Of a stretch of DNA of 64,000 nucleotides, positions 1 to 64,000 are shown one piece after another. The stretch is taken from NCBI GenBank assembly GCA_947629015.1, contig CANRCB010000006.1, positions 24,347 through 88,346 of the forward strand, written 5' to 3'. Position 1 is the first letter of the stretch. Each line of letters opens with the position of its first letter. This DNA comes from an uncultured Gemmiger sp. (lineage in GTDB: Bacteria; Bacillota; Clostridia; Oscillospirales; Ruminococcaceae). Made by a program: the position numbers and the translations under genes. The notes under the pieces are model-generated. The model was given only the letters and a program-made list of their open reading frames with translations. It made no database searches and was not told the DNA's origin.

Positions 1-2583
1 GTGGGCGATGCCGATGCGCGCGTCCGGCACCATGCTGCGCACGCGCAGGGCGCATTCCTCGATGGTCTCGACGCGGTTGTGCAGGTAGTACACCTGCCCG
101 CCGCGCGCCAGCTCCTTGCGCAGGGCCGCCGCGATGATGCCGGGGTCATATTCCAGCACATAGGTCTCGACGGGCTGGCGCTCGACGGGCGGCTGCTCGA
201 TGGTGGACATATCCCGTATGCCGGAAAGCGCCATGTTGAGCGTGCGCGGGATGGGCGTGGCGGAGAGGGTGAGGATATCGACGCCGATGAAATTTTCCTT
301 GAGCTTTTCCTTGTGCTTGACGCCGAAGCGCTGCTCCTCATCGACGATGACAAGGCCCAGATCCTTGAAGCACACATCGCCGGAGAGAAGGCGGTGGGTG
401 CCGATGACGATATCCACCGTGCCGTCTTTGAGGCCGCGCAGCGTCTGCTTTTGTTCCTTGGCGCTGCGGTAGCGGCTGAGCAGGCCGACCTTGACGGGGT
501 ACCCGCCCATGCGCGCGAGCACGGTGTTGTAGTGCTGCCACGCCAGCAGCGTGGTGGGGGCGAGGATGGCGCACTGCTTGCCGCCCAGCACGCATTTGAA
601 GGCGGCCCGCAGGGCGACCTCGGTCTTGCCGACGCCGACGTCGCCGCACAGAAGGCGGTCCATCGGCCAGGGCTGCTCCATATCGTGCTTGACCTCGGCG
701 GCGCTGGTGAGCTGGTCGGGCGTTTCCTCGTAGGCAAAGCGCTGCTCAAACTCCGCCTGCCAGGTATCGTCGGGCGGGAAGGCGTGGCCCCTGGCCTGCC
801 GGCGGCGGGCGTACAGCTCGATGAGCTCCTTTGCCATCTGGCTGGCGGCCGCGCGCACGCGGCTGCGGGTCTTTGCCCATTCGGTGCCGCCAAGGCGGCT
901 GAGCTTGACGTTCTCGGCGCCCGCGTCCCCGCCGGGGGCGGTGTAGCGGGACAGCAGGTCCAGCTGGGTAACGGGGACGTAGAGCACGTCCTTTTTGTCA
1001 TACTCGATGCGCAGGTAGTCCTTGGTGACGCCCTGCATCTCCATACGCCGGATGCCGGCGTACCGCCCGATGCCGTGGTTCTGGTGCACGACAAGGTCGC
1101 CGGGGGTTATCTCGCTCAGGCTGCCCAGCGCGTCTTTGGCTTTGCGGCCGCGGCGCTTTGTCTGCGCGGCGTCCTCGGCATAGGCGCGGCCGGTGAGCAG
1201 CGCATACCCCGCAAACGGGAAGCTGCACCCGCCCGAAAGGTGCCCCGCCAACACCTGCACCGCGGCTTTTTGGCCGGGCGCGGGGGCAAACGCGGCGTCG
1301 GTGGTGACGGGGATGCCGGGCAGCGCCTCGCGCAGGTCGGCCGCAAGGCCGCGGGCGGCGCGCGCGGTGCCGGCCAATACGGTGACGGCCATGCCCGCCG
1401 CGCACAAAGGTCGCAGATCCTCGAGCAGGGCGGAAAACTCGCCGCCCCACGCGGGCAGGCTGTGCGCCGGCGCGTTGACAAGCTCCTTCAAGCGGATATC
1501 GGGCAGGCTGCGGGCAAAATTTTCGGCGCAGAGGGTAGGGTACCGCGCCGGCAGGCCCCACAGCCACGCGGCGTCGGTGTACAAAGCCTCGAGCCCGGCG
1601 GCGAGCACGCCCTCCTCCAAAAGGGCCTTGAGCTCCTCCCCGCGGCGGAAGGCGCAGGCGCGCAGTTCCTCTTTCAAAGAGGCCGGCTCTTCAAGGATGA
1701 GCAGCGGCGCGTCGATGTGATCCAGCAGGGTGGCCGGGGCCGGGTAGCGCACGGCAAGGTATTTGTCCAGCCCCACCGGCGGCACGCCGGCATCCAGCAG
1801 CTGCAGGTCCCGCTCCATGCAGGCGGCAAGGGCGGCCTTGCGCCTGCCGCGCTGTTTGGCCAGAAATGCGCGCAGGGCGTCGGCCGTGGCGGCCGGCGCG
1901 CCGAAAAGCACCTCCCGCGCGGGGCTGATGTACACCTTTTCCAGGCGTTCCTCCCGGCGCTGGGTGGTCAGGTCAAAGGCGTTGAGGGTGTCGATCTCGT
2001 CGCCCCAGAACTCGATGCGGGCGGGGTTTTTCATGTCGGGGGCGTAGATGTCCACGATCTCGCCGCGCACCGAAAACTGCCCGGGGCCGTCCACCTGCTC
2101 GCGCCGGGTGTAGCCGGCGTCCAGCAAAAGGGCGGTGAGCTCCGCGCGCGGCAGCGTATCGCCGGGGCGCAGGGTGCGGGTGTTGGCGAGGAAATCGGCG
2201 CGCGGGACGGTGTACTGGGTCAGCGCTTCGGCCCCCGCGCAGACGGCTTTCAGCCGGCCGCCGGCAAGGTCGCCCAACACCGCAAGGCGGCGGTACTCAT
2301 ACTCGCGCGCGGTGCTCTCGATGGGGCGCAGCACATAGTCCCGCGCCGGGAAGACGGCGGCGGCCACCCCGAGGGTGTTGAGGTCGGCGGCAAAGCGGGT
2401 GGCCTCGGCCTCGGTGGGGGTGACGATGCACAGCGGCTTTTGCGCCCCTTCGCACAATGCGGCGTACATCTGCGCGCGCCCGGCGGCCGGCAGCCCGAAC
2501 AAGGCCGCCGCGCCGGGTGCGGCGAGCGCGGCAGCCAGTGTTTTGTATTCTTCGGTTTGGGCAAGAAGTTGGGTAAAGAGCAT
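1..2583 (-). CDS. mfd: Transcription-repair coupling factor Mfd (partial, C-terminus beyond window start)
   Basis: Minus-strand translation from ATG at 2583 reads MLFTQLLAQTEEYKTL... and contains GDLVVHQNHGIGRYAGI, MDRLLCGDVGVGKTEVALRAAFK and VIVDEEQRFGVKHK, typical of Mfd. Supplied ORFs here are antisense. Confidence 0.95.
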   Translation of the reverse strand, partial: MLFTQLLAQTEEYKTLAAALAAPGAAALFGLPAAGRAQMYAALCEGAQKPLCIVTPTEAEATRFAADLNTLGVAAAVFPARDYVLRPIESTAREYEYRRLAVLGDLAGGRLKAVCAGAEALTQYTVPRADFLANTRTLRPGDTLPRAELTALLLDAGYTRREQVDGPGQFSVRGEIVDIYAPDMKNPARIEFWGDEIDTLNAFDLTTQRREERLEKVYISPAREVLFGAPAATADALRAFLAKQRGRRKAALAACMERDLQLLDAGVPPVGLDKYLAVRYPAPATLLDHIDAPLLILEEPASLKEELRACAFRRGEELKALLEEGVLAAGLEALYTDAAWLWGLPARYPTLCAENFARSLPDIRLKELVNAPAHSLPAWGGEFSALLEDLRPLCAAGMAVTVLAGTARAARGLAADLREALPGIPVTTDAAFAPAPGQKAAVQVLAGHLSGGCSFPFAGYALLTGRAYAEDAAQTKRRGRKAKDALGSLSEITPGDLVVHQNHGIGRYAGIRRMEMQGVTKDYLRIEYDKKDVLYVPVTQLDLLSRYTAPGGDAGAENVKLSRLGGTEWAKTRSRVRAAASQMAKELIELYARRRQARGHAFPPDDTWQAEFEQRFAYEETPDQLTSAAEVKHDMEQPWPMDRLLCGDVGVGKTEVALRAAFKCVLGGKQCAILAPTTLLAWQHYNTVLARMGGYPVKVGLLSRYRSAKEQKQTLRGLKDGTVDIVIGTHRLLSGDVCFKDLGLVIVDEEQRFGVKHKEKLKENFIGVDILTLSATPIPRTLNMALSGIRDMSTIEQPPVERQPVETYVLEYDPGIIAAALRKELARGGQVYYLHNRVETIEECALRVRSMVPDARIGIAH

Positions 2584-2611
2584 AAACAGCCTCAAAAACA
2601 GGGACGGGCGG

Positions 2612-3217
2612 TCAGGTCTTGTCCGGCGGTTGGCCGTCGTGCGCGGGCCACCGGCATTCCGTCACGTCCATACCGGTAAAGACCGCTTTGAAAGAGGAAT
2701 CCTCCGGGCTGCAGGCGTACACGCCAAAGCGCACCGCGCCGGCGCCCTCCCACAGATGGCATACCCGCATCTGGGAAAAGCGGACGCCGTCCTCCGAGCA
2801 TTCCAGGCAAAAATCATCCTCGCGGCGGCTCAGGCGGTACCACATGCTCTTGACGGAGGCCGGGATGACGGTGGTGGCCCAGTCGGAATAGCCGTGGTTG
2901 GTCACGACGCTGCCAAGGTGCTGGTACGCCGCGTTTTCGTATTCGATGGAGGCTTTGAGCCAGTTTCCGCTGTCGAGGTACAGCACCACGCCGCACTGGT
3001 CAAAGCGGTGTTTTGTGTCAAACTCCGTTTTTACGGTAAAGGAAAAATAGCGCTCGTCCGTTTGCATCTGCAAGATCGGGGCGTTGTCGTTTTGGAAATG
3101 GTAGTAGGTTCGCTGCCACAGGTCGGTATGCGGCTTCGTCACCACCTCGATCCGGCCGGCGCCGAGCGTGCAGGCCAGCGGTTCCCGCGTCCATTCGAGT
3201 TTTGCAACGTCAAACAT
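2612..3217 (-). CDS. DUF1349 (concanavalin-like) domain protein
   Basis: ORF MFDVAKLEWTREPLACTLGAGRIEVVTKPHTDLWQRTYYHFQNDNAPILQMQT... resembles DUF1349 proteins. Confidence 0.8.
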   Translation of the reverse strand: MFDVAKLEWTREPLACTLGAGRIEVVTKPHTDLWQRTYYHFQNDNAPILQMQTDERYFSFTVKTEFDTKHRFDQCGVVLYLDSGNWLKASIEYENAAYQHLGSVVTNHGYSDWATTVIPASVKSMWYRLSRREDDFCLECSEDGVRFSQMRVCHLWEGAGAVRFGVYACSPEDSSFKAVFTGMDVTECRWPAHDGQPPDKT

Positions 3218-3242
3218 ATTTCCCTTTCCCCTTTTTTGCGTT

Positions 3243-3845
3243 TCAGCCGTTGAAGCGGTTCTGCGCTTCGGGCAGTTGGCCGGCAAGGATGAGCCGGCAG
3301 GCGGCCTCGATATCCCCGTGGCGGGCCGCCACGGCTTTGGCCGCCTCGGGCGGGAATTTGGAGAGCACCCAGTTGGCAAGGTCATATTCGGGGTTCGGCT
3401 TGGCCCCCACGCCGATGCGCAGGCGGGGGAAATCCTCGCTGCCAAGGTGTTGGATGATGCTTTTCAAGCCGTTGTGCCCGCCGGCGGAGCCGCACGCCCG
3501 GATGCGGATGTGCCCCGGCTCCTGCGTGATGTCGTCACACAGCACGAGCACCCGCTGCGGCGGCAATTTGTAAAACGCCGCCGCCGGGCCCACGCACCGG
3601 CCGGAATCGTTCATATAGGTCAGCGGCTTTACCAGCAGCACCTTGCGCCCGTCCACGCGGGCAAGGCCGTACAGCCCCGTCCATTTGCTTTTGTTGACGG
3701 CGCAGCCCCACGCTTCGGCCAGGTGGTCCAGCGCCGCAAAGCCGGCGTTGTGGCGCGTGCCGTTGTATTTGGCGTCCGGGTTGCCCAGGCCGACGATGGC
3801 CCAGTCCGCCCCGGCGCCCGCTTTGCCAAGTCCAAGCAGGCCCAT
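3243..3845 (-). CDS. pth: Peptidyl-tRNA hydrolase
   Basis: WAIVGLGNPDAKYNGTRHNAGFAALD, KPLTYMNDSG and GSAGGHNGLKSI motifs. Confidence 0.95.
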   Translation of the reverse strand: MGLLGLGKAGAGADWAIVGLGNPDAKYNGTRHNAGFAALDHLAEAWGCAVNKSKWTGLYGLARVDGRKVLLVKPLTYMNDSGRCVGPAAAFYKLPPQRVLVLCDDITQEPGHIRIRACGSAGGHNGLKSIIQHLGSEDFPRLRIGVGAKPNPEYDLANWVLSKFPPEAAKAVAARHGDIEAACRLILAGQLPEAQNRFNG

Positions 3846-4577
3846 TTACTGTCCTTCCTGTTCCGCTTCCAGCTTTTTCTTTTTTTCGGTGTATTTTTGC
3901 AGCTTTTTCGTCCCCCAGCCGGGGATGTTCACCTGCTTGCCGCGCTCGATGGCCAGGGCGCCGGCCGGCACATCCTGCCCGACGGTGGAGCCGGCGGCCG
4001 TGAAGGCGCCGTCCCCCACCGTGACGGGGGCGACAAGGTTGGTGTTGCAGCCGATGAAGGCGTAATCCCCGATGACGGTCTTGTACTTGCCCTCGCCGTC
4101 ATAGTTGCAGGTGACGGTGCCGCAGCCGAAGTTGCAGTATTTGCCCACCTCGGCGTCGCCGATATAGGTCAGGTGGCTGACAGTGCTGCCCCTGGCGAAA
4201 TGCGCGTTTTTCGTCTCGACATAGGCGCCGAGATGCACGCCCGCGCCGGTGACGGTGCCCTCCCGCACGTGGGCGTAGGGCCCGATGCGGTTGCCGGGGC
4301 CCAGCGTGGAGCGGTAGCACTGGCTGGCGTTTACCGTGGTGTTTTGCCCCACCGCGGTGTCCTCCAGCAGGGTGTTGGGCCCGATGACGCACCCGGCGGC
4401 GACGGTGGTGTGCCCGCGCAGGATGCACCCCGGCAGGATGACGGCGCCGGGGGCTATCTCCGCCTCGGGGTCGATATACACGGCGTCGGAGAGGAACTCC
4501 ACCCCGTTTGCAAGGTGCTTTTTGAAGGTCTCGGCGTACTGCTTTTGCGCCGCAAAAAATTTTTCGCTGGCTGTCAT
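3846..4577 (-). CDS. Left-handed beta-helix acyltransferase equivalent to the GlmU C-terminal domain only
   Basis: Hexapeptide repeats with GlmU-like blocks IGPYAHVREGT, GAYVETKNAHFARGSTVSHLTYIGDAEVG and GCGTVTCNYDGEGKYKTVIGD; no nucleotidyltransferase domain precedes it. Confidence 0.85.
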   Translation of the reverse strand: MTASEKFFAAQKQYAETFKKHLANGVEFLSDAVYIDPEAEIAPGAVILPGCILRGHTTVAAGCVIGPNTLLEDTAVGQNTTVNASQCYRSTLGPGNRIGPYAHVREGTVTGAGVHLGAYVETKNAHFARGSTVSHLTYIGDAEVGKYCNFGCGTVTCNYDGEGKYKTVIGDYAFIGCNTNLVAPVTVGDGAFTAAGSTVGQDVPAGALAIERGKQVNIPGWGTKKLQKYTEKKKKLEAEQEGQ

Positions 4578-4768
4578 GGAAGGGCCTCCCGATCTTGTGG
4601 CATGGGCGGGCGGCGGCGGTTTTGGCGGCGGCCGCCTCCCGCCCCAGTATAATACTACTCTGTTTTTGGGCAAATTGCAATCCTTGCAGCGCGCACAAGG
4701 GCGCAAATTCGGTAAAAAGAAAGAGGCATTTTTTTGCAATTTGGCTGGAAATCCCTGCCGGGCTCTGG

Positions 4769-4774
4769 TATAAT
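4769..4774 (+). promoter_or_regulatory. Extended -10 box (TGGTATAAT) upstream of ppdK
   Basis: TGnTATAAT about 80 nt before the ppdK ATG; -35 is weak. Confidence 0.5.
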
Positions 4775-4852
4775 ACTGGGTGCGAAATCCATCAGTAAAA
4801 GACTGCGCGCGGAGCGCGCCCCGGAAGACGCGAAATTTTTGGAGGTAAGAGT

Positions 4853-7516
<2,664 letters not shown>

Positions 7517-7556
7517 AGCGCCGGTTTTTAGGGCGTAAACACCCAATAGCATGACC

Positions 7557-7584
7557 GGGCGCCCCGCCGTATGGCGGGGCGCCC
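7557..7584 (+). terminator. Rho-independent-like hairpin after ppdK
   Basis: Perfect stem gggcgccccgcc-gtat-ggcggggcgccc 40 nt after the stop. Confidence 0.75.
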
Positions 7585-7602
7585 GCTGTTTGATTCAATT
7601 GC

Positions 7603-7631
7603 TTGAATTGCAAGACGCAAAATGCTATACT
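7603..7631 (+). promoter_or_regulatory. Putative sigma-A promoter TTGAAT-17-TATACT for the GIY-YIG gene
   Basis: -35 7603-7608, -10 7626-7631, 17-nt spacer. Confidence 0.6.
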
Positions 7632-7688
7632 GATAAAAATACCCTGTCGCGTGAAGAAGCATAAATAGGATCGAAAGGATCATTTATC

Positions 7689-8381
7689 ATGAGCAGAGGA
7701 ATCATATACATTATGGCGACGGCTGTGCCCGGCCTGATAAAAATCGGAAAGACCGGAAGCTCAAATTTTGAACAAAGGATGTATAATCTGGAGCACGATG
7801 GGTATCGGAATGTCACTGCATTGAAGCGTTCTTTTGCCATCGAGGTGGAGGATTATGACGAAAAGGAAACGATGCTTCAAACTATTTTTGAAAAGAGCCG
7901 TGTGTCAGACACCGAGCTGTTTGCATTGGACATCAATATTGTAACGCAGCTGTTGTCTTCCTTTGACGGTGTGGTGATCTTCCCTAAGACGGAAACCAAA
8001 GCCGAAGTTTTTGGTGCAGCAGTGGATAACACAAAAGGCAAACTGCTTCCCAACGGTACCTATGTGTTTCAACGTAAAAAGAAATCGGACAATAAGGTCG
8101 TCAAAGCGACCGCTATTATTAGTTACGGCAGATGGACATTGCTAAAAGGCAGTATTCTTGGCATTACCGAAGATGCAGGCGTGCCCCAAAAGGCCAAAAC
8201 CTTTCGGATGAGTATGCCCATAGATCGTAACGGAAAATTACTTGAAGATACTGAACTCGGTGAATGTTCTCCCTCCTTCGCGGGGTCGATCGTCATGAAT
8301 CAGTCTAATAACGGTTGGACCGACTGGAGGGATAAAGACGGTAATCCTGTAGATATATACAGAAAGAGGCGCGGCGATTGA
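7689..8381 (+). CDS. GIY-YIG nuclease family protein with DUF4357-like C-terminus
   Basis: MSRGIIYIMATAVPGLIKIGKTGSSNFEQRMYNLE... (GIY-YIG-like IIYIM...IKIGKT) and C-terminal SPSFAGSIVMNQSNNGWTDWRDKDG; lower GC than neighbours. Confidence 0.8.
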   Translation: MSRGIIYIMATAVPGLIKIGKTGSSNFEQRMYNLEHDGYRNVTALKRSFAIEVEDYDEKETMLQTIFEKSRVSDTELFALDINIVTQLLSSFDGVVIFPKTETKAEVFGAAVDNTKGKLLPNGTYVFQRKKKSDNKVVKATAIISYGRWTLLKGSILGITEDAGVPQKAKTFRMSMPIDRNGKLLEDTELGECSPSFAGSIVMNQSNNGWTDWRDKDGNPVDIYRKRRGD

Positions 8382-8542
8382 AGAAAGAAATCATAGCAAA
8401 CGGAAACACTATAAGGACAGTACGCATAGTACAACAGGGCGCCTTGCTTTTCGGCAGGGCGTCACTTTTTTGCTGGGCAGATTTTATACAAATAAGGCAA
8501 CCGCCCTCTTGACAATATAGCACAAATCCCATATAAACGCGT

Positions 8543-8573
8543 GCGCCCCGCCGGACTTTGTCCGGCGGGGCGC
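8543..8573. terminator. GC-rich palindrome at the 3' end of the Mrp operon (same sequence as 18136 and 18420)
   Basis: gcgccccgccggac-ttt-gtccggcggggcgc, 14-bp perfect stem. Confidence 0.7.
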
Positions 8574-8592
8574 TCCCCTTATGCAAACTCCC

Positions 8593-10578
8593 CTATTTCG
8601 TAAGCAGTATCACGATGAGGTATCCCATCGCCGCGCAAAAGCCGAGGCCGAACAGCAGCAGCGAGTAGGACACACTGCCAAAAATGCGCTGGAGCGTGTA
8701 GCTGCGGCGCACGTGCGGCGTGAAATCGCCGGGGGCGAAATCGGCCTCATTGCGCGGCGAGATGGGCCGCGGGCGCAGCAGCGTCAGGCGCAGCAGCCGC
8801 AACGTCCACTCGGTCAGGTTGTCCAGCACACGGCAGACGAGCGCCCCCGCAAAGGGCAGCAGCTTTTCGATGACAGGGCGGTAAATAAGCTCCTCGAGAT
8901 CCAGCCATTTGGGCCAGCAGTCCACATAGCGCTTGATGCCGTCGGCATCCTGCCGCATGAGGACGGTGCGGATAAAGAGCAGATACACCGCCGCGCCGAT
9001 GGCCAGCGAGATGGCCGCGCCGCGCAGGTTGGTGAGCGAGAACCACGCGACGGCGTGCTCCGGGTCGCTGCCGTTCATAAAACCCTGCATGAGCCGCGCC
9101 ATGCGGCCCATGACGGCATCCGGCGCAAGGCCCATCACCGGCAGTGTGAAGGCGGGGATGGCGATGGCCAGGGCCGACGGCCAACGCATATAGGATCGTT
9201 TCGGCCCGGCGGCGGGGGTGTTGGGCTTCTCGATAAAAATGGCCACGAACAGCTTGGTCATATAAGCCGCCGTCAGGCCGCCGGAAAACAGGAACAGCCA
9301 CTCCACCGCGTGATAAAGCCCAACCGGCGCACCGGTTTGTGCCGCCAATTCGATATACTCGACGATGGCCTCGTGCAGCAGCGTCTTGCTGATATAGCCG
9401 CTGCCCAGCGGAACGCCGGCCAACCCCAGCGCGCCCAGCAAAAAGCAGACGGCCAGCAGCGGCTTGCCCCGGCCCCAGCCGCGGAGTTTGTTCAGATCCA
9501 GCGTGCGGCAGTTCATGTACACCGCTCCGGCGCAGAGGAACAGCACCAGCTTGAGCAGCGAATGGTTGACCATATGCAGCCCGGTACCCCAGACGGCCAG
9601 CGCGTGCCCGGCCCCGAGAAGGCCCTGCATGCCAACGCCGACCAGAATGAAGCCGATCTGCGACATTGACGAGCAGGCCAGCGTGCGCTTGAGGTCGACG
9701 GAAAACACCGCCAGCACCGCGCCCAGCACCATCGTCACGGTGCCCAGGCACAAAATCACATTGCCCCATGCCGCGTCGTGCAGGAACACCCGCCCCGTCA
9801 GCACCAGGACGCCGAACACACCGGCTTTGGTCAGGATGCCGGAGAGCAGCGCCGAGGCGGGCGCCGGGGCCACCGGGTGGGCCTTGGGCAGCCAGATATG
9901 CAGCGGGAACATACCTGCCTTGGCGCCAAAGCCGAACAAAATCAGCGCGCCGGGCAGGTAGAGGGGCGTTTTATCGGGCAGGGCCGCGGCCGCGGCGGTG
10001 AGGGCATCAAAATCGAGCGTGCCGAGCCGGGCATCGAGCAAAAACAGCCCCATCAACATCACCATGCCGCCGAGCACGGCCACCGCGATGTAGGTCTCGC
10101 CCGCGCGCAGAGCGGCGGGGCTTTCCTCCTGCACCACCATCACATAGCTTGTGAAGGACATGACCTCGAAAAAGACGAAGGCGGTGAAAAAGTCGTTGGA
10201 CAGGAACACCCCGATGGTGGCCCCGCAGGTGAGCAGGGTGAAGAAATAATAGCGGCTGCGATGGCTTTCATGGCCGAGGTATTCCCGCGCAAAGGCCGTC
10301 GTCATCATCCACATGAAGGCGGCGATGCAGGCGTACAGCGCCCGGAAGCCGTCCGCTTTGAAGCTCAGCCCGCGGCCGCACACGCCAGGAATGGCAAGGG
10401 TAAACTCCGCCCCGCCGGCAACGCCCCCCAGAAGGAGCGCGCAGGCGGCAAAGGCCGCGATGCCTGCCGCGCAGGCGACGCCGTCCCGCGCCGCCGCGCT
10501 GCGGCGGCCGGCCAGAATGGCAGCACAGGCCAACCCCATGGGCAGGAAGATGGGAACGAGAAGAATCTGATTCAACAT
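8593..10578 (-). CDS. Proton-conducting antiporter subunit (MrpD/NuoL-like), long C-terminal extension
   Basis: FVFFEVMSFTSYV (TM Glu) and GFGAKAGMFPLHIWLPKAH (TM Lys) signatures; ATG at 10578. Confidence 0.85.
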   Translation of the reverse strand: MLNQILLVPIFLPMGLACAAILAGRRSAAARDGVACAAGIAAFAACALLLGGVAGGAEFTLAIPGVCGRGLSFKADGFRALYACIAAFMWMMTTAFAREYLGHESHRSRYYFFTLLTCGATIGVFLSNDFFTAFVFFEVMSFTSYVMVVQEESPAALRAGETYIAVAVLGGMVMLMGLFLLDARLGTLDFDALTAAAAALPDKTPLYLPGALILFGFGAKAGMFPLHIWLPKAHPVAPAPASALLSGILTKAGVFGVLVLTGRVFLHDAAWGNVILCLGTVTMVLGAVLAVFSVDLKRTLACSSMSQIGFILVGVGMQGLLGAGHALAVWGTGLHMVNHSLLKLVLFLCAGAVYMNCRTLDLNKLRGWGRGKPLLAVCFLLGALGLAGVPLGSGYISKTLLHEAIVEYIELAAQTGAPVGLYHAVEWLFLFSGGLTAAYMTKLFVAIFIEKPNTPAAGPKRSYMRWPSALAIAIPAFTLPVMGLAPDAVMGRMARLMQGFMNGSDPEHAVAWFSLTNLRGAAISLAIGAAVYLLFIRTVLMRQDADGIKRYVDCWPKWLDLEELIYRPVIEKLLPFAGALVCRVLDNLTEWTLRLLRLTLLRPRPISPRNEADFAPGDFTPHVRRSYTLQRIFGSVSYSLLLFGLGFCAAMGYLIVILLTK

Positions 10579-10592
10579 GACCCGCACCCCCC

Positions 10593-12062
10593 TTACAGCC
10601 GGCCCGCGGCGATGCGGGCGAGCAGCGCCAGCAGCCCGCGCGAACCGACGCCCAGCGCCAGCATGGCGGCCATCAAAACGAAGAACGGCACCTTCATATA
10701 GAGGCCCGGATCCTGCGCCTGCGCGAGGCCGTTCTCCCCCACCCCCTTTGGCGGGAAGAAGGCATCGACAAGCGGGGTATAGAGATAGGCGGCGGTGAGG
10801 AAGGCCGAGACGAGCAGTGCCGCTACGCCCAGCAGCGGCAGTGTGCCGCCCGCGTCCATAGCCGCCGTGGCCAGCGTCCACTTGCTGAGGAAGCCGGGCA
10901 GCAGCGGTGTGCCCGCCAGCGCCGTGCCGCCCACGGCGAAAGCGGCAAAGGTCACCGGCATATAGCGGCCCAAACCGGCCAGTTCCGGCACATACTGCCG
11001 CTGGGTCTTGTACATAATGGCCCCGGCGCAGAAAAAGAGCGTTATCTTCATCACGCCGTGGAACACCATGTGGGCCAGCGCCCCGGTCAGACCCGCCGGC
11101 GTCATCAGCGTGACGCCGAACAGGATGTAGCTCAGGTTGCTGACGGTGGAATAAGCCAGCCGGCGCTTGAGGTGCGGCTCCCGCAGGGCCATGGCGGAGC
11201 CGAAAACGATGGTAAAAACGGCAAAGCCCATGGCTGTCTGCTGTGCCCATGTGCCGGCCAGCACAGCGGGGCCGAAACAATAAAAGGTCACCCGCATGAC
11301 GGCAAAGGCGCCGGCCTTGACAACGGCCACGGCGTGCAGCAGCGCCGTGACCGGCGTGGGGGCAACGCCGGCGGCGGGCAGCCAGCCGTGGAACGGGAAC
11401 ACCGCCGCCTTGACGCCAAAGCCGAAGAAGCACAAGAGATACGCCGCCAAAACGAGCGTCCTGCGGTTCCCATCGGCCGACATGAAGCCGCCGTAGACGA
11501 AACGCAGGGTCGGGTCGCCGAGGCCGTAGAGCACCATCAGGCCCAGGAAGGCACAGGCCGCGCCGCCGATGGAGTAAGTCAGGTATTTCATGCCCGCCTT
11601 GACCGAGCGCACATCGCGGGAATGCATGACCAGCGGCAGCGTGACCAGCGTGAGCAGCTCATAAAAAAGGTAGAGGGTGAGCAGGTTGTCGCTCATGGCG
11701 ATGCCGAGGGTGACGCCGTAGCTCATGGTGTAAAAGGCGAAGAAGCGGTCGTCCCCGCTCTCATGCTTGATGTATTCAAACGCATAGAGCGACGCCAGCG
11801 GCCAGAGGAAAGCCACCAGCCCCGCGAAGGCGGCCGAAAGGCCGTCCATGCGCAGGGCGATCTCCAATGTCGCCGTCAGCGGGATAAGGCGCAGCGTACC
11901 CACCGGGCAATGCAGCAACAGGGCCAGCACCGCCAGCGAGGTGGCGCCGACGGCGGCGGACACATACATCTCCCGCTGCCGCCGCTGTTGGAAGTGGAAC
12001 AGCGGCAGCACCGCACCGGCGAGCAGGGGCAGGAGCACCGCGAACAGCATCAAAAATTTCAT
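10593..12062 (-). CDS. Proton-conducting antiporter subunit (MrpD/NuoM-like)
   Basis: MKFLMLFAVLLPLLAG...; YLFYELLTLVTLPL and GFGVKAAVFPFHGWLP. Confidence 0.85.
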   Translation of the reverse strand: MKFLMLFAVLLPLLAGAVLPLFHFQQRRQREMYVSAAVGATSLAVLALLLHCPVGTLRLIPLTATLEIALRMDGLSAAFAGLVAFLWPLASLYAFEYIKHESGDDRFFAFYTMSYGVTLGIAMSDNLLTLYLFYELLTLVTLPLVMHSRDVRSVKAGMKYLTYSIGGAACAFLGLMVLYGLGDPTLRFVYGGFMSADGNRRTLVLAAYLLCFFGFGVKAAVFPFHGWLPAAGVAPTPVTALLHAVAVVKAGAFAVMRVTFYCFGPAVLAGTWAQQTAMGFAVFTIVFGSAMALREPHLKRRLAYSTVSNLSYILFGVTLMTPAGLTGALAHMVFHGVMKITLFFCAGAIMYKTQRQYVPELAGLGRYMPVTFAAFAVGGTALAGTPLLPGFLSKWTLATAAMDAGGTLPLLGVAALLVSAFLTAAYLYTPLVDAFFPPKGVGENGLAQAQDPGLYMKVPFFVLMAAMLALGVGSRGLLALLARIAAGRL

Positions 12063-12075
12063 GGTACGCCTCCCT

Positions 12076-13545
12076 TCAGCACAGCGCCGCGGCAAGGGCC
12101 GCGACGGGGCCGGTGAGCAGGCCGGGGCAAAGGCCGGTCAGCACCGTTAAAGCGGTGAGCACCGCCAGCGGGACGGTGATGAACGGCCCCGGCTCCCGAT
12201 GCGGGGCATCCGCGGCGTCAAAATCCTTGCCGGGCAAAAAAGCTGTGATCGTAATAGAAAAAAGATACCCCGCCGTCAGCAGCGCACTGACGAGCAGCAC
12301 CACCGGCCCCAGCCAGCCAAAAACCGGGACGCCGCTTTTGAGCGAGCCCTCGGCCAGCAGCCATTTGCTCACAAAACCGCCCAGCGGCGGGATGCCCACA
12401 AGGCCGAGGGACAAAACGGTAAAACACCCCATGGTAAAGGGCATTGCCTTGCCCACGCCGCGAAGCGCCCGCACGTCGGTCCGGCCGGTTTTCAGGATCA
12501 CCGCGCCGGCGGTGAAGAACAGGCCGTTCTTGATGGCGGAATGGACAACGACGTGCAAAACAGCCCCGGTCAGGGCGATGGGCTGCAGCAGTGTCAACCC
12601 GAAAAAGATGTAAGCGACCTGGCTGACGGTGGAATACGCCAGCCGCTTTTTAAAGGCCTTTTCTTTGCAGGCCAGCATGGAGCCCAGGAATACCGTGACC
12701 AGCGCCAGCGCCAGCCATGCGTACTGTACCCAGGTCCCGCGCAGGAAAGCCGCTCCGAACTGGTAATAGATGACGCGGATGACACACAGCACACCGGCCT
12801 TGGTGATGACGCCGGAGAGCAGCGCCGAGGCCCCGGCCGGTGCTTCCGGGTGGGCAGCCGGCAGCCACGCGTGCAGCGGGAACAGCCCCGCCTTGGCCCC
12901 AAAGCCGAGCACGGCCAGAAACGCCGCGGCGGCCACAAAGCCCTCGTGCCCGGCAAGCCTGGCCGGGTCCAGCGTGCCGCCGGGGGTAAAGGCCGTGCTG
13001 CTTCCGTAGGCGTGCACGGTGTAAAAGCCCAACAACCCAAGGCAGGCCCCGAAAACCGAGTAGAACAGATATTTGCAGCCGCCGCGCCGCGCGGCATCCG
13101 ACTGGGTATGCAGCGCCAGCGGCAGCGAGAACAGCGTCATCAACTCAAAGCCAAGGTACATCGTCAGGTAGTTGGCCGCGCAGCAAAGCGCCATCAGCGC
13201 GCCCTCGGAAAGGAATAAAAAGGCGTAGTAGCGGCCAAGGTGTTCCTCCCCGGCCATGTATTCCTGCGCGAACAGGCCGGACAGCAGCCACATACAAACC
13301 ACAAGCAGCGAGAAGATGCGGCCGAGGCCATCGAGCGCGAAGGTGACGCACAGCTCCCCACCCAACGGCAGGACGGGCAGCGTTCCCGTTTCCGTGCAGG
13401 CGCAGAGGATGGCAAAGCCAAACTCCAGCGCCAACGCCGCCACCACAAAGCGGCGGCGGTTTTGCGCCGTTTTAAGGGCCGGCAGGGCAAGCGCCGATGC
13501 GGCGGCGAAGGGGAACAGGATGGGCAGAAGCAGAAGATATCCCAT
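12076..13545 (-). CDS. Proton-conducting antiporter subunit (MrpD/NuoM-like)
   Basis: MGYLLLLPILFPF...; MYLGFELMTLFSLPL and GFGAKAGLFPLHAWLPAAH. Confidence 0.85.
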   Translation of the reverse strand: MGYLLLLPILFPFAAASALALPALKTAQNRRRFVVAALALEFGFAILCACTETGTLPVLPLGGELCVTFALDGLGRIFSLLVVCMWLLSGLFAQEYMAGEEHLGRYYAFLFLSEGALMALCCAANYLTMYLGFELMTLFSLPLALHTQSDAARRGGCKYLFYSVFGACLGLLGFYTVHAYGSSTAFTPGGTLDPARLAGHEGFVAAAAFLAVLGFGAKAGLFPLHAWLPAAHPEAPAGASALLSGVITKAGVLCVIRVIYYQFGAAFLRGTWVQYAWLALALVTVFLGSMLACKEKAFKKRLAYSTVSQVAYIFFGLTLLQPIALTGAVLHVVVHSAIKNGLFFTAGAVILKTGRTDVRALRGVGKAMPFTMGCFTVLSLGLVGIPPLGGFVSKWLLAEGSLKSGVPVFGWLGPVVLLVSALLTAGYLFSITITAFLPGKDFDAADAPHREPGPFITVPLAVLTALTVLTGLCPGLLTGPVAALAAALC

Positions 13546-13555
13546 ATTGCTCACC

Positions 13556-15055
13556 TCACATCCCGAACATAGCCAGCCCGCGCCGCACGGCCCCCACCAC
13601 GGCCTCCGAGCCAAGGCCAAAGCCGAAGTTGAGCACAATGAACGCCGCCAGCGCCAGCACATAGTCCCAGCGGTAACGGGCATGCACGCCGGCATAGGCG
13701 CCGTCCCTGGGGCGGGTGTAGAGGTTGAAGAGGATGGGGATATAGTATAAGGCGTTGAGCAGTGTGCTGACGGCGATGGCCGCAAAGGCGACGGCCATGG
13801 TGACGGGGCCGGAATCCAGCGCGCCGCGGGTCAGCTCCAGCTTGGTCACGAAGCCGGCAAAGAACGGGATGCCCATCATCGAGAGCGCCCCCACGCTGAA
13901 GGCCGCGCCGCCCAACGGGTCCCGCAGGCCGGCGCCGGTGATGGCGGCAAAATTCTTGTGCCCGCCGGAAACATCCATGAACCCGCCGGCACAGATAAAG
14001 AGCATCGGTTTGGTCAGTGCGTGGGCCAAAATCTGCACGCAGGCCGCGACCATGCCGAGCTCCGAGTGCAGGCCGATGCCGACATAGATATACCCCACCT
14101 GCGCGATGGAGGAATACGCCAGCATACGTTTGAGATCCCGCTCCCGCAGGGCGCTGACCGAACCGAGGATCATGGCCAGCACGCCGAAGAGGAACAAGAA
14201 TTGGCTGACCTGCTCCACCATGATGATCCTAAGCCCAATAACGCGGTAAAAGATCTTGATGAGCACGATGATGTAGCCTTTGAGCACCAACCCCGAAAGG
14301 ATGGCGCTGGAGGACGGCGTGGCGCTGCCGTGGGCATCCGGCAGCCAGGAATGGAACGGGAACAGCGCGCTCTTGACCGCCAGCCCGACCGAGAAGAAGC
14401 CGATGATGACCGTCAATGGCAGCGAGTATTCGCCGGCGGCAAAGTTCGCCTGCACCTTGGCGGCGATGCTTTCCATCAGCAGCTCACCGGTGATGCCGTA
14501 GAGCGTGACGATGCCCAGCAGGAACAGACCGGAGCCGAGCAGGCTCATGATCAGATAGCGCGTGGTGGCCACCAGCGTGCGTTCCGAATCCCGCAGCATG
14601 ACCAGCGCGCAGGAGGCGATGGTGTTGATCTCGACAAACACATAGGCGGTGAAGAGATCGTTTGTGTAGATGAGCGCGAACAGCGAGCTCATCAGCAGCG
14701 AACACATGGTGAAATAGAGGTTTGCCTTCCCCGGCTCGCAGTCGGCAAAGATATGCCCCATGCCGCCCAAAAGCGACAGCAGCATCACACCGGAAAAGAC
14801 CGTCGCCATCAGCGCCTCCAACACGCCGACACGGATCTCGTTGCCCCACGGCGCGCCCCACTTGCCCATGCGGTAGATGAAGCTGCCGTCGGCCTTGAGC
14901 GTGAAGGCCAGCACCGCGGCGCTCATCACGGTGGCCAGGCTCAGCCAGCCGAGGCACAGCCGTTTGGCCCCCTGCCCTGAAAGCACCGCGCAAAACACGC
15001 CGCAGGTCAGGCTGAACACGATGGTGAGGAAGGGGAAGTTCTGCACAAGCGCCAT
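13556..15055 (-). CDS. Na+/H+ antiporter subunit D (MrpD/MnhD-like)
   Basis: YVFVEINTIASCALV and GLAVKSALFPFHSWLPDAHGSATPSSSAILSG. Confidence 0.88.
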   Translation of the reverse strand: MALVQNFPFLTIVFSLTCGVFCAVLSGQGAKRLCLGWLSLATVMSAAVLAFTLKADGSFIYRMGKWGAPWGNEIRVGVLEALMATVFSGVMLLSLLGGMGHIFADCEPGKANLYFTMCSLLMSSLFALIYTNDLFTAYVFVEINTIASCALVMLRDSERTLVATTRYLIMSLLGSGLFLLGIVTLYGITGELLMESIAAKVQANFAAGEYSLPLTVIIGFFSVGLAVKSALFPFHSWLPDAHGSATPSSSAILSGLVLKGYIIVLIKIFYRVIGLRIIMVEQVSQFLFLFGVLAMILGSVSALRERDLKRMLAYSSIAQVGYIYVGIGLHSELGMVAACVQILAHALTKPMLFICAGGFMDVSGGHKNFAAITGAGLRDPLGGAAFSVGALSMMGIPFFAGFVTKLELTRGALDSGPVTMAVAFAAIAVSTLLNALYYIPILFNLYTRPRDGAYAGVHARYRWDYVLALAAFIVLNFGFGLGSEAVVGAVRRGLAMFGM

Positions 15056-15438
15056 CAGACCCGCTCCTTTCGGGCAAGACGTGTGATCTCGTCCATGTCC
15101 AGTGTGTGGAAGCGGTCATAGAGGCGGCAGGTCAGCGCGAGCAGAAATGCCGTGACCGAGACCGAGACAACGATGCCCGTGAGCACAAGGCCGGTGGGGA
15201 TGGGGTTGATATAGCGGGCCGGGTCGGTGCGGCCCTCGGCCACGATGGGCGCCAGCCGGCCGGCGATGTACCCCTTGGCGGCCAGATACAGGTAGATGCC
15301 GGAATCCATAAAGTTGAAGCCGATGATCTTTTTGAGCAGGTTGCGGTGCATGAGCAGCGTGGTAAAGCCGATGCCGAACAGGATGACCGCCGCCGTCTCG
15401 TAATAGTTGATAAAGAGCCCGCGCAGGTGCTCCGCCAT
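15055..15438 (-). CDS. mrpC: Na+/H+ antiporter subunit C (MrpC/NuoK-like)
   Basis: FGIGFTTLLMHRNLLKKIIGFNFMDSGIYLYLAA...PIPTGLVLTGIVVSVSVTAFLLAL; overlaps start of next gene by 1 nt. Confidence 0.9.
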   Translation of the reverse strand: MAEHLRGLFINYYETAAVILFGIGFTTLLMHRNLLKKIIGFNFMDSGIYLYLAAKGYIAGRLAPIVAEGRTDPARYINPIPTGLVLTGIVVSVSVTAFLLALTCRLYDRFHTLDMDEITRLARKERV

Positions 15439-15439
15439 C

Positions 15440-16408
15440 TCAGAGGCCCCCTTTCCGGAAAAGCGCATAGAAGCAGTACATCGTACAGGCCACCTCGAAG
15501 CCGACGGCGATGTTGATGGGCAGGATAAGCCCGCCGCTCAAAATCGTGCCGGGGATGCCCAGCCATACGTGGTCGTCAAAGCCGTTGGCGCCCATATAGA
15601 TGAAGTAAGCCATCAGCAGCGCGTAGGCGGTCAGGCACGCGGTCTTGACCAGGTGGTACATCTCATCGCCGAAAAAGCGCTCGGTGCGGCGGAAGCCGAA
15701 GGCCACGGAGGTCAAAATCAGGCCCGAGCCCATCAGCGCCCCGCCCGAAAAGCCGCCGCCCGGTGACGAGGTACCGTTCAAAATGACGTAAAGCCCGAAG
15801 ATGAAGGCCAGCGGCACCAGCAGCTTGGCGGCCTTGCGCAGGACAAGGTCGCTGTTGGGCTCATAGTCCATGTCCTCGCCGGGGTGCTCAAGGTCGATGA
15901 AACGGCCTTTTTTGCGGGCGTCGGCATCGACGCGCAGCAGCACGATGACGCTGCACGCCGCCACGAACAGCACATGGGCCTCACCCAGGGTGTCAAAGCC
16001 GCGGTAGGCCGAGATCATGCCGGCCACGGCGTTGGTCGTGCCTGTCTCGTCAATGGCGCGCGAGACGTAGCGCTCCACCACCTCGTTGACGGTGGGGTTG
16101 CCGGCACTGCCGAACGGCGGCAGGAAGGCCACCACGGAGAGCAGCACCCCGATCAAGGTGCAGCAGATGAACACCGAGATGATACGGTAGAGGGTGTCGA
16201 ACACCTCCATCCCCTTTTTGGAGAACCAGGCGGCAAACCGCACACTGACGGGCTTTTCGCTGTGCTGGGCCGAGGCCAGCCAGCGGTTTTCCGGCGTGTC
16301 GGTATCAAGGCGGGCCTTTTCTGCCGGGGGCAGGGTGAAGTTTTCCTCGCGGAAATTGCCGCTCTCGGCGAAGCGGACGAGGGCAGCCAACAATCCGTTA
16401 CTTTTCAT
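15440..16408 (-). CDS. mrpB: MrpB-like subunit (fused MbhE/MbhF-type)
   Basis: C-terminal half LVPLAFIFGLYVILNGTSSPGGGFSGGALMGSGLIL is the MnhB/MrpB signature; N-terminal half resembles MbhE. Confidence 0.85.
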   Translation of the reverse strand: MKSNGLLAALVRFAESGNFREENFTLPPAEKARLDTDTPENRWLASAQHSEKPVSVRFAAWFSKKGMEVFDTLYRIISVFICCTLIGVLLSVVAFLPPFGSAGNPTVNEVVERYVSRAIDETGTTNAVAGMISAYRGFDTLGEAHVLFVAACSVIVLLRVDADARKKGRFIDLEHPGEDMDYEPNSDLVLRKAAKLLVPLAFIFGLYVILNGTSSPGGGFSGGALMGSGLILTSVAFGFRRTERFFGDEMYHLVKTACLTAYALLMAYFIYMGANGFDDHVWLGIPGTILSGGLILPINIAVGFEVACTMYCFYALFRKGGL

Positions 16409-16679
16409 CGCCGCGGCCCTCCCCGTTCCCGTTTTTGTCCTCCGCCCGGATGACGTGTATCTTTTTGAGCGTGGCAAAAAACAGCAGGCTGGTCACACCC
16501 GCGCCGACGGCGGCCTCGGTGATGGCAAGGTCGGGGGCCTGCAAGGTCAGCCAGATGACCGACATGATGAGCGAGAAGCTCATATAGATGATGATGGACG
16601 CCAACAGGTTGCGGGTAATGCTCACCGATATGGCGCAGACGATGAGAAAGGTGAGCAAAATGGCATCGAACGAGGTCAT
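16398..16679 (-). CDS. DUF4040/MbhD-like subunit (MrpA C-terminal-like)
   Basis: MTSFDAILLTFLIVCAISVSITRNLLASIIIYMSFSLIMSVIWLTLQAPDLAITEAAVGAGVTSLLFFATL. Confidence 0.85.
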   Translation of the reverse strand: MTSFDAILLTFLIVCAISVSITRNLLASIIIYMSFSLIMSVIWLTLQAPDLAITEAAVGAGVTSLLFFATLKKIHVIRAEDKNGNGEGRGDEK

Positions 16680-17071
16680 TGCGCATCCTCCTTTTGGCTT
16701 TGGGCCAGGACATGGCGGTCAAGGTCGATGCTGCTCTGCTCCAGACCTTCCTCGTCCTCCGGCTCCTGATGGGCGGAGAAAGGCCCCGCCGTCAGCTCCA
16801 TGAGCATGACCAGGTGGCTGGAAACGGGGCTCGTGATCCACACCAGCACGACGATGGCCAGCAGCTTGACCGTCGTGGGGCCGAGCCCCTCATAAAAGCA
16901 GATGCCCAGCACAACGCCCAGCAAACCGAGCGTATCGCCCAAGGCGGCGGCGTGCATCCGGTTGAGGGCGAACTTAAAGCGGTAGTTCCCCACCACGGCT
17001 GTGATGAGGAAAAACAGCCCGAAGGCCAGACAAAGCGTGCCCAGAATGAACCGTATCCAGTGCTCCGTCAT
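16676..17071 (-). CDS. mrpG: Na+/H+ antiporter subunit G
   Basis: RMHAAALGDTLGLLGVVLGICFYEGLGPTTVKLLAIVVLVWITSPVSSHLV. Confidence 0.88.
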   Translation of the reverse strand: MTEHWIRFILGTLCLAFGLFFLITAVVGNYRFKFALNRMHAAALGDTLGLLGVVLGICFYEGLGPTTVKLLAIVVLVWITSPVSSHLVMLMELTAGPFSAHQEPEDEEGLEQSSIDLDRHVLAQSQKEDAQ

Positions 17072-17439
17072 GCGTCGTCCCTCCCCTGCCGTTGTTCTTG
17101 ATCTGCCGGGCCGCCCGCCTGCAAACTTTGGCGGTTTTTCTGACGGCCGGCATGGCGCTGGCGGTAGGCGCCGATGTCCATCTTGGTGAGCACCGCCACG
17201 GCCAAAAAGCTGAACATGGCGTAGACGATGGCGATGTCCACCAGCCAGTCCTCGCGCAGGCGCAGCACAAGGCAGGCGATGATGCAGATGGCCTGCGTAC
17301 CGATCATGTTGACGGCGATGATGCGGTCCGACATACGCGGGCCGATCAGGGCGCGGAACAGCGCGGCCAGCGCGCACAGGGCCAGAATGACCATAGCCGC
17401 GGTCAGTATCCGCGGCGCAAGCGCCACCAACGGGTCCAT
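17068..17439 (-). CDS. mrpF: Na+/H+ antiporter subunit F
   Basis: RALIGPRMSDRIIAVNMIGTQAICIIACLVL...DIAIVYAMFSFLAVAVLTK. Confidence 0.88.
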   Translation of the reverse strand: MDPLVALAPRILTAAMVILALCALAALFRALIGPRMSDRIIAVNMIGTQAICIIACLVLRLREDWLVDIAIVYAMFSFLAVAVLTKMDIGAYRQRHAGRQKNRQSLQAGGPADQEQRQGRDDA

Positions 17440-17936
17440 CAGTCCGCCTCCCAACGTTCGAGCTTTTCCACCAGGCAGCTGTTCTCCAGCCCCTCGCCCA
17501 TCGTGCGGTCAAGGCAGTGCACCAGATACACGCCTTCGCCGTCAAGGCCGCCGGTGATGGTGCCGGGCGTCAGGGTGATGGCGTTGGCCAGAAAGACCCG
17601 GCCCATATCGCTCCTGAGCCGGCCGGCCTTGAAGCGGACGACCGCCGGATCCGGCTCTCTTTGGCCGTAAATATAGGGAAGCAAGGCAAAGGCGGAGCGG
17701 AAAATTTCCCGCAGCAGCACGCCGAAAAAAGCGGACAGCTGCGGCAGCCGTTTGACGGTTTCCCAATCGCGCCGGGGGCTGTAGTGCATGAAGCGGCAGC
17801 AGAACCAATAGACCGCTGCGGAGATGAGCAGGCCGAAGGCGGCGATCTGCCCGTCGAGCCGGCCGTTGAGCAGCACCCACACTGCGAAAAAGAGGACGAA
17901 CATAAATCCATCTCCCATTTTTTTCTTATTGTTCAT
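17439..17936 (-). CDS. mrpE: Na+/H+ antiporter subunit E
   Basis: GRVFLANAITLTPGTITGGLDGEGVYLVHCLD signature of MnhE/MrpE. Confidence 0.9.
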   Translation of the reverse strand: MNNKKKMGDGFMFVLFFAVWVLLNGRLDGQIAAFGLLISAAVYWFCCRFMHYSPRRDWETVKRLPQLSAFFGVLLREIFRSAFALLPYIYGQREPDPAVVRFKAGRLRSDMGRVFLANAITLTPGTITGGLDGEGVYLVHCLDRTMGEGLENSCLVEKLERWEAD

Positions 17937-18135
17937 TTTATTGTTTTTGCGCGCGGTTGTAAACGTTCAGAATCAACGAAAATCCGGCGGTAAAAGAGAA
18001 AATTTCGTTGCTTTTTAAGGCTGATGCAGTCGGCCCGCGGCTTTGTGCGCAAAACGGTTTTGGCGGCCTGCGTTCCCTTGCCGCCGCGTTTTTTCTTATC
18101 TTCTGCACTGGACAGTATAATCCACCGCATAGAAA

Positions 18136-18452
18136 AGCGCCCCGCCGGACAAAGTCCGGCGGGGCGCTCAGTGTGTCAAAAAAGTCAACTGCGATCCCAA
18201 GGCAAACTGTAGGGGGCGGCGATCTCCGCGCCAAGAGCCGCCCTTCGGGCGCTTGGCTCCGGTGCGAAGCCCGGAGCTTGCGCTCCGAAACGCCTCGCTG
18301 CGGCTCGGCGTCCCCGACGCCCCGTGAACGTTGCAACGGCGGAAAGTTTACGGGACGTCCGGAGGCCGTCCCCTACAAGCATTCCAAAAAGCATTTGGTG
18401 CTCTTTTTTCGACAGTCTCAGCGCCCCGCCGGACAAAGTCCGGCGGGGCGCT
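18136..18452. repeat. MITE-like intergenic repeat flanked by identical 33-nt palindromes (18136-18168 and 18420-18452)
   Basis: Both flanks read agcgccccgccggac-aaa-gtccggcggggcgct; the 251-nt insert has similar ends (cagtgtgtcaaaaaag / rc gagactgtcgaaaaaag). Confidence 0.7.
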
Positions 18453-18491
18453 CGCTATATGTGTTATGCAAATGGCGCGCGGGCGGGCCGT

Positions 18492-18833
18492 TTACGAAAG
18501 GGCCAGTTCCACCGCGCCGGTGCCGAACAGCCCGCGCAAAGCGGCGGCGTCCATGCCGGTGATATGGCCCAGGCGGGTGTAGGCCCAGGTGTTGCTGCCG
18601 TGGAACACCACGATGTCCTCGCTGTTATACAGCACGATATCCCCGGCCTGCGTGGTGGTCTGCGCGTCATCGGCGGGCAGCGTGCGGCCAAGGCCGCCCA
18701 CGACCTCGAACCCGCCGTAGGGCTCGGCCGTGACGGTGAGCGGCCCCTGCGCCAAAAGCCTCCGCAGGGCGGCGGTGGCGGCGTTTTGCTCCCACTCCAC
18801 CGTGACCGGCCGGCCGTTAATCTGCAATTCCAT
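18492..18833 (-). CDS. Cyclophilin-like fold protein
   Basis: MELQINGRPVTVEWEQNAATAALRRLL...GDIVLYNSEDIVVFHGSNTWAYTRLGHI; typical of small cyclophilin-like domain proteins. Confidence 0.75.
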   Translation of the reverse strand: MELQINGRPVTVEWEQNAATAALRRLLAQGPLTVTAEPYGGFEVVGGLGRTLPADDAQTTTQAGDIVLYNSEDIVVFHGSNTWAYTRLGHITGMDAAALRGLFGTGAVELALS

Positions 18834-18932
18834 TGCGGTTTTCCCCTCTTTTGCACTTTGGATACGCTTTGGGCCGCGGGCGCCCCCGGGCGGTATCGTT
18901 CCGGGGCCGCCGCGCTGAAAGCCGGCCGGGCC

Positions 18933-20054
18933 TTACACTTCGGTGAGTTCCCCGCGGGAGCTTGCCTTGAGGTAGGCGTAGATGAAGCCGTCCAGGTCGC
19001 CGTCCATGACGGCCTGCACGTTGCCGTTCTCGAAATTGGTGCGGTGGTCCTTGACGAGGGTGTAGGGCATGAACACATAGCTGCGGATCTGGTGCCCCCA
19101 CGCGATCTCGTTCTGCACGCCCTTGATGTCCTCGATCTTATCTTTATGCTGCTGCAGGGCGATCTGGTAGAGCTTTGCCTTGAGCATCTCCATGGCGTAT
19201 TCGCGGTTTTGCAGCTGGCTGCGCTGGGTCTGGCAGCTGGTCACGATGCCGGTGGGCTTGTGGATGAGGCGCACGGCGGAGCTCGTCTTGTTGATGTGCT
19301 GCCCGCCCGCGCCGGAGGAGCGGTAGACCTGCATCTCGACGTCCTCGGGGCGGATGTCGATCTTGATATTGTCGTCCAGTTCCGGCATGACCTCCAGGCT
19401 GGCAAAGCTCGTCTGGCGGCGGGCGTTGGCGTCAAAGGGGCTGATGCGCACCAGGCGGTGCACGCCGTGCTCCGATTTAAGCATACCGTAGGCGTTTTGC
19501 CCCTTGACCATCATCGAGGCAGATTTGATGCCCGCCTCGTCGCCGTCCAGCACGTCCAGCACCTCGACGCCGTAGCCGTGCGCGGCCGCCCAGCGGCTGT
19601 ACATGCGGTAGAGCATCTCGGCCCAGTCCTGCGCTTCGGTGCCGCCCGTGCCGGCGTGGAAGGTGAGAATGGCGTTGGAATGGTCATACTCGCCCGAGAG
19701 CATCGTCATCAGCTGCAGCTCCTCCACCGCCTTGCCGACGCCCTCCACCGCACCCTCGCCTTCGGGGAGCAGGGCGGGGTCGTTCTCTTCCTCGATCATG
19801 TCGAGCAAAAGCTCCGCCTCCTCATACTGGGTGGAAAGGCGGCGGTAACGCTCCAGCTTTGCCTTGAGCTCGCTCGATTCGGCATAGACCTTCTGGCTGG
19901 CCTCGGGGTCGTCGTAAAAGCCGGGCATCGTCATGCGGTGCTCCAGCTCCGCCACGCGCTTTTCGCTGGCTTCGATGGAAAGCGCGTCCCGCAGGTCGCG
20001 CACGGCGCCCGCATACCCCTGCAGCCGGGTCTTCAATTCGGCAATGGTGATCAT
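18933..20054 (-). CDS. prfB: Peptide chain release factor 2
   Basis: AGTGGTEAQDWAEMLYRMYSRWA, GAGGQHINKTSSAVR; one continuous frame. Confidence 0.97.
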   Translation of the reverse strand: MITIAELKTRLQGYAGAVRDLRDALSIEASEKRVAELEHRMTMPGFYDDPEASQKVYAESSELKAKLERYRRLSTQYEEAELLLDMIEEENDPALLPEGEGAVEGVGKAVEELQLMTMLSGEYDHSNAILTFHAGTGGTEAQDWAEMLYRMYSRWAAAHGYGVEVLDVLDGDEAGIKSASMMVKGQNAYGMLKSEHGVHRLVRISPFDANARRQTSFASLEVMPELDDNIKIDIRPEDVEMQVYRSSGAGGQHINKTSSAVRLIHKPTGIVTSCQTQRSQLQNREYAMEMLKAKLYQIALQQHKDKIEDIKGVQNEIAWGHQIRSYVFMPYTLVKDHRTNFENGNVQAVMDGDLDGFIYAYLKASSRGELTEV

Positions 20055-20100
20055 ACAGTTCCCCTTTTATCCTGGTTTGGCGCAAACTTCTACGATATCC

Positions 20101-20129
20101 AGTATAGTCCAAATCCCGGCGGTTGTAAA
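20101..20129 (-). promoter_or_regulatory. Putative promoter TTTACA-17-TATACT for prfB
   Basis: Reverse complement of tgtaaa (20124-20129) and agtata (20101-20106), 17-nt spacer. Confidence 0.6.
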
Positions 20130-20170
20130 GGGGGCGCGGGGTTTGACACAGTTCTTTCATAGAAAATCCG

Positions 20171-20198
20171 TTGCTTTTATCAAAATCTGCGCTATAAT
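20171..20198 (+). promoter_or_regulatory. Putative promoter TTGCTT-16-TATAAT
   Basis: -35 20171-20176, -10 20193-20198. Confidence 0.55.
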
Positions 20199-20244
20199 AT
20201 TGCCATGAGGCAATTTAAGCCTTTACCATTGCCGGAGGAGACCC

Positions 20245-21249
20245 ATGATGAGATTTACAGGGGAACCATGCCCCGTCTGCAGCGAGAAATTCAAAGAAGG
20301 GGACGACATCGTCGTCTGCCCCGAGTGCGGCACGCCCTACCACCGCGCCTGCTGGGCCAAAGCCGGCGCGTGCGTGCACGCGGCGGAGCATGCCGCGGGG
20401 TTTGAGTGGCAGCCCCGCGCCGGCGCGGGCGCCGGCGCCGCCTGCGTGTGCCCCAACTGCGGCGCGCACAACGAGCCGGGCGCCGCGTATTGCAGCCATT
20501 GCGGCGTGCCGCTGGGCCGGGATACCGCCGCCGACCGGCAAAACGCCCCCATCTATACCCGAACGCCCACAGAGGCGCCGCAGCCCCGCGCGTCGCGCGC
20601 CGGCGCGCAGCCGGACGGCGTGCGCATGGCCGCCTACACCGCCGGGGAGGATGGCGGCATCTACCGCCGCGAGGTCGGCCCCGACGACGCCATCGACGGC
20701 ATCAAGGCGCGGGACTGGGCCAGCTTTGTGGGGCGTTCCAGCCCGTATTATCTGATGCAGTTTTTCCGCATGAGCGCGACAAAGCGCAAGACGGGCGTCA
20801 GCTTTTCGGTGCTGCTGTTCGGGCCGGGGTACTTTTTCTACCGCAAGATGTGGCGCGAGGGGCTTTTGTATGCCGCCGCGCTGCTGCTGCTGGGGCTGCC
20901 CGGCACGCTGCTGATGCTGCTGGATGCCGGCGTGCTGCCCGCCGCCGGCTGGAACATCGGCTTTTTGGCCATGCTGGCGCAGGTGTGCGCCATCGCCAGC
21001 TGGGCGGTGACGGTGGCCATGTGCCTTTTGGGGGTATACCTGTACAAGAAATCGGCCGCGAAGCGCATCCGGGAAGTCTATGACCGCGTGCCCGACGGCC
21101 CCGACCGCGCGGACGCGCTGGCCCTGTGCGGCGGCACCAGCCTGCTGGCACCGGCACTGTATATGCTGGCGCTCTTTTTGGGCTCGATGGCGTTTGCCGC
21201 GCTGCTGGGCCCGTATGTGCAGACCCTGCTCTACGGCGTGACGCCGTAA
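20245..21249 (+). CDS. RING/zinc-ribbon membrane protein with DUF2628-like domain
   Basis: CPVCSEKFKEGDDIVVCPECGTPYHRACWAKAGAC plus CPNCGAHNEPGAAYCSHCG, then multispanning FGPGYFFYRKMWREGLLYA... Confidence 0.75.
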   Translation: MMRFTGEPCPVCSEKFKEGDDIVVCPECGTPYHRACWAKAGACVHAAEHAAGFEWQPRAGAGAGAACVCPNCGAHNEPGAAYCSHCGVPLGRDTAADRQNAPIYTRTPTEAPQPRASRAGAQPDGVRMAAYTAGEDGGIYRREVGPDDAIDGIKARDWASFVGRSSPYYLMQFFRMSATKRKTGVSFSVLLFGPGYFFYRKMWREGLLYAAALLLLGLPGTLLMLLDAGVLPAAGWNIGFLAMLAQVCAIASWAVTVAMCLLGVYLYKKSAAKRIREVYDRVPDGPDRADALALCGGTSLLAPALYMLALFLGSMAFAALLGPYVQTLLYGVTP

Positions 21250-21283
21250 GGATACAAAATCCGCCGGGCAAGGAGTGTTGAAG

Positions 21284-22171
<888 letters not shown>

Positions 22172-22188
22172 CGCAGGAGGTTTTTTGT

Positions 22189-23769
22189 ATGAGCACCGCC
22201 CCCACCCCCGGCCGCTTGGCCGAATTGGACGCCGCGCTGGCGTTGGACGCAGAAAAACTGCTGGCCTTCGGCGCCCGCCACAAGCTGGTCGGCCCTTTGG
22301 ACGCCATCGTGGCGCGCAACACCCTGCTGGACCTGCTGGGGCTGGCGGCGCCGTATGAGGGCGCCGTGCCCGACACCCCCGACGACGGCACCCCCACCGC
22401 CATTTTGGAGCCGATGCTGGACCGCGCGGCGGAAAAAGGGCTGTTTGACAACGATGTCTTGCAGCTGCGCCAGAATTTTGAGGCGCGGCTGATGGGCGCC
22501 CTGATGCCGCGTGAGCGCGAGGTGTGCAAAAAGTTCAAAAAACTGCGGGAGAAAAAGGGCCCGCAGGCGGCCACCGACTGGTTTTATGACCTGTGCGTGG
22601 TCAGCAACTACATCCGCACCGCGCAGATCGCGCGCAACATCCGGTGGAACACCGCCACGCCCTACGGCGAGCTGGAGATCACCATCAACCTGACCAAGCC
22701 CGAGAAGGATCCCCGCACCATCGCGCTGGAGCGGCTGCAGCCCAAGAGCGGCTACCCCGCCTGTATGCTGTGCAAGGAGAACATCGGCTACGCCGGGCGC
22801 GTCAACTTTCCGGCGCGGCAGACCCACCGCATCGTCCCGGTGGAGCTGGCCGGCACGCAGTTCTACCTGCAATACAGCCCCTACGCCTATTTCCATGAGC
22901 ATTGCATCATCCTGCATGAGCAGCACATCCCCATGGAGATGACCGCCGAAACCCTTGCGCAGATCTTTGATTTTGTCGCGCAGTTCCCGCATTACACCTG
23001 CGGCTCCAACGCCGACCTGCCCATCGTGGGCGGCAGCATTTTGAGCCACAGCCATTTCCAGGGCGGGCGGTATGTGTTCCCCATGCAGCGCGCCGGCGTG
23101 GCCGTGGCGCTTACGCATCCGCAGTGGAAGGGCGTGCGGGCCGGCATCCTGAACTGGCCGGTGTCCACCATCCGCCTGACGGGCGAGGACGCGGGCGCCG
23201 TGCGTGCCGCCGCCGAAAGCATCCTGGCCGCGTGGCGCACCTACAGTGACGAAAGCGTGGGCATCCTGGCCGCCGAGGCGGACGGCACCCCGCACAACAC
23301 CGTGACCCCTATCCTGCACCATGACCCCGCTCACGGCTATGTGCTGGATCTGGCGTTGCGCAACAACCGCACCAGCGCCGAATACCCCGACGGCATCTTC
23401 CACCCGCACAGGCAGTGGCACAACATCAAAAAGGAGAACATCGGCCTCATCGAGGTGATGGGCCTTGCCATCCTGCCGGCGCGCTTGAAGGACCAGAGCG
23501 CCGCCATCGCCGATATCCTGACCGGCACCGCCCCCAACACCGCCCGCGAGGCGGGCAGCCCGCTGGCCGTCCACGCCGACTGGATCGATACGCTCATCGC
23601 CAAATACGGCACGGCCCTGCCGCGTGCGGAAGCCGAACAGGCCATCCGCGCCGAGATCGGCACGGTGTTCGGCCATGTGCTGGAGGATGCCGGCGTCTTT
23701 AAGCAGGACGCGGCCGGGCAGGCGGCCTTCCTGCGGTTTGCCCAAAGCGTGGGCCTGCGGGCGGAATGA
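22189..23769 (+). CDS. galT: UDP-glucose-hexose-1-phosphate uridylyltransferase (class II GalT)
   Basis: YPACMLCKENIGYAGRVNFPARQTHRIVPVELAG and GGSILSHSHFQGGRYVFPM. Confidence 0.93.
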   Translation: MSTAPTPGRLAELDAALALDAEKLLAFGARHKLVGPLDAIVARNTLLDLLGLAAPYEGAVPDTPDDGTPTAILEPMLDRAAEKGLFDNDVLQLRQNFEARLMGALMPREREVCKKFKKLREKKGPQAATDWFYDLCVVSNYIRTAQIARNIRWNTATPYGELEITINLTKPEKDPRTIALERLQPKSGYPACMLCKENIGYAGRVNFPARQTHRIVPVELAGTQFYLQYSPYAYFHEHCIILHEQHIPMEMTAETLAQIFDFVAQFPHYTCGSNADLPIVGGSILSHSHFQGGRYVFPMQRAGVAVALTHPQWKGVRAGILNWPVSTIRLTGEDAGAVRAAAESILAAWRTYSDESVGILAAEADGTPHNTVTPILHHDPAHGYVLDLALRNNRTSAEYPDGIFHPHRQWHNIKKENIGLIEVMGLAILPARLKDQSAAIADILTGTAPNTAREAGSPLAVHADWIDTLIAKYGTALPRAEAEQAIRAEIGTVFGHVLEDAGVFKQDAAGQAAFLRFAQSVGLRAE

Positions 23770-23825
23770 GCGCCGACGTTGGCGCGGGATATCCCGACAT
23801 TCACGCAGCTTTGGCGCGGGCGGGC

Positions 23826-23854
23826 TTGACAAGCCCGCCCGCGCTTGTTATAAT
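23826..23854 (+). promoter_or_regulatory. Consensus sigma-A promoter TTGACA-17-TATAAT before rpsF
   Basis: -35 23826-23831, -10 23849-23854, exactly 17 nt between. Confidence 0.85.
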
Positions 23855-23941
23855 AAATTGCTATTTTCCCGAATGGGATAGCTTTCCTTGCTCCGCCCGC
23901 AAGAGGCGGGGCCATATGTCCAAAAGGAGGTGTACAGAACC

Positions 23942-24229
23942 ATGGCCAAGTACGAAACCATGCTGGTCACCAAGGTCCTGCCCGAAGGGGAAGAGGCCAA
24001 CGCTTTGGTGGAGAAGTTCAAGGCTCTCATCGAGGCGAACGGGACCATCGATTCTGTCGACGATTGGGGCAAACGGCGCCTTGCCTACCCCATCGAGGAC
24101 GAGACCGAAGGCATGTATACGGTGATCAAGTTCACCAGCGGGCCGGAATTCCCGGCGGAGCTGGAGCGTATCTACGGCATCACCGAAGGGGTTTTGCGCA
24201 GCATCGTTGTGGCAGAGCCCGAAGACTAA
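23942..24229 (+). CDS. rpsF: Ribosomal protein S6
   Basis: MAKYETMLVTKVLPEGEEANALVEKFKALIEANG...WGKRRLAYPIEDETEGMYTVIKF. Confidence 0.96.
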   Translation: MAKYETMLVTKVLPEGEEANALVEKFKALIEANGTIDSVDDWGKRRLAYPIEDETEGMYTVIKFTSGPEFPAELERIYGITEGVLRSIVVAEPED

Positions 24230-24244
24230 GAGGAGTTTAGACCA

Positions 24245-24751
24245 ATGCTGAATGTTGTTGCTATCATGGGCCGCCTTGTGGCCGACCCGCAGTTGCGCCA
24301 GACGACCACCGGCCGCAGCGTTGCGACCTTCCGCATCGCGTGCGACCGCAACCGCAAAGGCCCCGACGGCCAGAGCCAGGCCGATTTTATCGACATCGTC
24401 GCCTGGGAGCGCACGGCGGAGTTCATCTGCCGCTACTTTACCAAGGGCAGCCTGATCGCCGTGGACGGCCGTATCCAGACCCGCAACTACCAGGACAAAA
24501 ACGGCAACAACCGCACCGCGTTCGAGATCGTGGCCAACAATGTGAACTTTGCCGGCCCGCGCAACCAGAACGCGAACCCCAACCAGGGTGCGCCCGCGCG
24601 CAGCTATACCCCCGCGCAGGAATACGCGCCCGCCCCCGCGCAGGAGTATACCCCCCGCCCCATTGAGCAGCAGGCCCCGGCCGCCAGCTATTCCGCCGGC
24701 AGCAACGACGACTTTGCGCTCATCGAGGATGAGGGCGACCTGCCCTTCTGA
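24245..24751 (+). CDS. ssb: Single-stranded DNA-binding protein
   Basis: MLNVVAIMGRLVADPQLRQTTTGRSVATFRIACDR... with acidic DLPF C-terminal tip. Confidence 0.97.
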   Translation: MLNVVAIMGRLVADPQLRQTTTGRSVATFRIACDRNRKGPDGQSQADFIDIVAWERTAEFICRYFTKGSLIAVDGRIQTRNYQDKNGNNRTAFEIVANNVNFAGPRNQNANPNQGAPARSYTPAQEYAPAPAQEYTPRPIEQQAPAASYSAGSNDDFALIEDEGDLPF

Positions 24752-24793
24752 TGTGATTTTTCTTTCATCCTGTCTTAAAGGAGGTTTTTTGCC

Positions 24794-25036
24794 ATGCCTA
24801 TGGATCGTTCCGGCCGGCCCATGCACCGCGGCCGCAAAAAGGTCTGCAGCTTCTGTGTGGACCGCATCAAACACATCGACTATAAGGATCTGCCCCGCCT
24901 GCGCAAGTATGTGAGCGAGCGCGCCAAGATCATCCCCCGCCGTGTGACCGGCACCTGCGCCTTCCATCAGCGCGAGCTGACGGTGGCCATCAAGCGGGCC
25001 CGCACCATGGCGCTCATGCCCTATGTGAGCGATTGA
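24794..25036 (+). CDS. rpsR: Ribosomal protein S18
   Basis: [64 protein letters not shown]. Confidence 0.97.
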
Positions 25037-25060
25037 GCCGCTTTTGCACAACACCACAAA

Positions 25061-25090
25061 CGCGCCGCCGTGCTTTGGCACGGCGGCGCG
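25061..25090 (+). terminator. Hairpin after rpsR
   Basis: cgcgccgccgtgc-ttt-g-gcacggcggcgcg. Confidence 0.7.
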
Positions 25091-25099
25091 CTGCAAAAC

Positions 25100-25290
25100 A
25101 AAAGAGGGGTTCGGCTTTGCTGGCTGCGCCAGTCCGCCTGCACCCCTCTCTTGGACACACCCCGTCGCAAAAAATACCGTGCGCATGCCTTTCAGGCGAC
25201 TTGCACGGTATTTTTTGCTCTAGAGGTATCGGCCTCGTCGGTTCATGCCCGCCGAGGCCGATAGATTTAAAAGCATACTTTTTGGCTGTC
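25100..25290 (-). repeat. Dispersed three-hairpin intergenic element, copy A
   Basis: HP3 25100-25152, HP2 25167-25218, HP1 25228-25262; reverse complement matches copies B and C. Confidence 0.85.
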
Positions 25291-25311
25291 CCGCAGCCAT
25301 TTTGCGGCCTT

Positions 25312-26892
25312 CTACTGCCCGGCGATGGCGAGCACCACCGTCGTTTTGGTGGGGTCGATCTCGGTGCCGGCCTTGACGCTGCACGTGACCACCTGGCCGA
25401 TGAAATCCCCGTCAAAGGGCTGGTTCGCGTTGCCGACATCCTCATACACAAGCTCGTAGGGGATGCCTGCCTCGTCCAGCTTTTTGGTGGCGTCGGTCTC
25501 GTGCAGGCCCAGCACCACCGGCATCTCCACCTTGGGCGGGCCCAGGCTGAGCACCAGCTCCAGCGTCTGGTCCTGCTGCCAGGCGCTGAAGGCGGCGGGG
25601 TCCTGCCGGATGACGCAGCCCTCGGGCACATCGGCGCTGTATTCCTCCACAAGGGTGATGCGGTAGGCGGTGTACAGGTCACTGCCCTCGATATCCTGCC
25701 GGTAGTTTTTGCCGACAAGATCCGGCACAAGGCCGGCGTCCGGCGCCGGCGCGGCGCTGCCGCCCACCGCCGGGGCGGCGGTCCCGGCCGGCTGCGGCGC
25801 GGCGCTGCCCCCGCCGCCCGCAAGCAGTGCCCACAGCAGCAGGGCCGCCAGCACAAAGATGACCACCAGCCAGATGCCCATCAGCTTGGCGGTGCTGATC
25901 TGGTTGTCGCCGCGGTCAAACATGGCGCTGGCGACGCCGGGGTCATCCAATGCCGAGGAAAGTTCCTGCACCGTCTGCATACGCTTGGCGCTGTCCAGGC
26001 GCAGCGCGCAGGCCAGCACGCGGGAAAAATACGCCGGCACGCCGGATTCCAGGCTGTGGGCGGCCTCCATGCTGTCACGGTTCCGGCGCTGGCGGGCCGG
26101 GACCGGCTTTTGGTTGGTGACCATGCGGTAGATGACCGCCGCCAGCGCGTACACGTCGGTGTAGGTGCCGGAAAACTCGGCGGCCGAATACTGCTCCGGC
26201 GCGGCGTACCCGCCGTAAAGCTGGCTTTTGAGCTCGCTGCCGTGGGTGCGCAGGGCCAGGGTGCCGTAGCCGGTCAGGCGGGCGTCGCCGTCCAGCGGGA
26301 GCAGGATGTTGTCCGGGCAGATGCCGCGGTGGATAAGCCCCGCCTTGTGCATGGCCGCCACGCCCGCCATCACGGGGCGCAGCATCTCGCACGCTTCGGT
26401 GGGGGCCATGGGGCGCGGGCGCAGCGAAAGGTAGTGGGTGAGGGTCATGCCCTTGTAGCTTTCCTCCACGGCGTAGACGGTGTTGTTTTCCTCCCACACG
26501 TCCAAAATGGTGGAAAGCCCCTCGCCGGGGGTGATGGCCTTGAGGTCCTCATACAGGTCCTTGAAATCCATCAGGCTGGTCTTGAACAGCACCTCCCGCC
26601 CGGGGATGGGCAGCAGGCCGCCGTCCCGCCCGCGGCCGTTGCACAGCGTGACGGGGAAAAACTCCTTGATGCGCACAAAACTGCGCTGCGCGTTCTCAAC
26701 GCCCTGGTAGCACAGCCCGTCACCGTCGGAGAACAGGTACTCCCCCACGGTGTAACGGCCGTCCAAAAGCGTGCCGAGGGGCAGCGCGCCTTCCGGGTTG
26801 CGGTTGCGCAGGTCCCGGCCGCAGTGCGGGCATTCCTGCCCCGGCGGCGCGGGCAGCGGCTGCAAACAGTACGGGCAGATGATGCCGGCCAT
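25312..26892 (-). CDS. Zinc-ribbon protein kinase-like protein (predicted pseudokinase) with TM and PASTA-like repeats
   Basis: MAGIICPYCLQPLPAPPGQECPHCGRD; kinase fold VRIKEFFP, HRGICPDNILL, YGGYAAPEQYSAAEFSGTYTDVYALAAVIYRMV; TM; PDLVGKNYRQ...PVVLGLHETDATKKLDEAGI. Confidence 0.88.
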   Translation of the reverse strand: MAGIICPYCLQPLPAPPGQECPHCGRDLRNRNPEGALPLGTLLDGRYTVGEYLFSDGDGLCYQGVENAQRSFVRIKEFFPVTLCNGRGRDGGLLPIPGREVLFKTSLMDFKDLYEDLKAITPGEGLSTILDVWEENNTVYAVEESYKGMTLTHYLSLRPRPMAPTEACEMLRPVMAGVAAMHKAGLIHRGICPDNILLPLDGDARLTGYGTLALRTHGSELKSQLYGGYAAPEQYSAAEFSGTYTDVYALAAVIYRMVTNQKPVPARQRRNRDSMEAAHSLESGVPAYFSRVLACALRLDSAKRMQTVQELSSALDDPGVASAMFDRGDNQISTAKLMGIWLVVIFVLAALLLWALLAGGGGSAAPQPAGTAAPAVGGSAAPAPDAGLVPDLVGKNYRQDIEGSDLYTAYRITLVEEYSADVPEGCVIRQDPAAFSAWQQDQTLELVLSLGPPKVEMPVVLGLHETDATKKLDEAGIPYELVYEDVGNANQPFDGDFIGQVVTCSVKAGTEIDPTKTTVVLAIAGQ

Positions 26893-26997
26893 GGCTGTGT
26901 CCCCCCTTCCCCCGTATTGGGATGCGCGGCGGCGCCGCACACAAAGCAGGGGCCGCGCTGGGCGCGTACCCCTGCCCAATGGTTTCAAAAAAGCCGC

Positions 26998-27735
26998 TCA
27001 GCGGTCAAGGTCGTCCTCGTTTTCCAGGGTGTGCCAGGCGTTCTGCACATCGTCGTCGTCGTCCAGGGCGTCCAGCAGCTTGGCCATGTTGGCCATCTGG
27101 TCGGGGTCGGTCAGCGTGGTGGTGGTGGAAGGCACCATCGCCACGTCGGCCGAGATAAAGGTGTAGCCCTTGCCCTCCAGCGCTTCGCACACGGCGGCGA
27201 AGGCGTCAGGGCTGGTGGTCACCTCGGCGGCGTCCTCCCCGGCGTCAAAATCCTCGGCGCCGGCGTCGAGGGCGTCCATCATCAGCTCGTCGGGATCCTT
27301 GTCCTCAAGGTCGACGACGATGACGCCCTTCTGGGTGAACATGAAGCCCACGCAGCCCATCTGGCCAAGGTTGCCGCCGAACTTGTCAAAGTAATGGCGC
27401 AGGTTGGCGGCGGTGCGGTTGCGGTTGTCGGTGAGCGTCTCGACCATGACGGCGATGCCGCCGGGGCCGTAGCCCTCGTAGGTGATGGCCTCATATTCCG
27501 TCTTGTCGCCGCCCTCGGCGCGCTTGATGATGCGCTGGATGTTGTCATTGGGGACGTTGTTGGCCTTGGCCTTGGAGATGAGCGCCGCCAGCTTGCCGTT
27601 GGAGGCAGGATCCCCGCCGCCCTCACGCACCGCGACGCTGATCTCCCGCCCGATCTTGGTAAAAATCTTGGCGCGGGCGCCGTCGGTCTTTTCCTTTTTG
27701 CGCTTGATGTTGTTCCACTTGCTATGTCCGGACAT
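26998..27735 (-). CDS. YebC/PmpR family transcriptional regulator
   Basis: MSGHSKWNNIKRKKEKTDGARAKIFTKIGREI. Confidence 0.96.
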   Translation of the reverse strand: MSGHSKWNNIKRKKEKTDGARAKIFTKIGREISVAVREGGGDPASNGKLAALISKAKANNVPNDNIQRIIKRAEGGDKTEYEAITYEGYGPGGIAVMVETLTDNRNRTAANLRHYFDKFGGNLGQMGCVGFMFTQKGVIVVDLEDKDPDELMMDALDAGAEDFDAGEDAAEVTTSPDAFAAVCEALEGKGYTFISADVAMVPSTTTTLTDPDQMANMAKLLDALDDDDDVQNAWHTLENEDDLDR

Positions 27736-27786
27736 GGTTTCACCCCTATGAAGATTTGCTCATACAGTGGTTAGTATACCACACTC

Positions 27787-29175
27787 TCACCGGGTTTTCA
27801 ACCGTGGGGGCGGTTTTTGCGAGATTTCTTGCAGCGCCGCCAGCAAAGCGCCGCGCTCGTTGGGCAGCGCCTCGTCCATGACCCGCTCCAGCAGTGTGTG
27901 GAGCGCCTGCCCCACCGCCGGCCCGGCCGGGATGCCCGCGGCCTGGGCGTCGGCGCCGTTCACGCGCAGCCGGCGCACGGTGTAGCACGCGCCGCGCAAC
28001 CCCTCCAGCTGCGCGGCAAAGCGCAGCACCTCCTCCCGCCGGGCGCGGGTGGCGGGGGTGTCGGCGTGGGCGGCCAGGTCCGCCAGCTTGACCCGGCACA
28101 GCAGCGCCAGCTTTTCCGGCCCGTATTGGGCGAGCAGGCGCAGCACGGCGGGCGGGTCCTCCGGCAGGGGGGCGTCGTGTATGGCGATGAGCTCGGGCAC
28201 GCCCTCAAACAGGTAAGCCGGCGTGCGCAGCCGCCGGAGCACCGCCCCGGCCAGCCTGGCGCCGCGCCGGTTGTGGCCGTGGAAGCGGATGCGGCCGTCC
28301 TTGTCGACGGTGCGGCAGCGGGGCTTGGCCATATCGTGCAGGAGCAGCGTCCAGCGCAGCAGCTGTTCCTGCCGCGGTGGGAGCGCGGCGCCGGGCAGGC
28401 AGCACACGGCGCCGACGGCCGCCGCCGTGTGCTGCCACACGTCCCCGATGTGCCCCCGCCCCTGCGTGCAGCCGATGCACGGCGAGATCTCGGGGATGGC
28501 GCCGGCTAGGATGCCGCCGTACTGCGCGAGCGCCCGCCCGGCGGCCGGCCCGGCGAGCAGCTTGTCCAGCTCGGCAAAAAGGCGTTCGGCCGCGATGTTT
28601 TGCAAGGTATCCCGCAGCGTGAGCGCCGCCGCGGCGGTGGCGTTTTCCACCGTGAAGTCCAGCTGGGCGGCGAAGCGCACGGCGCGCAGGATGCGCAGCG
28701 CGTCCTCGCCAAAGCGTTCCCTGGCATCGCCGACGCAGCGGATGATGCCGGCGGCCAGGTCCTGCCTCCCGCCAAAGGCGTCGATGAGGCCCTCGGCGGG
28801 GGAATACGCCATGGCGTTGACGGTAAAATCCCGCCGGGCCAGGTCAAGGCGCACGTCGGGCACAAATTCGACACGGTCGGGGCGGCGGTTGTCGCCATAG
28901 GCACCGTCAAGGCGGAAGGTGGTGATCTCGTAGGCTTTGCCGCCGCGCAGCACCGCCACGGTGCCGTGCTTTTCGCCGGCGAGGAGCAGCCGGTCCCCGG
29001 CGAACACCGCCTTGACCTGCTCCGGCGTGGCCGCGGTGCACAGATCCCAGTCGCCGGGGGCGCGGCCGAGAAGGCTGTCCCGCACGCAGCCGCCCACCAC
29101 ATACGCGCTGCAGCCGGCCGCCTGCAGGGCGGCCAGCAGCGCCTGTACCGTGGAGGGCAATTGAATCTGCAGCAT
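27787..29175 (-). CDS. cca: CCA tRNA nucleotidyltransferase
   Basis: YVVGGCVRDSLLGRAPGDWDLCTAATPEQV, RRDFTVNAMAYSP, GEDALRILRAVRFAAQL; HD-type C-terminal region. Confidence 0.94.
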   Translation of the reverse strand: MLQIQLPSTVQALLAALQAAGCSAYVVGGCVRDSLLGRAPGDWDLCTAATPEQVKAVFAGDRLLLAGEKHGTVAVLRGGKAYEITTFRLDGAYGDNRRPDRVEFVPDVRLDLARRDFTVNAMAYSPAEGLIDAFGGRQDLAAGIIRCVGDARERFGEDALRILRAVRFAAQLDFTVENATAAAALTLRDTLQNIAAERLFAELDKLLAGPAAGRALAQYGGILAGAIPEISPCIGCTQGRGHIGDVWQHTAAAVGAVCCLPGAALPPRQEQLLRWTLLLHDMAKPRCRTVDKDGRIRFHGHNRRGARLAGAVLRRLRTPAYLFEGVPELIAIHDAPLPEDPPAVLRLLAQYGPEKLALLCRVKLADLAAHADTPATRARREEVLRFAAQLEGLRGACYTVRRLRVNGADAQAAGIPAGPAVGQALHTLLERVMDEALPNERGALLAALQEISQKPPPRLKTR

Positions 29176-29191
29176 CCTGGGACCTCTTTCT

Positions 29192-29312
29192 AGAAAGTGG
29201 AGAGTGGAAAGTGGAGAGTGGAGAGTGGAGTTTGGAAAGTGGAACGGAACATTTTTAAAACCCGCCGCGCAGCGGCATACCGCAGCTCCACTTTTCACTT
29301 TCCACTTTCCAC
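29192..29312. repeat. Short tandem GTGGARA repeats plus inverted copy
   Basis: agaaagtggagagtggaaagtggagagtggagagtggagtttggaaagtgga, then ctccacttttcactttccactttccac. Confidence 0.85.
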
Positions 29313-30035
29313 ACCGGAACCGCCGCGCAGCGCCGCAAGCTCGGCGTCGGTCAGCGCGCGCCACTGGCCGGGGCCAAGGGCCGGGTCCAGCGTGAGCGGG
29401 CCGATGGCGACGCGGTGCAGCGTATCGACCCCCGCGCCGTACACGCCGAACATCCGCTTGATCTGGTGGTAGACGCCCTGCCGCAGCACGACGCGCACGC
29501 GCCCGTCCGGCATCGGCGCGGCCTCGGCGGGGGCAAGGCGGGTGCCGTCCGCCAGCGTGACGCCGGCGGCAAACCCCGCCTGCATCTGCGGCGTAAAGGG
29601 CGTGTCCAGCCCGACGAGATACACCTTGGGCACATGGCGGCCGGGGGCCAGCAGCGCGTGGGCCAGGGGGCCGTCATCGGTCAGCAGCACAAGGCCGGTG
29701 CTGGTTTTGTCCAGCCGGCCGGCCGGGAACAGCGCCCGGCGCGGGTACGCCTCCGCCACAAGGCCGGCCACCGTTTCGGCGTGCGCGTCACGGCTGACGC
29801 AGAGCAGCCCCGCGGGCTTGTTGAGCATGAGGTAAACATTTTGCGGCGCGGCGGCCAGCGCGCGCCCGTCCAGCGTGAGCGGGGCGTCGGGCGCCACCTT
29901 GGCATCGGCCTTTTTACACACCGCACCCGACACCTGCACACGCCCGTCGGCGATGGCCCTGCGCGCCGCGGAGCGCGGCAGGCCCGTGCGCGCGCACAAA
30001 GCGCGGTCAAGGCGGAGTTCGGTTTTGCCGGGCAT
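29295..30035 (-). CDS. RsuA-family 16S rRNA pseudouridine synthase
   Basis: S4-like N-terminus, YLMLNKPAGLLCVSRD, PAGRLDKTSTGLVLLTDDGPLAH, RQGVYHQIKRMF. Confidence 0.92.
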   Translation of the reverse strand: MPGKTELRLDRALCARTGLPRSAARRAIADGRVQVSGAVCKKADAKVAPDAPLTLDGRALAAAPQNVYLMLNKPAGLLCVSRDAHAETVAGLVAEAYPRRALFPAGRLDKTSTGLVLLTDDGPLAHALLAPGRHVPKVYLVGLDTPFTPQMQAGFAAGVTLADGTRLAPAEAAPMPDGRVRVVLRQGVYHQIKRMFGVYGAGVDTLHRVAIGPLTLDPALGPGQWRALTDAELAALRGGSGVESGK

Positions 30036-30108
30036 GGGCGGGCCCCCTTTGGCGTGGGATGTCACTTTTATTGTACCACAGCCTGTCAACCAAGGGGCGT
30101 CCGGGGCC

Positions 30109-30137
30109 TTGACTTTAGCGTGCTAAAGTGCTAGACT
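30109..30137 (+). promoter_or_regulatory. Promoter TTGACT-17-TAGACT overlapped by 18-bp palindrome ACTTTAGC-GT-GCTAAAGT (30112-30129)
   Basis: -35 30109-30114, -10 30132-30137; palindrome overlaps -35 and fills most of the spacer. Confidence 0.7.
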
Positions 30138-30187
30138 GTTGCCTGTTGGCCGCCGTAAGGCCCGGCCGGGAAAGGATGAAGAAAGAC

Positions 30188-31210
30188 ATGATCATTGTGC
30201 TCAAACCCCATGCGCCGCAGGACAAGGTGCGCGCGTTCTGCCGGGAGCTGGAGGCCATGGGCCTGCAGATCAACGACAGTGTGGGCAGCGATACCCACAT
30301 CCTGGGGTTGATCGGCGATACCAAGGCGGTGGCCATCAGCTGGGTGATGGCGAACCCGGTGGTGGAAAGCTGCCGCCGCGTGAGTGAACCGTACAAAAAG
30401 GCCAACCGCAAGTTCCACCCCGAGGACACGGTGGTGGAGCTGGGCGGCAAGGTCAGGATCGGCGGCGGGCATTTTGCCGTGATGGCCGGCCCGTGCAGCG
30501 TGGAAAGCGAGGAGCAGATCACGCTGGTGGCGCGCCGCGTGCAGGCGGCCGGGGCGAGCGTTTTGCGCGGCGGGGCGTTCAAACCGCGCACAAGCCCCTA
30601 TTCCTTCCAGGGGCTGCGGGCCGAAGGGCTGGCCCTTTTGCGCAAGGCCCGCGCCGTGACCGGCCAACCGCTGGTGACGGAGCTGATGAACAACGAGCAC
30701 ATCCCCCTGTTTTTGGAGGCCGGGGTGGATATGATCCAGATCGGCGCGCGCAATATGCAGAACTTTGAGCTGCTCAAGGCCGTGGGGCAGCTGGACGTGC
30801 CGGTGCTGCTCAAGCGCGGGCTTTCCTCCACGCTGGAGGAGCTGGTGATGAGCGCCGAGTACATCATGGCCGAGGGCAACCCCAACGTCGTGCTGTGTGA
30901 GCGCGGCATCCGCACCTTTGAGACGAGTATGCGCAACACCCTGGACCTGGCGGCGGTGCCGATGCTGAAAAAGATGACGCATCTGCCGGTGGTGGTGGAT
31001 CCGAGCCATGCCTCCGGGCTGGCCTTCATGGTGCCGAGCCTGGCGCAGGCGGCGGTGGCCGCCGGGGCCGACGGGCTGATGATCGAGGTGCACAACGACC
31101 CCGCGCGCGCCTTGAGCGACGGCGCCCAGAGCCTGACGCCGGACCAGTTCGACGCGCTGATGGCCACCGTTAAGCCGGAACTTGGCTTTTTTGGCAAGGA
31201 GCTCAACTGA
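30188..31210 (+). CDS. aroF: 3-deoxy-7-phosphoheptulonate synthase (AroF/AroA type)
   Basis: MIIVLKPHAPQDKV..., FAVMAGPCSVESEEQI, RGGAFKPRTSPYSFQG, LPVVVDPSHASG. An alternative start lies at 30176. Confidence 0.95.
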   Translation: MIIVLKPHAPQDKVRAFCRELEAMGLQINDSVGSDTHILGLIGDTKAVAISWVMANPVVESCRRVSEPYKKANRKFHPEDTVVELGGKVRIGGGHFAVMAGPCSVESEEQITLVARRVQAAGASVLRGGAFKPRTSPYSFQGLRAEGLALLRKARAVTGQPLVTELMNNEHIPLFLEAGVDMIQIGARNMQNFELLKAVGQLDVPVLLKRGLSSTLEELVMSAEYIMAEGNPNVVLCERGIRTFETSMRNTLDLAAVPMLKKMTHLPVVVDPSHASGLAFMVPSLAQAAVAAGADGLMIEVHNDPARALSDGAQSLTPDQFDALMATVKPELGFFGKELN

Positions 31211-31322
31211 ACCACCCGCCGTACCCGCCCCGGCCGCAAGGCCGGGGCGCTGCCATGCCCGCCGGGCGGGCATGGCAGCGGGGCCGCCGGCGTGCGGCGG
31301 CCCCGGTACGGCGGGCGTGTTT

Positions 31323-32528
31323 TCAGTGGATGAAGGCGTCGTGGATGGCCTCGACGGCGCGGTCGGCCTGCTTTTCGTCGATGATGACGCTGATCTTGAT
31401 CTCGGAAGTCGAGATCATATGGATGTTGATGTTCTGCGCGGCCAGCGCCTCGAACATGGTGGCGGCCACGCCGGCGTGGCTCTGCATACCGGCGCCGACG
31501 ATGGACACCTTGGCGATATTCTTGCGCAGGATGATCTTACCGCCGCCGAAGCGGGCGCTGTTGGTGTTGAGGATGGAGACGGCGTTGTCGCCGTCATCGC
31601 GCGGGACGGTGAAGATCAGATCCTTATGGCCGTCCTGCCCGGAGCTTTGCAGGATGATATCGACGTTGATGTTGCGCTGCCCCAGCAGGCTGAACACCTT
31701 GAAGGACATACCGGGCACATCTGGCACGCCCAAGATCGAGATGACGGCAACGTTGGTATCTTTGGCAACGCCCTTGATGAGCATCCCTTCCATATCGGCT
31801 TCCTCCTTGACGACGGTGCCGGGCACCGGATTGATGCTGGAGATGACCTCCAGCTCGACGTTGTATTTCTTGGCCAGTTCCACACTGCGGTTGTTGAGCA
31901 CCTGCGCGCCGGAGGTGGCAAGCTCCAGCATTTCGTCAAAGGTGATCTCCTTGAGCTTGCGCGCCTTGCGGATCTTGCGCGGGTCGGCGGTGAAAACGCC
32001 CTCGACGTCGGTAAAGATCTGGCAGCGGTCGGCGTGCAGGGCGGCGGCCAGCGCCACGGCGCTGGTATCGCTGCCGCCGCGGCCCAGGGTGGTGACGTCC
32101 TCGCTGCGGTTGAGGCCCTGGAACCCCGCCACCACCACCACGCGGTTGCGCGCGAGCTCGCTTTCGACGCGCTCGGTGTCCAGGCGCTTGATGCGGGCCT
32201 TGGTGTAGGCGCGGTCGGTGACAAAACCGGCCTGCCAGCCGGTCAGGCTGATGGCGGGCACGCCAAGCTCCTGCAAAGCCATCGCCAGCAGCGAGATGCT
32301 GATCTGCTCCCCGGTGGCGAGCAGCATATCCATCTCCCGCTGGGAGGGGTTGATGGAGATCTCGCCCGCCTTGGCGATGAGGTCATCGGTGGTATCGCCC
32401 TGTGCCGAGACGACCACCACCACATCGTTGCCGGCGTTGCGGGTATCCATCACGATGCGCGCAACGTTGAAGATGCGGGTGCGGTCCTTGACCGAGGTGC
32501 CGCCGAATTTCTGTACGATGAGTGCCAA
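31323..32528 (-). CDS. lysC: Aspartate kinase
   Basis: MALIVQKFGGTSVKD, GRGGSDTSAVALAAALHADRCQIFTDVEGVFTADPR, C-terminal ACT repeats. Confidence 0.97.
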   Translation of the reverse strand: MALIVQKFGGTSVKDRTRIFNVARIVMDTRNAGNDVVVVVSAQGDTTDDLIAKAGEISINPSQREMDMLLATGEQISISLLAMALQELGVPAISLTGWQAGFVTDRAYTKARIKRLDTERVESELARNRVVVVAGFQGLNRSEDVTTLGRGGSDTSAVALAAALHADRCQIFTDVEGVFTADPRKIRKARKLKEITFDEMLELATSGAQVLNNRSVELAKKYNVELEVISSINPVPGTVVKEEADMEGMLIKGVAKDTNVAVISILGVPDVPGMSFKVFSLLGQRNINVDIILQSSGQDGHKDLIFTVPRDDGDNAVSILNTNSARFGGGKIILRKNIAKVSIVGAGMQSHAGVAATMFEALAAQNINIHMISTSEIKISVIIDEKQADRAVEAIHDAFIH

Positions 32529-32641
32529 AAATACTCCCCCAAAACAGTATGTGTGTTGCCGCGCCGATGTGCTGCGGCCTCAGGTGTTGAAAGCGGCCCC
32601 GCGCGGGGCGGCCGGGGCCTTGCGCCGGCCTTCCCCCGCGT

Positions 32642-33559
32642 TTATCCCTGCTCCAGTTCCACCACCGCGCCGGTGTTGTCGGCCAGGAGGCGGTGCAGGG
32701 CGAAGCGGCGCAGCCGCTCGCTGCCGGTGGCAAGGGCCTGGCCCGCGCGGTCAAAAAAGGCGGTATCGTCCTTGTGGACGACGGCCATGATGGTAGGCCC
32801 GGCGCCGGAAATGTACACGCCCAGCGCGCCCAAATCCTGCGCGAGCTCCATCACCTCGTCGCCGCCCTCGATGAGCGGCAGGCGGTATTGCTGGTGCAGC
32901 GCGTCCTTGGTGGCGACATCGAGCAAAGCATAGTCCCCATCGCAGAAGGCGGCGGTGGCCAGTGCCGCGCGGGACAGGTTGTACACGGCGTCCTTATGGG
33001 CGACCATCTGCGGCAGCGCCGCGCGCGCCTTGGCGGTGAGGAGCCGGAAATCCGGCACGAAGGCCGCGAAGGCAAGCTCCGCGTCGATGTCCTTTTTGAC
33101 GGTGTAGACCTGGCCCTCGTCGTAGACGCTCGTCACAAAGCCGCCCAGCAGCGCCGGGGCGACGTTGTCGGGGTGGCCCTCGATGGCGGTGGCCAGGGTG
33201 AGCATCTGCCGCGGGGTGAGCTTGTCGCCCAAAAGGGCGTTGGCGCCCAGGATGCCCGCCACGATACACGCCGAACTGGAGCCGAGGCCCCTTGCCATGG
33301 GGATGGTGTTGGACTGGGTGATGCGCAGCCCCTTGAGCATGAGGCCCAGCTGGTCATACACGGCGCGGGCGCTGCGGTAGACGAGGTTGTTGGGCCCGGT
33401 GGGGATGCGGGTGCCGTCGGTGGAGAAGATGCGCACCGTATCGCTGGCGGAAAAGGTGTAGACGTTGTGCATCGACAGCGCGAGGCCCAGTGAATCGAAC
33501 CCGGCACCGACGTTGGCGCTGGTCGCCGGGACACTGACGCGGACGGTCTTCCATGCCAT
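32642..33559 (-). CDS. thrB: Homoserine kinase
   Basis: VRVSVPATSANVGAGFDSLGLAL, PMARGLGSSSACIVAGI, GVYISGAGPTIMAV. Confidence 0.96.
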   Translation of the reverse strand: MAWKTVRVSVPATSANVGAGFDSLGLALSMHNVYTFSASDTVRIFSTDGTRIPTGPNNLVYRSARAVYDQLGLMLKGLRITQSNTIPMARGLGSSSACIVAGILGANALLGDKLTPRQMLTLATAIEGHPDNVAPALLGGFVTSVYDEGQVYTVKKDIDAELAFAAFVPDFRLLTAKARAALPQMVAHKDAVYNLSRAALATAAFCDGDYALLDVATKDALHQQYRLPLIEGGDEVMELAQDLGALGVYISGAGPTIMAVVHKDDTAFFDRAGQALATGSERLRRFALHRLLADNTGAVVELEQG

Positions 33560-33593
33560 TGTATGCCCTGCCTCCTTTTTGGTGTGCGGCGCT

Positions 33594-34829
33594 TTATTCC
33601 GCAAGCCGCTTGAGCACAAGCGCCGCGCGCCCGCCCAGCAGGGCGGCCTTTTGCACCAGCGCGTCGGTGGCGGCGGCGTCCAGCGGCGGGGTGAGGACGG
33701 CGGCGGTGTTTTCGGCGCTGTCCTCAAAGACGAGCGTCGCCCCCGCGCCGGCCAGCTGGGCCAGCATGGCGCCGCCCAGGCCCTGCACGCGCAGGTAGCG
33801 CGCGCAGCACATGGGGTCCGCGAGAAGGCCGGGGCGCCGCTCCGACGGGGCCCAGAACAGGCTGTCATGGATGCGCACGCCGTTTTTGAGCGCGTCGACC
33901 ACATCGGCCACGACGGCGCTGGCGGTGGGCAGCTTGCCCGCGCCCTTGCCGTAGAACACCACGTCGCCCAGCATATCGCCCTGCATGAGCACGGCGTTAA
34001 ACACATCGTTGACGCCGGCAAGCTGGTTGCCCTCCGGCACGAGCATGGGCTCCACCCCGGCGGCGGGGCCCTGCGGGCCCTCCTGATACCATGCGATGAG
34101 CTTGACGGCGCAGCCCAGGCTGGCCGCGGCTTTCATATCGGCGGCGGTCACATCGCGGATGCCGCGGGTGGGGATGTTTTCGGGGTAAAGGTGGCGCCCG
34201 CAGGCCAGCGAACCCAAAATGGCGATCTTGCGGCCGGCGTCGCGCCCGTCGACATCGTCGCCGGGGTCCTTGGTCTCGGCGTAGCCGAGCTCCTGCGCGA
34301 TCTTGAGCGCGGCGTCAAAGCCCATGCCCTCGGCCTTCATCTTGGTGAGCATGAAGTTGGTGGTGCCGTTGACGATGCCCTGCACGGCGTGGATGTGGTT
34401 GGCGGCAAGGCACTGGTGCATCGGCGTGATGATGGGCGTGCCGCCGCCCACGCTCGCCTCGAACAGGAAGGCGACGTCATGCTGCCTGGCCAGGGCCAGC
34501 AGCTCGGCGCCATAGGTGGCGACCATCTCCTTGTTAGAGGTGCACACGCTGCGCCCGCTCTCCAGGCAGCGGCGCACATAGGGGTAGGCAAAGCGGGTGC
34601 CGCCGATGGTCTCGACCACGACGGTGACCTCGGGGTCAGCCAGGATGGTATCCAGATCCCGCACAAAGAGCGCGGCGTCCGGCGTGGCGGAAAAATCCCG
34701 CACGTCCAGGATGTATTTGACCTCCACCGGCTGCCCGGCGCGGCGCGCGATGGCCGCCGCGTTGCAGCGGCACACCTCCAGCACACCGCTGCCCACGGTG
34801 CCAAAGCCCAAAATGGCGATCTTGGCCAT
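33594..34829 (-). CDS. hom: Homoserine dehydrogenase
   Basis: MAKIAILGFGTVGSGVLEV, ETIGGTRFAYPYVRRCLESGRSVCTSNKEMVA, GTTNFMLTKM, ELGYAETKDPGDDVDGRDAGRKIAIL. Confidence 0.96.
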   Translation of the reverse strand: MAKIAILGFGTVGSGVLEVCRCNAAAIARRAGQPVEVKYILDVRDFSATPDAALFVRDLDTILADPEVTVVVETIGGTRFAYPYVRRCLESGRSVCTSNKEMVATYGAELLALARQHDVAFLFEASVGGGTPIITPMHQCLAANHIHAVQGIVNGTTNFMLTKMKAEGMGFDAALKIAQELGYAETKDPGDDVDGRDAGRKIAILGSLACGRHLYPENIPTRGIRDVTAADMKAAASLGCAVKLIAWYQEGPQGPAAGVEPMLVPEGNQLAGVNDVFNAVLMQGDMLGDVVFYGKGAGKLPTASAVVADVVDALKNGVRIHDSLFWAPSERRPGLLADPMCCARYLRVQGLGGAMLAQLAGAGATLVFEDSAENTAAVLTPPLDAAATDALVQKAALLGGRAALVLKRLAE

Positions 34830-34864
34830 ATCGTTCCCCCTTTTTCCTGTATGCGGGCGCGCCT

Positions 34865-35290
34865 TCAGCCGCGGCGCACCTCAACGACGTCCGGGTCCCG
34901 CGCAAGGCGGCGGAGCATCTCCTCCACCGTCATCTGCAATGTGCCGGTGCGCACCGTCACCTCGACCTGCGCCGTGCCGTTGGCCGGGCGGGACTGCGTG
35001 ATGGTGACCACCGACGCCCCCGCCGCCGAGATGCCCATGAGCAGCTTTTGCAAAGCGCCCGTGCGGTCCAGCAGGGTGACGGCAAGGGTCAGGGTCTCCT
35101 GCCCGACCTCGGCGTCAAAGACGACATCCTTGTATTTATAGTAGGCACTGCGGGAGATGCCCACCTGCCCGGCGGCGGCGGAGATGCTGCCCGCCTGCCC
35201 CGACGCCAGCAGCGCCTTGGCGGCCAGCACCTTGGTGAACACCTCCGGCAGGGCGGCGGCATCCACCAGCAAAAAGCGGCGTTCCGGCAT
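34865..35290 (-). CDS. ACT domain-containing protein (PheB-like)
   Basis: MPERRFLLVDAAALPEVFTKVLAAKALLASGQAGSISAAAGQVGISRSAYYKYKDVVF...LLDRTGALQKLLMGISAAGASVVTITQS. Confidence 0.88.
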   Translation of the reverse strand: MPERRFLLVDAAALPEVFTKVLAAKALLASGQAGSISAAAGQVGISRSAYYKYKDVVFDAEVGQETLTLAVTLLDRTGALQKLLMGISAAGASVVTITQSRPANGTAQVEVTVRTGTLQMTVEEMLRRLARDPDVVEVRRG

Positions 35291-35492
35291 AGGTTGTATC
35301 CCTCCCGCAAACAGTTGTTCTTGAACGAGAATCATCATAGCACGGCGCTGCGGTCTGCGCAAGCGTTTTTGCCCCGGTTTTCATTTTTTGGCAAGATGCA
35401 CAGCGGCGCGCGCGGGCTGTCGATTTTTTTTGGCCGCAGAAAGCGCCCCGCGCAGCGGCGGCCGCGCGGGGCACAGGCAGGGGGCATCGGCA

Positions 35493-38141
35493 TCAGCCGC
35501 CGTGGCTTTGGATCCACAGCGCGGCCAGGTACCGCTCGTTCGGGTCACTGGAATTGATGTCATAAGGGTTGCCGCCCGCGCCGGCCGTACCCCCGCCGGC
35601 GTAGGTGTCCTCCATATTGTCCTCGGTATAATAGCCGATGGCGCCGCCGCTGCTGATGATACGGCCGGTGCTGGTATCGAAATGCCGCTGGACGACGTTT
35701 TCGGCCATGGGGAACTCTTTATATTCGAGATCCTTTTCGATCTCCTCCATCAGCGTTTTCCAGAAGCGCTGGGTCGGGCGGCCGTTGGTGGCGCCGTTGG
35801 CGCGCATATCGGCCGGCTTGTCGTAGCCCCACCACACGGCGGTGACATAGTACGGCGTGAGCGCGGCGAACGTATAGTCCTTATCGTCGCTGGTGGTGCC
35901 GGTCTTGCCGACGGCCTCGAGGCCGTTTTCAAGGTCGGGCGCCATGCCGGAGGCCGTGCCGGCGCTGGTGTTGATGACGTTGTACAGCAGCCGGTTCATG
36001 ATGGTGGCGGTATCGGGGCGGATGGCCTGGGTGGTGGTCACACGGCGGGTGTTGTCCAGGATGAGGTTGTCGTTGGAGTCATACACGCGGGTGAAGTAGT
36101 GCGGGGTGGTGAAGCTGCCGTCATAGAAGATGGAATACGCGCCCGCCAGCTGCACCACCGTCAGGCCCTGGTACTGGGCGCCCAGCACGATGGGCGCAAG
36201 ATCCATATCATGCTCGGCCGAAAGGTAGGTGCAGTTGAGCGTATCGTGGGTGAAGGTGAACAGGTCCTCGGCGCCGAGCATATTGCCCACCTGCACCGCG
36301 ATGGTGTTGTAGGAGCGGCGCAGCCCGTCGTACAGCAGCATAATGCTGCCGTTGCCGCCGGCACCGCCGTAGTTTTGCGGCCAGTCACGCCAGACATCGT
36401 CCCGCGCCTGGTTGACGGCGGCGTAGGGGTCCAGCGGCAGGCCAAGGCGGCGGCAGCGGTCGGTATCCAGCACCTTGTGCTCCTCTTTGGTGTAGAGGGG
36501 GGAATCGGTGATGGGGCTGGAATAGTGCAGGATACGGTTGTCGATGGCGCGGCAGTAGGCGCCGATGGGTTTCATGGTGGAGCCCGTCTGGTGCGGGATG
36601 GTGGCGCGGTTGGTGCCGCGGTCGTATTTCTTTTCGCCCAAGCCGCCCACGATGGCAAGGATGTTGCCGTCATAGTCCAGCACGGCGGCGGCCATCTGGG
36701 TGCGCACCCACTCATAAAAGACGACGGTCTCGCCGTCCTTGCTCTTGCCGGTGCGCAGCTCGGTCTCGGCGTTGTCGGTATAGACGGGGACGTCCTCCTC
36801 GGCGAAGATGCTGCTGCCGTCGGGGTTCAGGGGCAGGCCGTCCTCGTCATAGGTGATCTCGGCGTCGACGGGGATCTCGGTTTCGACCTCCTCCTGATGG
36901 CGGTAGGCGGGGAAGAATTCATCGTCCTCGTTGTAGGCCAGCTGCTCGATGGTCTCCTGGATATAGGGGTCGACGGTGGATTCGATGCGCAGGCCGCCGG
37001 AGAAGATCTCGCCGCGGGCCTCCTGCGGGGTCAGGCCGCGGACCTCCTGCAAGGCGGTCATCAGATCCTCATACAAAGCGTCGGTGAACCAGGAGTTGCG
37101 GGAGGTGCGGGTGACGGTCTCGCTCTGGCTGTTGGCCTCGACCAGCGTGACGGGCTCGGCCTGGGCGGCCGCGCATTCCGCCTCGGTGATCATGCCCTGG
37201 TTGCGCATGAGGCTCAGGATATAATCGCGGCGCTGCTTGAGGTTTTCGGGGTTGGTGTAGGGGTGGTAGCGGGTGGGGTTTTTGGTAATAGAGGCAAGGG
37301 TGGCGCACTCGGCCAGCGTCAGCTCCGAGACGGTCTTGCCGAAATACTCGTTGGCGCCGACCTCCATGCCGTTGATGGTGCCGGTGAGCGGGATGGTGTT
37401 GAGGTAAGCCTCCAGCACCGTCTCCTTGCTGTAGCGGCGGGCCACGCCCATGGCGCGGAAGATCTCGCGCACCTTGCGCATGATGTCCTTCTGGTCGTCA
37501 TGGGTCAGGTTTTTGATGAGCTGCTGCTCCAGCGTGGAAGCGCCCTGCTGGGAGCCGAGCAGCCGGTTGTTGGTGAACTCATTGAGGGCGGCGGCGATGT
37601 TGCGCTTGATGTTGATGCCGAGCGTTTCCTGATAAAAATCCTTGTCCTCGATGGCGACGACGGCGTTCTGGAGGTTTTTGGGCATCTCGCTGATGTCCTT
37701 CCAGATGCGGTTGTTGTCACCGGTGAGGGTGGCGTACTGGTCGCCGTTGATGTCGTAGATGATGCTGGTCTGGGCAAGCTCCAGGCTGTCAAGGTCAAGG
37801 GTCTCCTCGTCGCCGGCGGTGACCTGCACCACATACATCGACAGCAGCACGGCGCCCACGCTGGCCGCCATGACGCACAGGCAGATCACGCACCCGATGA
37901 GGGTAAAAATGCCGCGCAGCAGCATGAGGAAGATGTTGCGGCGCTTCTTTTTCTTCTTTTTGCGGCGCTTTGCGGGCGCGGCGCCGGCGGTGCCTTCGGC
38001 CGGGGCCGGGGTGCCGCCCTGCGGCGCGTCGGGGCCGTTTTGGGGAGTTTTGCGGGCGTCGATGGGGACCGCCTCCTTTGGGGATATCGCCTTGGGGCCG
38101 GCCGTGCCTGCGCGCGGTGCGACGCGCGGCGGCCATGCCAT
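35493..38141 (-). CDS. Class A penicillin-binding protein (PBP1A-like)
   Basis: VAIEDKDFYQETLGINIKRNIAAAL, GASTLEQQLIKNL, HQTGSTMKPIGAY, VGKTGTTSDDKDYTFA. Confidence 0.95.
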   Translation of the reverse strand: MAWPPRVAPRAGTAGPKAISPKEAVPIDARKTPQNGPDAPQGGTPAPAEGTAGAAPAKRRKKKKKKRRNIFLMLLRGIFTLIGCVICLCVMAASVGAVLLSMYVVQVTAGDEETLDLDSLELAQTSIIYDINGDQYATLTGDNNRIWKDISEMPKNLQNAVVAIEDKDFYQETLGINIKRNIAAALNEFTNNRLLGSQQGASTLEQQLIKNLTHDDQKDIMRKVREIFRAMGVARRYSKETVLEAYLNTIPLTGTINGMEVGANEYFGKTVSELTLAECATLASITKNPTRYHPYTNPENLKQRRDYILSLMRNQGMITEAECAAAQAEPVTLVEANSQSETVTRTSRNSWFTDALYEDLMTALQEVRGLTPQEARGEIFSGGLRIESTVDPYIQETIEQLAYNEDDEFFPAYRHQEEVETEIPVDAEITYDEDGLPLNPDGSSIFAEEDVPVYTDNAETELRTGKSKDGETVVFYEWVRTQMAAAVLDYDGNILAIVGGLGEKKYDRGTNRATIPHQTGSTMKPIGAYCRAIDNRILHYSSPITDSPLYTKEEHKVLDTDRCRRLGLPLDPYAAVNQARDDVWRDWPQNYGGAGGNGSIMLLYDGLRRSYNTIAVQVGNMLGAEDLFTFTHDTLNCTYLSAEHDMDLAPIVLGAQYQGLTVVQLAGAYSIFYDGSFTTPHYFTRVYDSNDNLILDNTRRVTTTQAIRPDTATIMNRLLYNVINTSAGTASGMAPDLENGLEAVGKTGTTSDDKDYTFAALTPYYVTAVWWGYDKPADMRANGATNGRPTQRFWKTLMEEIEKDLEYKEFPMAENVVQRHFDTSTGRIISSGGAIGYYTEDNMEDTYAGGGTAGAGGNPYDINSSDPNERYLAALWIQSHGG

Positions 38142-38297
38142 ACTTTGTAAGTATAACACAAACCGCCGGCGAATGTACAGAGTTTGGCCCAAAATTCACA
38201 ACTTTTTACAAGCGCAGGGTTGGGGCGCCGCCGGCGCGGGCATACTAACGGTACGGCGGCACGCCGCCGATGTGCAAGGCAAAGGCAGGGGACGGCA

Positions 38298-38609
38298 ATG
38301 GAGAAGAAAATGCCCGCCGGATGGCGGCTGTATTACGCGCTGCTGGCCGGGCTGGCGGCGCTGTGCGTGGCGGCGGCCTGCGTGTGGTTCCTGCTTGGGC
38401 AGCAGCCGCGGGCGGAACCGCCGGCCTATCTGCTCAAGGACAACGGCGGCAAGCTGGCGCTGTACAACGCCGACGGCACCGGCCCGCTGGCGGAGTATGA
38501 CATCTACACCCGCCTGCTGCCGGAAAACGACGTGCTGGCCCTGCAGGGCGGCGTGGCGGTGCGCAGCGAAAGCGAGTTGCAGCGCCGCTTGGAGGATTAC
38601 GGCCTGTAA
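38298..38609 (+). CDS. Small membrane-anchored protein, BofC C-terminal-like
   Basis: One TM then PAYLLKDNGGKLALYNADGTGPLAEYDIYTRLLPENDVLALQGGVAVRSESELQRRLEDYGL. Confidence 0.6.
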   Translation: MEKKMPAGWRLYYALLAGLAALCVAAACVWFLLGQQPRAEPPAYLLKDNGGKLALYNADGTGPLAEYDIYTRLLPENDVLALQGGVAVRSESELQRRLEDYGL

Positions 38610-39259
38610 GCGCCCGGCCCCAGCAGCAGTTCGCCGAGCTGCGCGGTATCCGCCGCAAGGGCCGCGGCCCCGGCGGCGCGCAGCTCTTCGGCGCTGCCGT
38701 AGCCGAACAGCACCCCGATGCAGGGGATGCCGTTCGCGGCGGCGCCGGCGACATCGTAGGCGCGGTCCCCCACCATGACGGTTCCGGCCGCGGCGGCGCC
38801 GGTATTTTGCAGCGCCCACGCGATGACCTCGCGCTTTTCGGTGCGCGTCTCCTCCAGTGTGGAGCCGGCGACGAACGCAAAATACCCCGCAAGGCCAAAG
38901 TGCGCGAGGATCTGCCTGGCAAACGGTTCGGGCTTGGAGGTGGCCAGCACCACCTGCCGCCCCGCCGCGGCGAGGGCCTTGAGCAGTGCGGGGATGCCGG
39001 GGTAGACGGCGTTCTCGAAAATGCCCCTGGGGGCGAAATATTCCCGGTAAAAGCCGAGCGCCCGGCGGGCCTCAGCTTCGGTCATGCCGGCATAGGTTTG
39101 GAAGCTGGGCACCAGCGGCGGGCCGATGTAGCGGTACAGCTCCTCCCGCGCGGGGACCGGGCGGCCCATCTTTTGCAGCGCATACGCCACCGAGTTGGTG
39201 ATGCCCTGTCCCGGGTCGGTGAGGGTGCCGTCCAGATCAAACAGAATCGTTTTATACAT
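38597..39259 (-). CDS. HAD-family phosphatase (phosphoglycolate phosphatase-like)
   Basis: MYKTILFDLDGTLTDPGQGITNSVAYALQKMG; VMVGDRAYDVAGAAANGIPCIGVLFGYG. Confidence 0.92.
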   Translation of the reverse strand: MYKTILFDLDGTLTDPGQGITNSVAYALQKMGRPVPAREELYRYIGPPLVPSFQTYAGMTEAEARRALGFYREYFAPRGIFENAVYPGIPALLKALAAAGRQVVLATSKPEPFARQILAHFGLAGYFAFVAGSTLEETRTEKREVIAWALQNTGAAAAGTVMVGDRAYDVAGAAANGIPCIGVLFGYGSAEELRAAGAAALAADTAQLGELLLGPGAYRP

Positions 39260-39262
39260 GGC

Positions 39263-40297
39263 TCAGTTGAATTTAAAGATCTTTTGCGCGGCGCGGTAGC
39301 CGGCCAGGCTGATGGCGCGGCCGCTCTTGCCGGGCAGGTAACACACGCCCGCCACCGAAAACACGCAGCGGCGGTACAACCGCGGGTCATAGGCGCGCAG
39401 CTCGGCCCAGAGGGCCTTGCGCTTTTGCAGCGCCGCCTCGCTGCCGTCCATAGCGAGGAAGATGCTGGCGATGGCCATCATCATGGAAAAATAGTTGAGC
39501 ATATACCCGCGCAGCTTTTTCTGCTCCGGCGGCAGGGCGTACACGTCCACCGCCTTCATCATGATGCGCACCACCCGCACCTGCTGGTCCACGCGGCGCA
39601 TCATGACCTGCTCGTTGACGCTCTGGTCCTGCCGGCCGATAAAATAGCGGTACAGGTCGAGCGGCATATAGTAGATGGTCTTGACGGCGGGCAGCGGCTG
39701 GTAGACAAAGATGTTGTCGACGTAAAAGGTGTGTTTGGGCAGCTCCAGCCCGCAGTCCCGCAGGACCTGCGTGCGGTAGATGACGCTGTGCATCAAAATG
39801 TTCTGGCTGGGCGGGAAGACGCCGATGTCCTGCCAGCCGAACACCCGGTCCCGCGGCAGGATGCCGCGGTAGCCGATGGCGTGGCGGGTGCCGTCGGCCA
39901 CGTGCTCATAGACGTAGTTGCACATGAGCAGGTCGAGCGGGGGCTCGCCCGCGGCGGCCGCGGCGGCAAAGGCGCGCAGCTTTTCCATCACCTGGGCAAG
40001 GGCGCCGGTATCGAGCCAGTCGTCGGAATCGACGACCTTGAAATAGAGCCCCGTGGCGTTGCGGATGCCCTGGTTGACACCCTCGCCGTGGCCGCCGTTC
40101 TCCTGATGGATGGCGCGCACGATGCCCGGGTAGCGCGCGGCATAGCCGTCGGCGATGGCGCCGGTGTCATCGGTGGAGCCGTCGTCCACCAGCAGGATCT
40201 CGGCCTCCTCGCCGGCGGGGAGCAGCGTCTCGATGCAGCGGTCCATATAAGCGGCGGAGTTGTAGCAGGGCACGGTAAAGGTGATGAGCTTTTGCAT
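39263..40297 (-). CDS. Glycosyltransferase family 2
   Basis: LITFTVPCYNSAAYMDRCIETLL...ILLVDDGSTDDTGAIADGYA...KVVDSDDWLD. Confidence 0.92.
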   Translation of the reverse strand: MQKLITFTVPCYNSAAYMDRCIETLLPAGEEAEILLVDDGSTDDTGAIADGYAARYPGIVRAIHQENGGHGEGVNQGIRNATGLYFKVVDSDDWLDTGALAQVMEKLRAFAAAAAAGEPPLDLLMCNYVYEHVADGTRHAIGYRGILPRDRVFGWQDIGVFPPSQNILMHSVIYRTQVLRDCGLELPKHTFYVDNIFVYQPLPAVKTIYYMPLDLYRYFIGRQDQSVNEQVMMRRVDQQVRVVRIMMKAVDVYALPPEQKKLRGYMLNYFSMMMAIASIFLAMDGSEAALQKRKALWAELRAYDPRLYRRCVFSVAGVCYLPGKSGRAISLAGYRAAQKIFKFN

Positions 40298-40418
40298 GGG
40301 TCCCTCTCCTCTCGAAAACGGCTTACACACAGTAGCATACCTGTTTTGCGGCAAAAAAACAAGGGCGCGCTGTAAAAATGCAGCGGCCCTTGGGGGGTGC
40401 GCGGCGCGGGGCGGGGCG

Positions 40419-40535
40419 TTACGCCGCCGCAAGCTCCCGCCAGGCCTCGGCCAGGGTATCGGCCGAGAACAAAAACTCCCCGTTTTCGGCGTACACTTCC
40501 ACATGGCCGCCCACGTACCGGATGCTCTCTTTCAT
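40419..40535 (-). CDS. Putative 38-aa small protein
   Basis: Read directly: MKESIRYVGGHVEVYAENGEFLFSADTLAEAWRELAAA*; absent from the ORF track (below length cutoff). Confidence 0.5.
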   Translation of the reverse strand: MKESIRYVGGHVEVYAENGEFLFSADTLAEAWRELAAA

Positions 40536-40661
40536 AACAAAACGACCGCCTTTCCTGTATCAGGGTGTTGTTTCCTTCTGATACCAGTATAGGCGGCCGA
40601 AAGGCCGATAAAAAGGACTGTATGCCCGCTTCCCCGGTTTTTGGGTACGATAAGCCGGCTT

Positions 40662-41174
40662 TTATGTGCGGTGTGCCGCGCGGCGCGCGCCGCGCAGGGC
40701 CGCCAGCACCCAGGCGCACAGCGCCAGCCACAGCAGGCTGTATTTGGGGCAGATATAACCGTACAGGTCGCCCCATTCGGCGCGGTAGTCCCACACGCGG
40801 CGGTGCAGCACGCCGGTGCAGAACACCCCCGCCAGCAGCTCCAGCGCCGTGACGCCGCCGGCGCCCAGCAGCGCCGCCGCCCACAGGCGCGCGCCGGGGC
40901 GGCGTTCCAGAAAGGCGAGCCAGCACAGCGCGGCGCCGCCCACCAGGAACATCGTCCAATGGGTAAAGCCGCGCCACGCCGCCTCGACGCAGCAATACCC
41001 GCCGCCGCCAAGGCAAAACAGGCACAGCGCCTCCCACCTGTCAAACCGGTCTGGCAAAGGCCTCCCCTCCCCCGCTAGTATGCGCACGGGCGCGGGGAAA
41101 TACACTTGCAAGAGGAAGGTATCGGCCCTGCCCGCGCAGGCGGATCGTTTTTCGCGCACATGATTGTATAACAA
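40662..41174 (-). CDS. CmpB-like putative ABC transporter permease family membrane protein (start uncertain)
   Basis: LELLAGVFCTGVLHRRVWDYRAEWGDLYGYICPKYSLLWLAL. Confidence 0.6.
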   Translation of the reverse strand: MLYNHVREKRSACAGRADTFLLQVYFPAPVRILAGEGRPLPDRFDRWEALCLFCLGGGGYCCVEAAWRGFTHWTMFLVGGAALCWLAFLERRPGARLWAAALLGAGGVTALELLAGVFCTGVLHRRVWDYRAEWGDLYGYICPKYSLLWLALCAWVLAALRGARRAAHRT

Positions 41175-41532
41175 GGTGTTTTACCGGAAAAACTTCACCC
41201 TGTTATGTAGTACATTGCTGTGATAACAGTATCTTATATGATATAAACTTGCATGGGTGGGACTAATGAACGCTTGCCGGGCGCAGGCAGACGAGATTGT
41301 GAAGTTTGAGCCTGTCTACGATTGACAAAGACGAGCCGGGACAGCGGATAGGAACGCTCTGGACGAGGACAAAATCGCCGGGGCGTTTTCTATTCGATAT
41401 ACACAGAGATTTAAGGAAAAGATTTTGATAAACGTGCCTAAAGAGTGATAGATTTCTTCACATTTGGGTGGTATAATGTTCAGTGTCGAGTAGGTGACTG
41501 TTTGACAAATCGGGCTTTTGAAGGAGAGATCA

Positions 41533-42057
41533 ATGAATATTGAACTGATAAGATTAACCACCGAATATAGAGAACAGTTATTTGAAATGCTGACGGAGTG
41601 GAAGAATGATATCATAGAAAATCATACCAATATGTCTCCATGGAAAATATGGGCTAATGATTTTCATGATTTAGAGTGTTACATAGAAAGCCTTGATACA
41701 GGGAAAAAGGAAGAGAATGGTTGGGTTCCTGATACGACTTTGTTTTGTCTTGATAAGGACAGAAATATATTTGTAGGAGCTGTTAATATCCGTCATTATT
41801 TAAATGATGAACTATTAAAAACTGGCGGGCATATAGGAGATGGCGTCAGACCCAGTGAAAGACGAAAAGGTTATGCGACAGCAATGATTGCTTTAGCATT
41901 AGAAGAATGTAAAAAACTTGGCATTAAGAGGGTTTTGATGACTTGCGACAAAAATAACATAGGTTCAGCGAAATCAATAATCAATAATGGTGGTGTATTA
42001 GAAAATGAAGTTGAAGAAGATGGACATATTGAGCTACGTTATTGGATTCAGTTATAG
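41533..42057 (+). CDS. GNAT-family acetyltransferase
   Basis: HIGDGVRPSERRKGYATAMIALALEECKKLGIKRVLMTCDKNNIGSAKSIINNGG; markedly low GC. Confidence 0.9.
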   Translation: MNIELIRLTTEYREQLFEMLTEWKNDIIENHTNMSPWKIWANDFHDLECYIESLDTGKKEENGWVPDTTLFCLDKDRNIFVGAVNIRHYLNDELLKTGGHIGDGVRPSERRKGYATAMIALALEECKKLGIKRVLMTCDKNNIGSAKSIINNGGVLENEVEEDGHIELRYWIQL

Positions 42058-42403
42058 TCCAGATTCCCGTTTGTTGAGAAGATGCAAAACCCTTTAGGAA
42101 CTAAAGGGCGCACTTCTATACATAGTCTGGCGACCATGTATCGTGCGCTCTGCGAGGCTTCCTCTCTGACAGCAGAAAGCCGCCGTCCGAGAGGTTTCGT
42201 CGCTTCGCTCCGTCAAGGGGGCTACACCCCCTTGCGCCGCTAAAGCGGCTATCCCCAGTGTACTTGCCGAACAGATAAACCCGCTTCGCGTCTTTACCTG
42301 TTCAACAAGTCTGAAAACTGAATACCAAAAGATTGACCGTTGACACACCGGCTCCCCGGTGAAAAAGCCAGCGGTCTTTTTTTATCCAAAAATCAAAAAG
42401 GAG

Positions 42404-42572
42404 GTCATGCAAATGGCAAATCGGACTGGACGAATTGTTTGTGACGGATTCGGTCACGACCCAAAATACCGGTGTCATTGACCATATTGGCAAAAAAATC
42501 CAGCCCCTGCCGCCGGACAAAGCGCAGGCCATCGCAGAGATGGTGGATGCGGCGTTAAAACTGATAGACTGA
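42404..42572 (+). pseudogene. Mobile-element remnant: MQMANR start fused to C-terminal fragment LDELFVTDSVTTQNTGVIDHIGKKIQPLPPDKAQAIAEMVDAALKLID*
   Basis: In-frame C-terminal fragment 42426-42572 resembles XRE-type regulator C-termini; preceded by an RBS and short start in another frame. Confidence 0.45.
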
Positions 42573-42626
42573 GCGCTGTACGCCTGTATACTGCTCCCTA
42601 TATAGGGAAACTGCGGCGGCAAACAG

Positions 42627-42679
42627 AAAAGCGCACTTAGCGCTACCGGTATTGACCGGTAACGATAAGTGCGCTTTTT
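42627..42679 (+). terminator. Hairpin with T tract
   Basis: aaaagcgcactta...taagtgcgctttttg with nested taccggt/accggta. Confidence 0.65.
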
Positions 42680-42918
42680 GGGTATTTGTTTTATTTCTTT
42701 CTACTGTCTATCGGTGCGCCAAAATCCGCCCGCGCATGCCGCTCAGGGCCGATGGTTTTAAAATATGCCCATTTTGTTTGTCTCATGCAGGGCGGGCGCA
42801 AGGGCCCGCCGGGAAACGCTGCAACAGCGGCAAGGGGGCACGGCGGGGGCAAGCCCCCGCCCTGCAAACCTACCCGTAAACGCGTTTTTCCGCCACAAAG
42901 GCGGCGGGCCGCCGGGCG

Positions 42919-44361
42919 TCACCTGGACAGCTTTTTGAGCAGGTCGCTGCGGATGTCCCACAGTTTTTGGCTGAGGTCGACATAGTAGCGGTGGGGGTTC
43001 TCAAAGCGCTTGACCTCGTCCCACAGGTTTTCGATCTGCTGCGCGCAGAACGCTTTGATATCGGCAAGGGCCGGGCTCTTGTACACGCGGCGGCCGTCCT
43101 CGTAGATGGGGGTGGACAGGCACTTTGCGGTGCAGCCCACATAGGTGCGCTGTTTCCAGGTTTCGACCGGGTCAAACAGCGTGATGCCGCCCGCGGCGTC
43201 CACCGTCTCGTCCGCCACGGTGATGAGGTCGGCCATGGCCTTGCCGTCGGCGTCGAAGATGCGCCAGACCTTTTTCAGGCACGGGATGGTCATCTTCTCG
43301 GCCGACTCCGACAGTTTCATCTTGGGAATGTAGCCGCCATCCTCCGCCTTGACGGCGGCCAGCTTGTACACGCCGCCGAACACGGGGTCGCTCTTGGCGG
43401 TGATGAGGTTCTCGCCGATGCCGAAGCTGTCCACCTTTGCGTTTTGCAAAATGAGGTCCCGCACGATGTATTCATCCAGGCTGTTGGAGGCGCAGATGGT
43501 GCAGTCCGGGTAGCCGGCGGCATCCAGCAGCTTGCGCGCCTTTTTGGAGAGGTACGCGATATCGCCGGAGTCGATGCGGATGCCCTTGGGGCGCTTGCCC
43601 ATGGGCCGCAGCACCTCGTCAAACACGCGGATGGCGTTGGGCACGCCGGATTTGAGCACGTTGTAGGTATCGACGAGCAGGACGCAGGCGTCGGGGTAGA
43701 GCTCGGCGTATTTTTTGAAGGAATCATACTCGGTGGGGAACATCTGCACCCAGGAGTGCGCCATGGTGCCGGAGGCCGGGATGCCGAAATCCCGCGCCGC
43801 CATCACGTTGGAGGTGGAGCCGCAGCCCCCGATGTACGCGGCGCGCGCGCCGTAGTAGGCGGCATCGTAGCCTTGCGCGCGGCGGGCGCCGAACTCCATG
43901 ATGGGGCGCCCCTGGGCGCTGCGCACGATGCGATTGGCCTTGGTGGCGATGAGGCACTGGTGGTTGAAGGTGACGAGGAGCAGCGTTTCCAGCAGCTGGC
44001 ACTCGATGGCCGGGCCCTCGACGGTGACGATGGGCTCATGCGGGAAGATGGGCATGCCCTCCTCGATGGCCCAGATGCTGCAATGCAGCGAAAAGCCCTT
44101 GAGGTATTCGAGGAAGCGCTCGTTGAAGACGCCGGTGGAGCGCAGATATTCGATATCCTGCTGCGTGAAGTGCAGGTTGTCGACGGCCTCGATAAAGGTG
44201 GCCAGGCCGGCCATGATGGCGTAACCGCCGCCGTCCGGCACGCGGCGGAAGAACATATCAAAGACGGCGGTCTTGTCCTGATAGCCCTCGTCGAGATACC
44301 CGGCGGACATGGTGAGCTCGTAAAAATCCGTCATGGTGGCAAGGTTGCGTTTTACATCCAT
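42919..44361 (-). CDS. pncB: Nicotinate phosphoribosyltransferase
   Basis: MDVKRNLATMTDFYELTMSAGYLDEGYQDKTAVFDMFFRRVPDGGGYAIMAGL; FGARRAQGYDAA; GTMAHSWVQMF. Confidence 0.95.
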   Translation of the reverse strand: MDVKRNLATMTDFYELTMSAGYLDEGYQDKTAVFDMFFRRVPDGGGYAIMAGLATFIEAVDNLHFTQQDIEYLRSTGVFNERFLEYLKGFSLHCSIWAIEEGMPIFPHEPIVTVEGPAIECQLLETLLLVTFNHQCLIATKANRIVRSAQGRPIMEFGARRAQGYDAAYYGARAAYIGGCGSTSNVMAARDFGIPASGTMAHSWVQMFPTEYDSFKKYAELYPDACVLLVDTYNVLKSGVPNAIRVFDEVLRPMGKRPKGIRIDSGDIAYLSKKARKLLDAAGYPDCTICASNSLDEYIVRDLILQNAKVDSFGIGENLITAKSDPVFGGVYKLAAVKAEDGGYIPKMKLSESAEKMTIPCLKKVWRIFDADGKAMADLITVADETVDAAGGITLFDPVETWKQRTYVGCTAKCLSTPIYEDGRRVYKSPALADIKAFCAQQIENLWDEVKRFENPHRYYVDLSQKLWDIRSDLLKKLSR

Positions 44362-44401
44362 GGTTTTCCCCTCCTGATAAAGGCCCCGGGCCGGCGCGCG
44401 T

Positions 44402-45736
44402 TCAGCGGCGGGGCCGGGTGTTGCGGTTCTCGCGCCCTGCGGCGGTAAGCAGCAGCAGGATCCACAAAAACGCGTAGATGGCGACGGCGATCATGGTGAC
44501 GATGACCGCCACCTTGAAATAGCGGCTGCTGAAAAACTCGCCCATGCGGGCAAGGGTGTACAGGACCTGGCTGCGCTCGATATCCGCCCCGGCGACAAGA
44601 TCCACGGTGCCGACGGTCTCGCCCTCGATGGAAAGCGTGACCGTGCCCACGATATCGCCCTTGTGCACCGGCGCAGTGAGCGTTTCGGGCAGGTTGAAGG
44701 TGCGCTCGGTCAAGGCGGCGCCGCCCTCCTTGGGCAGCAGCGTCATCATATCGTCGGCCGGGTACAGCAGCACGGTGTCGGCCTGGGTGGAATAGCGCAC
44801 CGGCAGCTCGTTGATGGGCTCGGTGGTGTCCAGCGCGGGGGCGACGGTAAAGGTATCGAACGCCCAGTCCATCAAAGTGCCGGTCCATGCCAGGGCGGAA
44901 CTGCGGGTGCCAACGGTATCGCTGTCCTTGGGGCTTTGCAGGACGACGCTGATGTAGCTCTCGCCGTTTTGGGTGTGCCAGCCGGCAAAGCTGTTCCAGT
45001 CCGACAGGCTGCCGGTCTTGCCGCCAAGGGTGTAGGCGCGGTAGTAGGGGCTGTCCTTGGCGATCATGCGGTCGGAATTTTGGATGATGTAGCTGCCCTC
45101 GGTGGTGTGGTGCTCGTTGGTGCCCATATCGAAGGTGGCGGTGGCGATGGCCTGGTTGAAGGCGTCGTACTGCGTGGCGGCGCGCAGCAGAAGGTAGGCG
45201 TCCCGCGCGGTGGTGACGTTGTCATATTCCAGGCCGCAGGGGTCCACAAAGCGGGTGCCGGTGCAGCCGATGGCTGCGGCCTCGGCGTTCATGCGGGCGA
45301 CAAAAGCGGAAACGTCGCCCCCGCCCATATAGTCCGCCACGATGTAGGCGGCCTCGTTGCCGGAGGGCAGCAGCATGGCGTAGAGCAGGTTGCGCAGGGT
45401 GTTGGTATCGCCCTTGCGGATGTCGGCGTGGGAGCTGTTGGTGCCCCACAAAATGTCATAGATATACCCCGGCGCCGTGACGGTGACGGTGTCCAGCTCG
45501 TCCTGGTGGTCCTGCAAAAGCAGGATGCAGGTCATCATCTTGGTAAGGGAGGCGGCCTCCATGGGCTCGTCCTCGTTTTTGGCCCAGACGACGAGGTTGG
45601 TATCGAGGTTGACAAGGTACACCGCGCGCGCGTTCAGGTCCTCGGGCGGGGCATAGCCCGGCACGGCCCCGGCCGGCAGCGCGCACAGCGCGGCCAGCAG
45701 CACGGCAAGCACAAGCACGAAAAGGCGTTTTTTCAT
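44402..45736 (-). CDS. D-alanyl-D-alanine carboxypeptidase (DacF-like)
   Basis: Signal peptide; MEAASLTKMMTCILLLQ (SxxK), YAMLLPSGNEAAYIVADY, LGGKTGSLSDWNSFAGW; C-terminal TM. Confidence 0.93.
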   Translation of the reverse strand: MKKRLFVLVLAVLLAALCALPAGAVPGYAPPEDLNARAVYLVNLDTNLVVWAKNEDEPMEAASLTKMMTCILLLQDHQDELDTVTVTAPGYIYDILWGTNSSHADIRKGDTNTLRNLLYAMLLPSGNEAAYIVADYMGGGDVSAFVARMNAEAAAIGCTGTRFVDPCGLEYDNVTTARDAYLLLRAATQYDAFNQAIATATFDMGTNEHHTTEGSYIIQNSDRMIAKDSPYYRAYTLGGKTGSLSDWNSFAGWHTQNGESYISVVLQSPKDSDTVGTRSSALAWTGTLMDWAFDTFTVAPALDTTEPINELPVRYSTQADTVLLYPADDMMTLLPKEGGAALTERTFNLPETLTAPVHKGDIVGTVTLSIEGETVGTVDLVAGADIERSQVLYTLARMGEFFSSRYFKVAVIVTMIAVAIYAFLWILLLLTAAGRENRNTRPRR

Positions 45737-45833
45737 CGGCGTCGGTTCCTTTTGCGGGCAAAAAGATCGGGCTTTGCAACAGTATACCAGAAAGCGGCGC
45801 GGGAAAAAAGGGGAAACGTGTAAAAAAACAGCG

Positions 45834-47876
45834 TCAATTCATCGCCCCGGCGGTGGCGAACAGCGCCTCGACCGCATCGGAAAGGGGCTTGTGCTCCGGC
45901 GCGGTGAGGCCGGGGTCCGTTTTGAGCAGGGCCTTGGCCTCGGCCTGGGCCACCGTCAGGGTGCGGGTGTCCTGCACAAGGTCTGCCACGCGCAGCGTGG
46001 GCAGGCCGTGCTGCGCCTGGCCGAAGAAATCGCCGGGGCCGCGGGTCTCAAGGTCATATTTGGCGACGGCGAAACCGTCCGGCGTGCGGCACAAAAACTG
46101 CAGGCGCTCGCGCACCGCGGGGCTCATGTTGTCGGAGATGAGGATGCAGCAGCTGTCGGCGGAGCCGCGGCCCACCCGCCCGCGCAGCTGGTGCAGCGCC
46201 GAAAGGCCGAACCGCTCGGCGTTTTCCACCGCCATGACGGTGGCGTTGGGCACGTCGACCCCCACCTCGATGACGGTGGTGGTGACGAGCGCGTCCAGCT
46301 CCCCGGCCTTGAACTGCGCCATGACGGCGTCCTTCTCTTTGGGCTTGAGCTTGCCGTGCAACAGCCCCACCCGGCGCCCCGGCAGCAGCGCGCAGGCCGT
46401 CCCGGTGTAATACTGCTTGACGGCCTGCATCGAGGTGTCCAGCTCGTTCTCCTCGATGGCGGGGCAGACGATGTACGCCTGGTGCCCGGCATCCATCTGC
46501 TTTTGCAGGTAGCCGTACATATCGCGGCGCTTTTTGCCGGTGATGGCCCACGTCTTGACAGGCTTGCGGCCGGGCGGCAGCTCGTCCAGCACCGAGATAT
46601 CCAGATCCCCGTACAAAAGCAGCCCCAGCGTGCGCGGGATGGGGGTGGCGCTCATGACGAGGAGGTGCGGGTTCTGCGCCTTGCCGGCCAGCAGACCGCG
46701 CTGGCGCACACCGAAACGGTGCTGCTCGTCCACGATGGCAAGGCCGAGCCGACAAAACGCCACGCTGGCGGTGAGCACGGCGTGCGTGCCCACCACAAGG
46801 CCGGCGCGGCCGTCGGCGATGGCCGCCAGCGCCACGCGCTTTTCGGCGGCCTTCATCCCGCCGGTGAGCAGCGTGACCGATACGCCGAACGGCTCGAGCA
46901 GGTCGGCCAGGGTGGCGGCGTGCTGCCGGGCGAGGATCTCGGTGGGGGCCAGGATGGCGCTCTGGTAGCCGTTTTGCGCCGCGCACCAGACGGCGGCGGC
47001 CGCCACCAGCGTTTTGCCGCTGCCCACATCGCCCTGCAAAAGGCGGTTCATCGGCGTTTTGCCGGCAAGGTCGGCAAAGATCTCGGCGGTGGCGCGGCGC
47101 TGCGCGCCGGTGGGGGCGTAGGGCAGGCTGCCGAAAAACGGTTCCGGGTCCGGCGCGCGCATCGGCGCGCCGGCGCCCTGCCGGCCGTGGCTGCGCAGCA
47201 AAAAGATGCCCAGCTGCAAAAGGTACAGCTCTTCAAAGATCAGGCGGCGGCGCGCGGCGGCGGCATCGGCGGCATCGCGCGGGTTGTGGATGGCGCGCAC
47301 CGCGGCGGCCTTGGCCGGCATTTTGTATTTGGTGAGCAGGTAGCTCGGCAGCGGGTCGGGGATGGCATCGGCCAGCGGCAGCGCGTTTTGCACCACGCGC
47401 GCGATGCGCCCCGAGGGCAGCCCCTCGGTGGCGGGGTACACCGCGACCAGCGGCGCCGCGGCGACCTGCTCCTCGGTGCGGATGAGGGGGTGCAAAAGCT
47501 CCCGCCCGGTCAGGCTGCCGCCAAGGCGCCCGGCAAAGTAGTAGGCAGCGCCCAGCTGCAGGGCCTCGGCCGCATAGGCGGTGTTGAACCATGAAAGGGT
47601 GACGGTGCCGGAATCATCGGCCGCGAGCACCTGCACAAGCGTGCGCCCGCCCTTGATGCGCCGGGCCGGCTTTTTTTGCAGCACCTGCGCCTTAACGCAG
47701 CAATCCACGTCATAGGGGGCGGCGGCGACGGTGCAGGGGGCCGTAAAATCAATGTAGCGGCGCGGATAGTGGAGCAGCAGCTCCCCCACCGTGCCGATGC
47801 CCAGCTTTTGGAACTTTTTGGCCAGGGTGGGCCCCACGCCCTTGAGGTATTGGATATCGTCGCCAAGCTGCGGCAT
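45834..47876 (-). CDS. recG: ATP-dependent DNA helicase RecG
   Basis: NRLLQGDVGSGKTLVAAAAV, LAIVDEQHRFGVRQR, MSATPIPRTLGLLLYGDLDISVLDELPPGRKPV, QLRGRVGRGSADSCCIL. Confidence 0.97.
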   Translation of the reverse strand: MPQLGDDIQYLKGVGPTLAKKFQKLGIGTVGELLLHYPRRYIDFTAPCTVAAAPYDVDCCVKAQVLQKKPARRIKGGRTLVQVLAADDSGTVTLSWFNTAYAAEALQLGAAYYFAGRLGGSLTGRELLHPLIRTEEQVAAAPLVAVYPATEGLPSGRIARVVQNALPLADAIPDPLPSYLLTKYKMPAKAAAVRAIHNPRDAADAAAARRRLIFEELYLLQLGIFLLRSHGRQGAGAPMRAPDPEPFFGSLPYAPTGAQRRATAEIFADLAGKTPMNRLLQGDVGSGKTLVAAAAVWCAAQNGYQSAILAPTEILARQHAATLADLLEPFGVSVTLLTGGMKAAEKRVALAAIADGRAGLVVGTHAVLTASVAFCRLGLAIVDEQHRFGVRQRGLLAGKAQNPHLLVMSATPIPRTLGLLLYGDLDISVLDELPPGRKPVKTWAITGKKRRDMYGYLQKQMDAGHQAYIVCPAIEENELDTSMQAVKQYYTGTACALLPGRRVGLLHGKLKPKEKDAVMAQFKAGELDALVTTTVIEVGVDVPNATVMAVENAERFGLSALHQLRGRVGRGSADSCCILISDNMSPAVRERLQFLCRTPDGFAVAKYDLETRGPGDFFGQAQHGLPTLRVADLVQDTRTLTVAQAEAKALLKTDPGLTAPEHKPLSDAVEALFATAGAMN

Positions 47877-47997
47877 GGGGCACGCCTCCCTTCAAAAAAT
47901 AGAAAGTGGAGTTTGGAAACACGCCGCACCCCCAGCAAAAAGACGCATCTGGGCCTGCGCACAAATGCGTCTTTGCGGGGTCTGGGGCGGGCGGAGG

Positions 47998-49725
47998 TCA
48001 CTCCACGCTGATCATGTAGTAGTACACCGGCTGGCCGCCGCGGATGTGGCTGACCTCGACGTTGCCGCCGCACTTGGCCTGCACCAGCGCGGTGGTCTTT
48101 TCGGCGTCCTCCTCGGTGACATCGGCGCCGGAGATGACGGTGATGAACTGGGTGTCCTTTCTGCGCATACTGCGGGCAAGACGGTAGGTCATCTTGGCGA
48201 TGTCGGTGCCGGTGGCCACGATCTTGCCGTTTTCCAGCGCCATGATCTCGCCCTGCTTGATGGCCTTGCCGTCAAACTCACTGTCGCGGGCGGCATAGGT
48301 GATGAGCCCGGTGCTGACATGGTCGGCCGCCGCCATCATGTTGACAGCATTCTCCTCGGCCGCGGCGGCGGGGTCAAAGTTGAGCATGGCGGTCATGCCC
48401 TGGGGCACGGTGCGGGTGGGCAGCACCAGCACGGTGCGGTCGGCCAGTTTCTGCGCCTGCTCGGCCGCCATGATGATGTTCTTGTTGTTGGGCAGCACCA
48501 GCACGGTCTTGGCCGGCACGCTCTGGATGGCGGCGAGGATGTCCTCGGTGGCGGGGTTCATCGTCTGCCCGCCGGAAACGACGGCGTCCACGCCCAGATC
48601 CCCGAACACCGATTTGAGCCCCTCGCCCGCCGCCACGGCGACGAAGCCGTAATCCCGCTCGGGGTCGACGGCGGCGTAGGTAAAGCTCTCGGCGTTTTCG
48701 GGCGCGCTCTCCTCGGCGGCCTGGCGCTCCAGCCCCTTGGCCTGCTTTTGCCGGGCCAGGAACTGCTCGTGCATATTTTCGATCTTGAAATTGGTCAGGT
48801 AGCCGTACTTGATGGCCTCGGTGAGCATCTTGCCGGGGTCGGCGGTGTGGACGTGGCAGTTGGCGACCTCGTCGTCCTCGATGACGACGACGGAATCCCC
48901 GTTGGACTCCAAAAACGCGCGCAGCTTGGCGACGCTGCCGCCGTTCTCTTTGTGGACAAGGAACTGCGTGCAGTAGCCGTTTTTGATATCCTCGACCTTC
49001 ATCAGGTCGTCGGTGAAGACGCCTTTGCCGGCGGCATCGCTGGAGACCTTGGGCCGGGCGGCGGCCTCCTGCCCGGGGATGATGCCGCGCCCCTCAAAGA
49101 CGCTGCGCATACCCTCGAACACATACAGGATGCCCTGCCCGCCCGCATCGACGACGCCCGCCTTTTTGAGCACGGGGAGCTGGTTGGGGGTATCGGCCAG
49201 CGCCTTCTCGGCGGCGGCGATCATCTCGCCCCAGAGGGCCGGCACCTCGGCCGCGGTGCTGTTGACGGCGGCCTCGGCGGCAAGGCGGGTCACGGTCAGG
49301 ATGGTGCCCTCGGTGGGCTTCATCACGGCCTTGTACGCGGCCTCAACGCCCATCTGCAGCGCCTGCGCAAGGTCAGCGGCCTCGGCGTTCTTTTTGCCGG
49401 CCAACGCCTTGGAAAAGCCGCGGAACAAAAGGCTGGTGATGACGCCGCTGTTGCCGCGCGCGCCGCGCAGCATGGCGCCCGCCGCCACCTTGCTGGCCTC
49501 GGCCACGGTGCAGGTATCGGGCAGGTTCTCCAGCTCCTTGCCGGCGGCGCCGATGGTCATGCTCATGTTGGTGCCGGTATCGCCGTCCGGCACCGGGAAC
49601 ACGTTGAGCTCATCCACACGGGTGCGCTGGTTTGCGATGTTGTTGGCGCCGGAAAGGATGGCGTCCCGCAGAATCTTACCGGTTATCATACTTTCGTACA
49701 CCTCATTGTTTGATAGTTTCGACAT
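47998..49725 (-). CDS. DAK2 domain (FakA-like) protein
   Basis: RVDELNVFPVPDGDTGTNMSMTIGAAGKEL, MLRGARGNSGVITSLLFRGFSKAL, KAGVVDAGGQGILYVFEGM. Confidence 0.94.
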   Translation of the reverse strand: MSKLSNNEVYESMITGKILRDAILSGANNIANQRTRVDELNVFPVPDGDTGTNMSMTIGAAGKELENLPDTCTVAEASKVAAGAMLRGARGNSGVITSLLFRGFSKALAGKKNAEAADLAQALQMGVEAAYKAVMKPTEGTILTVTRLAAEAAVNSTAAEVPALWGEMIAAAEKALADTPNQLPVLKKAGVVDAGGQGILYVFEGMRSVFEGRGIIPGQEAAARPKVSSDAAGKGVFTDDLMKVEDIKNGYCTQFLVHKENGGSVAKLRAFLESNGDSVVVIEDDEVANCHVHTADPGKMLTEAIKYGYLTNFKIENMHEQFLARQKQAKGLERQAAEESAPENAESFTYAAVDPERDYGFVAVAAGEGLKSVFGDLGVDAVVSGGQTMNPATEDILAAIQSVPAKTVLVLPNNKNIIMAAEQAQKLADRTVLVLPTRTVPQGMTAMLNFDPAAAAEENAVNMMAAADHVSTGLITYAARDSEFDGKAIKQGEIMALENGKIVATGTDIAKMTYRLARSMRRKDTQFITVISGADVTEEDAEKTTALVQAKCGGNVEVSHIRGGQPVYYYMISVE

Positions 49726-49731
49726 TCCGCG

Positions 49732-50043
49732 TCAAAGCGAAAGGATATCGTCCACAAAAACGTCGATGCGCTGCACGGCAAGGCCGGTCGCGTGCTGGAC
49801 CTCCTCCTGCACGCGGTGGGTGATGCTCTGCACGATGCTCTTGATGTTGAGCCCGTACCCCACCTTGATGTGCAGCGTGATGGCCAGGCGGCGGCCCTCC
49901 TCCAGCACGGCCACGCCCCTGCCGGAAGCGCCCTGCCCCATGGCGGCCACCCCGTAGCACTGTTCCGCCGCGTGCTGGACCAGCGCCGTAAAATACTCAT
50001 TGGTGAGGGAGATATGCCCGTAAGGGTTTACTTTGGTGATCAT
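49732..50043 (-). CDS. Asp23/Gls24 family protein
   Basis: GHISLTNEYFTALVQHAAEQCYGVAAMGQG...ITLHIKVGYGLNIKSIVQSITHRVQEEVQHATGLAVQRIDVFVDDI. Confidence 0.92.
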   Translation of the reverse strand: MITKVNPYGHISLTNEYFTALVQHAAEQCYGVAAMGQGASGRGVAVLEEGRRLAITLHIKVGYGLNIKSIVQSITHRVQEEVQHATGLAVQRIDVFVDDILSL

Positions 50044-50268
50044 CGTTTCCTCCTTTGCCGGGCGGCGAACCGCTCCAAAACCGGCCGATGAAACCGTATA
50101 TAGAAAGTATTATACACCATCCGCCCGGTTTTGAACAGTGGTAAATGTGCAAAACCGGCACACAAATTTTGTGGCAGGTTGGCGGCGGGATATTCACAAT
50201 CCATTCACAAATCGGGCGGGCATTTCGCGTATACTGGAAGTGACGATAAGCGGAAGTGAGGTCCCGCC

Positions 50269-50715
50269 ATGAATCTGCTGTTTTTCCTGACCCCCAAACA
50301 GGACGTTTTGTTTATCTATGAGGATTTTACCCTGCGCCAGGCGCTGGAAAAGTGGGCCAACCAGCGCTATGCCACCATCCCGGTGCTGCGCCGCAGCGGG
50401 GAATATCTGGGCACCATCAGCGAGGGGGACCTTTTGTGGGGCATCAAGAACCTGCCCGCGCATCACGCCGCCGCCTGGGAGGACACCCTCATCGCCGGCC
50501 TGCCGCGCCGGCGCGACTACAAGGCCGTGCCGGTGACGACCGGCATGAGCGAGCTGCTGCGCGGCGTGGTGGACCAGAACTTTGTGCCGGTGGTGGATGA
50601 CCGCAACGTGTTTATCGGCATCGTGCGGCGGCAGTCGGTGCTGGATTACGTTTACCGCAACTTTGACCTGGAGGAGTTGGAAAGGCGGGCGGCGCGCCGC
50701 GGCGCGCCGCAATGA
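50269..50715 (+). CDS. CBS-domain pair protein
   Basis: FTLRQALEKWANQRYATIPVLRRSGEYLGTISEGDLLWGI... second CBS NFVPVVDDRNVFIGIVRRQSVLDYV. Confidence 0.9.
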   Translation: MNLLFFLTPKQDVLFIYEDFTLRQALEKWANQRYATIPVLRRSGEYLGTISEGDLLWGIKNLPAHHAAAWEDTLIAGLPRRRDYKAVPVTTGMSELLRGVVDQNFVPVVDDRNVFIGIVRRQSVLDYVYRNFDLEELERRAARRGAPQ

Positions 50716-50760
50716 TGCCGGATATTTTGCCAAAAGCCGGGGCGCATGGTGCGCACCGGC

Positions 50761-50971
50761 AAAGAGGCATTTAAAATCCATCGCCCTCGGCGGACATGCG
50801 CCGACGAGGGCGATACCGCTAGAGCAAAAAATACCGTTCGAGTCGCCTTTAAGGCATGAGAACGGTATTTTTTGCGACGGGGTATGTCCAAGAGAGGGGT
50901 GCAGGCGGACTGGCGCAGCCAGCTAAGCCGAACCCCTCTCTTGCAGCGTGTCGCGGCACGCGACACGCTGA
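50761..50971 (+). repeat. Dispersed three-hairpin intergenic element, copy B
   Basis: HP1 50780-50814, HP2 50824-50875, HP3 50890-50942, fourth GC hairpin 50944-50970. Confidence 0.88.
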
Positions 50972-51018
50972 ACCGGGGCGCATGGATGCGCCCCGGCTGC
51001 TTTTTTAGCGCACGGGCC

Positions 51019-52524
51019 TTAGGCGGTCTCCTCCTCAAGGCCGTTTTCCTCCTCCGCCTGGACATCGCCAAAGGCGGAGAGCATGGGCTTGACCTTCTCG
51101 TGGCGCATACGGCGGTCGACGTAGTTTTTGGTGATGCGCATCACCACGGGCGAGAGCGCCAGCACGCCGATGAGGTTGGGCATGGCCATGAGGCCGTTGA
51201 ACGCCTCGGAAAGATCCCACGCGAGCTGCATCTCCATGGTGGCGCCAAAGATGATGAACGCCACAAAGACGATCTTGTAGTACATGGTGGCCTTCTCGCC
51301 AAAAAGATACTCAAAGGCGATGGAGCCGTAGTGGCTCCAGCCGAGCACGGTGGAGAAGGCGAACAGCAGGATGGCCACGGCGATGAACATCGGCCCGATG
51401 GCGCCGAAGGTCTGGGCCAGAGCCTCGCCCACAAGGGCGGAATCCTCCAGGGTGGCGGTGACGGCGCCGGTGTCGAGGTCGACAAGGCCGGAGGTGAGCA
51501 CGGTGAGCGCGGTCAGCGTGCAGACGACGATGGTATCGGCAAAGACTTCAAAGATGCCCCACATACCCTGGCGCACCGGCTCGCGCACGTTGGAGCTGGA
51601 ATGTACCATGACGGAGGAACCGAGGCCGGCCTCGTTGGAGAAAACGCCGCGCTTCATGCCCCAGGTCAGCGCTATCTTGAAGCCGCTGCCCACGATGCCG
51701 CCGGCCACGGCTTTCATCTCAAAGGCGCCCTTGAAGATGCAGACGAAGGCCGGCCCGATGCGCCCGGCGTTGAACAGGCAGGCCACGACGGTGCCCACCA
51801 CATAGGCGATGGCCATGAAAGGCACGAGCTTTTCGGTGACGGCGGCGATGCGCTTGAGCCCGCCGATGAGCACCAGCCCCGCGATGACCATGAGCACGAA
51901 ACCGGTGACGACGGCCGGGATGCCGAAGGCGGCGGTCATGTTGCCGGCGATGGAGTTGATCTGGCTCATGTTGCCGATGCCGAAAGACGCCAGCAGGCAG
52001 AACGCACTGAACAGCACGGCCAGCACGGCGCCGACTTGCTTCATGCCCTTTTTGGCGCCGAGGCCGTCGCGCAGATAATACATGGCGCCGCCCTGCCAGG
52101 CGCCCTTGCTGTCACGCCGGCGGTAAAAGATGCCCAAAACGTTCTCGGAAAAGTTGGTCATCATGCCGAAAAAGGCGACGATCCACATCCAGAAGATGGC
52201 GCCGGGGCCGCCGGTCACGATGGCGGAGGCGACGCCGACGATGTTGCCGGTGCCGATGGTGGCGGCCAGCGCCGTGCACAGGGACTGGAACTGCGAGATG
52301 GTGGCATCGCTCTTGGAGGTGTGGGCGGTGATGTGCTTGTCGGTAAAAATCGAGCCGACGGTGTTTTTGATCCAGTAGCCAAAGTGGCTGATCTGGAAGA
52401 ATTTGGTCAGGCAGGTCATCAAAATGCCGGTGCCGACCAACAGCACGAGCATCGGGATGCCCCACACAAAGTCGTTGACCGCCTTGGTGATCGCGGCAAC
52501 GGCATCAATGAACGCGTCGAACAT
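51019..52524 (-). CDS. Alanine/glycine:cation symporter (AGCS family)
   Basis: LAATIGTGNIVGVASAIVTGGPGAIFWMWIVAFFGMMTNFSENVLG; KRGVFSNEAGLGSSVMVHSSS. Confidence 0.95.
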   Translation of the reverse strand: MFDAFIDAVAAITKAVNDFVWGIPMLVLLVGTGILMTCLTKFFQISHFGYWIKNTVGSIFTDKHITAHTSKSDATISQFQSLCTALAATIGTGNIVGVASAIVTGGPGAIFWMWIVAFFGMMTNFSENVLGIFYRRRDSKGAWQGGAMYYLRDGLGAKKGMKQVGAVLAVLFSAFCLLASFGIGNMSQINSIAGNMTAAFGIPAVVTGFVLMVIAGLVLIGGLKRIAAVTEKLVPFMAIAYVVGTVVACLFNAGRIGPAFVCIFKGAFEMKAVAGGIVGSGFKIALTWGMKRGVFSNEAGLGSSVMVHSSSNVREPVRQGMWGIFEVFADTIVVCTLTALTVLTSGLVDLDTGAVTATLEDSALVGEALAQTFGAIGPMFIAVAILLFAFSTVLGWSHYGSIAFEYLFGEKATMYYKIVFVAFIIFGATMEMQLAWDLSEAFNGLMAMPNLIGVLALSPVVMRITKNYVDRRMRHEKVKPMLSAFGDVQAEEENGLEEETA

Positions 52525-52822
52525 AGCTTTCTCCCCTCTTTTGAACGTTTTGCTGTATGCTTATTCCGCCCCGCAAAGAAAAATGCGAGGGGGCAGGGCC
52601 GCCCGCACACCGCGGCCATGCGCCCCTCACACCATTGTGAGCCTTGCGGAGAAGTTGTCTTTATTTTATACGTCAGGGCGGCAATGTCAAGGGTTTTTGG
52701 TAAAGTTTGTTGGCGCTGCATAGACGTTTGTGTGTACGCGGAAAACATTTTGGTTGTTTTGCCGCTTTAAGCCATTAAAGCGGCACGCGCCCAAAAACGC
52801 CCGCCCCGGCCGGGGCGGGCGT

Positions 52823-53048
52823 GAGAGACTGCCGAAAAAGATATCTTCTAAATCTATCGCCCTCGGCTGACATGCGCAGACGAGGGCGATACCTCTAGAG
52901 CAAAAAATACCGTGCAAGTCGCCTGAAAGGCATGCGCACGGTATTTTTTGCGACGGGGTGTGTCCAAGAGAGGGGTGCAGGCGGACTGGCGCAGCCAGCT
53001 AAGCCGAACCCCTCTTTTGCAGCGTGTCGCGGCACGCGACACGCTGAA
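52823..53048 (+). repeat. Dispersed three-hairpin intergenic element, copy C
   Basis: Same hairpin order as copy B; between identical 28-nt repeats at 52795-52822 and 53047-53074. Confidence 0.88.
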
Positions 53049-53097
53049 ACGCCCGCCCCGGCCGGGGCGGGCGTTGAGACAGGGCCTTTTCAGGCGT

Positions 53098-53283
53098 TTA
53101 TTGGCGGACGGTCCGGGCGGGAGCCTGCTGCTGTTTCTGCTCCAGCTCGTCCTCAAACTCTTTCTCGCGCTTGCGCTGCCGGATGATGTGGGCGACCAGC
53201 ACCACCACCAGCACGATCAGCACGATCAGCGCCAGGATATCCCACAGGCAGAAGCCCAACGTAGTGTGGAAGTACGTATGCAT
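53098..53283 (-). CDS. Small single-TM protein
   Basis: MHTYFHTTLGFCLWDILALIVLIVLVVVLVAHIIRQRKREKEFEDELEQKQQQAPARTVRQ; 19 nt downstream of a surface-protein gene on the same strand. Confidence 0.7.
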   Translation of the reverse strand: MHTYFHTTLGFCLWDILALIVLIVLVVVLVAHIIRQRKREKEFEDELEQKQQQAPARTVRQ

Positions 53284-53302
53284 CGTTACTGCCCTCCTTT
53301 AC

Positions 53303-56185
53303 TTACTGCGCCAGCTGGCTCTGCTGCTCGAACCGGCGGGCCTGGTGCTTTTTGCGGTCATGGGTGTAGTACAGGGCCACGGCCAGCGCCAGCAGCATGA
53401 CGAGCAGATGCAAAACGCAGCAGTCCTGCGTGATGCTGAGCATGGCGAGCGGGGTCTCATTTTCCTCAATGGCCGTGCCGCCCTGGCCGGCGCCGGGGCC
53501 TCCGGCCAGCGGGGTATCGTTGTCGTCGATGACCACACCGGCGTCGTCATCGGCGTCGTCGGCGTCGTCATCCGCGTCCGCGTCGGCAACACCGGCTCCG
53601 CCGGCTGCACCGGCGCCGCCAGGCACAGCCGCGGCAGGCGTCGGGGCCAGCGGGGTGGCATCATCATCAATGGTCACAGGGGCAGGGACGACCGGGGCTG
53701 TACCGCCGGGCGTGGTGCCGGGCGTAGTGCCGGGGTCGGCCGGGGTGGTGCCGCCGGGGGTCGTGCCGCCTTCGTCACCGCCGCCGGGCGTCGTGCCGCC
53801 TTCGTCACCGCCGCCGGGGGTCGTGCCGGGGTCGGCCGGGGTCGGGGTCGGTTCCGGAGACGGTTCCGGAGACGGGGTGGGGGTCGGGGTGGCTTCACCG
53901 CCGCCTTCGCCGCCGGGTGCCGGGGTCGGGGTGGCTTCACCGCCGCTTTCGCCGCCGGGCGCCGGGGTGGGGGTCGGGGTGGCTTCACCGCCGCTTTCGC
54001 CGCCGGGTGTCGGGGTGGATTCCGGAGACGGGGTCGGGGTGGGTTCCGGAGACGGGCTCGGGGTGGGTTCACCGCCGCTTTCGCCGCCGGGCGTCGGGGT
54101 GGGGGGCGGGGTGGCTTCACCGCCGCTTTCGCCGCCGGGTGTCGGGGTGGGTTCCGGAGACGGTTCCGGGGATGGTTCCGGGGACGGTTCCGGAGACGGT
54201 TCCGGCGTCTCGCACTTGACGAGAACACTCTTGTCGGAAGCGTCATATTTTGTCGTACCGTCTACCGTGTACCAGCCGCCATCAATGTAGTGCAGCGTAA
54301 AGGTAACGTTTTGCACATCCGCGGTATGCGTGCCGTATACCGCATTGTATTGGTCCAGATACTGCTTGACGGCAGTGGTGACGGTGACCGTATAGCCGGT
54401 TTCCGCGTTGCCTTGCACCTCGGAGACCGTCGCATCCCCAACGGGGTAAGTTACCTTATCATGGACGGTGTTGCAGTAGAGCGTGACGCTGAGTTTTGTT
54501 TTCAGCGCATCAAGGTCGGGCTTTTTCGGCGTTGTGTCCACGCACCTGGTCTCAATGGTAAGGGTGACTTTTGGGGAACTGCACGTAGAATCCACATACC
54601 AATTGCCGCCGCGGTAATACAGCACATGCGTCAATTTTAACGGACTTAGCGGCTCATGCAGGCCATGCGTTGTGGAAAATTCCTCGACATACGGCTGCCT
54701 TTCGATCGTCACACTGACCGTCCAGACGCCGTCGCCGGCTTCCTGGATCTCGCCGACCGTATAGGAACCTTCACGCAAAGGATAGGTTTTTTCCGTATGC
54801 TCGGCGTTTTTGTTGCACTTGACCTTAATATTGATCAAGCCGGCCAACGCATCCTGCCCCGGGACTGCCGGTTTGGCCGGCTTCCATTGGGCGGTGTAAA
54901 CGGCATCTCCGGTCACTGTCTCGGCGACCTCCGGGCTCCAACCGGCAAATTCATACCCATTGCGGGTAGGGGTACCACCTCTGAAAGCAGGCGTGGGATC
55001 GCCCTCCGCAACGGTGTCGACCTGGTCTGCAAAAACGGTCTCATCCTTGACGCCATCGGTGTAGGTAACGGTGTGCGTGTTGCCCTCTACAACAACGATG
55101 AAGGTGATCGTCCTGTCATACCAGCTGTTATCTGCACATCTATGAGTCTGCCCGCAATATGAGCAGTAACGGTTGCCACAATTGCCAAAGTATACCGACG
55201 TTTCAAATGTGAAGGTCGTTGTGCCGGGCTTAAGGCCGGTGAACCAGATGTCGATATCATACCCGTTGGCATTATAGCCACAGTCCACATTGCCCAAAAT
55301 GGAGTGATCATAGTCAGCGTAAGCGTCACCATACATATAAATGTGCGCGCTGGAGAAAACTTTGTTCCGATTATTTGGGCAATAGAAATCCAGCACCGGG
55401 GTACTGTAGTTATATGTGCCTTGCTGGCCGACTTTGATCGTGATTGTCCGGCCGGCTGCAATCGTAGCGATGCCGGATTCCGCAGCCGCAGCGGGCTCAT
55501 CGTCCTTGGCCGCCGGGCCGTTGACGATCTCGGTCTCGGGCGCCTTCTCGGGCGCGGGGGCGATCGGGGGCAGCCCCACCACTACGGGCACAGGCATACT
55601 CTGCACTTCCGTGTCCGCGGTGGGTTCGTCCCCGGCGGGGGCAGCGTCAACCGGCGTGTCCGCAGCGGGCGCATCCTCGGCGGGGGCAGCGTCAACGGGC
55701 ATGTCCGCGGCGGGTTCGTCCCCGGCGGGGGCGGCGTCAACCAGCGTGTCCGCGGCGGGCGCATCCTCGGCAGGGGCGGCGTCAACGGGCGTGTCCGCGG
55801 CGGGTTCGTCCCCGGCAGGGGCGGCGTCAACGGGCGTGTCCGCGGCGGGTTCGTCCCCGGCGGGGGCGGCGTCAACCGGCGTGTCCGCGGCGGGCGCATC
55901 CTCGGCAGGGGCAGCGTCAACGGGCGCATCCGCGGCGGCCTCAGGGGCCGGAGCGGTCATGGATGGTTCAATGACGGTGTCCTCACCGTCATTGGAAGTG
56001 GGAGCTCCCACTTCCGGCTCCACCACAGGTTCGGCAGCCTGTTGAGCGGCCTCCTCCTCGGCCTGCACGGCCACGGCAGGCGGTTCCGTTGGGCCGGCGT
56101 CATCGGCAAAGGCGGCGGTGCCAAGGTTGCTTATCACCATCGCGGTCGCCAAGATGCCGGCCCACATACGTTTGCTCAGTTTCAT
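53303..56185 (-). CDS. Large surface protein 1: signal peptide, 15-aa repeats, InlB B-repeat-like domain, Pro-rich stalk, TPLA motifs, C-terminal TM
   Basis: [58 protein letters not shown]-like block ([18 protein letters not shown]); [44 protein letters not shown] end. Confidence 0.88.
55612..55926 (-). repeat. About seven tandem 45-bp coding repeats
   Basis: Encodes VDAAPA(G/E)D(E/A)PAADTP units. Confidence 0.85.
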
Positions 56186-56385
56186 CTTGAGCCTCCTTTA
56201 TGTGTATGGGGGTAAATTGACAAAACGATCGTTTCCAAAAGTCTTGTCCCTTCAAACTATATAGACGGAGCAGCGGGCCAAAACGGCTCACGTTTTTTGT
56301 GGTTTTTGAAAATTTTTTTCGGGCGTTTGTTTCCGGCCGGGCGTGCCGGCGGCGGAGGGGCGCCTTTATGGATTCCTCCATAAAC

Positions 56386-56447
56386 AGTATACCATGCACC
56401 ATTTTTTGCACACAAGAACCGTTTGCGTCATTAAACGCAACGTTCGC
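56386..56447 (-). promoter_or_regulatory. Promoter TTGTGT-18-TATACT with upstream 9-nt direct repeats, surface protein 1
   Basis: -10 56386-56391, -35 56410-56415; accgtttgc 56418-56426 and aacgttcgc 56439-56447 (21-nt period). Confidence 0.6.
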
Positions 56448-56459
56448 GCAGAGATATGT

Positions 56460-56859
56460 GCATTTTCACCAAAAATAATGCACCCGGCGGATCGCATTTG
56501 CAGGGCGCCCCTGCGGGGGCAAGCCCCCGCCCTACAATCGGAATATACGTCCCCGGCGCCCCGTCAAAGGCATTCCGCGGTACGACGGGCCGCATGTATG
56601 CGGCCCCTACGGGATGGATGATACGTTTTCTGTATTCCCGTAGGGGGCGGCGTCCTCGACGCCCCGCAAGCGGCATCCCGCGGTACGGCCGCGCGGCGGG
56701 GGCAAGCCCCCGCCCTACAACCGGCCCATACGTCCCCGGCACCCCGTCAAAGGCATTCCGCGGTACGGCGGGCCGATTGTAATCGGCCCCTACGGAATGG
56801 ATGATACGTTTTCCGTATTCCCGTAGGGGGCGGCGTCCACTGCCTTTTTTGACACACTG
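56460..56859. repeat. Mosaic of GC-rich intergenic repeats
   Basis: Multiple copies of gtagggggcggcgtc..., gggggcaagcccccgccctacaa, cgtccccggc(g/a)ccccgtcaaaggcattccgcggtacg and (a)tggatgatacgtttt. Confidence 0.75.
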
Positions 56860-56893
56860 GCGTGCCGCCGCCCTTTACGGGGCGGCGGCACGC
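56860..56893 (-). terminator. GC hairpin downstream of surface protein 2
   Basis: gcgtgccgccgccc...gggcggcggcacgc, 14-bp stem. Confidence 0.65.
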
Positions 56894-56920
56894 TTACTGC
56901 TTATTGAGGCCGGCACGGGC

Positions 56921-59900
56921 TTACTTTGTGCCGGTGCGGCGCTGCGCAAAACGCTCGGCCTGGTGCTTTTTGCTGAGGTAGGTATAGCACAGCACGGCGG
57001 CAAGCGCCAGCAGCGGCCAGATCGGGAAGTGATGGTCACAGTCCGTTACCGGGGCCGCGGCCAGCGGGGTCTCGTCCTCCTCAATGGCGGCCGTTTCCCC
57101 GCCCTGCGCGTCGGGCGCGGCGGCGTCCTCCAGCGCGGGGCCGCCCGCCAGCGGGGTCTCGTCGTCCTCGATGGTCACGGCGTCATCCGCGGGGCCGTCC
57201 GCCAACGGCGTCTCGTCCTCGGGGATGGTCACGGCGGCGGCCGGGGCCACACGCGCGGGTGCCGCAGGCGCAGCGGGCGCAGCCGGTGCCGCCGGGGCGG
57301 CAGGCGCGGCGGGGGTGTCATCCTCCGCAGGCGCTGCGGTCGGTTCCGCAGTCGGCTCAGGTTCCACGGTCGGTTCCGGTGTGGGTTCCTCACTCGGCGC
57401 GGGCGTTGCAGTCGGTTCCGTGGTCGGCTCGGGTGCCGCGGTGGGTTCCGGCGTGGGTTCCGTGCCCGGCGCCGGCGTCGGTTCCGGCGCAGGTTCGGTG
57501 CTCGGTTCCGGTGTCGGCACCGGGACGGGCGCGTTGACGGTCAGCGCGCCGGCGGTGACGGCGACATCATAGTTGGGGTTGCCGCCAAGGGTGACGGTAT
57601 AGGCATAGGTGCCGGCCGTCTCGCCCGCTTCACGGGTGACGGTGTACGCCAGCGCATCCTCGCCCACAAGGCCCTGCACCTCGACCTGCGGCTCGGGGTC
57701 GGCCTCGCCTTCGGTCTTTTCGGCATCGAGCACGGTGAGGGTGACGGGCTTTTGGGTGACGGTCAGGGTGGCGCCTTCCACCGTGACGGTATAGTTGGGG
57801 TTCCCGCCCGGGGTGACGGTGATGGTATAGCTGCCGGCATCCTCGCCCGCATCACGCGAGAGCGTGTAGTTGAGGGTCTCGCCCTCGACAACGCCGGTAA
57901 CGTCGGCGGTAAGTTCGGGGTCGGCGTCGCCGTAGGTCTTGGTGAGGGCGTTGGCGGTGACGGTGGCCTGCGCGGGGACAACGGCCAGCACGCCGGGCAC
58001 ACGGTCCACCGTGTAGTTGTTCCCGTTTACCTCGCCCCAGTCGATATTTATCTCCTGCGGGATGTAAAACTGCGTGGCAACGTTGGTCAGTTCCGGCAGG
58101 CCGCCCACGGTGACGGCCTTTTCCGCATCAGGGCCGACCAGGCCGGTGGCCGTGGCCATACCGCTGTGCGGCTGGCCGTCATACACGGCGCGGATGTTTT
58201 GCGCCGCAACGGTCAGGATCGCTTTGGTCACGGTGAGCGTGCCGTATTCCACGGTGACGGCATAGTTGGGATCCTTGCCGCCGTTGATGGCCCAGGTAAA
58301 GACGTTTTCCGTTTCGCCGGCATCGGTCTGGCTGGCGGTCACTTCATATTCCAGCGCATCGTCGCCCACAAGCGCCTCTTTGCCGGCTTCGCCGGTATAG
58401 GTGGGCGTCACGTTTTCGGCCGTCAGCGCGGTGCCGTCGTAGACCTTCTGCGCGGTGCCGCTGGTCAGGGTGATGGGGCGCGGATAGATATAGAATTCCT
58501 CCGAGGCCTGGCAGGGCGGCAGGTTATCCGTCTCTGTCCAGCGCGCGATGACCACATAGTGCCCGGCATCCTGCGGCGGGGTTGCGTATTCTTCCACCGT
58601 GGCGGGCCCATCCTCGACCGCGGCATAGGTGAACGTCGGCTCGCCATAGGTGCTGCCGGGATCGGCCGTCAGGTACGCCTCGGCCTTGGGTGCGGCGGGC
58701 GTATCGCCATAGACCCAGCTGCCTATGCTGAGTTCGGTTGTGATATCCACCCTGGGGGGCTTGGCGATGGTCAGGCCGCCGTCCTCATCCACAACAACGG
58801 TGGGGGTATAGTTGCCCTTCTCGTTGCCGGTGACGGCAAAGGTATCTTTTGTCAGGCCCATGGGATAACTGCCTACATTGGTGCCGGAGGCGCCGCTCAC
58901 AAAATCCGCAGGCAGGGTGACGTTCAGGCCTGCCGGCCATTCCCCTACCTTTTCATACGACGCCGGGGCGGTGTGCGCTTTGCCGTCATACACCACGGTC
59001 TGCTGCGTGCCTTTAAGGTGCAGTTCCACCGGTTTGGCGGTGATGACCAATGTTGCCGTAGGATCTGTGACCGCTATGGTGACCTTTTCCTGTTTGTACC
59101 CCGGGCAGGTAACGGCAAAATTTTGCCCGTACAGGGTCACAGTATGCGTGCCCACATCCGTCCACGAGGGTATTGTGCCGGTGTACGCCAGTACAAAGCC
59201 TTCCGGCAGCGTATCCACTATTGTATACAGTTCGTCGGCCGTCAGCGTCTGCTCGGCGCCGTTGTACACCTTTTCGGTCGTTTTGCCGGAGACTTGGATG
59301 ATAAGGCTGCGGGATCGATAGTAGACTTTGACGATATTTTCTTCGCCCCTTTGCAGCGTAATGTTGTCAACAGGCTGCTGCAACTGGTAGACAATGCCGT
59401 CAAGCGTGACCGTTTCATCCGCCGTGACCGTCGTCGTTTCGCCGGGATAGCCGCTTTGGGGGGCCTCCTCCTTTTTTACACCGTCATAATAGTACTCCAC
59501 CGTGTAGGGGACTTTGCATTCGACGTCCACGGTGACCGTAGAGTTGCCGAATACGCTCCATCTGCCACTTCGCCCCCAGTTGGACGGGCTGTATTGAAGC
59601 GTGACCGTTTGGGGAGATGTGTTTTGCAGGCGATGCTCCGTGTTGACGTCGCCGTTGTATTTTTCAACAAAAGCCTGCGGGGTGATCGTCACATCAAGGA
59701 GGTATTTGTTGCCGCTATAGTAGAGTTCCCCAAGGCTGTATGCGTCTTGGATGGTCGCCAAATTATAGCTGCGGGTTTCATGCTCTCCCGCATCCTCGAT
59801 TTGTACCAAGATCCCGAGGGTATTAATATTGGGGGGAGCCGGGTTCGGGTTCGATTGCCAGCGGGCATAGAGGGTCACATCGCTGTTCTCGTCATTCAAC

Positions 59901-61357
59901 GTCAGCGAGGTAACCAGATCATCCCGGTATTGATTCCTCGACCAGCCTTTAAAAAGGAACCCGCTTTTGGTCGGTACAGGAGATCCAGGGATGGTGTATG
60001 TCTCGCTATAGCTGACCCCGTACTCTGTATATACGGTTTTACTCACATATTTCTCCGGGACAGGGCCGACGCCGCCGTTGGCATCATAGGTAACGGTAAA
60101 GGTATGCGGGGTCTTGAAATTTATTTTGATGTCGGCGTGCCACCCATACACCTTACCGTCACCGTACACATCCGACCGGCCGATGCGGCCAAACCCTTCA
60201 AAGGCATATGCCTCCGTTTCACTAAAGAGCCATGAATATTTGCTGGCAATAGCAGTCCGGACAGCCTCCTGGCCCGCTACATAATTATCACTTTCCCCTT
60301 CATATCCGCTTTTAGGCAGGGAAACCCTAATTTCCTCCAAAGGGCCAAAGAAATTTTCCGTACTATTCAGCAAACCATACGTATCTAGCAAATACTGTTT
60401 TGCTGCCGCGACATCCCCCGTCGCTTCAACATAAATCTCTACCGCCTGCTCCTCGAGGAGATCCGCGATGGGCATTACCCCGTATTCCGCGGCGGGGTCG
60501 ACGGCGACGGCATAGAAGGTGGCGCCCTCGGCCGCAAGGGCGGGGGCATCGAGGGTGCTTTGGGTCATGGCGGCGTCAAAATACCAGCCGCCCAGCTCCA
60601 GTTCCTCGGGGAAGTCGGCAAAATCGGCCTTGGCGGGCATGGCGAGCTCGGCGCCGGCCGGCGCGGTGCGCTCCAGCGTCCAGCCGGGCTGTTCCTGCGC
60701 GCCTTCCGGCGGCGCCACCACAAAGCGCACCGTCACCTCGGGGGCCGGGGTCTCCTCGGGGGCCGGGGTCGCCTCGGGGGCGGGGGTCGCCTCGGGGGCG
60801 GGGGTTTCTTCCGGCGCGGGGGTGCTCTCCGGGGCAGGCGTTTCCGCCGGGGCGGGGGTCGTCTCGGGCACCGGGGCCTCTGCCGGCACAGGGATGACCA
60901 CAGGGGCCGGGGTCACCACAGGGGCGGAAACTTTCCCTTCGTCCGGCGCGGGGGCGGCCGGGTCATCGGCGGGCGCCGGCGGCACAGGTTCCTTGATGCC
61001 GGGCTGTGCACCGGCATCAAAAGAGGGCGCGCCCTCTTGCGGGGCCGTCTCCTGCGCGGGCTCCGGCGTCGGCTCCGGTACAGGCTCGGCGGAGGGTTCC
61101 GCAGGCAGTTCCGGGGTGGGCTCCACAGCCGGCGCTGGGGTGGGTTCCGGCACGGATTCCGGCACGGGTTCGGGTGCCGGTTCGGCGGAGGGCTCCGCGG
61201 GCAGTTCCGGCGCGGGTTCCGGCGCAGGGTCGGCGGCAAGTTCCGGGGCGGGCTGCTGCGGCAGGTCCTCCCCCTCGGCGTAAGCGGTGATGTGCACCGC
61301 GCCGAGCATCATTGCCATGGCAAGGGTGCCGGCCAGAATACGTTTGGACAGTTTCAT
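56921..61357 (-). CDS. Large surface protein 2 (1478 aa): signal peptide, Pro/Glu-rich regions, InlB B-repeat-like and MBG/YDG-like domains, TPLA motifs, C-terminal TM
   Basis: MKLSKRILAGTLAMAMMLGAVHITAYAEG; VTYDANGGVGPVP...KSGFLFKGWSRN; QKVYDGTALTAENVTPTYTGEAG; IPEDETPLA, IEDDETPLA, IEEDETPLA; CYTYLSKKHQAERFAQR end. Confidence 0.9.
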   Translation of the reverse strand: MKLSKRILAGTLAMAMMLGAVHITAYAEGEDLPQQPAPELAADPAPEPAPELPAEPSAEPAPEPVPESVPEPTPAPAVEPTPELPAEPSAEPVPEPTPEPAQETAPQEGAPSFDAGAQPGIKEPVPPAPADDPAAPAPDEGKVSAPVVTPAPVVIPVPAEAPVPETTPAPAETPAPESTPAPEETPAPEATPAPEATPAPEETPAPEVTVRFVVAPPEGAQEQPGWTLERTAPAGAELAMPAKADFADFPEELELGGWYFDAAMTQSTLDAPALAAEGATFYAVAVDPAAEYGVMPIADLLEEQAVEIYVEATGDVAAAKQYLLDTYGLLNSTENFFGPLEEIRVSLPKSGYEGESDNYVAGQEAVRTAIASKYSWLFSETEAYAFEGFGRIGRSDVYGDGKVYGWHADIKINFKTPHTFTVTYDANGGVGPVPEKYVSKTVYTEYGVSYSETYTIPGSPVPTKSGFLFKGWSRNQYRDDLVTSLTLNDENSDVTLYARWQSNPNPAPPNINTLGILVQIEDAGEHETRSYNLATIQDAYSLGELYYSGNKYLLDVTITPQAFVEKYNGDVNTEHRLQNTSPQTVTLQYSPSNWGRSGRWSVFGNSTVTVDVECKVPYTVEYYYDGVKKEEAPQSGYPGETTTVTADETVTLDGIVYQLQQPVDNITLQRGEENIVKVYYRSRSLIIQVSGKTTEKVYNGAEQTLTADELYTIVDTLPEGFVLAYTGTIPSWTDVGTHTVTLYGQNFAVTCPGYKQEKVTIAVTDPTATLVITAKPVELHLKGTQQTVVYDGKAHTAPASYEKVGEWPAGLNVTLPADFVSGASGTNVGSYPMGLTKDTFAVTGNEKGNYTPTVVVDEDGGLTIAKPPRVDITTELSIGSWVYGDTPAAPKAEAYLTADPGSTYGEPTFTYAAVEDGPATVEEYATPPQDAGHYVVIARWTETDNLPPCQASEEFYIYPRPITLTSGTAQKVYDGTALTAENVTPTYTGEAGKEALVGDDALEYEVTASQTDAGETENVFTWAINGGKDPNYAVTVEYGTLTVTKAILTVAAQNIRAVYDGQPHSGMATATGLVGPDAEKAVTVGGLPELTNVATQFYIPQEINIDWGEVNGNNYTVDRVPGVLAVVPAQATVTANALTKTYGDADPELTADVTGVVEGETLNYTLSRDAGEDAGSYTITVTPGGNPNYTVTVEGATLTVTQKPVTLTVLDAEKTEGEADPEPQVEVQGLVGEDALAYTVTREAGETAGTYAYTVTLGGNPNYDVAVTAGALTVNAPVPVPTPEPSTEPAPEPTPAPGTEPTPEPTAAPEPTTEPTATPAPSEEPTPEPTVEPEPTAEPTAAPAEDDTPAAPAAPAAPAAPAAPAAPARVAPAAAVTIPEDETPLADGPADDAVTIEDDETPLAGGPALEDAAAPDAQGGETAAIEEDETPLAAAPVTDCDHHFPIWPLLALAAVLCYTYLSKKHQAERFAQRRTGTK

Positions 61358-61581
61358 GGGTGCCTCCTTTGAGGGCGGGGTGAAAACACACAGGCGCGCC
61401 GGGGCGGCGCGCCGTTCGGGATGCGGCCACAGTTTGCCCTTTTACCATATAAGATGAATCTACAGGGCAAAACGGTTCCCATCGTTTGCGGGTTTTTCAA
61501 AATTTTTCTTCCGGGCGTCTGTTTCCGGCCGGGCGGACACGCCGGCGGCGGATGGGCGCCTTTACGGATTTCTCCACAAAC

Positions 61582-61643
61582 AGTATACCATGCGCCATTT
61601 TTTGCACACAAGGGCCGTTCGCGCCCTCAAACGGGACGTTCGC
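61582..61643 (-). promoter_or_regulatory. Promoter TTGTGT-18-TATACT with upstream 9-nt direct repeats, surface protein 2
   Basis: -10 61582-61587, -35 61606-61611; gccgttcgc 61614-61622 and gacgttcgc 61635-61643 (21-nt period). Confidence 0.6.
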
Positions 61644-61669
61644 GCAAGGCTTTGTGCATTTTTGCCAAA

Positions 61670-62450
61670 TATAAGGCCCCCGCCCTGCAAACCACCCGAG
61701 AATAACATTTGCAGTAAGGTTCGGGGCGTCGAGGACGCCGCCCCCTACGGTTTGCCCGAAAACACCATCCACCCACAGCGGGGTCAAGACCCCGCCCTAC
61801 GACCGGCCTATACGTCCCCGGCACCCCGTCAAAGGCACCCCGCGTCACGGCGGGGCGAGTGATACGGTTTCCGTTTCCCGCAGGGGGCGGCGTCCCCGAC
61901 GCCCCGCAAAATCCGCGCCCTGCCCGCAGCGGCGCGCAGCGCGGCGTGAGCGTGGACGGCGCCGCAAGGTGGCGTCCGTCCGGCGGACGGGGGATGACAC
62001 CTGCCCAAGCACCCGGGCGATATCCTGCCCCGGGGGATTCCAAAAGGGGGGAATCCCCTTTGGTCGTGGGTCCGCTGCATGCGAAACCAGCGGGATCTTC
62101 TGCGCCCGCAGGCGCGTCTCGGAGCGCAAGCTCCGGGCTTCGCACGGAGCCAAGCGCCCGAAGGGCGGCTCTTAGCGCGGAGAGGCGGTTCCTTTTCGGT
62201 CACGAAAAGGAACGGTAAAAAGCCAAATCCCGGCAGAACGCGGCAGCCAACAAACCCCGCGAACGGCATCCTGTCCCCCTCATCAGTCGCCTGCGGCGTG
62301 TAGGGCGGGGTCTTGACCCCGCCGCCCCAAAGGGGGAAGCCTTCCCAGGTGTCTCGCATTTTAAGCCTTCCCCTTCCGGGGGATCGCGCCCGCAGGCGCA
62401 TTTCGGAGCGCAACCGCCCGAAGGGCGGCTCTTGGCGCGGAGATAGGTGG
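61670..62450. repeat. Intergenic region built from several dispersed repeat families
   Basis: Contains cgtccccggcaccccgtcaaaggca, gtagggcggggtcttgaccccgccg and two copies (62100-62183, 62383-62443) of the gcgcccgcaggcgc...gggcggctctt(a/g)gcgcgga unit also at 18226-18300. Confidence 0.75.
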
Positions 62451-62576
62451 CCGCACAGCGGCCGGATGAGGGACCAAGGCGAGAAGTACCCCGTCAAAGG
62501 CACCCCGCGCCACAGGGCCATGGCACGCAAAAACGCGCGGCGCCAAGGCGCCGCGCGCGGGAAAAAGAGCGATTGC

Positions 62577-62954
62577 TTACTTGAGCTCGACCTTGGCGCC
62601 GACCTCTTCCAGTTTCTTCTGGATCTCGTCGGCATCGGCCTTGGAGACGCCTTCCTTGATCTTGGCCTCGGGGGTCTCGACCAGTTTCTTGGCGTCCATC
62701 AGGGAAGCGCCGGTGATCTCCTTGACCACCTTGATGACCTGCATCTTGCTGGCGCCGACTTCCTTGAGCACGACGTCAAACTCGGTCTTTTCCTCCTCGG
62801 CGGGGGCGGCGGCGGCAGCGGCGGCGGGCGCAGCGGCGGCGGCCACGGCGGAAACGCCGAACTCCTCGCAGATGGTATCGACGAGCTCCTTGAGCTCGAG
62901 GACGGTCATCGATTTCACGGAATCGATGATGGCAGTGATTTTTTCAGAAGCCAT
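62577..62954 (-). CDS. rplL: Ribosomal protein L7/L12
   Basis: [70 protein letters not shown]. Confidence 0.98.
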
Positions 62955-63031
62955 GGGTATTTACCTCCATATCATGTTTGTTTTTGCGGCACGGCATGGC
63001 GGCCGCACAGGCGGGAGCGGCGGGGAAAGCC

Positions 63032-63544
63032 TTACGCCGCTTCCTGTTCTTTCTTTTCGACGAGCTCGTTCAGGCTGACAGCCAGACCGCCGATGATGCT
63101 GTTGAGAGAACCGGCCAGCATCGAGAGCAGGCCCTCGCGGTTGGGCATGGTGGACAGGCCCTTGACGCCCGCGGCGTCGAGCATCTGCCCGTCACAGAAG
63201 CCGCCCTTGACGGTAAAACGCTTGGAACGATCCGCATCGGCGTATTTGCACAGGATGCGCGCCGCGGCGGCGGGGTCATCGGCGGAGACGGCAATGGCGG
63301 TATCGCCCTTGAAGTACTCGCCCAAGCCCTCGTACGCGGTGCCCTTGACGGCCAGACGCAGCATGGTGTTTTTCACCACCATATACTCAACGCCGGCCTC
63401 GCGCAGCTCACGGCGGAGCTTGGTGTCATCGGCGACGTTGATGCCGCTGTAGGACACGACCACCCCGGCCAGCGCGCCGCCGATCTTTTGGGACAGCTCC
63501 TGGACGAACGCCTTTTTTGCTTCGAGGATCTTTTCACTGGGCAT
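63032..63544 (-). CDS. rplJ: Ribosomal protein L10
   Basis: SEKILEAKKAFVQELSQKIGGALAGVVVSYSGINVADDTKLRRELREAGVEYMVVKNTMLRLA. Confidence 0.97.
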   Translation of the reverse strand: MPSEKILEAKKAFVQELSQKIGGALAGVVVSYSGINVADDTKLRRELREAGVEYMVVKNTMLRLAVKGTAYEGLGEYFKGDTAIAVSADDPAAAARILCKYADADRSKRFTVKGGFCDGQMLDAAGVKGLSTMPNREGLLSMLAGSLNSIIGGLAVSLNELVEKKEQEAA

Positions 63545-63559
63545 GGATTTGTTTCACCT

Positions 63560-63712
63560 CACTTTACGCAGAGATACACTTGGCCGAAAAAGGCCGTTCC
63601 CCTTTTGCACGAGGAACGGCCTTGAACGCAGCGGATACGTCAAAACGCGGTTTCTCGGCAGGCGGGGGTGGCCCTTTACGCAAAAAGCACCTGCTGTCTT
63701 AAAAACAGCATT
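63560..63712 (-). ncRNA. L10-type ribosomal protein leader
   Basis: Transcript reads GCTGTTTTTAAGACAGCAGGTGC...CGCCTGCCGAGAAACC... then hairpin AAGGCCGTTCCTC...GGGGAACGGCCTTTTT before rplJ. Confidence 0.75.
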
Positions 63713-63715
63713 GGG

Positions 63716-63744
63716 ATTATACCGCACGGCGGCGGGTTTGTCAA
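63716..63744 (-). promoter_or_regulatory. Consensus promoter TTGACA-17-TATAAT for rplJL
   Basis: Reverse complement of tgtcaa (63739-63744) and attata (63716-63721), 17-nt spacer. Confidence 0.85.
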
Positions 63745-63796
63745 GCCTTGCAGGCCATCGGCGTTGGCCGACAGGTGCAGGCGATGCCGGTATTTT

Positions 63797-64000
63797 TTAC
63801 ACGCCGTACTTGGCGGTGGCGATGCGCACGCCGGGGCCCATGGTGGTGGCGACGGTCGCGCTCTTAAAATACTGGCCCTTGGCCGCCGCGGGCTTGGCCT
63901 TGGCGATGGCGTCGAGCACGGTGTCCACGTTGACCATCAGCTTTTCGGCGCCAAAGGACGCCTTGCCCACCGGCACATGGATGATGTTCTGCTTGTCAAG
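63797..64000 (-). CDS. rplA: Ribosomal protein L1 (partial, C-terminal part)
   Basis: Minus-strand translation ...[66 protein letters not shown]. Confidence 0.95.

Follow-up and report, generated by a model that had tools for sequence, protein, structure and literature searches.

The 251-bp element described here, which lies between two identical hairpins in the analysed window (the whole stretch of 64,000 nucleotides from an uncultured Gemmiger sp.), is a MITE derived from IS1182, and its insertion at a gene terminator has duplicated this terminator. This conclusion follows from the ends that the element shares with autonomous IS1182-family elements, from the transposase that these elements carry in relatives of the host, from the duplicated hairpins beside the insertions, and from the empty sites. 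Taken together, the data make it very probable that the MITE is moved in trans by a DDE transposase of the IS1182 family, which targets hairpins and duplicates the whole hairpin on insertion.

Structure of the locus

The two copies of the 33-nt palindrome AGCGCCCCGCCGGACAAAGTCCGGCGGGGCGCT are identical and in direct orientation, and the preliminary description of this DNA, which was made from the sequence alone, had placed both of them exactly (Table 1). The loop, AAA, makes the 33-mer asymmetric, and its reverse complement has no occurrence in the window. The insert between the copies ends in CAGTGTGTCAAAAAAG on one strand and in GAGACTGTCGAAAAAAG on the other, which are imperfect inverted repeats, as had also been described. 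Read on the minus strand, copy 1 of the hairpin is followed by TTTTCTATGCGG. The hairpin is the terminator of the minus-strand gene beside it. A Pfam search with this gene gave no match. The gene still has a complete hairpin and a T run downstream, now on the far side of the element.

The 251-bp element has no transposase gene and is present in multiple copies, as MITEs are. The only Rfam match, to an sRNA family, scored 24 bits, below the gathering score of 45, and we take it as chance.

Table 1. Positions in the window of the MITE, its target hairpins, the neighbouring gene and a second insertion of the same kind
Feature	Position	Strand	Remarks
Target hairpin, copy 1 (original gene terminator)	18136-18168	-	perfect 15-bp stem, 3-nt loop; TTTTCTATG tail retained
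Non-coding mobile element of 251 bp (IS1182-type MITE)	18169-18419	.	copies in the genome; ends as in autonomous IS1182 elements
Terminal inverted repeat, type B, CAGTGTGTCAAAAAAG	18169-18184	+	genome consensus CAGcGTGTCAAAAAAg
Terminal inverted repeat, type A, GAGACTGTCGAAAAAA	18404-18419	-	genome consensus cAGACTGTCgAAAAAg; consensus of autonomous IS, CAG.CTGTCgAAgAA
Nested hairpin-rich module of 89 bp	18217-18305	.	lacking in 162-bp copies of this MITE when they are aligned with 251-bp copies
Target hairpin, copy 2 (gene-proximal duplicate)	18420-18452	-	same as copy 1; followed by the element end, no T run
Gene, 3' end toward the terminator	18492-18832	-	adjoins a release-factor gene (18933-20054, -)
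Second example, element 52825-53046 (copy C of the preliminary description), different core	52797-53074	.	two copies of the hairpin ACGCCCGCCCCGGCCGGGGCGGGCGT

Copies in the genome and hairpins beside their ends

The genome of the window (G000) is a 2.2-Mb assembly of 75 contigs, 87% complete, of the order Oscillospirales, and the counts given for it come from searches and fetched stretches. It contained 56 matches to the 251-bp insert, 8 of them essentially the full element. The motif CAGYGTGTCR was matched 6 times in the window against 0.5 expected, and none of 100 shuffles reached 6. In the whole genome, GACTGYCRAAAAA with at most one mismatch gave 63 matches against 13 for the reversed control pattern, and CAGACTGTCGAAAAAG with 1 mismatch gave 26 against 0. 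The end motifs are therefore not due to chance. In another genome of the genus (G018), CAGACTGTCGAAAAAG with at most one mismatch was matched 87 times, several-fold above the other genomes listed and with many matches at contig ends; these elements have probably expanded there recently.

The fetched surroundings in the window's genome contained 28 element-like end pairs with several unrelated cores. Among them were the 251-bp form, a 162-bp one and, with a core of its own, a family of about 152 bp. The preliminary description had suggested that unrelated cores sharing termini and terminator duplication reflect one mobilisation mechanism, and our results support this, as different cores share the ends and each copy has its own hairpin. 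Beyond that description, the 251-bp core is itself composite, being the 162-bp element carrying a nested module of about 89 bp. This module sits within the palindrome GTAGGGGGCGGCGTCCCCGACGCCCCG of the 162-bp MITE, and it also stands alone at many other places, for example twice, 244 bp apart, in locus L036. It may be another hairpin-targeting repeat.

The frequency of hairpins near the end motifs, on which the preliminary description had made its reading depend, was above expectation. Of the 55 strict ends, 35 had a hairpin stem of 8 bp or more that stopped no more than 4 nt from the element; the same was true of 3.9% of random positions and of 2.3% of more distant positions at these loci. 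The hairpin sequence changes from site to site, and the two hairpins of one site match. Among 64 candidate end pairs from this genome and its relatives, in which some insertions, having been fetched twice, count double (L030/L115 in the inverted group, L087/L118 in the direct one), 26 had matching hairpins (20 direct, 5 loop-inverted and 1 symmetric). More than half of the MITE candidate pairs thus had no recognisable matching hairpin pair, as did about a third of the related IS insertions examined below. The missing pairs are partly explained by decay, contig ends and false end pairing, and recombination probably contributed as well.

The matching transposase

A transposase with matching ends, which the preliminary description had proposed to look for, was found in the IS1182 family within the same order, and fragments of it in the same genus. 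Two independent searches of relatives, one with the DUF772 domain and the other with the end motif, led to the same locus (L059) in Pseudoflavonifractor sp. An44. Its element of 1522 bp runs from CAGACTGTCGAAAAAC to GTTCTTCGACAGTCTG, encodes a 484-aa IS1182-family transposase and is flanked by two copies of a 32-nt hairpin. The transposase scored 386 bits with NF033551 (curated cut-off 270) and contains the domains PF05598 and PF13751. The An44 genome also harbors a MITE with related ends, which lies between two copies of another hairpin.

The autonomous elements with matching ends in relatives are 1.5-1.6 kb long and encode an IS1182-family DDE enzyme. Their ends, CAG.CTGTC.AAAAA in 32 autonomous elements, match the MITE ends cAGACTGTCgAAAAAg and CAGcGTGTCAAAAAAg. 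Residues D145, D280 and E407 were invariant in 12 aligned transposases, which is consistent with a DDE triad, and from knowledge of the family we take these three to be the catalytic residues. A PDB search found no sequence relative of the transposase.

Searches of the window's genome with PF13751, PF05598 and the L059 protein gave no match in this 87% complete assembly of 75 contigs. A genome with a MITE usually has a functional transposase that can move it, but this does not strictly define a MITE, because such sources may disappear. Within the genus, the transposase was found only as fragments, in G011 and G015, and those of G011 are accompanied by matching ends, CAGACTGTCGAGAAAC and CAGTTTGTCAAAAAAG, and by hairpins. 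A further fragment, in G006 (L060/L117), was rejected, as its score does not reach the cut-off for IS1182 and the motif could not be placed at its left end.

Duplication of the target by autonomous insertions

A scan of 84,980 species genomes gave 80 loci. At the 57 loci examined, from Clostridia, we mapped the element ends and compared the sequences on either side. The direct flanking duplication was one whole palindrome of 20-64 bp in 38 of the 57 insertions, so whole-hairpin duplication is common to the MITEs and the autonomous elements. When the flanks were rejoined in silico, the centre of the duplication lay within 1 nt of the palindrome centre in 37 of the 38. A run of four T or A was present just outside the hairpin in 28 of the 38, against 10% at random, as expected of terminators.

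A conventional but unusually long staggered cut, with terminators being merely frequent targets in gene-dense genomes, could be considered, as long duplications are possible in principle. We regard this as very improbable, because the length of the duplication tracked that of the palindrome (r = 0.89). A fixed stagger is excluded, as the length varied with the hairpin even within one genome: in the complete genome of Chakrabartyella piscis, elements of 1483-1484 bp had duplications of 20, 22, 22, 23, 25, 31 and 35 bp, each fitting its own hairpin. The size of the duplication is normally fixed by the enzyme; in these insertions it varies threefold with the length of the target hairpin, which implies that the transposase recognises the shape of the DNA and can join strands over a variable distance.

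The same arrangement was observed in Enterococcus (ISEfa7), Listeria, Sutcliffiella, Streptococcus phages, Staphylococcus arlettae and Vibrio penaeicida. In the transposase tree, 33 of 34 hairpin-duplicating enzymes clustered, and that of Vibrio was placed among distant members. The deep part of this tree has long branches, and the tree neither establishes nor rejects a single origin. Four distant IS1182 members (ISCfr1 and copies in Aeromonas, Sinorhizobium and Hymenobacter) differ in their ends and lack the palindromic duplication; they provide an internal negative control.

Empty sites

For autonomous relatives, we found two exact empty sites. The Streptococcus prophages Javan87 and Javan90, whose joined flanks have 0 mismatches in 400 bp, differ by an IS1182 element of 1538 bp together with an additional copy of a 26-bp hairpin. 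The Listeria plasmids pLIS32 and pLM5578 (also 0 mismatches in 400 bp) showed the same pattern with a 21-bp hairpin. At both sites there was one hairpin before the insertion and two after it; therefore, the hairpin is target DNA that is duplicated on insertion. The preliminary description had predicted a single palindrome at empty sites, and these two sites, together with the orthologous terminator of the window gene, agreed with it. They also extend it, as the two exact sites of the autonomous relatives show a true target-site duplication that comprises the entire hairpin. Both exact sites belong to elements of Bacilli, with roughly 44% protein identity, and not to the window element. At the window locus, the orthologous gene in species of the same genus is followed by a single downstream hairpin of another sequence and by no element. 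Among the same-genus genomes, where the flanking gene shows only about 68-78% identity, no exact empty allele of the window insertion was found. For the ISEfa7 insertion of E. faecium, where the hairpin is duplicated, no empty allele was found, and the two related plasmids examined carry the neighbouring element.

Some elements have two different end hairpins, as recombination between copies would yield, and this might point to insertion between pre-existing tandem hairpins, or to a hairpin pair arising by local duplication or recombination unrelated to transposition. Such an origin is highly unlikely, since in dozens of independent insertions the element is immediately bordered by the duplication, which was centred on the palindrome as noted above, while the two empty sites have one hairpin and no empty allele with two was seen.

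Furi et al. (2016; PMC4923244) and Wan et al. (2017; PMC5678879) reported that IS1272/TnSha1, a member of the IS1182 family in staphylococci, targets hairpins by their structure and that these are often terminators. Palindrome targeting by members of the IS1182 family has likewise been published (PMC5678879; PMC4923244, which refers to Siguier 2015). The window-type elements agree with IS1272 in this structure-directed targeting of hairpins without a sequence consensus, as each site has a different hairpin. The present elements are bordered by two complete hairpins; with IS1272, by contrast, the hairpin is deleted or replaced and no target duplication arises. Wan et al. (PMC5678879) also drew whole stem-loop duplication as a hypothetical 'pathway b', beside the observed hairpin replacement of IS1272. 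A replacement of this type, in which the target stem-loop is removed and the flanking hairpins are remnants, would be in line with the hairpin targeting of IS1272 by a transposase of the same family (PMC4923244, PMC5678879) and with an IS1272-like locus (L248) that has half-stems outside its ends. There is very little chance that it formed the present pairs, as both flanks have complete hairpins and the target gains sequence, which refutes it as the main mode of this clade; it could occur in the clade as a minority outcome.

That the terminator hairpins belong to the mobile unit and are carried along at each end, as their position directly at the ends of most copies might suggest, is refuted and almost certainly wrong, because the hairpins differ at nearly every site, yet match within a site, and the empty sites already have one copy of the same hairpin.

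Proposed mechanism

In DDE transposition, the 3' ends of the element are joined to both target strands, and the spacing of the two joints sets the duplication. For whole-hairpin duplication by the IS1182-family transposase, we propose that the enzyme would recognise the short ends (CAG-N-CTGTC-R-AAAAA and variants) and would pick an intrinsic-terminator hairpin by its shape and not by its sequence. The two 3' ends of the element would then attack at the 5' feet of the hairpin, one per strand. The stagger would thus equal the hairpin length, and gap repair would leave a complete hairpin in direct orientation on each side. The joints are placed at the 5' feet on both strands because the whole palindrome, of whatever length, is duplicated. 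Such joints would be expected of an enzyme that binds an extruded hairpin or a cruciform, and we infer an extruded or single-stranded hairpin as the target, read in a shape-directed step, as well as the order in which the strands are joined; an IS1182 transposase presumably moved this particular MITE. We are inclined to think, with some reserve, that across a large IS1182 clade the duplication is set by the geometry of the extruded hairpin, with joints at its 5' feet, for any palindrome of about 20 to 64 bp. If this is true, it would represent DDE transposition with a variable stagger defined by structure, which leaves an intact terminator hairpin on both sides and an element hidden between genes.

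The stems match and one flanking loop is inverted at loci L026, L030, L050, L090, L127, L145 and L210/L211. Loop inversion was seen in five MITE rows, two of which are one insertion, and in a few IS insertions. These minority cases are unexplained by simple gap repair, and later template switching inside the palindrome could have produced them.

The landing of these elements at gene ends, where a complete terminator hairpin is left on each side, would make them tolerable in dense genomes. It also explains a class of intergenic repeats between identical hairpins in gut Clostridia. The signature, a hairpin followed by CAG.CTGTC.AAAAA and, at the other end, the same hairpin, allows such elements to be detected automatically.

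Relation to known systems

The autonomous elements belong to the IS1182 transposase family (NF033551), including ISEfa7, with DUF772 and DDE_Tnp_1_6 domains, a length of about 1.5-1.6 kb and similar ends, and several of its members have the same hairpin duplication; the window element differs in having no gene and only 251 bp. For IS1182, duplications of widely varying length are listed in the ISfinder tables. Group IIC introns also insert beside intrinsic terminator hairpins, but they do so by RNA-based retrohoming, and they have no terminal inverted repeats and are not known to duplicate the hairpin. The REP/BIME elements with RAYT transposases are likewise small intergenic repeats linked to hairpins (PMC2817692). 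Their hairpin is a part of what moves, and their enzyme is a Y1 HUH transposase, whereas the present elements have the hairpin as their target and a DDE transposase as their enzyme.

In the open-access literature, whose coverage is incomplete, there was no report of whole-hairpin duplication as a regular outcome, nor of these MITEs. Our claim of novelty is limited for this reason, and it concerns only these two points, as hairpin targeting was already known.

Other repeats of the window

The second example in Table 1 has its hairpin copies at 52797 and 53049. It is related to another element at about 50770-50970, and the two have a core distinct from all those described above. Each of the two has a hairpin on each side, the left one of the element at about 50770-50970 being mutated. 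Copy A of the other repeat family (25061-25283) has a hairpin on one side only, where its terminal repeat is lost. Further G+C-rich repeats at 56333-56859 and 61529-61909 have modules in common; one of them terminates in CAGTGTGTCAAAAAAG beside the hairpin GCGTGCCGCCGCCCTTTACGGGGCGGCGGCACGC at 56860, and the other end of this repeat was not found. Long arrays of short tandem repeats occupy 53833-55988, inside a large minus-strand ORF (53303-56185).

Follow-up and report, generated by a model that had tools for sequence, protein, structure and literature searches.

Whole-hairpin duplication around a non-autonomous element in a Gemmiger genome points to shape-guided insertion by an IS1182-family transposase

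What places a short element without genes between two identical palindromes? The question arises at one locus (locus C) of a 64,000-nucleotide stretch of DNA from an uncultured Gemmiger species, analysed here over its full length and called the window. An initial annotation had offered two readings: an insertion that targets a terminator and leaves a long target duplication, or an element that copies the terminator of its neighbour. It had also described the two palindromes as identical and as peculiar to this locus, and both points were borne out. The 28-nt sequences (Table 1) are exact copies lying precisely where it had placed them, with a chance expectation of 0 in 100 dinucleotide shuffles, and their core occurs at these two places only, two mismatches being allowed, in the draft genome to which the window belongs (G000; 2.2 Mb, 75 contigs, 87% complete). 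That both palindromes immediately abut the element was accurate for the right copy, which touches the element's last base (CTG, 53044-53046), but not for the left, where two bases (GA) stand between the palindrome and the left end of the element, which has decayed to GAGACTGCCGA from the consensus CAGACTGTCGA.

On the minus strand, TTTTT follows the left palindrome and TTTCAG the right one; the hairpin copy on the side of the gene at 53098 thus has a shortened U-tract, while the far copy has a full one. A sensible reading is that the hairpin is a putative terminator of this gene, with which the position of the minus-strand stop codon agrees. Given a shortened U-tract next to the gene and an intact one beyond the element, the latter probably sits within the 3' part of the gene's transcript.

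Table 1. Positions of the elements, hairpins and gene discussed, in window coordinates.
Feature	Position	Strand	Sequence or remark	Basis
Left target-hairpin copy, locus C	52795..52822	.	AAACGCCCGCCCCGGCCGGGGCGGGCGT	Sequence reading, shuffle test, genome search
Right target-hairpin copy, locus C	53047..53074	.	Adjoins the 53098 gene; T-tract TTTCAG on minus strand	
Small gene	53098..53284	-	Stop codon 53098-53100; transcript probably ended by the hairpin	
MITE copy C	52825..53046	+	No gene; 23-copy consensus CAGACTGTCGAAAAAG...CAGCGTGTCGAGTTTCTCGACACGCTG	
Copy C, left terminal inverted repeat	52825..52840	+	Slightly decayed: GAGACTGCCGAAAAAG; consensus CAGACTGTCGAAAAAG	
Copy C, right terminal inverted repeat	53020..53046	.	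CAGCGTGTCGCGGCACGCGACACGCTG, within terminal hairpin	
MITE copy A	25099..25283	-	Right end lost; beside single hairpin	
MITE copy B	50761..50970 (repeat match 50756-50975)	+	Left end lost	
Left hairpin copy, locus B	50736..50760	.	Partly decayed: GCCGGGGCGCATGGTGCGCACCGGC	
Right hairpin copy and T-tract, locus B	50973..50996	+	CCGGGGCGCATGGATGCGCCCCGG CTGCTTTTTT	
Second MITE type	18170..18419	-	Same kind of ends (CAGTGTGTCAAAAAAG / CTTTTTTCGACAGTCT), different interior	
Left hairpin copy, second MITE type	18136..18169	.		
Right hairpin copy, second MITE type	18420..18453	.	Identical to 18136-18169 (34 nt)	

Alignment of 23 near-complete copies from three genomes yielded a consensus of 221 nt, beginning with CAGACTGTCGAAAAAG and ending with CAGCGTGTCGAGTTTCTCGACACGCTG; copy C measures 222 bp. 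Inverted repeats (CAGACTGTCGA / CAGCGTGTCGA, the right terminus reading CGACACGCTG) form the element's ends and enclose no gene, which identifies the element as a MITE: it is short and non-coding, has terminal inverted repeats, is present in multiple copies and is accompanied by a target duplication. A genome search returned 57 matches in G000, about 30 of them substantial, and the genomes of two sister species, G018 and G011, hold about 20 copies each, so that tens of copies are spread across this Gemmiger-clade genome and its two relatives. No match was found in phage and plasmid collections, nor any Rfam family match within the window. In the 23-copy alignment, 97.7% of cells in the interior are paired and 17 pairs have changes in both partners, where shuffles average 7.0, and no shuffle attained the covariation score; related copies can inflate such counts. 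These figures support an interior that keeps several conserved hairpins with compensatory changes, which does not in itself prove an RNA function. Five copies (L007, L008, L017, L018 and L019) hold extra inserted palindromic modules, suggesting that the interior is modular.

The flanks of other copies bear directly on the two readings. For 63 MITE copies from G000, G018 and G011, we aligned each left flank with the right flank of the same copy and with those of all other copies, the 3906 mismatched pairs serving as the null and their 99th percentile as the threshold. Own flanks exceeded this threshold in 28 of the 63 copies; where both ends were recognised, they did so in 22 of 32 copies, as against 1% of mismatched pairs; a score of 30 was reached by 25 of 63 own pairs and by 0.28% of mismatched ones. 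The duplicated stretches mostly begin within a few bases of the MITE ends, often at 0 bases. The paired-hairpin pattern of locus C is therefore found at other copies too, while the hairpin itself differs from locus to locus; this is the outcome of the survey of flanks which the initial annotation had proposed. A scan of the retrieved G000 loci for palindromic direct repeats found 17 pairs, 11 of which our script marked as carrying a recognised element end, a further one (L016) having been overlooked by its end pattern. Within the window, long hairpin pairs occur only around elements or inside another repeat. Since a clear duplication is lacking in ten of the 32 complete copies, there must also be decay or some second mode, for instance loss of the hairpin.

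Relatives without the element offer a second line of evidence. An empty site, it had been proposed, should carry one palindrome rather than two, and this is what three other loci display. Locus B (50756), with its two related hairpin copies in the window, is element-free in sister genome G011, which shows a single hairpin there (CCGGGGCGCATACCGCGCCCCGG). At C3:37114, a MITE in G000 stands between two identical hairpin copies, and in eleven element-free relatives the same genes enclose a single hairpin; the relatives' hairpins differ in sequence from that of G000, and the comparison therefore speaks to number and position rather than identity. The element is present at this locus in G018, with a single full hairpin plus a remnant. 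The third locus, C7:56788, has a single hairpin in G011 as against two in G000. Two further comparisons were less informative: synteny breaks in both G011 and G018 at the second MITE locus (18136), and a G011 copy (L062) and its element-free counterpart (window 40314-40423) have one hairpin each, with no clear sign of duplication.

For locus C itself, no empty site was found in G018, in G011 or among 35 genomes of the genus. Both sister genomes follow the window up to about 52762-52839 and then pass directly to the rplL region (window 62573); since the block on the 53098 side is missing from them, they can hold no exact empty site, and the block with the 53098 gene had no close counterpart in the 35 genomes. 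As an observation in its own right, window 53075-62570 (about 9.5 kb) is a block whose long minus-strand ORFs are rich in repeats; it is absent from G018 and G011, where its flanks are joined. Pieces related to it occur elsewhere in G000.

The MITE has no gene of its own, and its mobiliser is likely to be an IS1182-family insertion sequence acting in trans. The IS1182 transposase domains PF13751 and PF05598 were not found in the 75 contigs of G000, an 87% complete draft, and PF13751 was not found in G018, despite its roughly 20 MITE copies. G011 holds both the MITE and transposase genes, and there the IS element ends, CAGACTGTCGAGAAACTGG and CAGTTTGTCAAAAAAGAGG, lie directly beside locus-specific hairpins. 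The IS right end (CAGACTGTCGAGAAACTGG) is close to that of the MITE (CAGCGTGTCGAGAAACTCG); the sequence common to MITE and IS is confined to about 16 bp at the ends. The G011 transposase has at least 577 relatives, mostly from Clostridia among the matches listed. At 28 of the scanned loci, in named genomes, complete ISs lie between perfect hairpin-forming direct repeats of 17-39 nt, in line with the palindrome targeting reported for some IS1182 members; these sites were ascertained through palindromic repeats, and the counts represent no rate among all IS insertions. The ISs have ends reading CAG(A/C/T)CTGTC(G/A)AAAAAG or close to it (CAG..TGTC(G/A)AAAAAG), measure about 1.5-1.6 kb, and carry terminal inverted repeats and a single ORF of about 480-500 aa, as expected of single-ORF IS1182 elements. 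Two complete transposases, from L112 (389 bits) and L103 (397 bits), exceed the NF033551 cut-off of 270, which places them in the IS1182 family, and also match PF13751, PF05598 and PF01609; the truncated G011 copy L096, at 227 bits, falls under the cut-off. At 24 clean IS sites, with duplications of 21-39 nt, the hairpin axis and the centre of the duplicated stretch coincide exactly in 19 cases and differ by no more than 1 bp in 23; the remaining hairpin, which has a 2-nt loop and was missed by the script, is 0.5 bp off centre when judged by eye.

Taken together, these observations make it very probable that copy C is a non-autonomous MITE inserted into a hairpin by an IS1182-family DDE transposase, the whole hairpin having been duplicated. 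The transposase would recognise a hairpin, typically a terminator, as a cruciform or extruded stem-loop, by shape and not by sequence. The element ends would then be joined to the target, one on each strand, where the hairpin has its 5' foot. Hairpin length (about 20-40 nt) would thereby fix the distance between the joining sites, and the repair of the gaps would leave a full copy of the hairpin on either side of the element. One copy would keep the U-tract and could still end the transcript, so that the element would come to lie in a transcribed region, with a weakened terminator copy on one side and an intact one on the other. Since transposase-bearing relatives across Clostridia likewise duplicate hairpins, the shape of the target DNA is suggested to set the position of the cuts. 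The first of the two initial readings, a terminator-targeting insertion with a long target duplication, is thus upheld by locus-specific duplications far above the mismatched-flank controls, by one-hairpin empty sites at three other loci and by duplication around complete ISs with matching ends.

A precedent exists in IS1272, an IS1182-family element of Staphylococcus which targets hairpins, often terminators, without primary-sequence specificity (PMC5678879, PMC4923244). For this element, Wan and co-workers described hairpin replacement as the outcome, drawing whole-stem-loop duplication only as a possible pathway b in their Fig. 13 (PMC5678879), while Furi and co-workers described hairpin targeting with partial deletion (PMC4923244). 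The present elements share family and target with IS1272 but differ in outcome: IS1272 replaces or partly deletes the hairpin and makes no target duplication, whereas here the hairpin is retained and duplicated whole. The mechanism we propose is pathway b as sketched for IS1272 (PMC5678879). Other members of the family are flanked by 4-bp direct repeats (PMC3281130, PMC11578231). Among these, MITEPye1 / ISPye18 and ISPse1 of Paracoccus are comparable in belonging to one and the same IS family and in including a MITE that shares its ends with an IS1182-family IS, but they have such 4-bp repeats and no hairpin target is reported for them in PMC11578231 and PMC3281130. The IS1182 family thus has at least three outcomes, of which whole-hairpin duplication is the one documented here. 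ISs that insert in REP palindromes (PMC1525189) also have palindromic targets, but these belong to a repeated sequence family and are not known to be accompanied by locus-specific duplication of a whole hairpin.

Alternatives to two-foot strand transfer must be weighed. An element of the same family could insert into hairpins while the duplication arose later, through template switching or the repair of a nick in the hairpin. The sequence data reveal only the outcome of insertion, 10 of 32 complete copies have no duplication, and IS1272, in the same family, loses its hairpin (PMC5678879). Against such a later origin, the junctions are precise at both ends and the duplications are axis-centred in 23 of 24 IS sites, as concerted strand transfer predicts, and we consider it improbable. 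The second initial reading, in which the terminator of the neighbour is copied or captured by the element and travels with it, would account for a palindrome duplicated directly at the element's edges. It predicts, however, one palindrome at many loci, and mismatched flank pairs reach a score of 30 in just 0.28% of 3906 cases; the palindromes differ at every locus, that of locus C is unique in G000, and the hairpin is already present in empty sites. With no palindrome common to the loci, this reading is not supported and has very little probability left. Site-specific recombination, by a tyrosine recombinase or in the manner of an integron cassette, is scarcely credible: a small gene-less unit between identical hairpin-forming direct repeats might resemble one bounded by attL and attR, but a recombinase would need a common core where each site has its own sequence, and the element ends are inverted repeats held in common with IS1182-family DDE elements. 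Equally hard to credit is a local tandem duplication or replication slippage, with the element there by chance or through later recombination, since, although hairpins promote slippage and some copies (L006, L242) have partial duplications, many unrelated loci, as well as transposase-bearing ISs, have duplications that touch the element ends, no hairpin is duplicated in element-free relatives, and long hairpin pairs in the window keep to elements or another repeat.

Hairpin-directed insertion by an IS1182-family transposase is, in its target preference, already known for the family; what is new, and in our judgement well supported, is the duplication of the whole hairpin as a signature of insertion. 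The usual footprint of a DDE transposon is a short target duplication whose length does not vary. In the present elements the duplication follows the target hairpin in length and has its centre on the hairpin axis, so that a model of structure-guided insertion becomes directly testable, a model previously sketched but not documented for the hairpin-replacing IS1272. IS200/IS605 elements also use palindromic targets, but through single-strand HUH chemistry and with no known locus-specific duplication of a whole hairpin. Group IIC introns resemble the present elements in inserting beside terminator hairpins; they differ in being RNA-based and are known to have neither target duplication nor inverted repeats of the DDE type. 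ISfinder reportedly gives direct repeats of 0-60 bp for IS1182, and should this range rest on hairpin duplications of the kind described here, the signature would be less new.

The survival of one U-tract-bearing terminator copy at each insertion suggests how dense terminator-targeting elements are tolerated. We lean slightly towards a broader view, in which a clade of DDE transposases has no fixed ruler, the spacing of strand transfer being set by the target hairpin and the duplication of 21-39 nt being that hairpin, and in which the conserved, structured interior of the MITEs may function at the RNA level within 3' untranslated regions of host genes.

Several neighbouring repeats were observed in passing. 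The second MITE type of the window has several more copies elsewhere in G000. In G018, duplicated hairpins enclose a further MITE, of different interior, at a putative terminator beside rplL (L191, on C37); beside rplL, G011 has a single hairpin, different from that in G018. A repeat family of another kind (GCGGGGGCAAGCCCCCGCCCTACAA...), which lacks the MITE ends, has copies, direct as well as inverted, at window 56497-56838 and 61722-61861, and seven overlapping copies with 45-nt spacing lie at 55565-55969 within a long minus-strand ORF. In another Clostridia genome (L158, 1510-1870), one hairpin is present in three copies, the first and second enclosing a MITE of the same hairpin-ended architecture and the second and third an IS1182-family IS.
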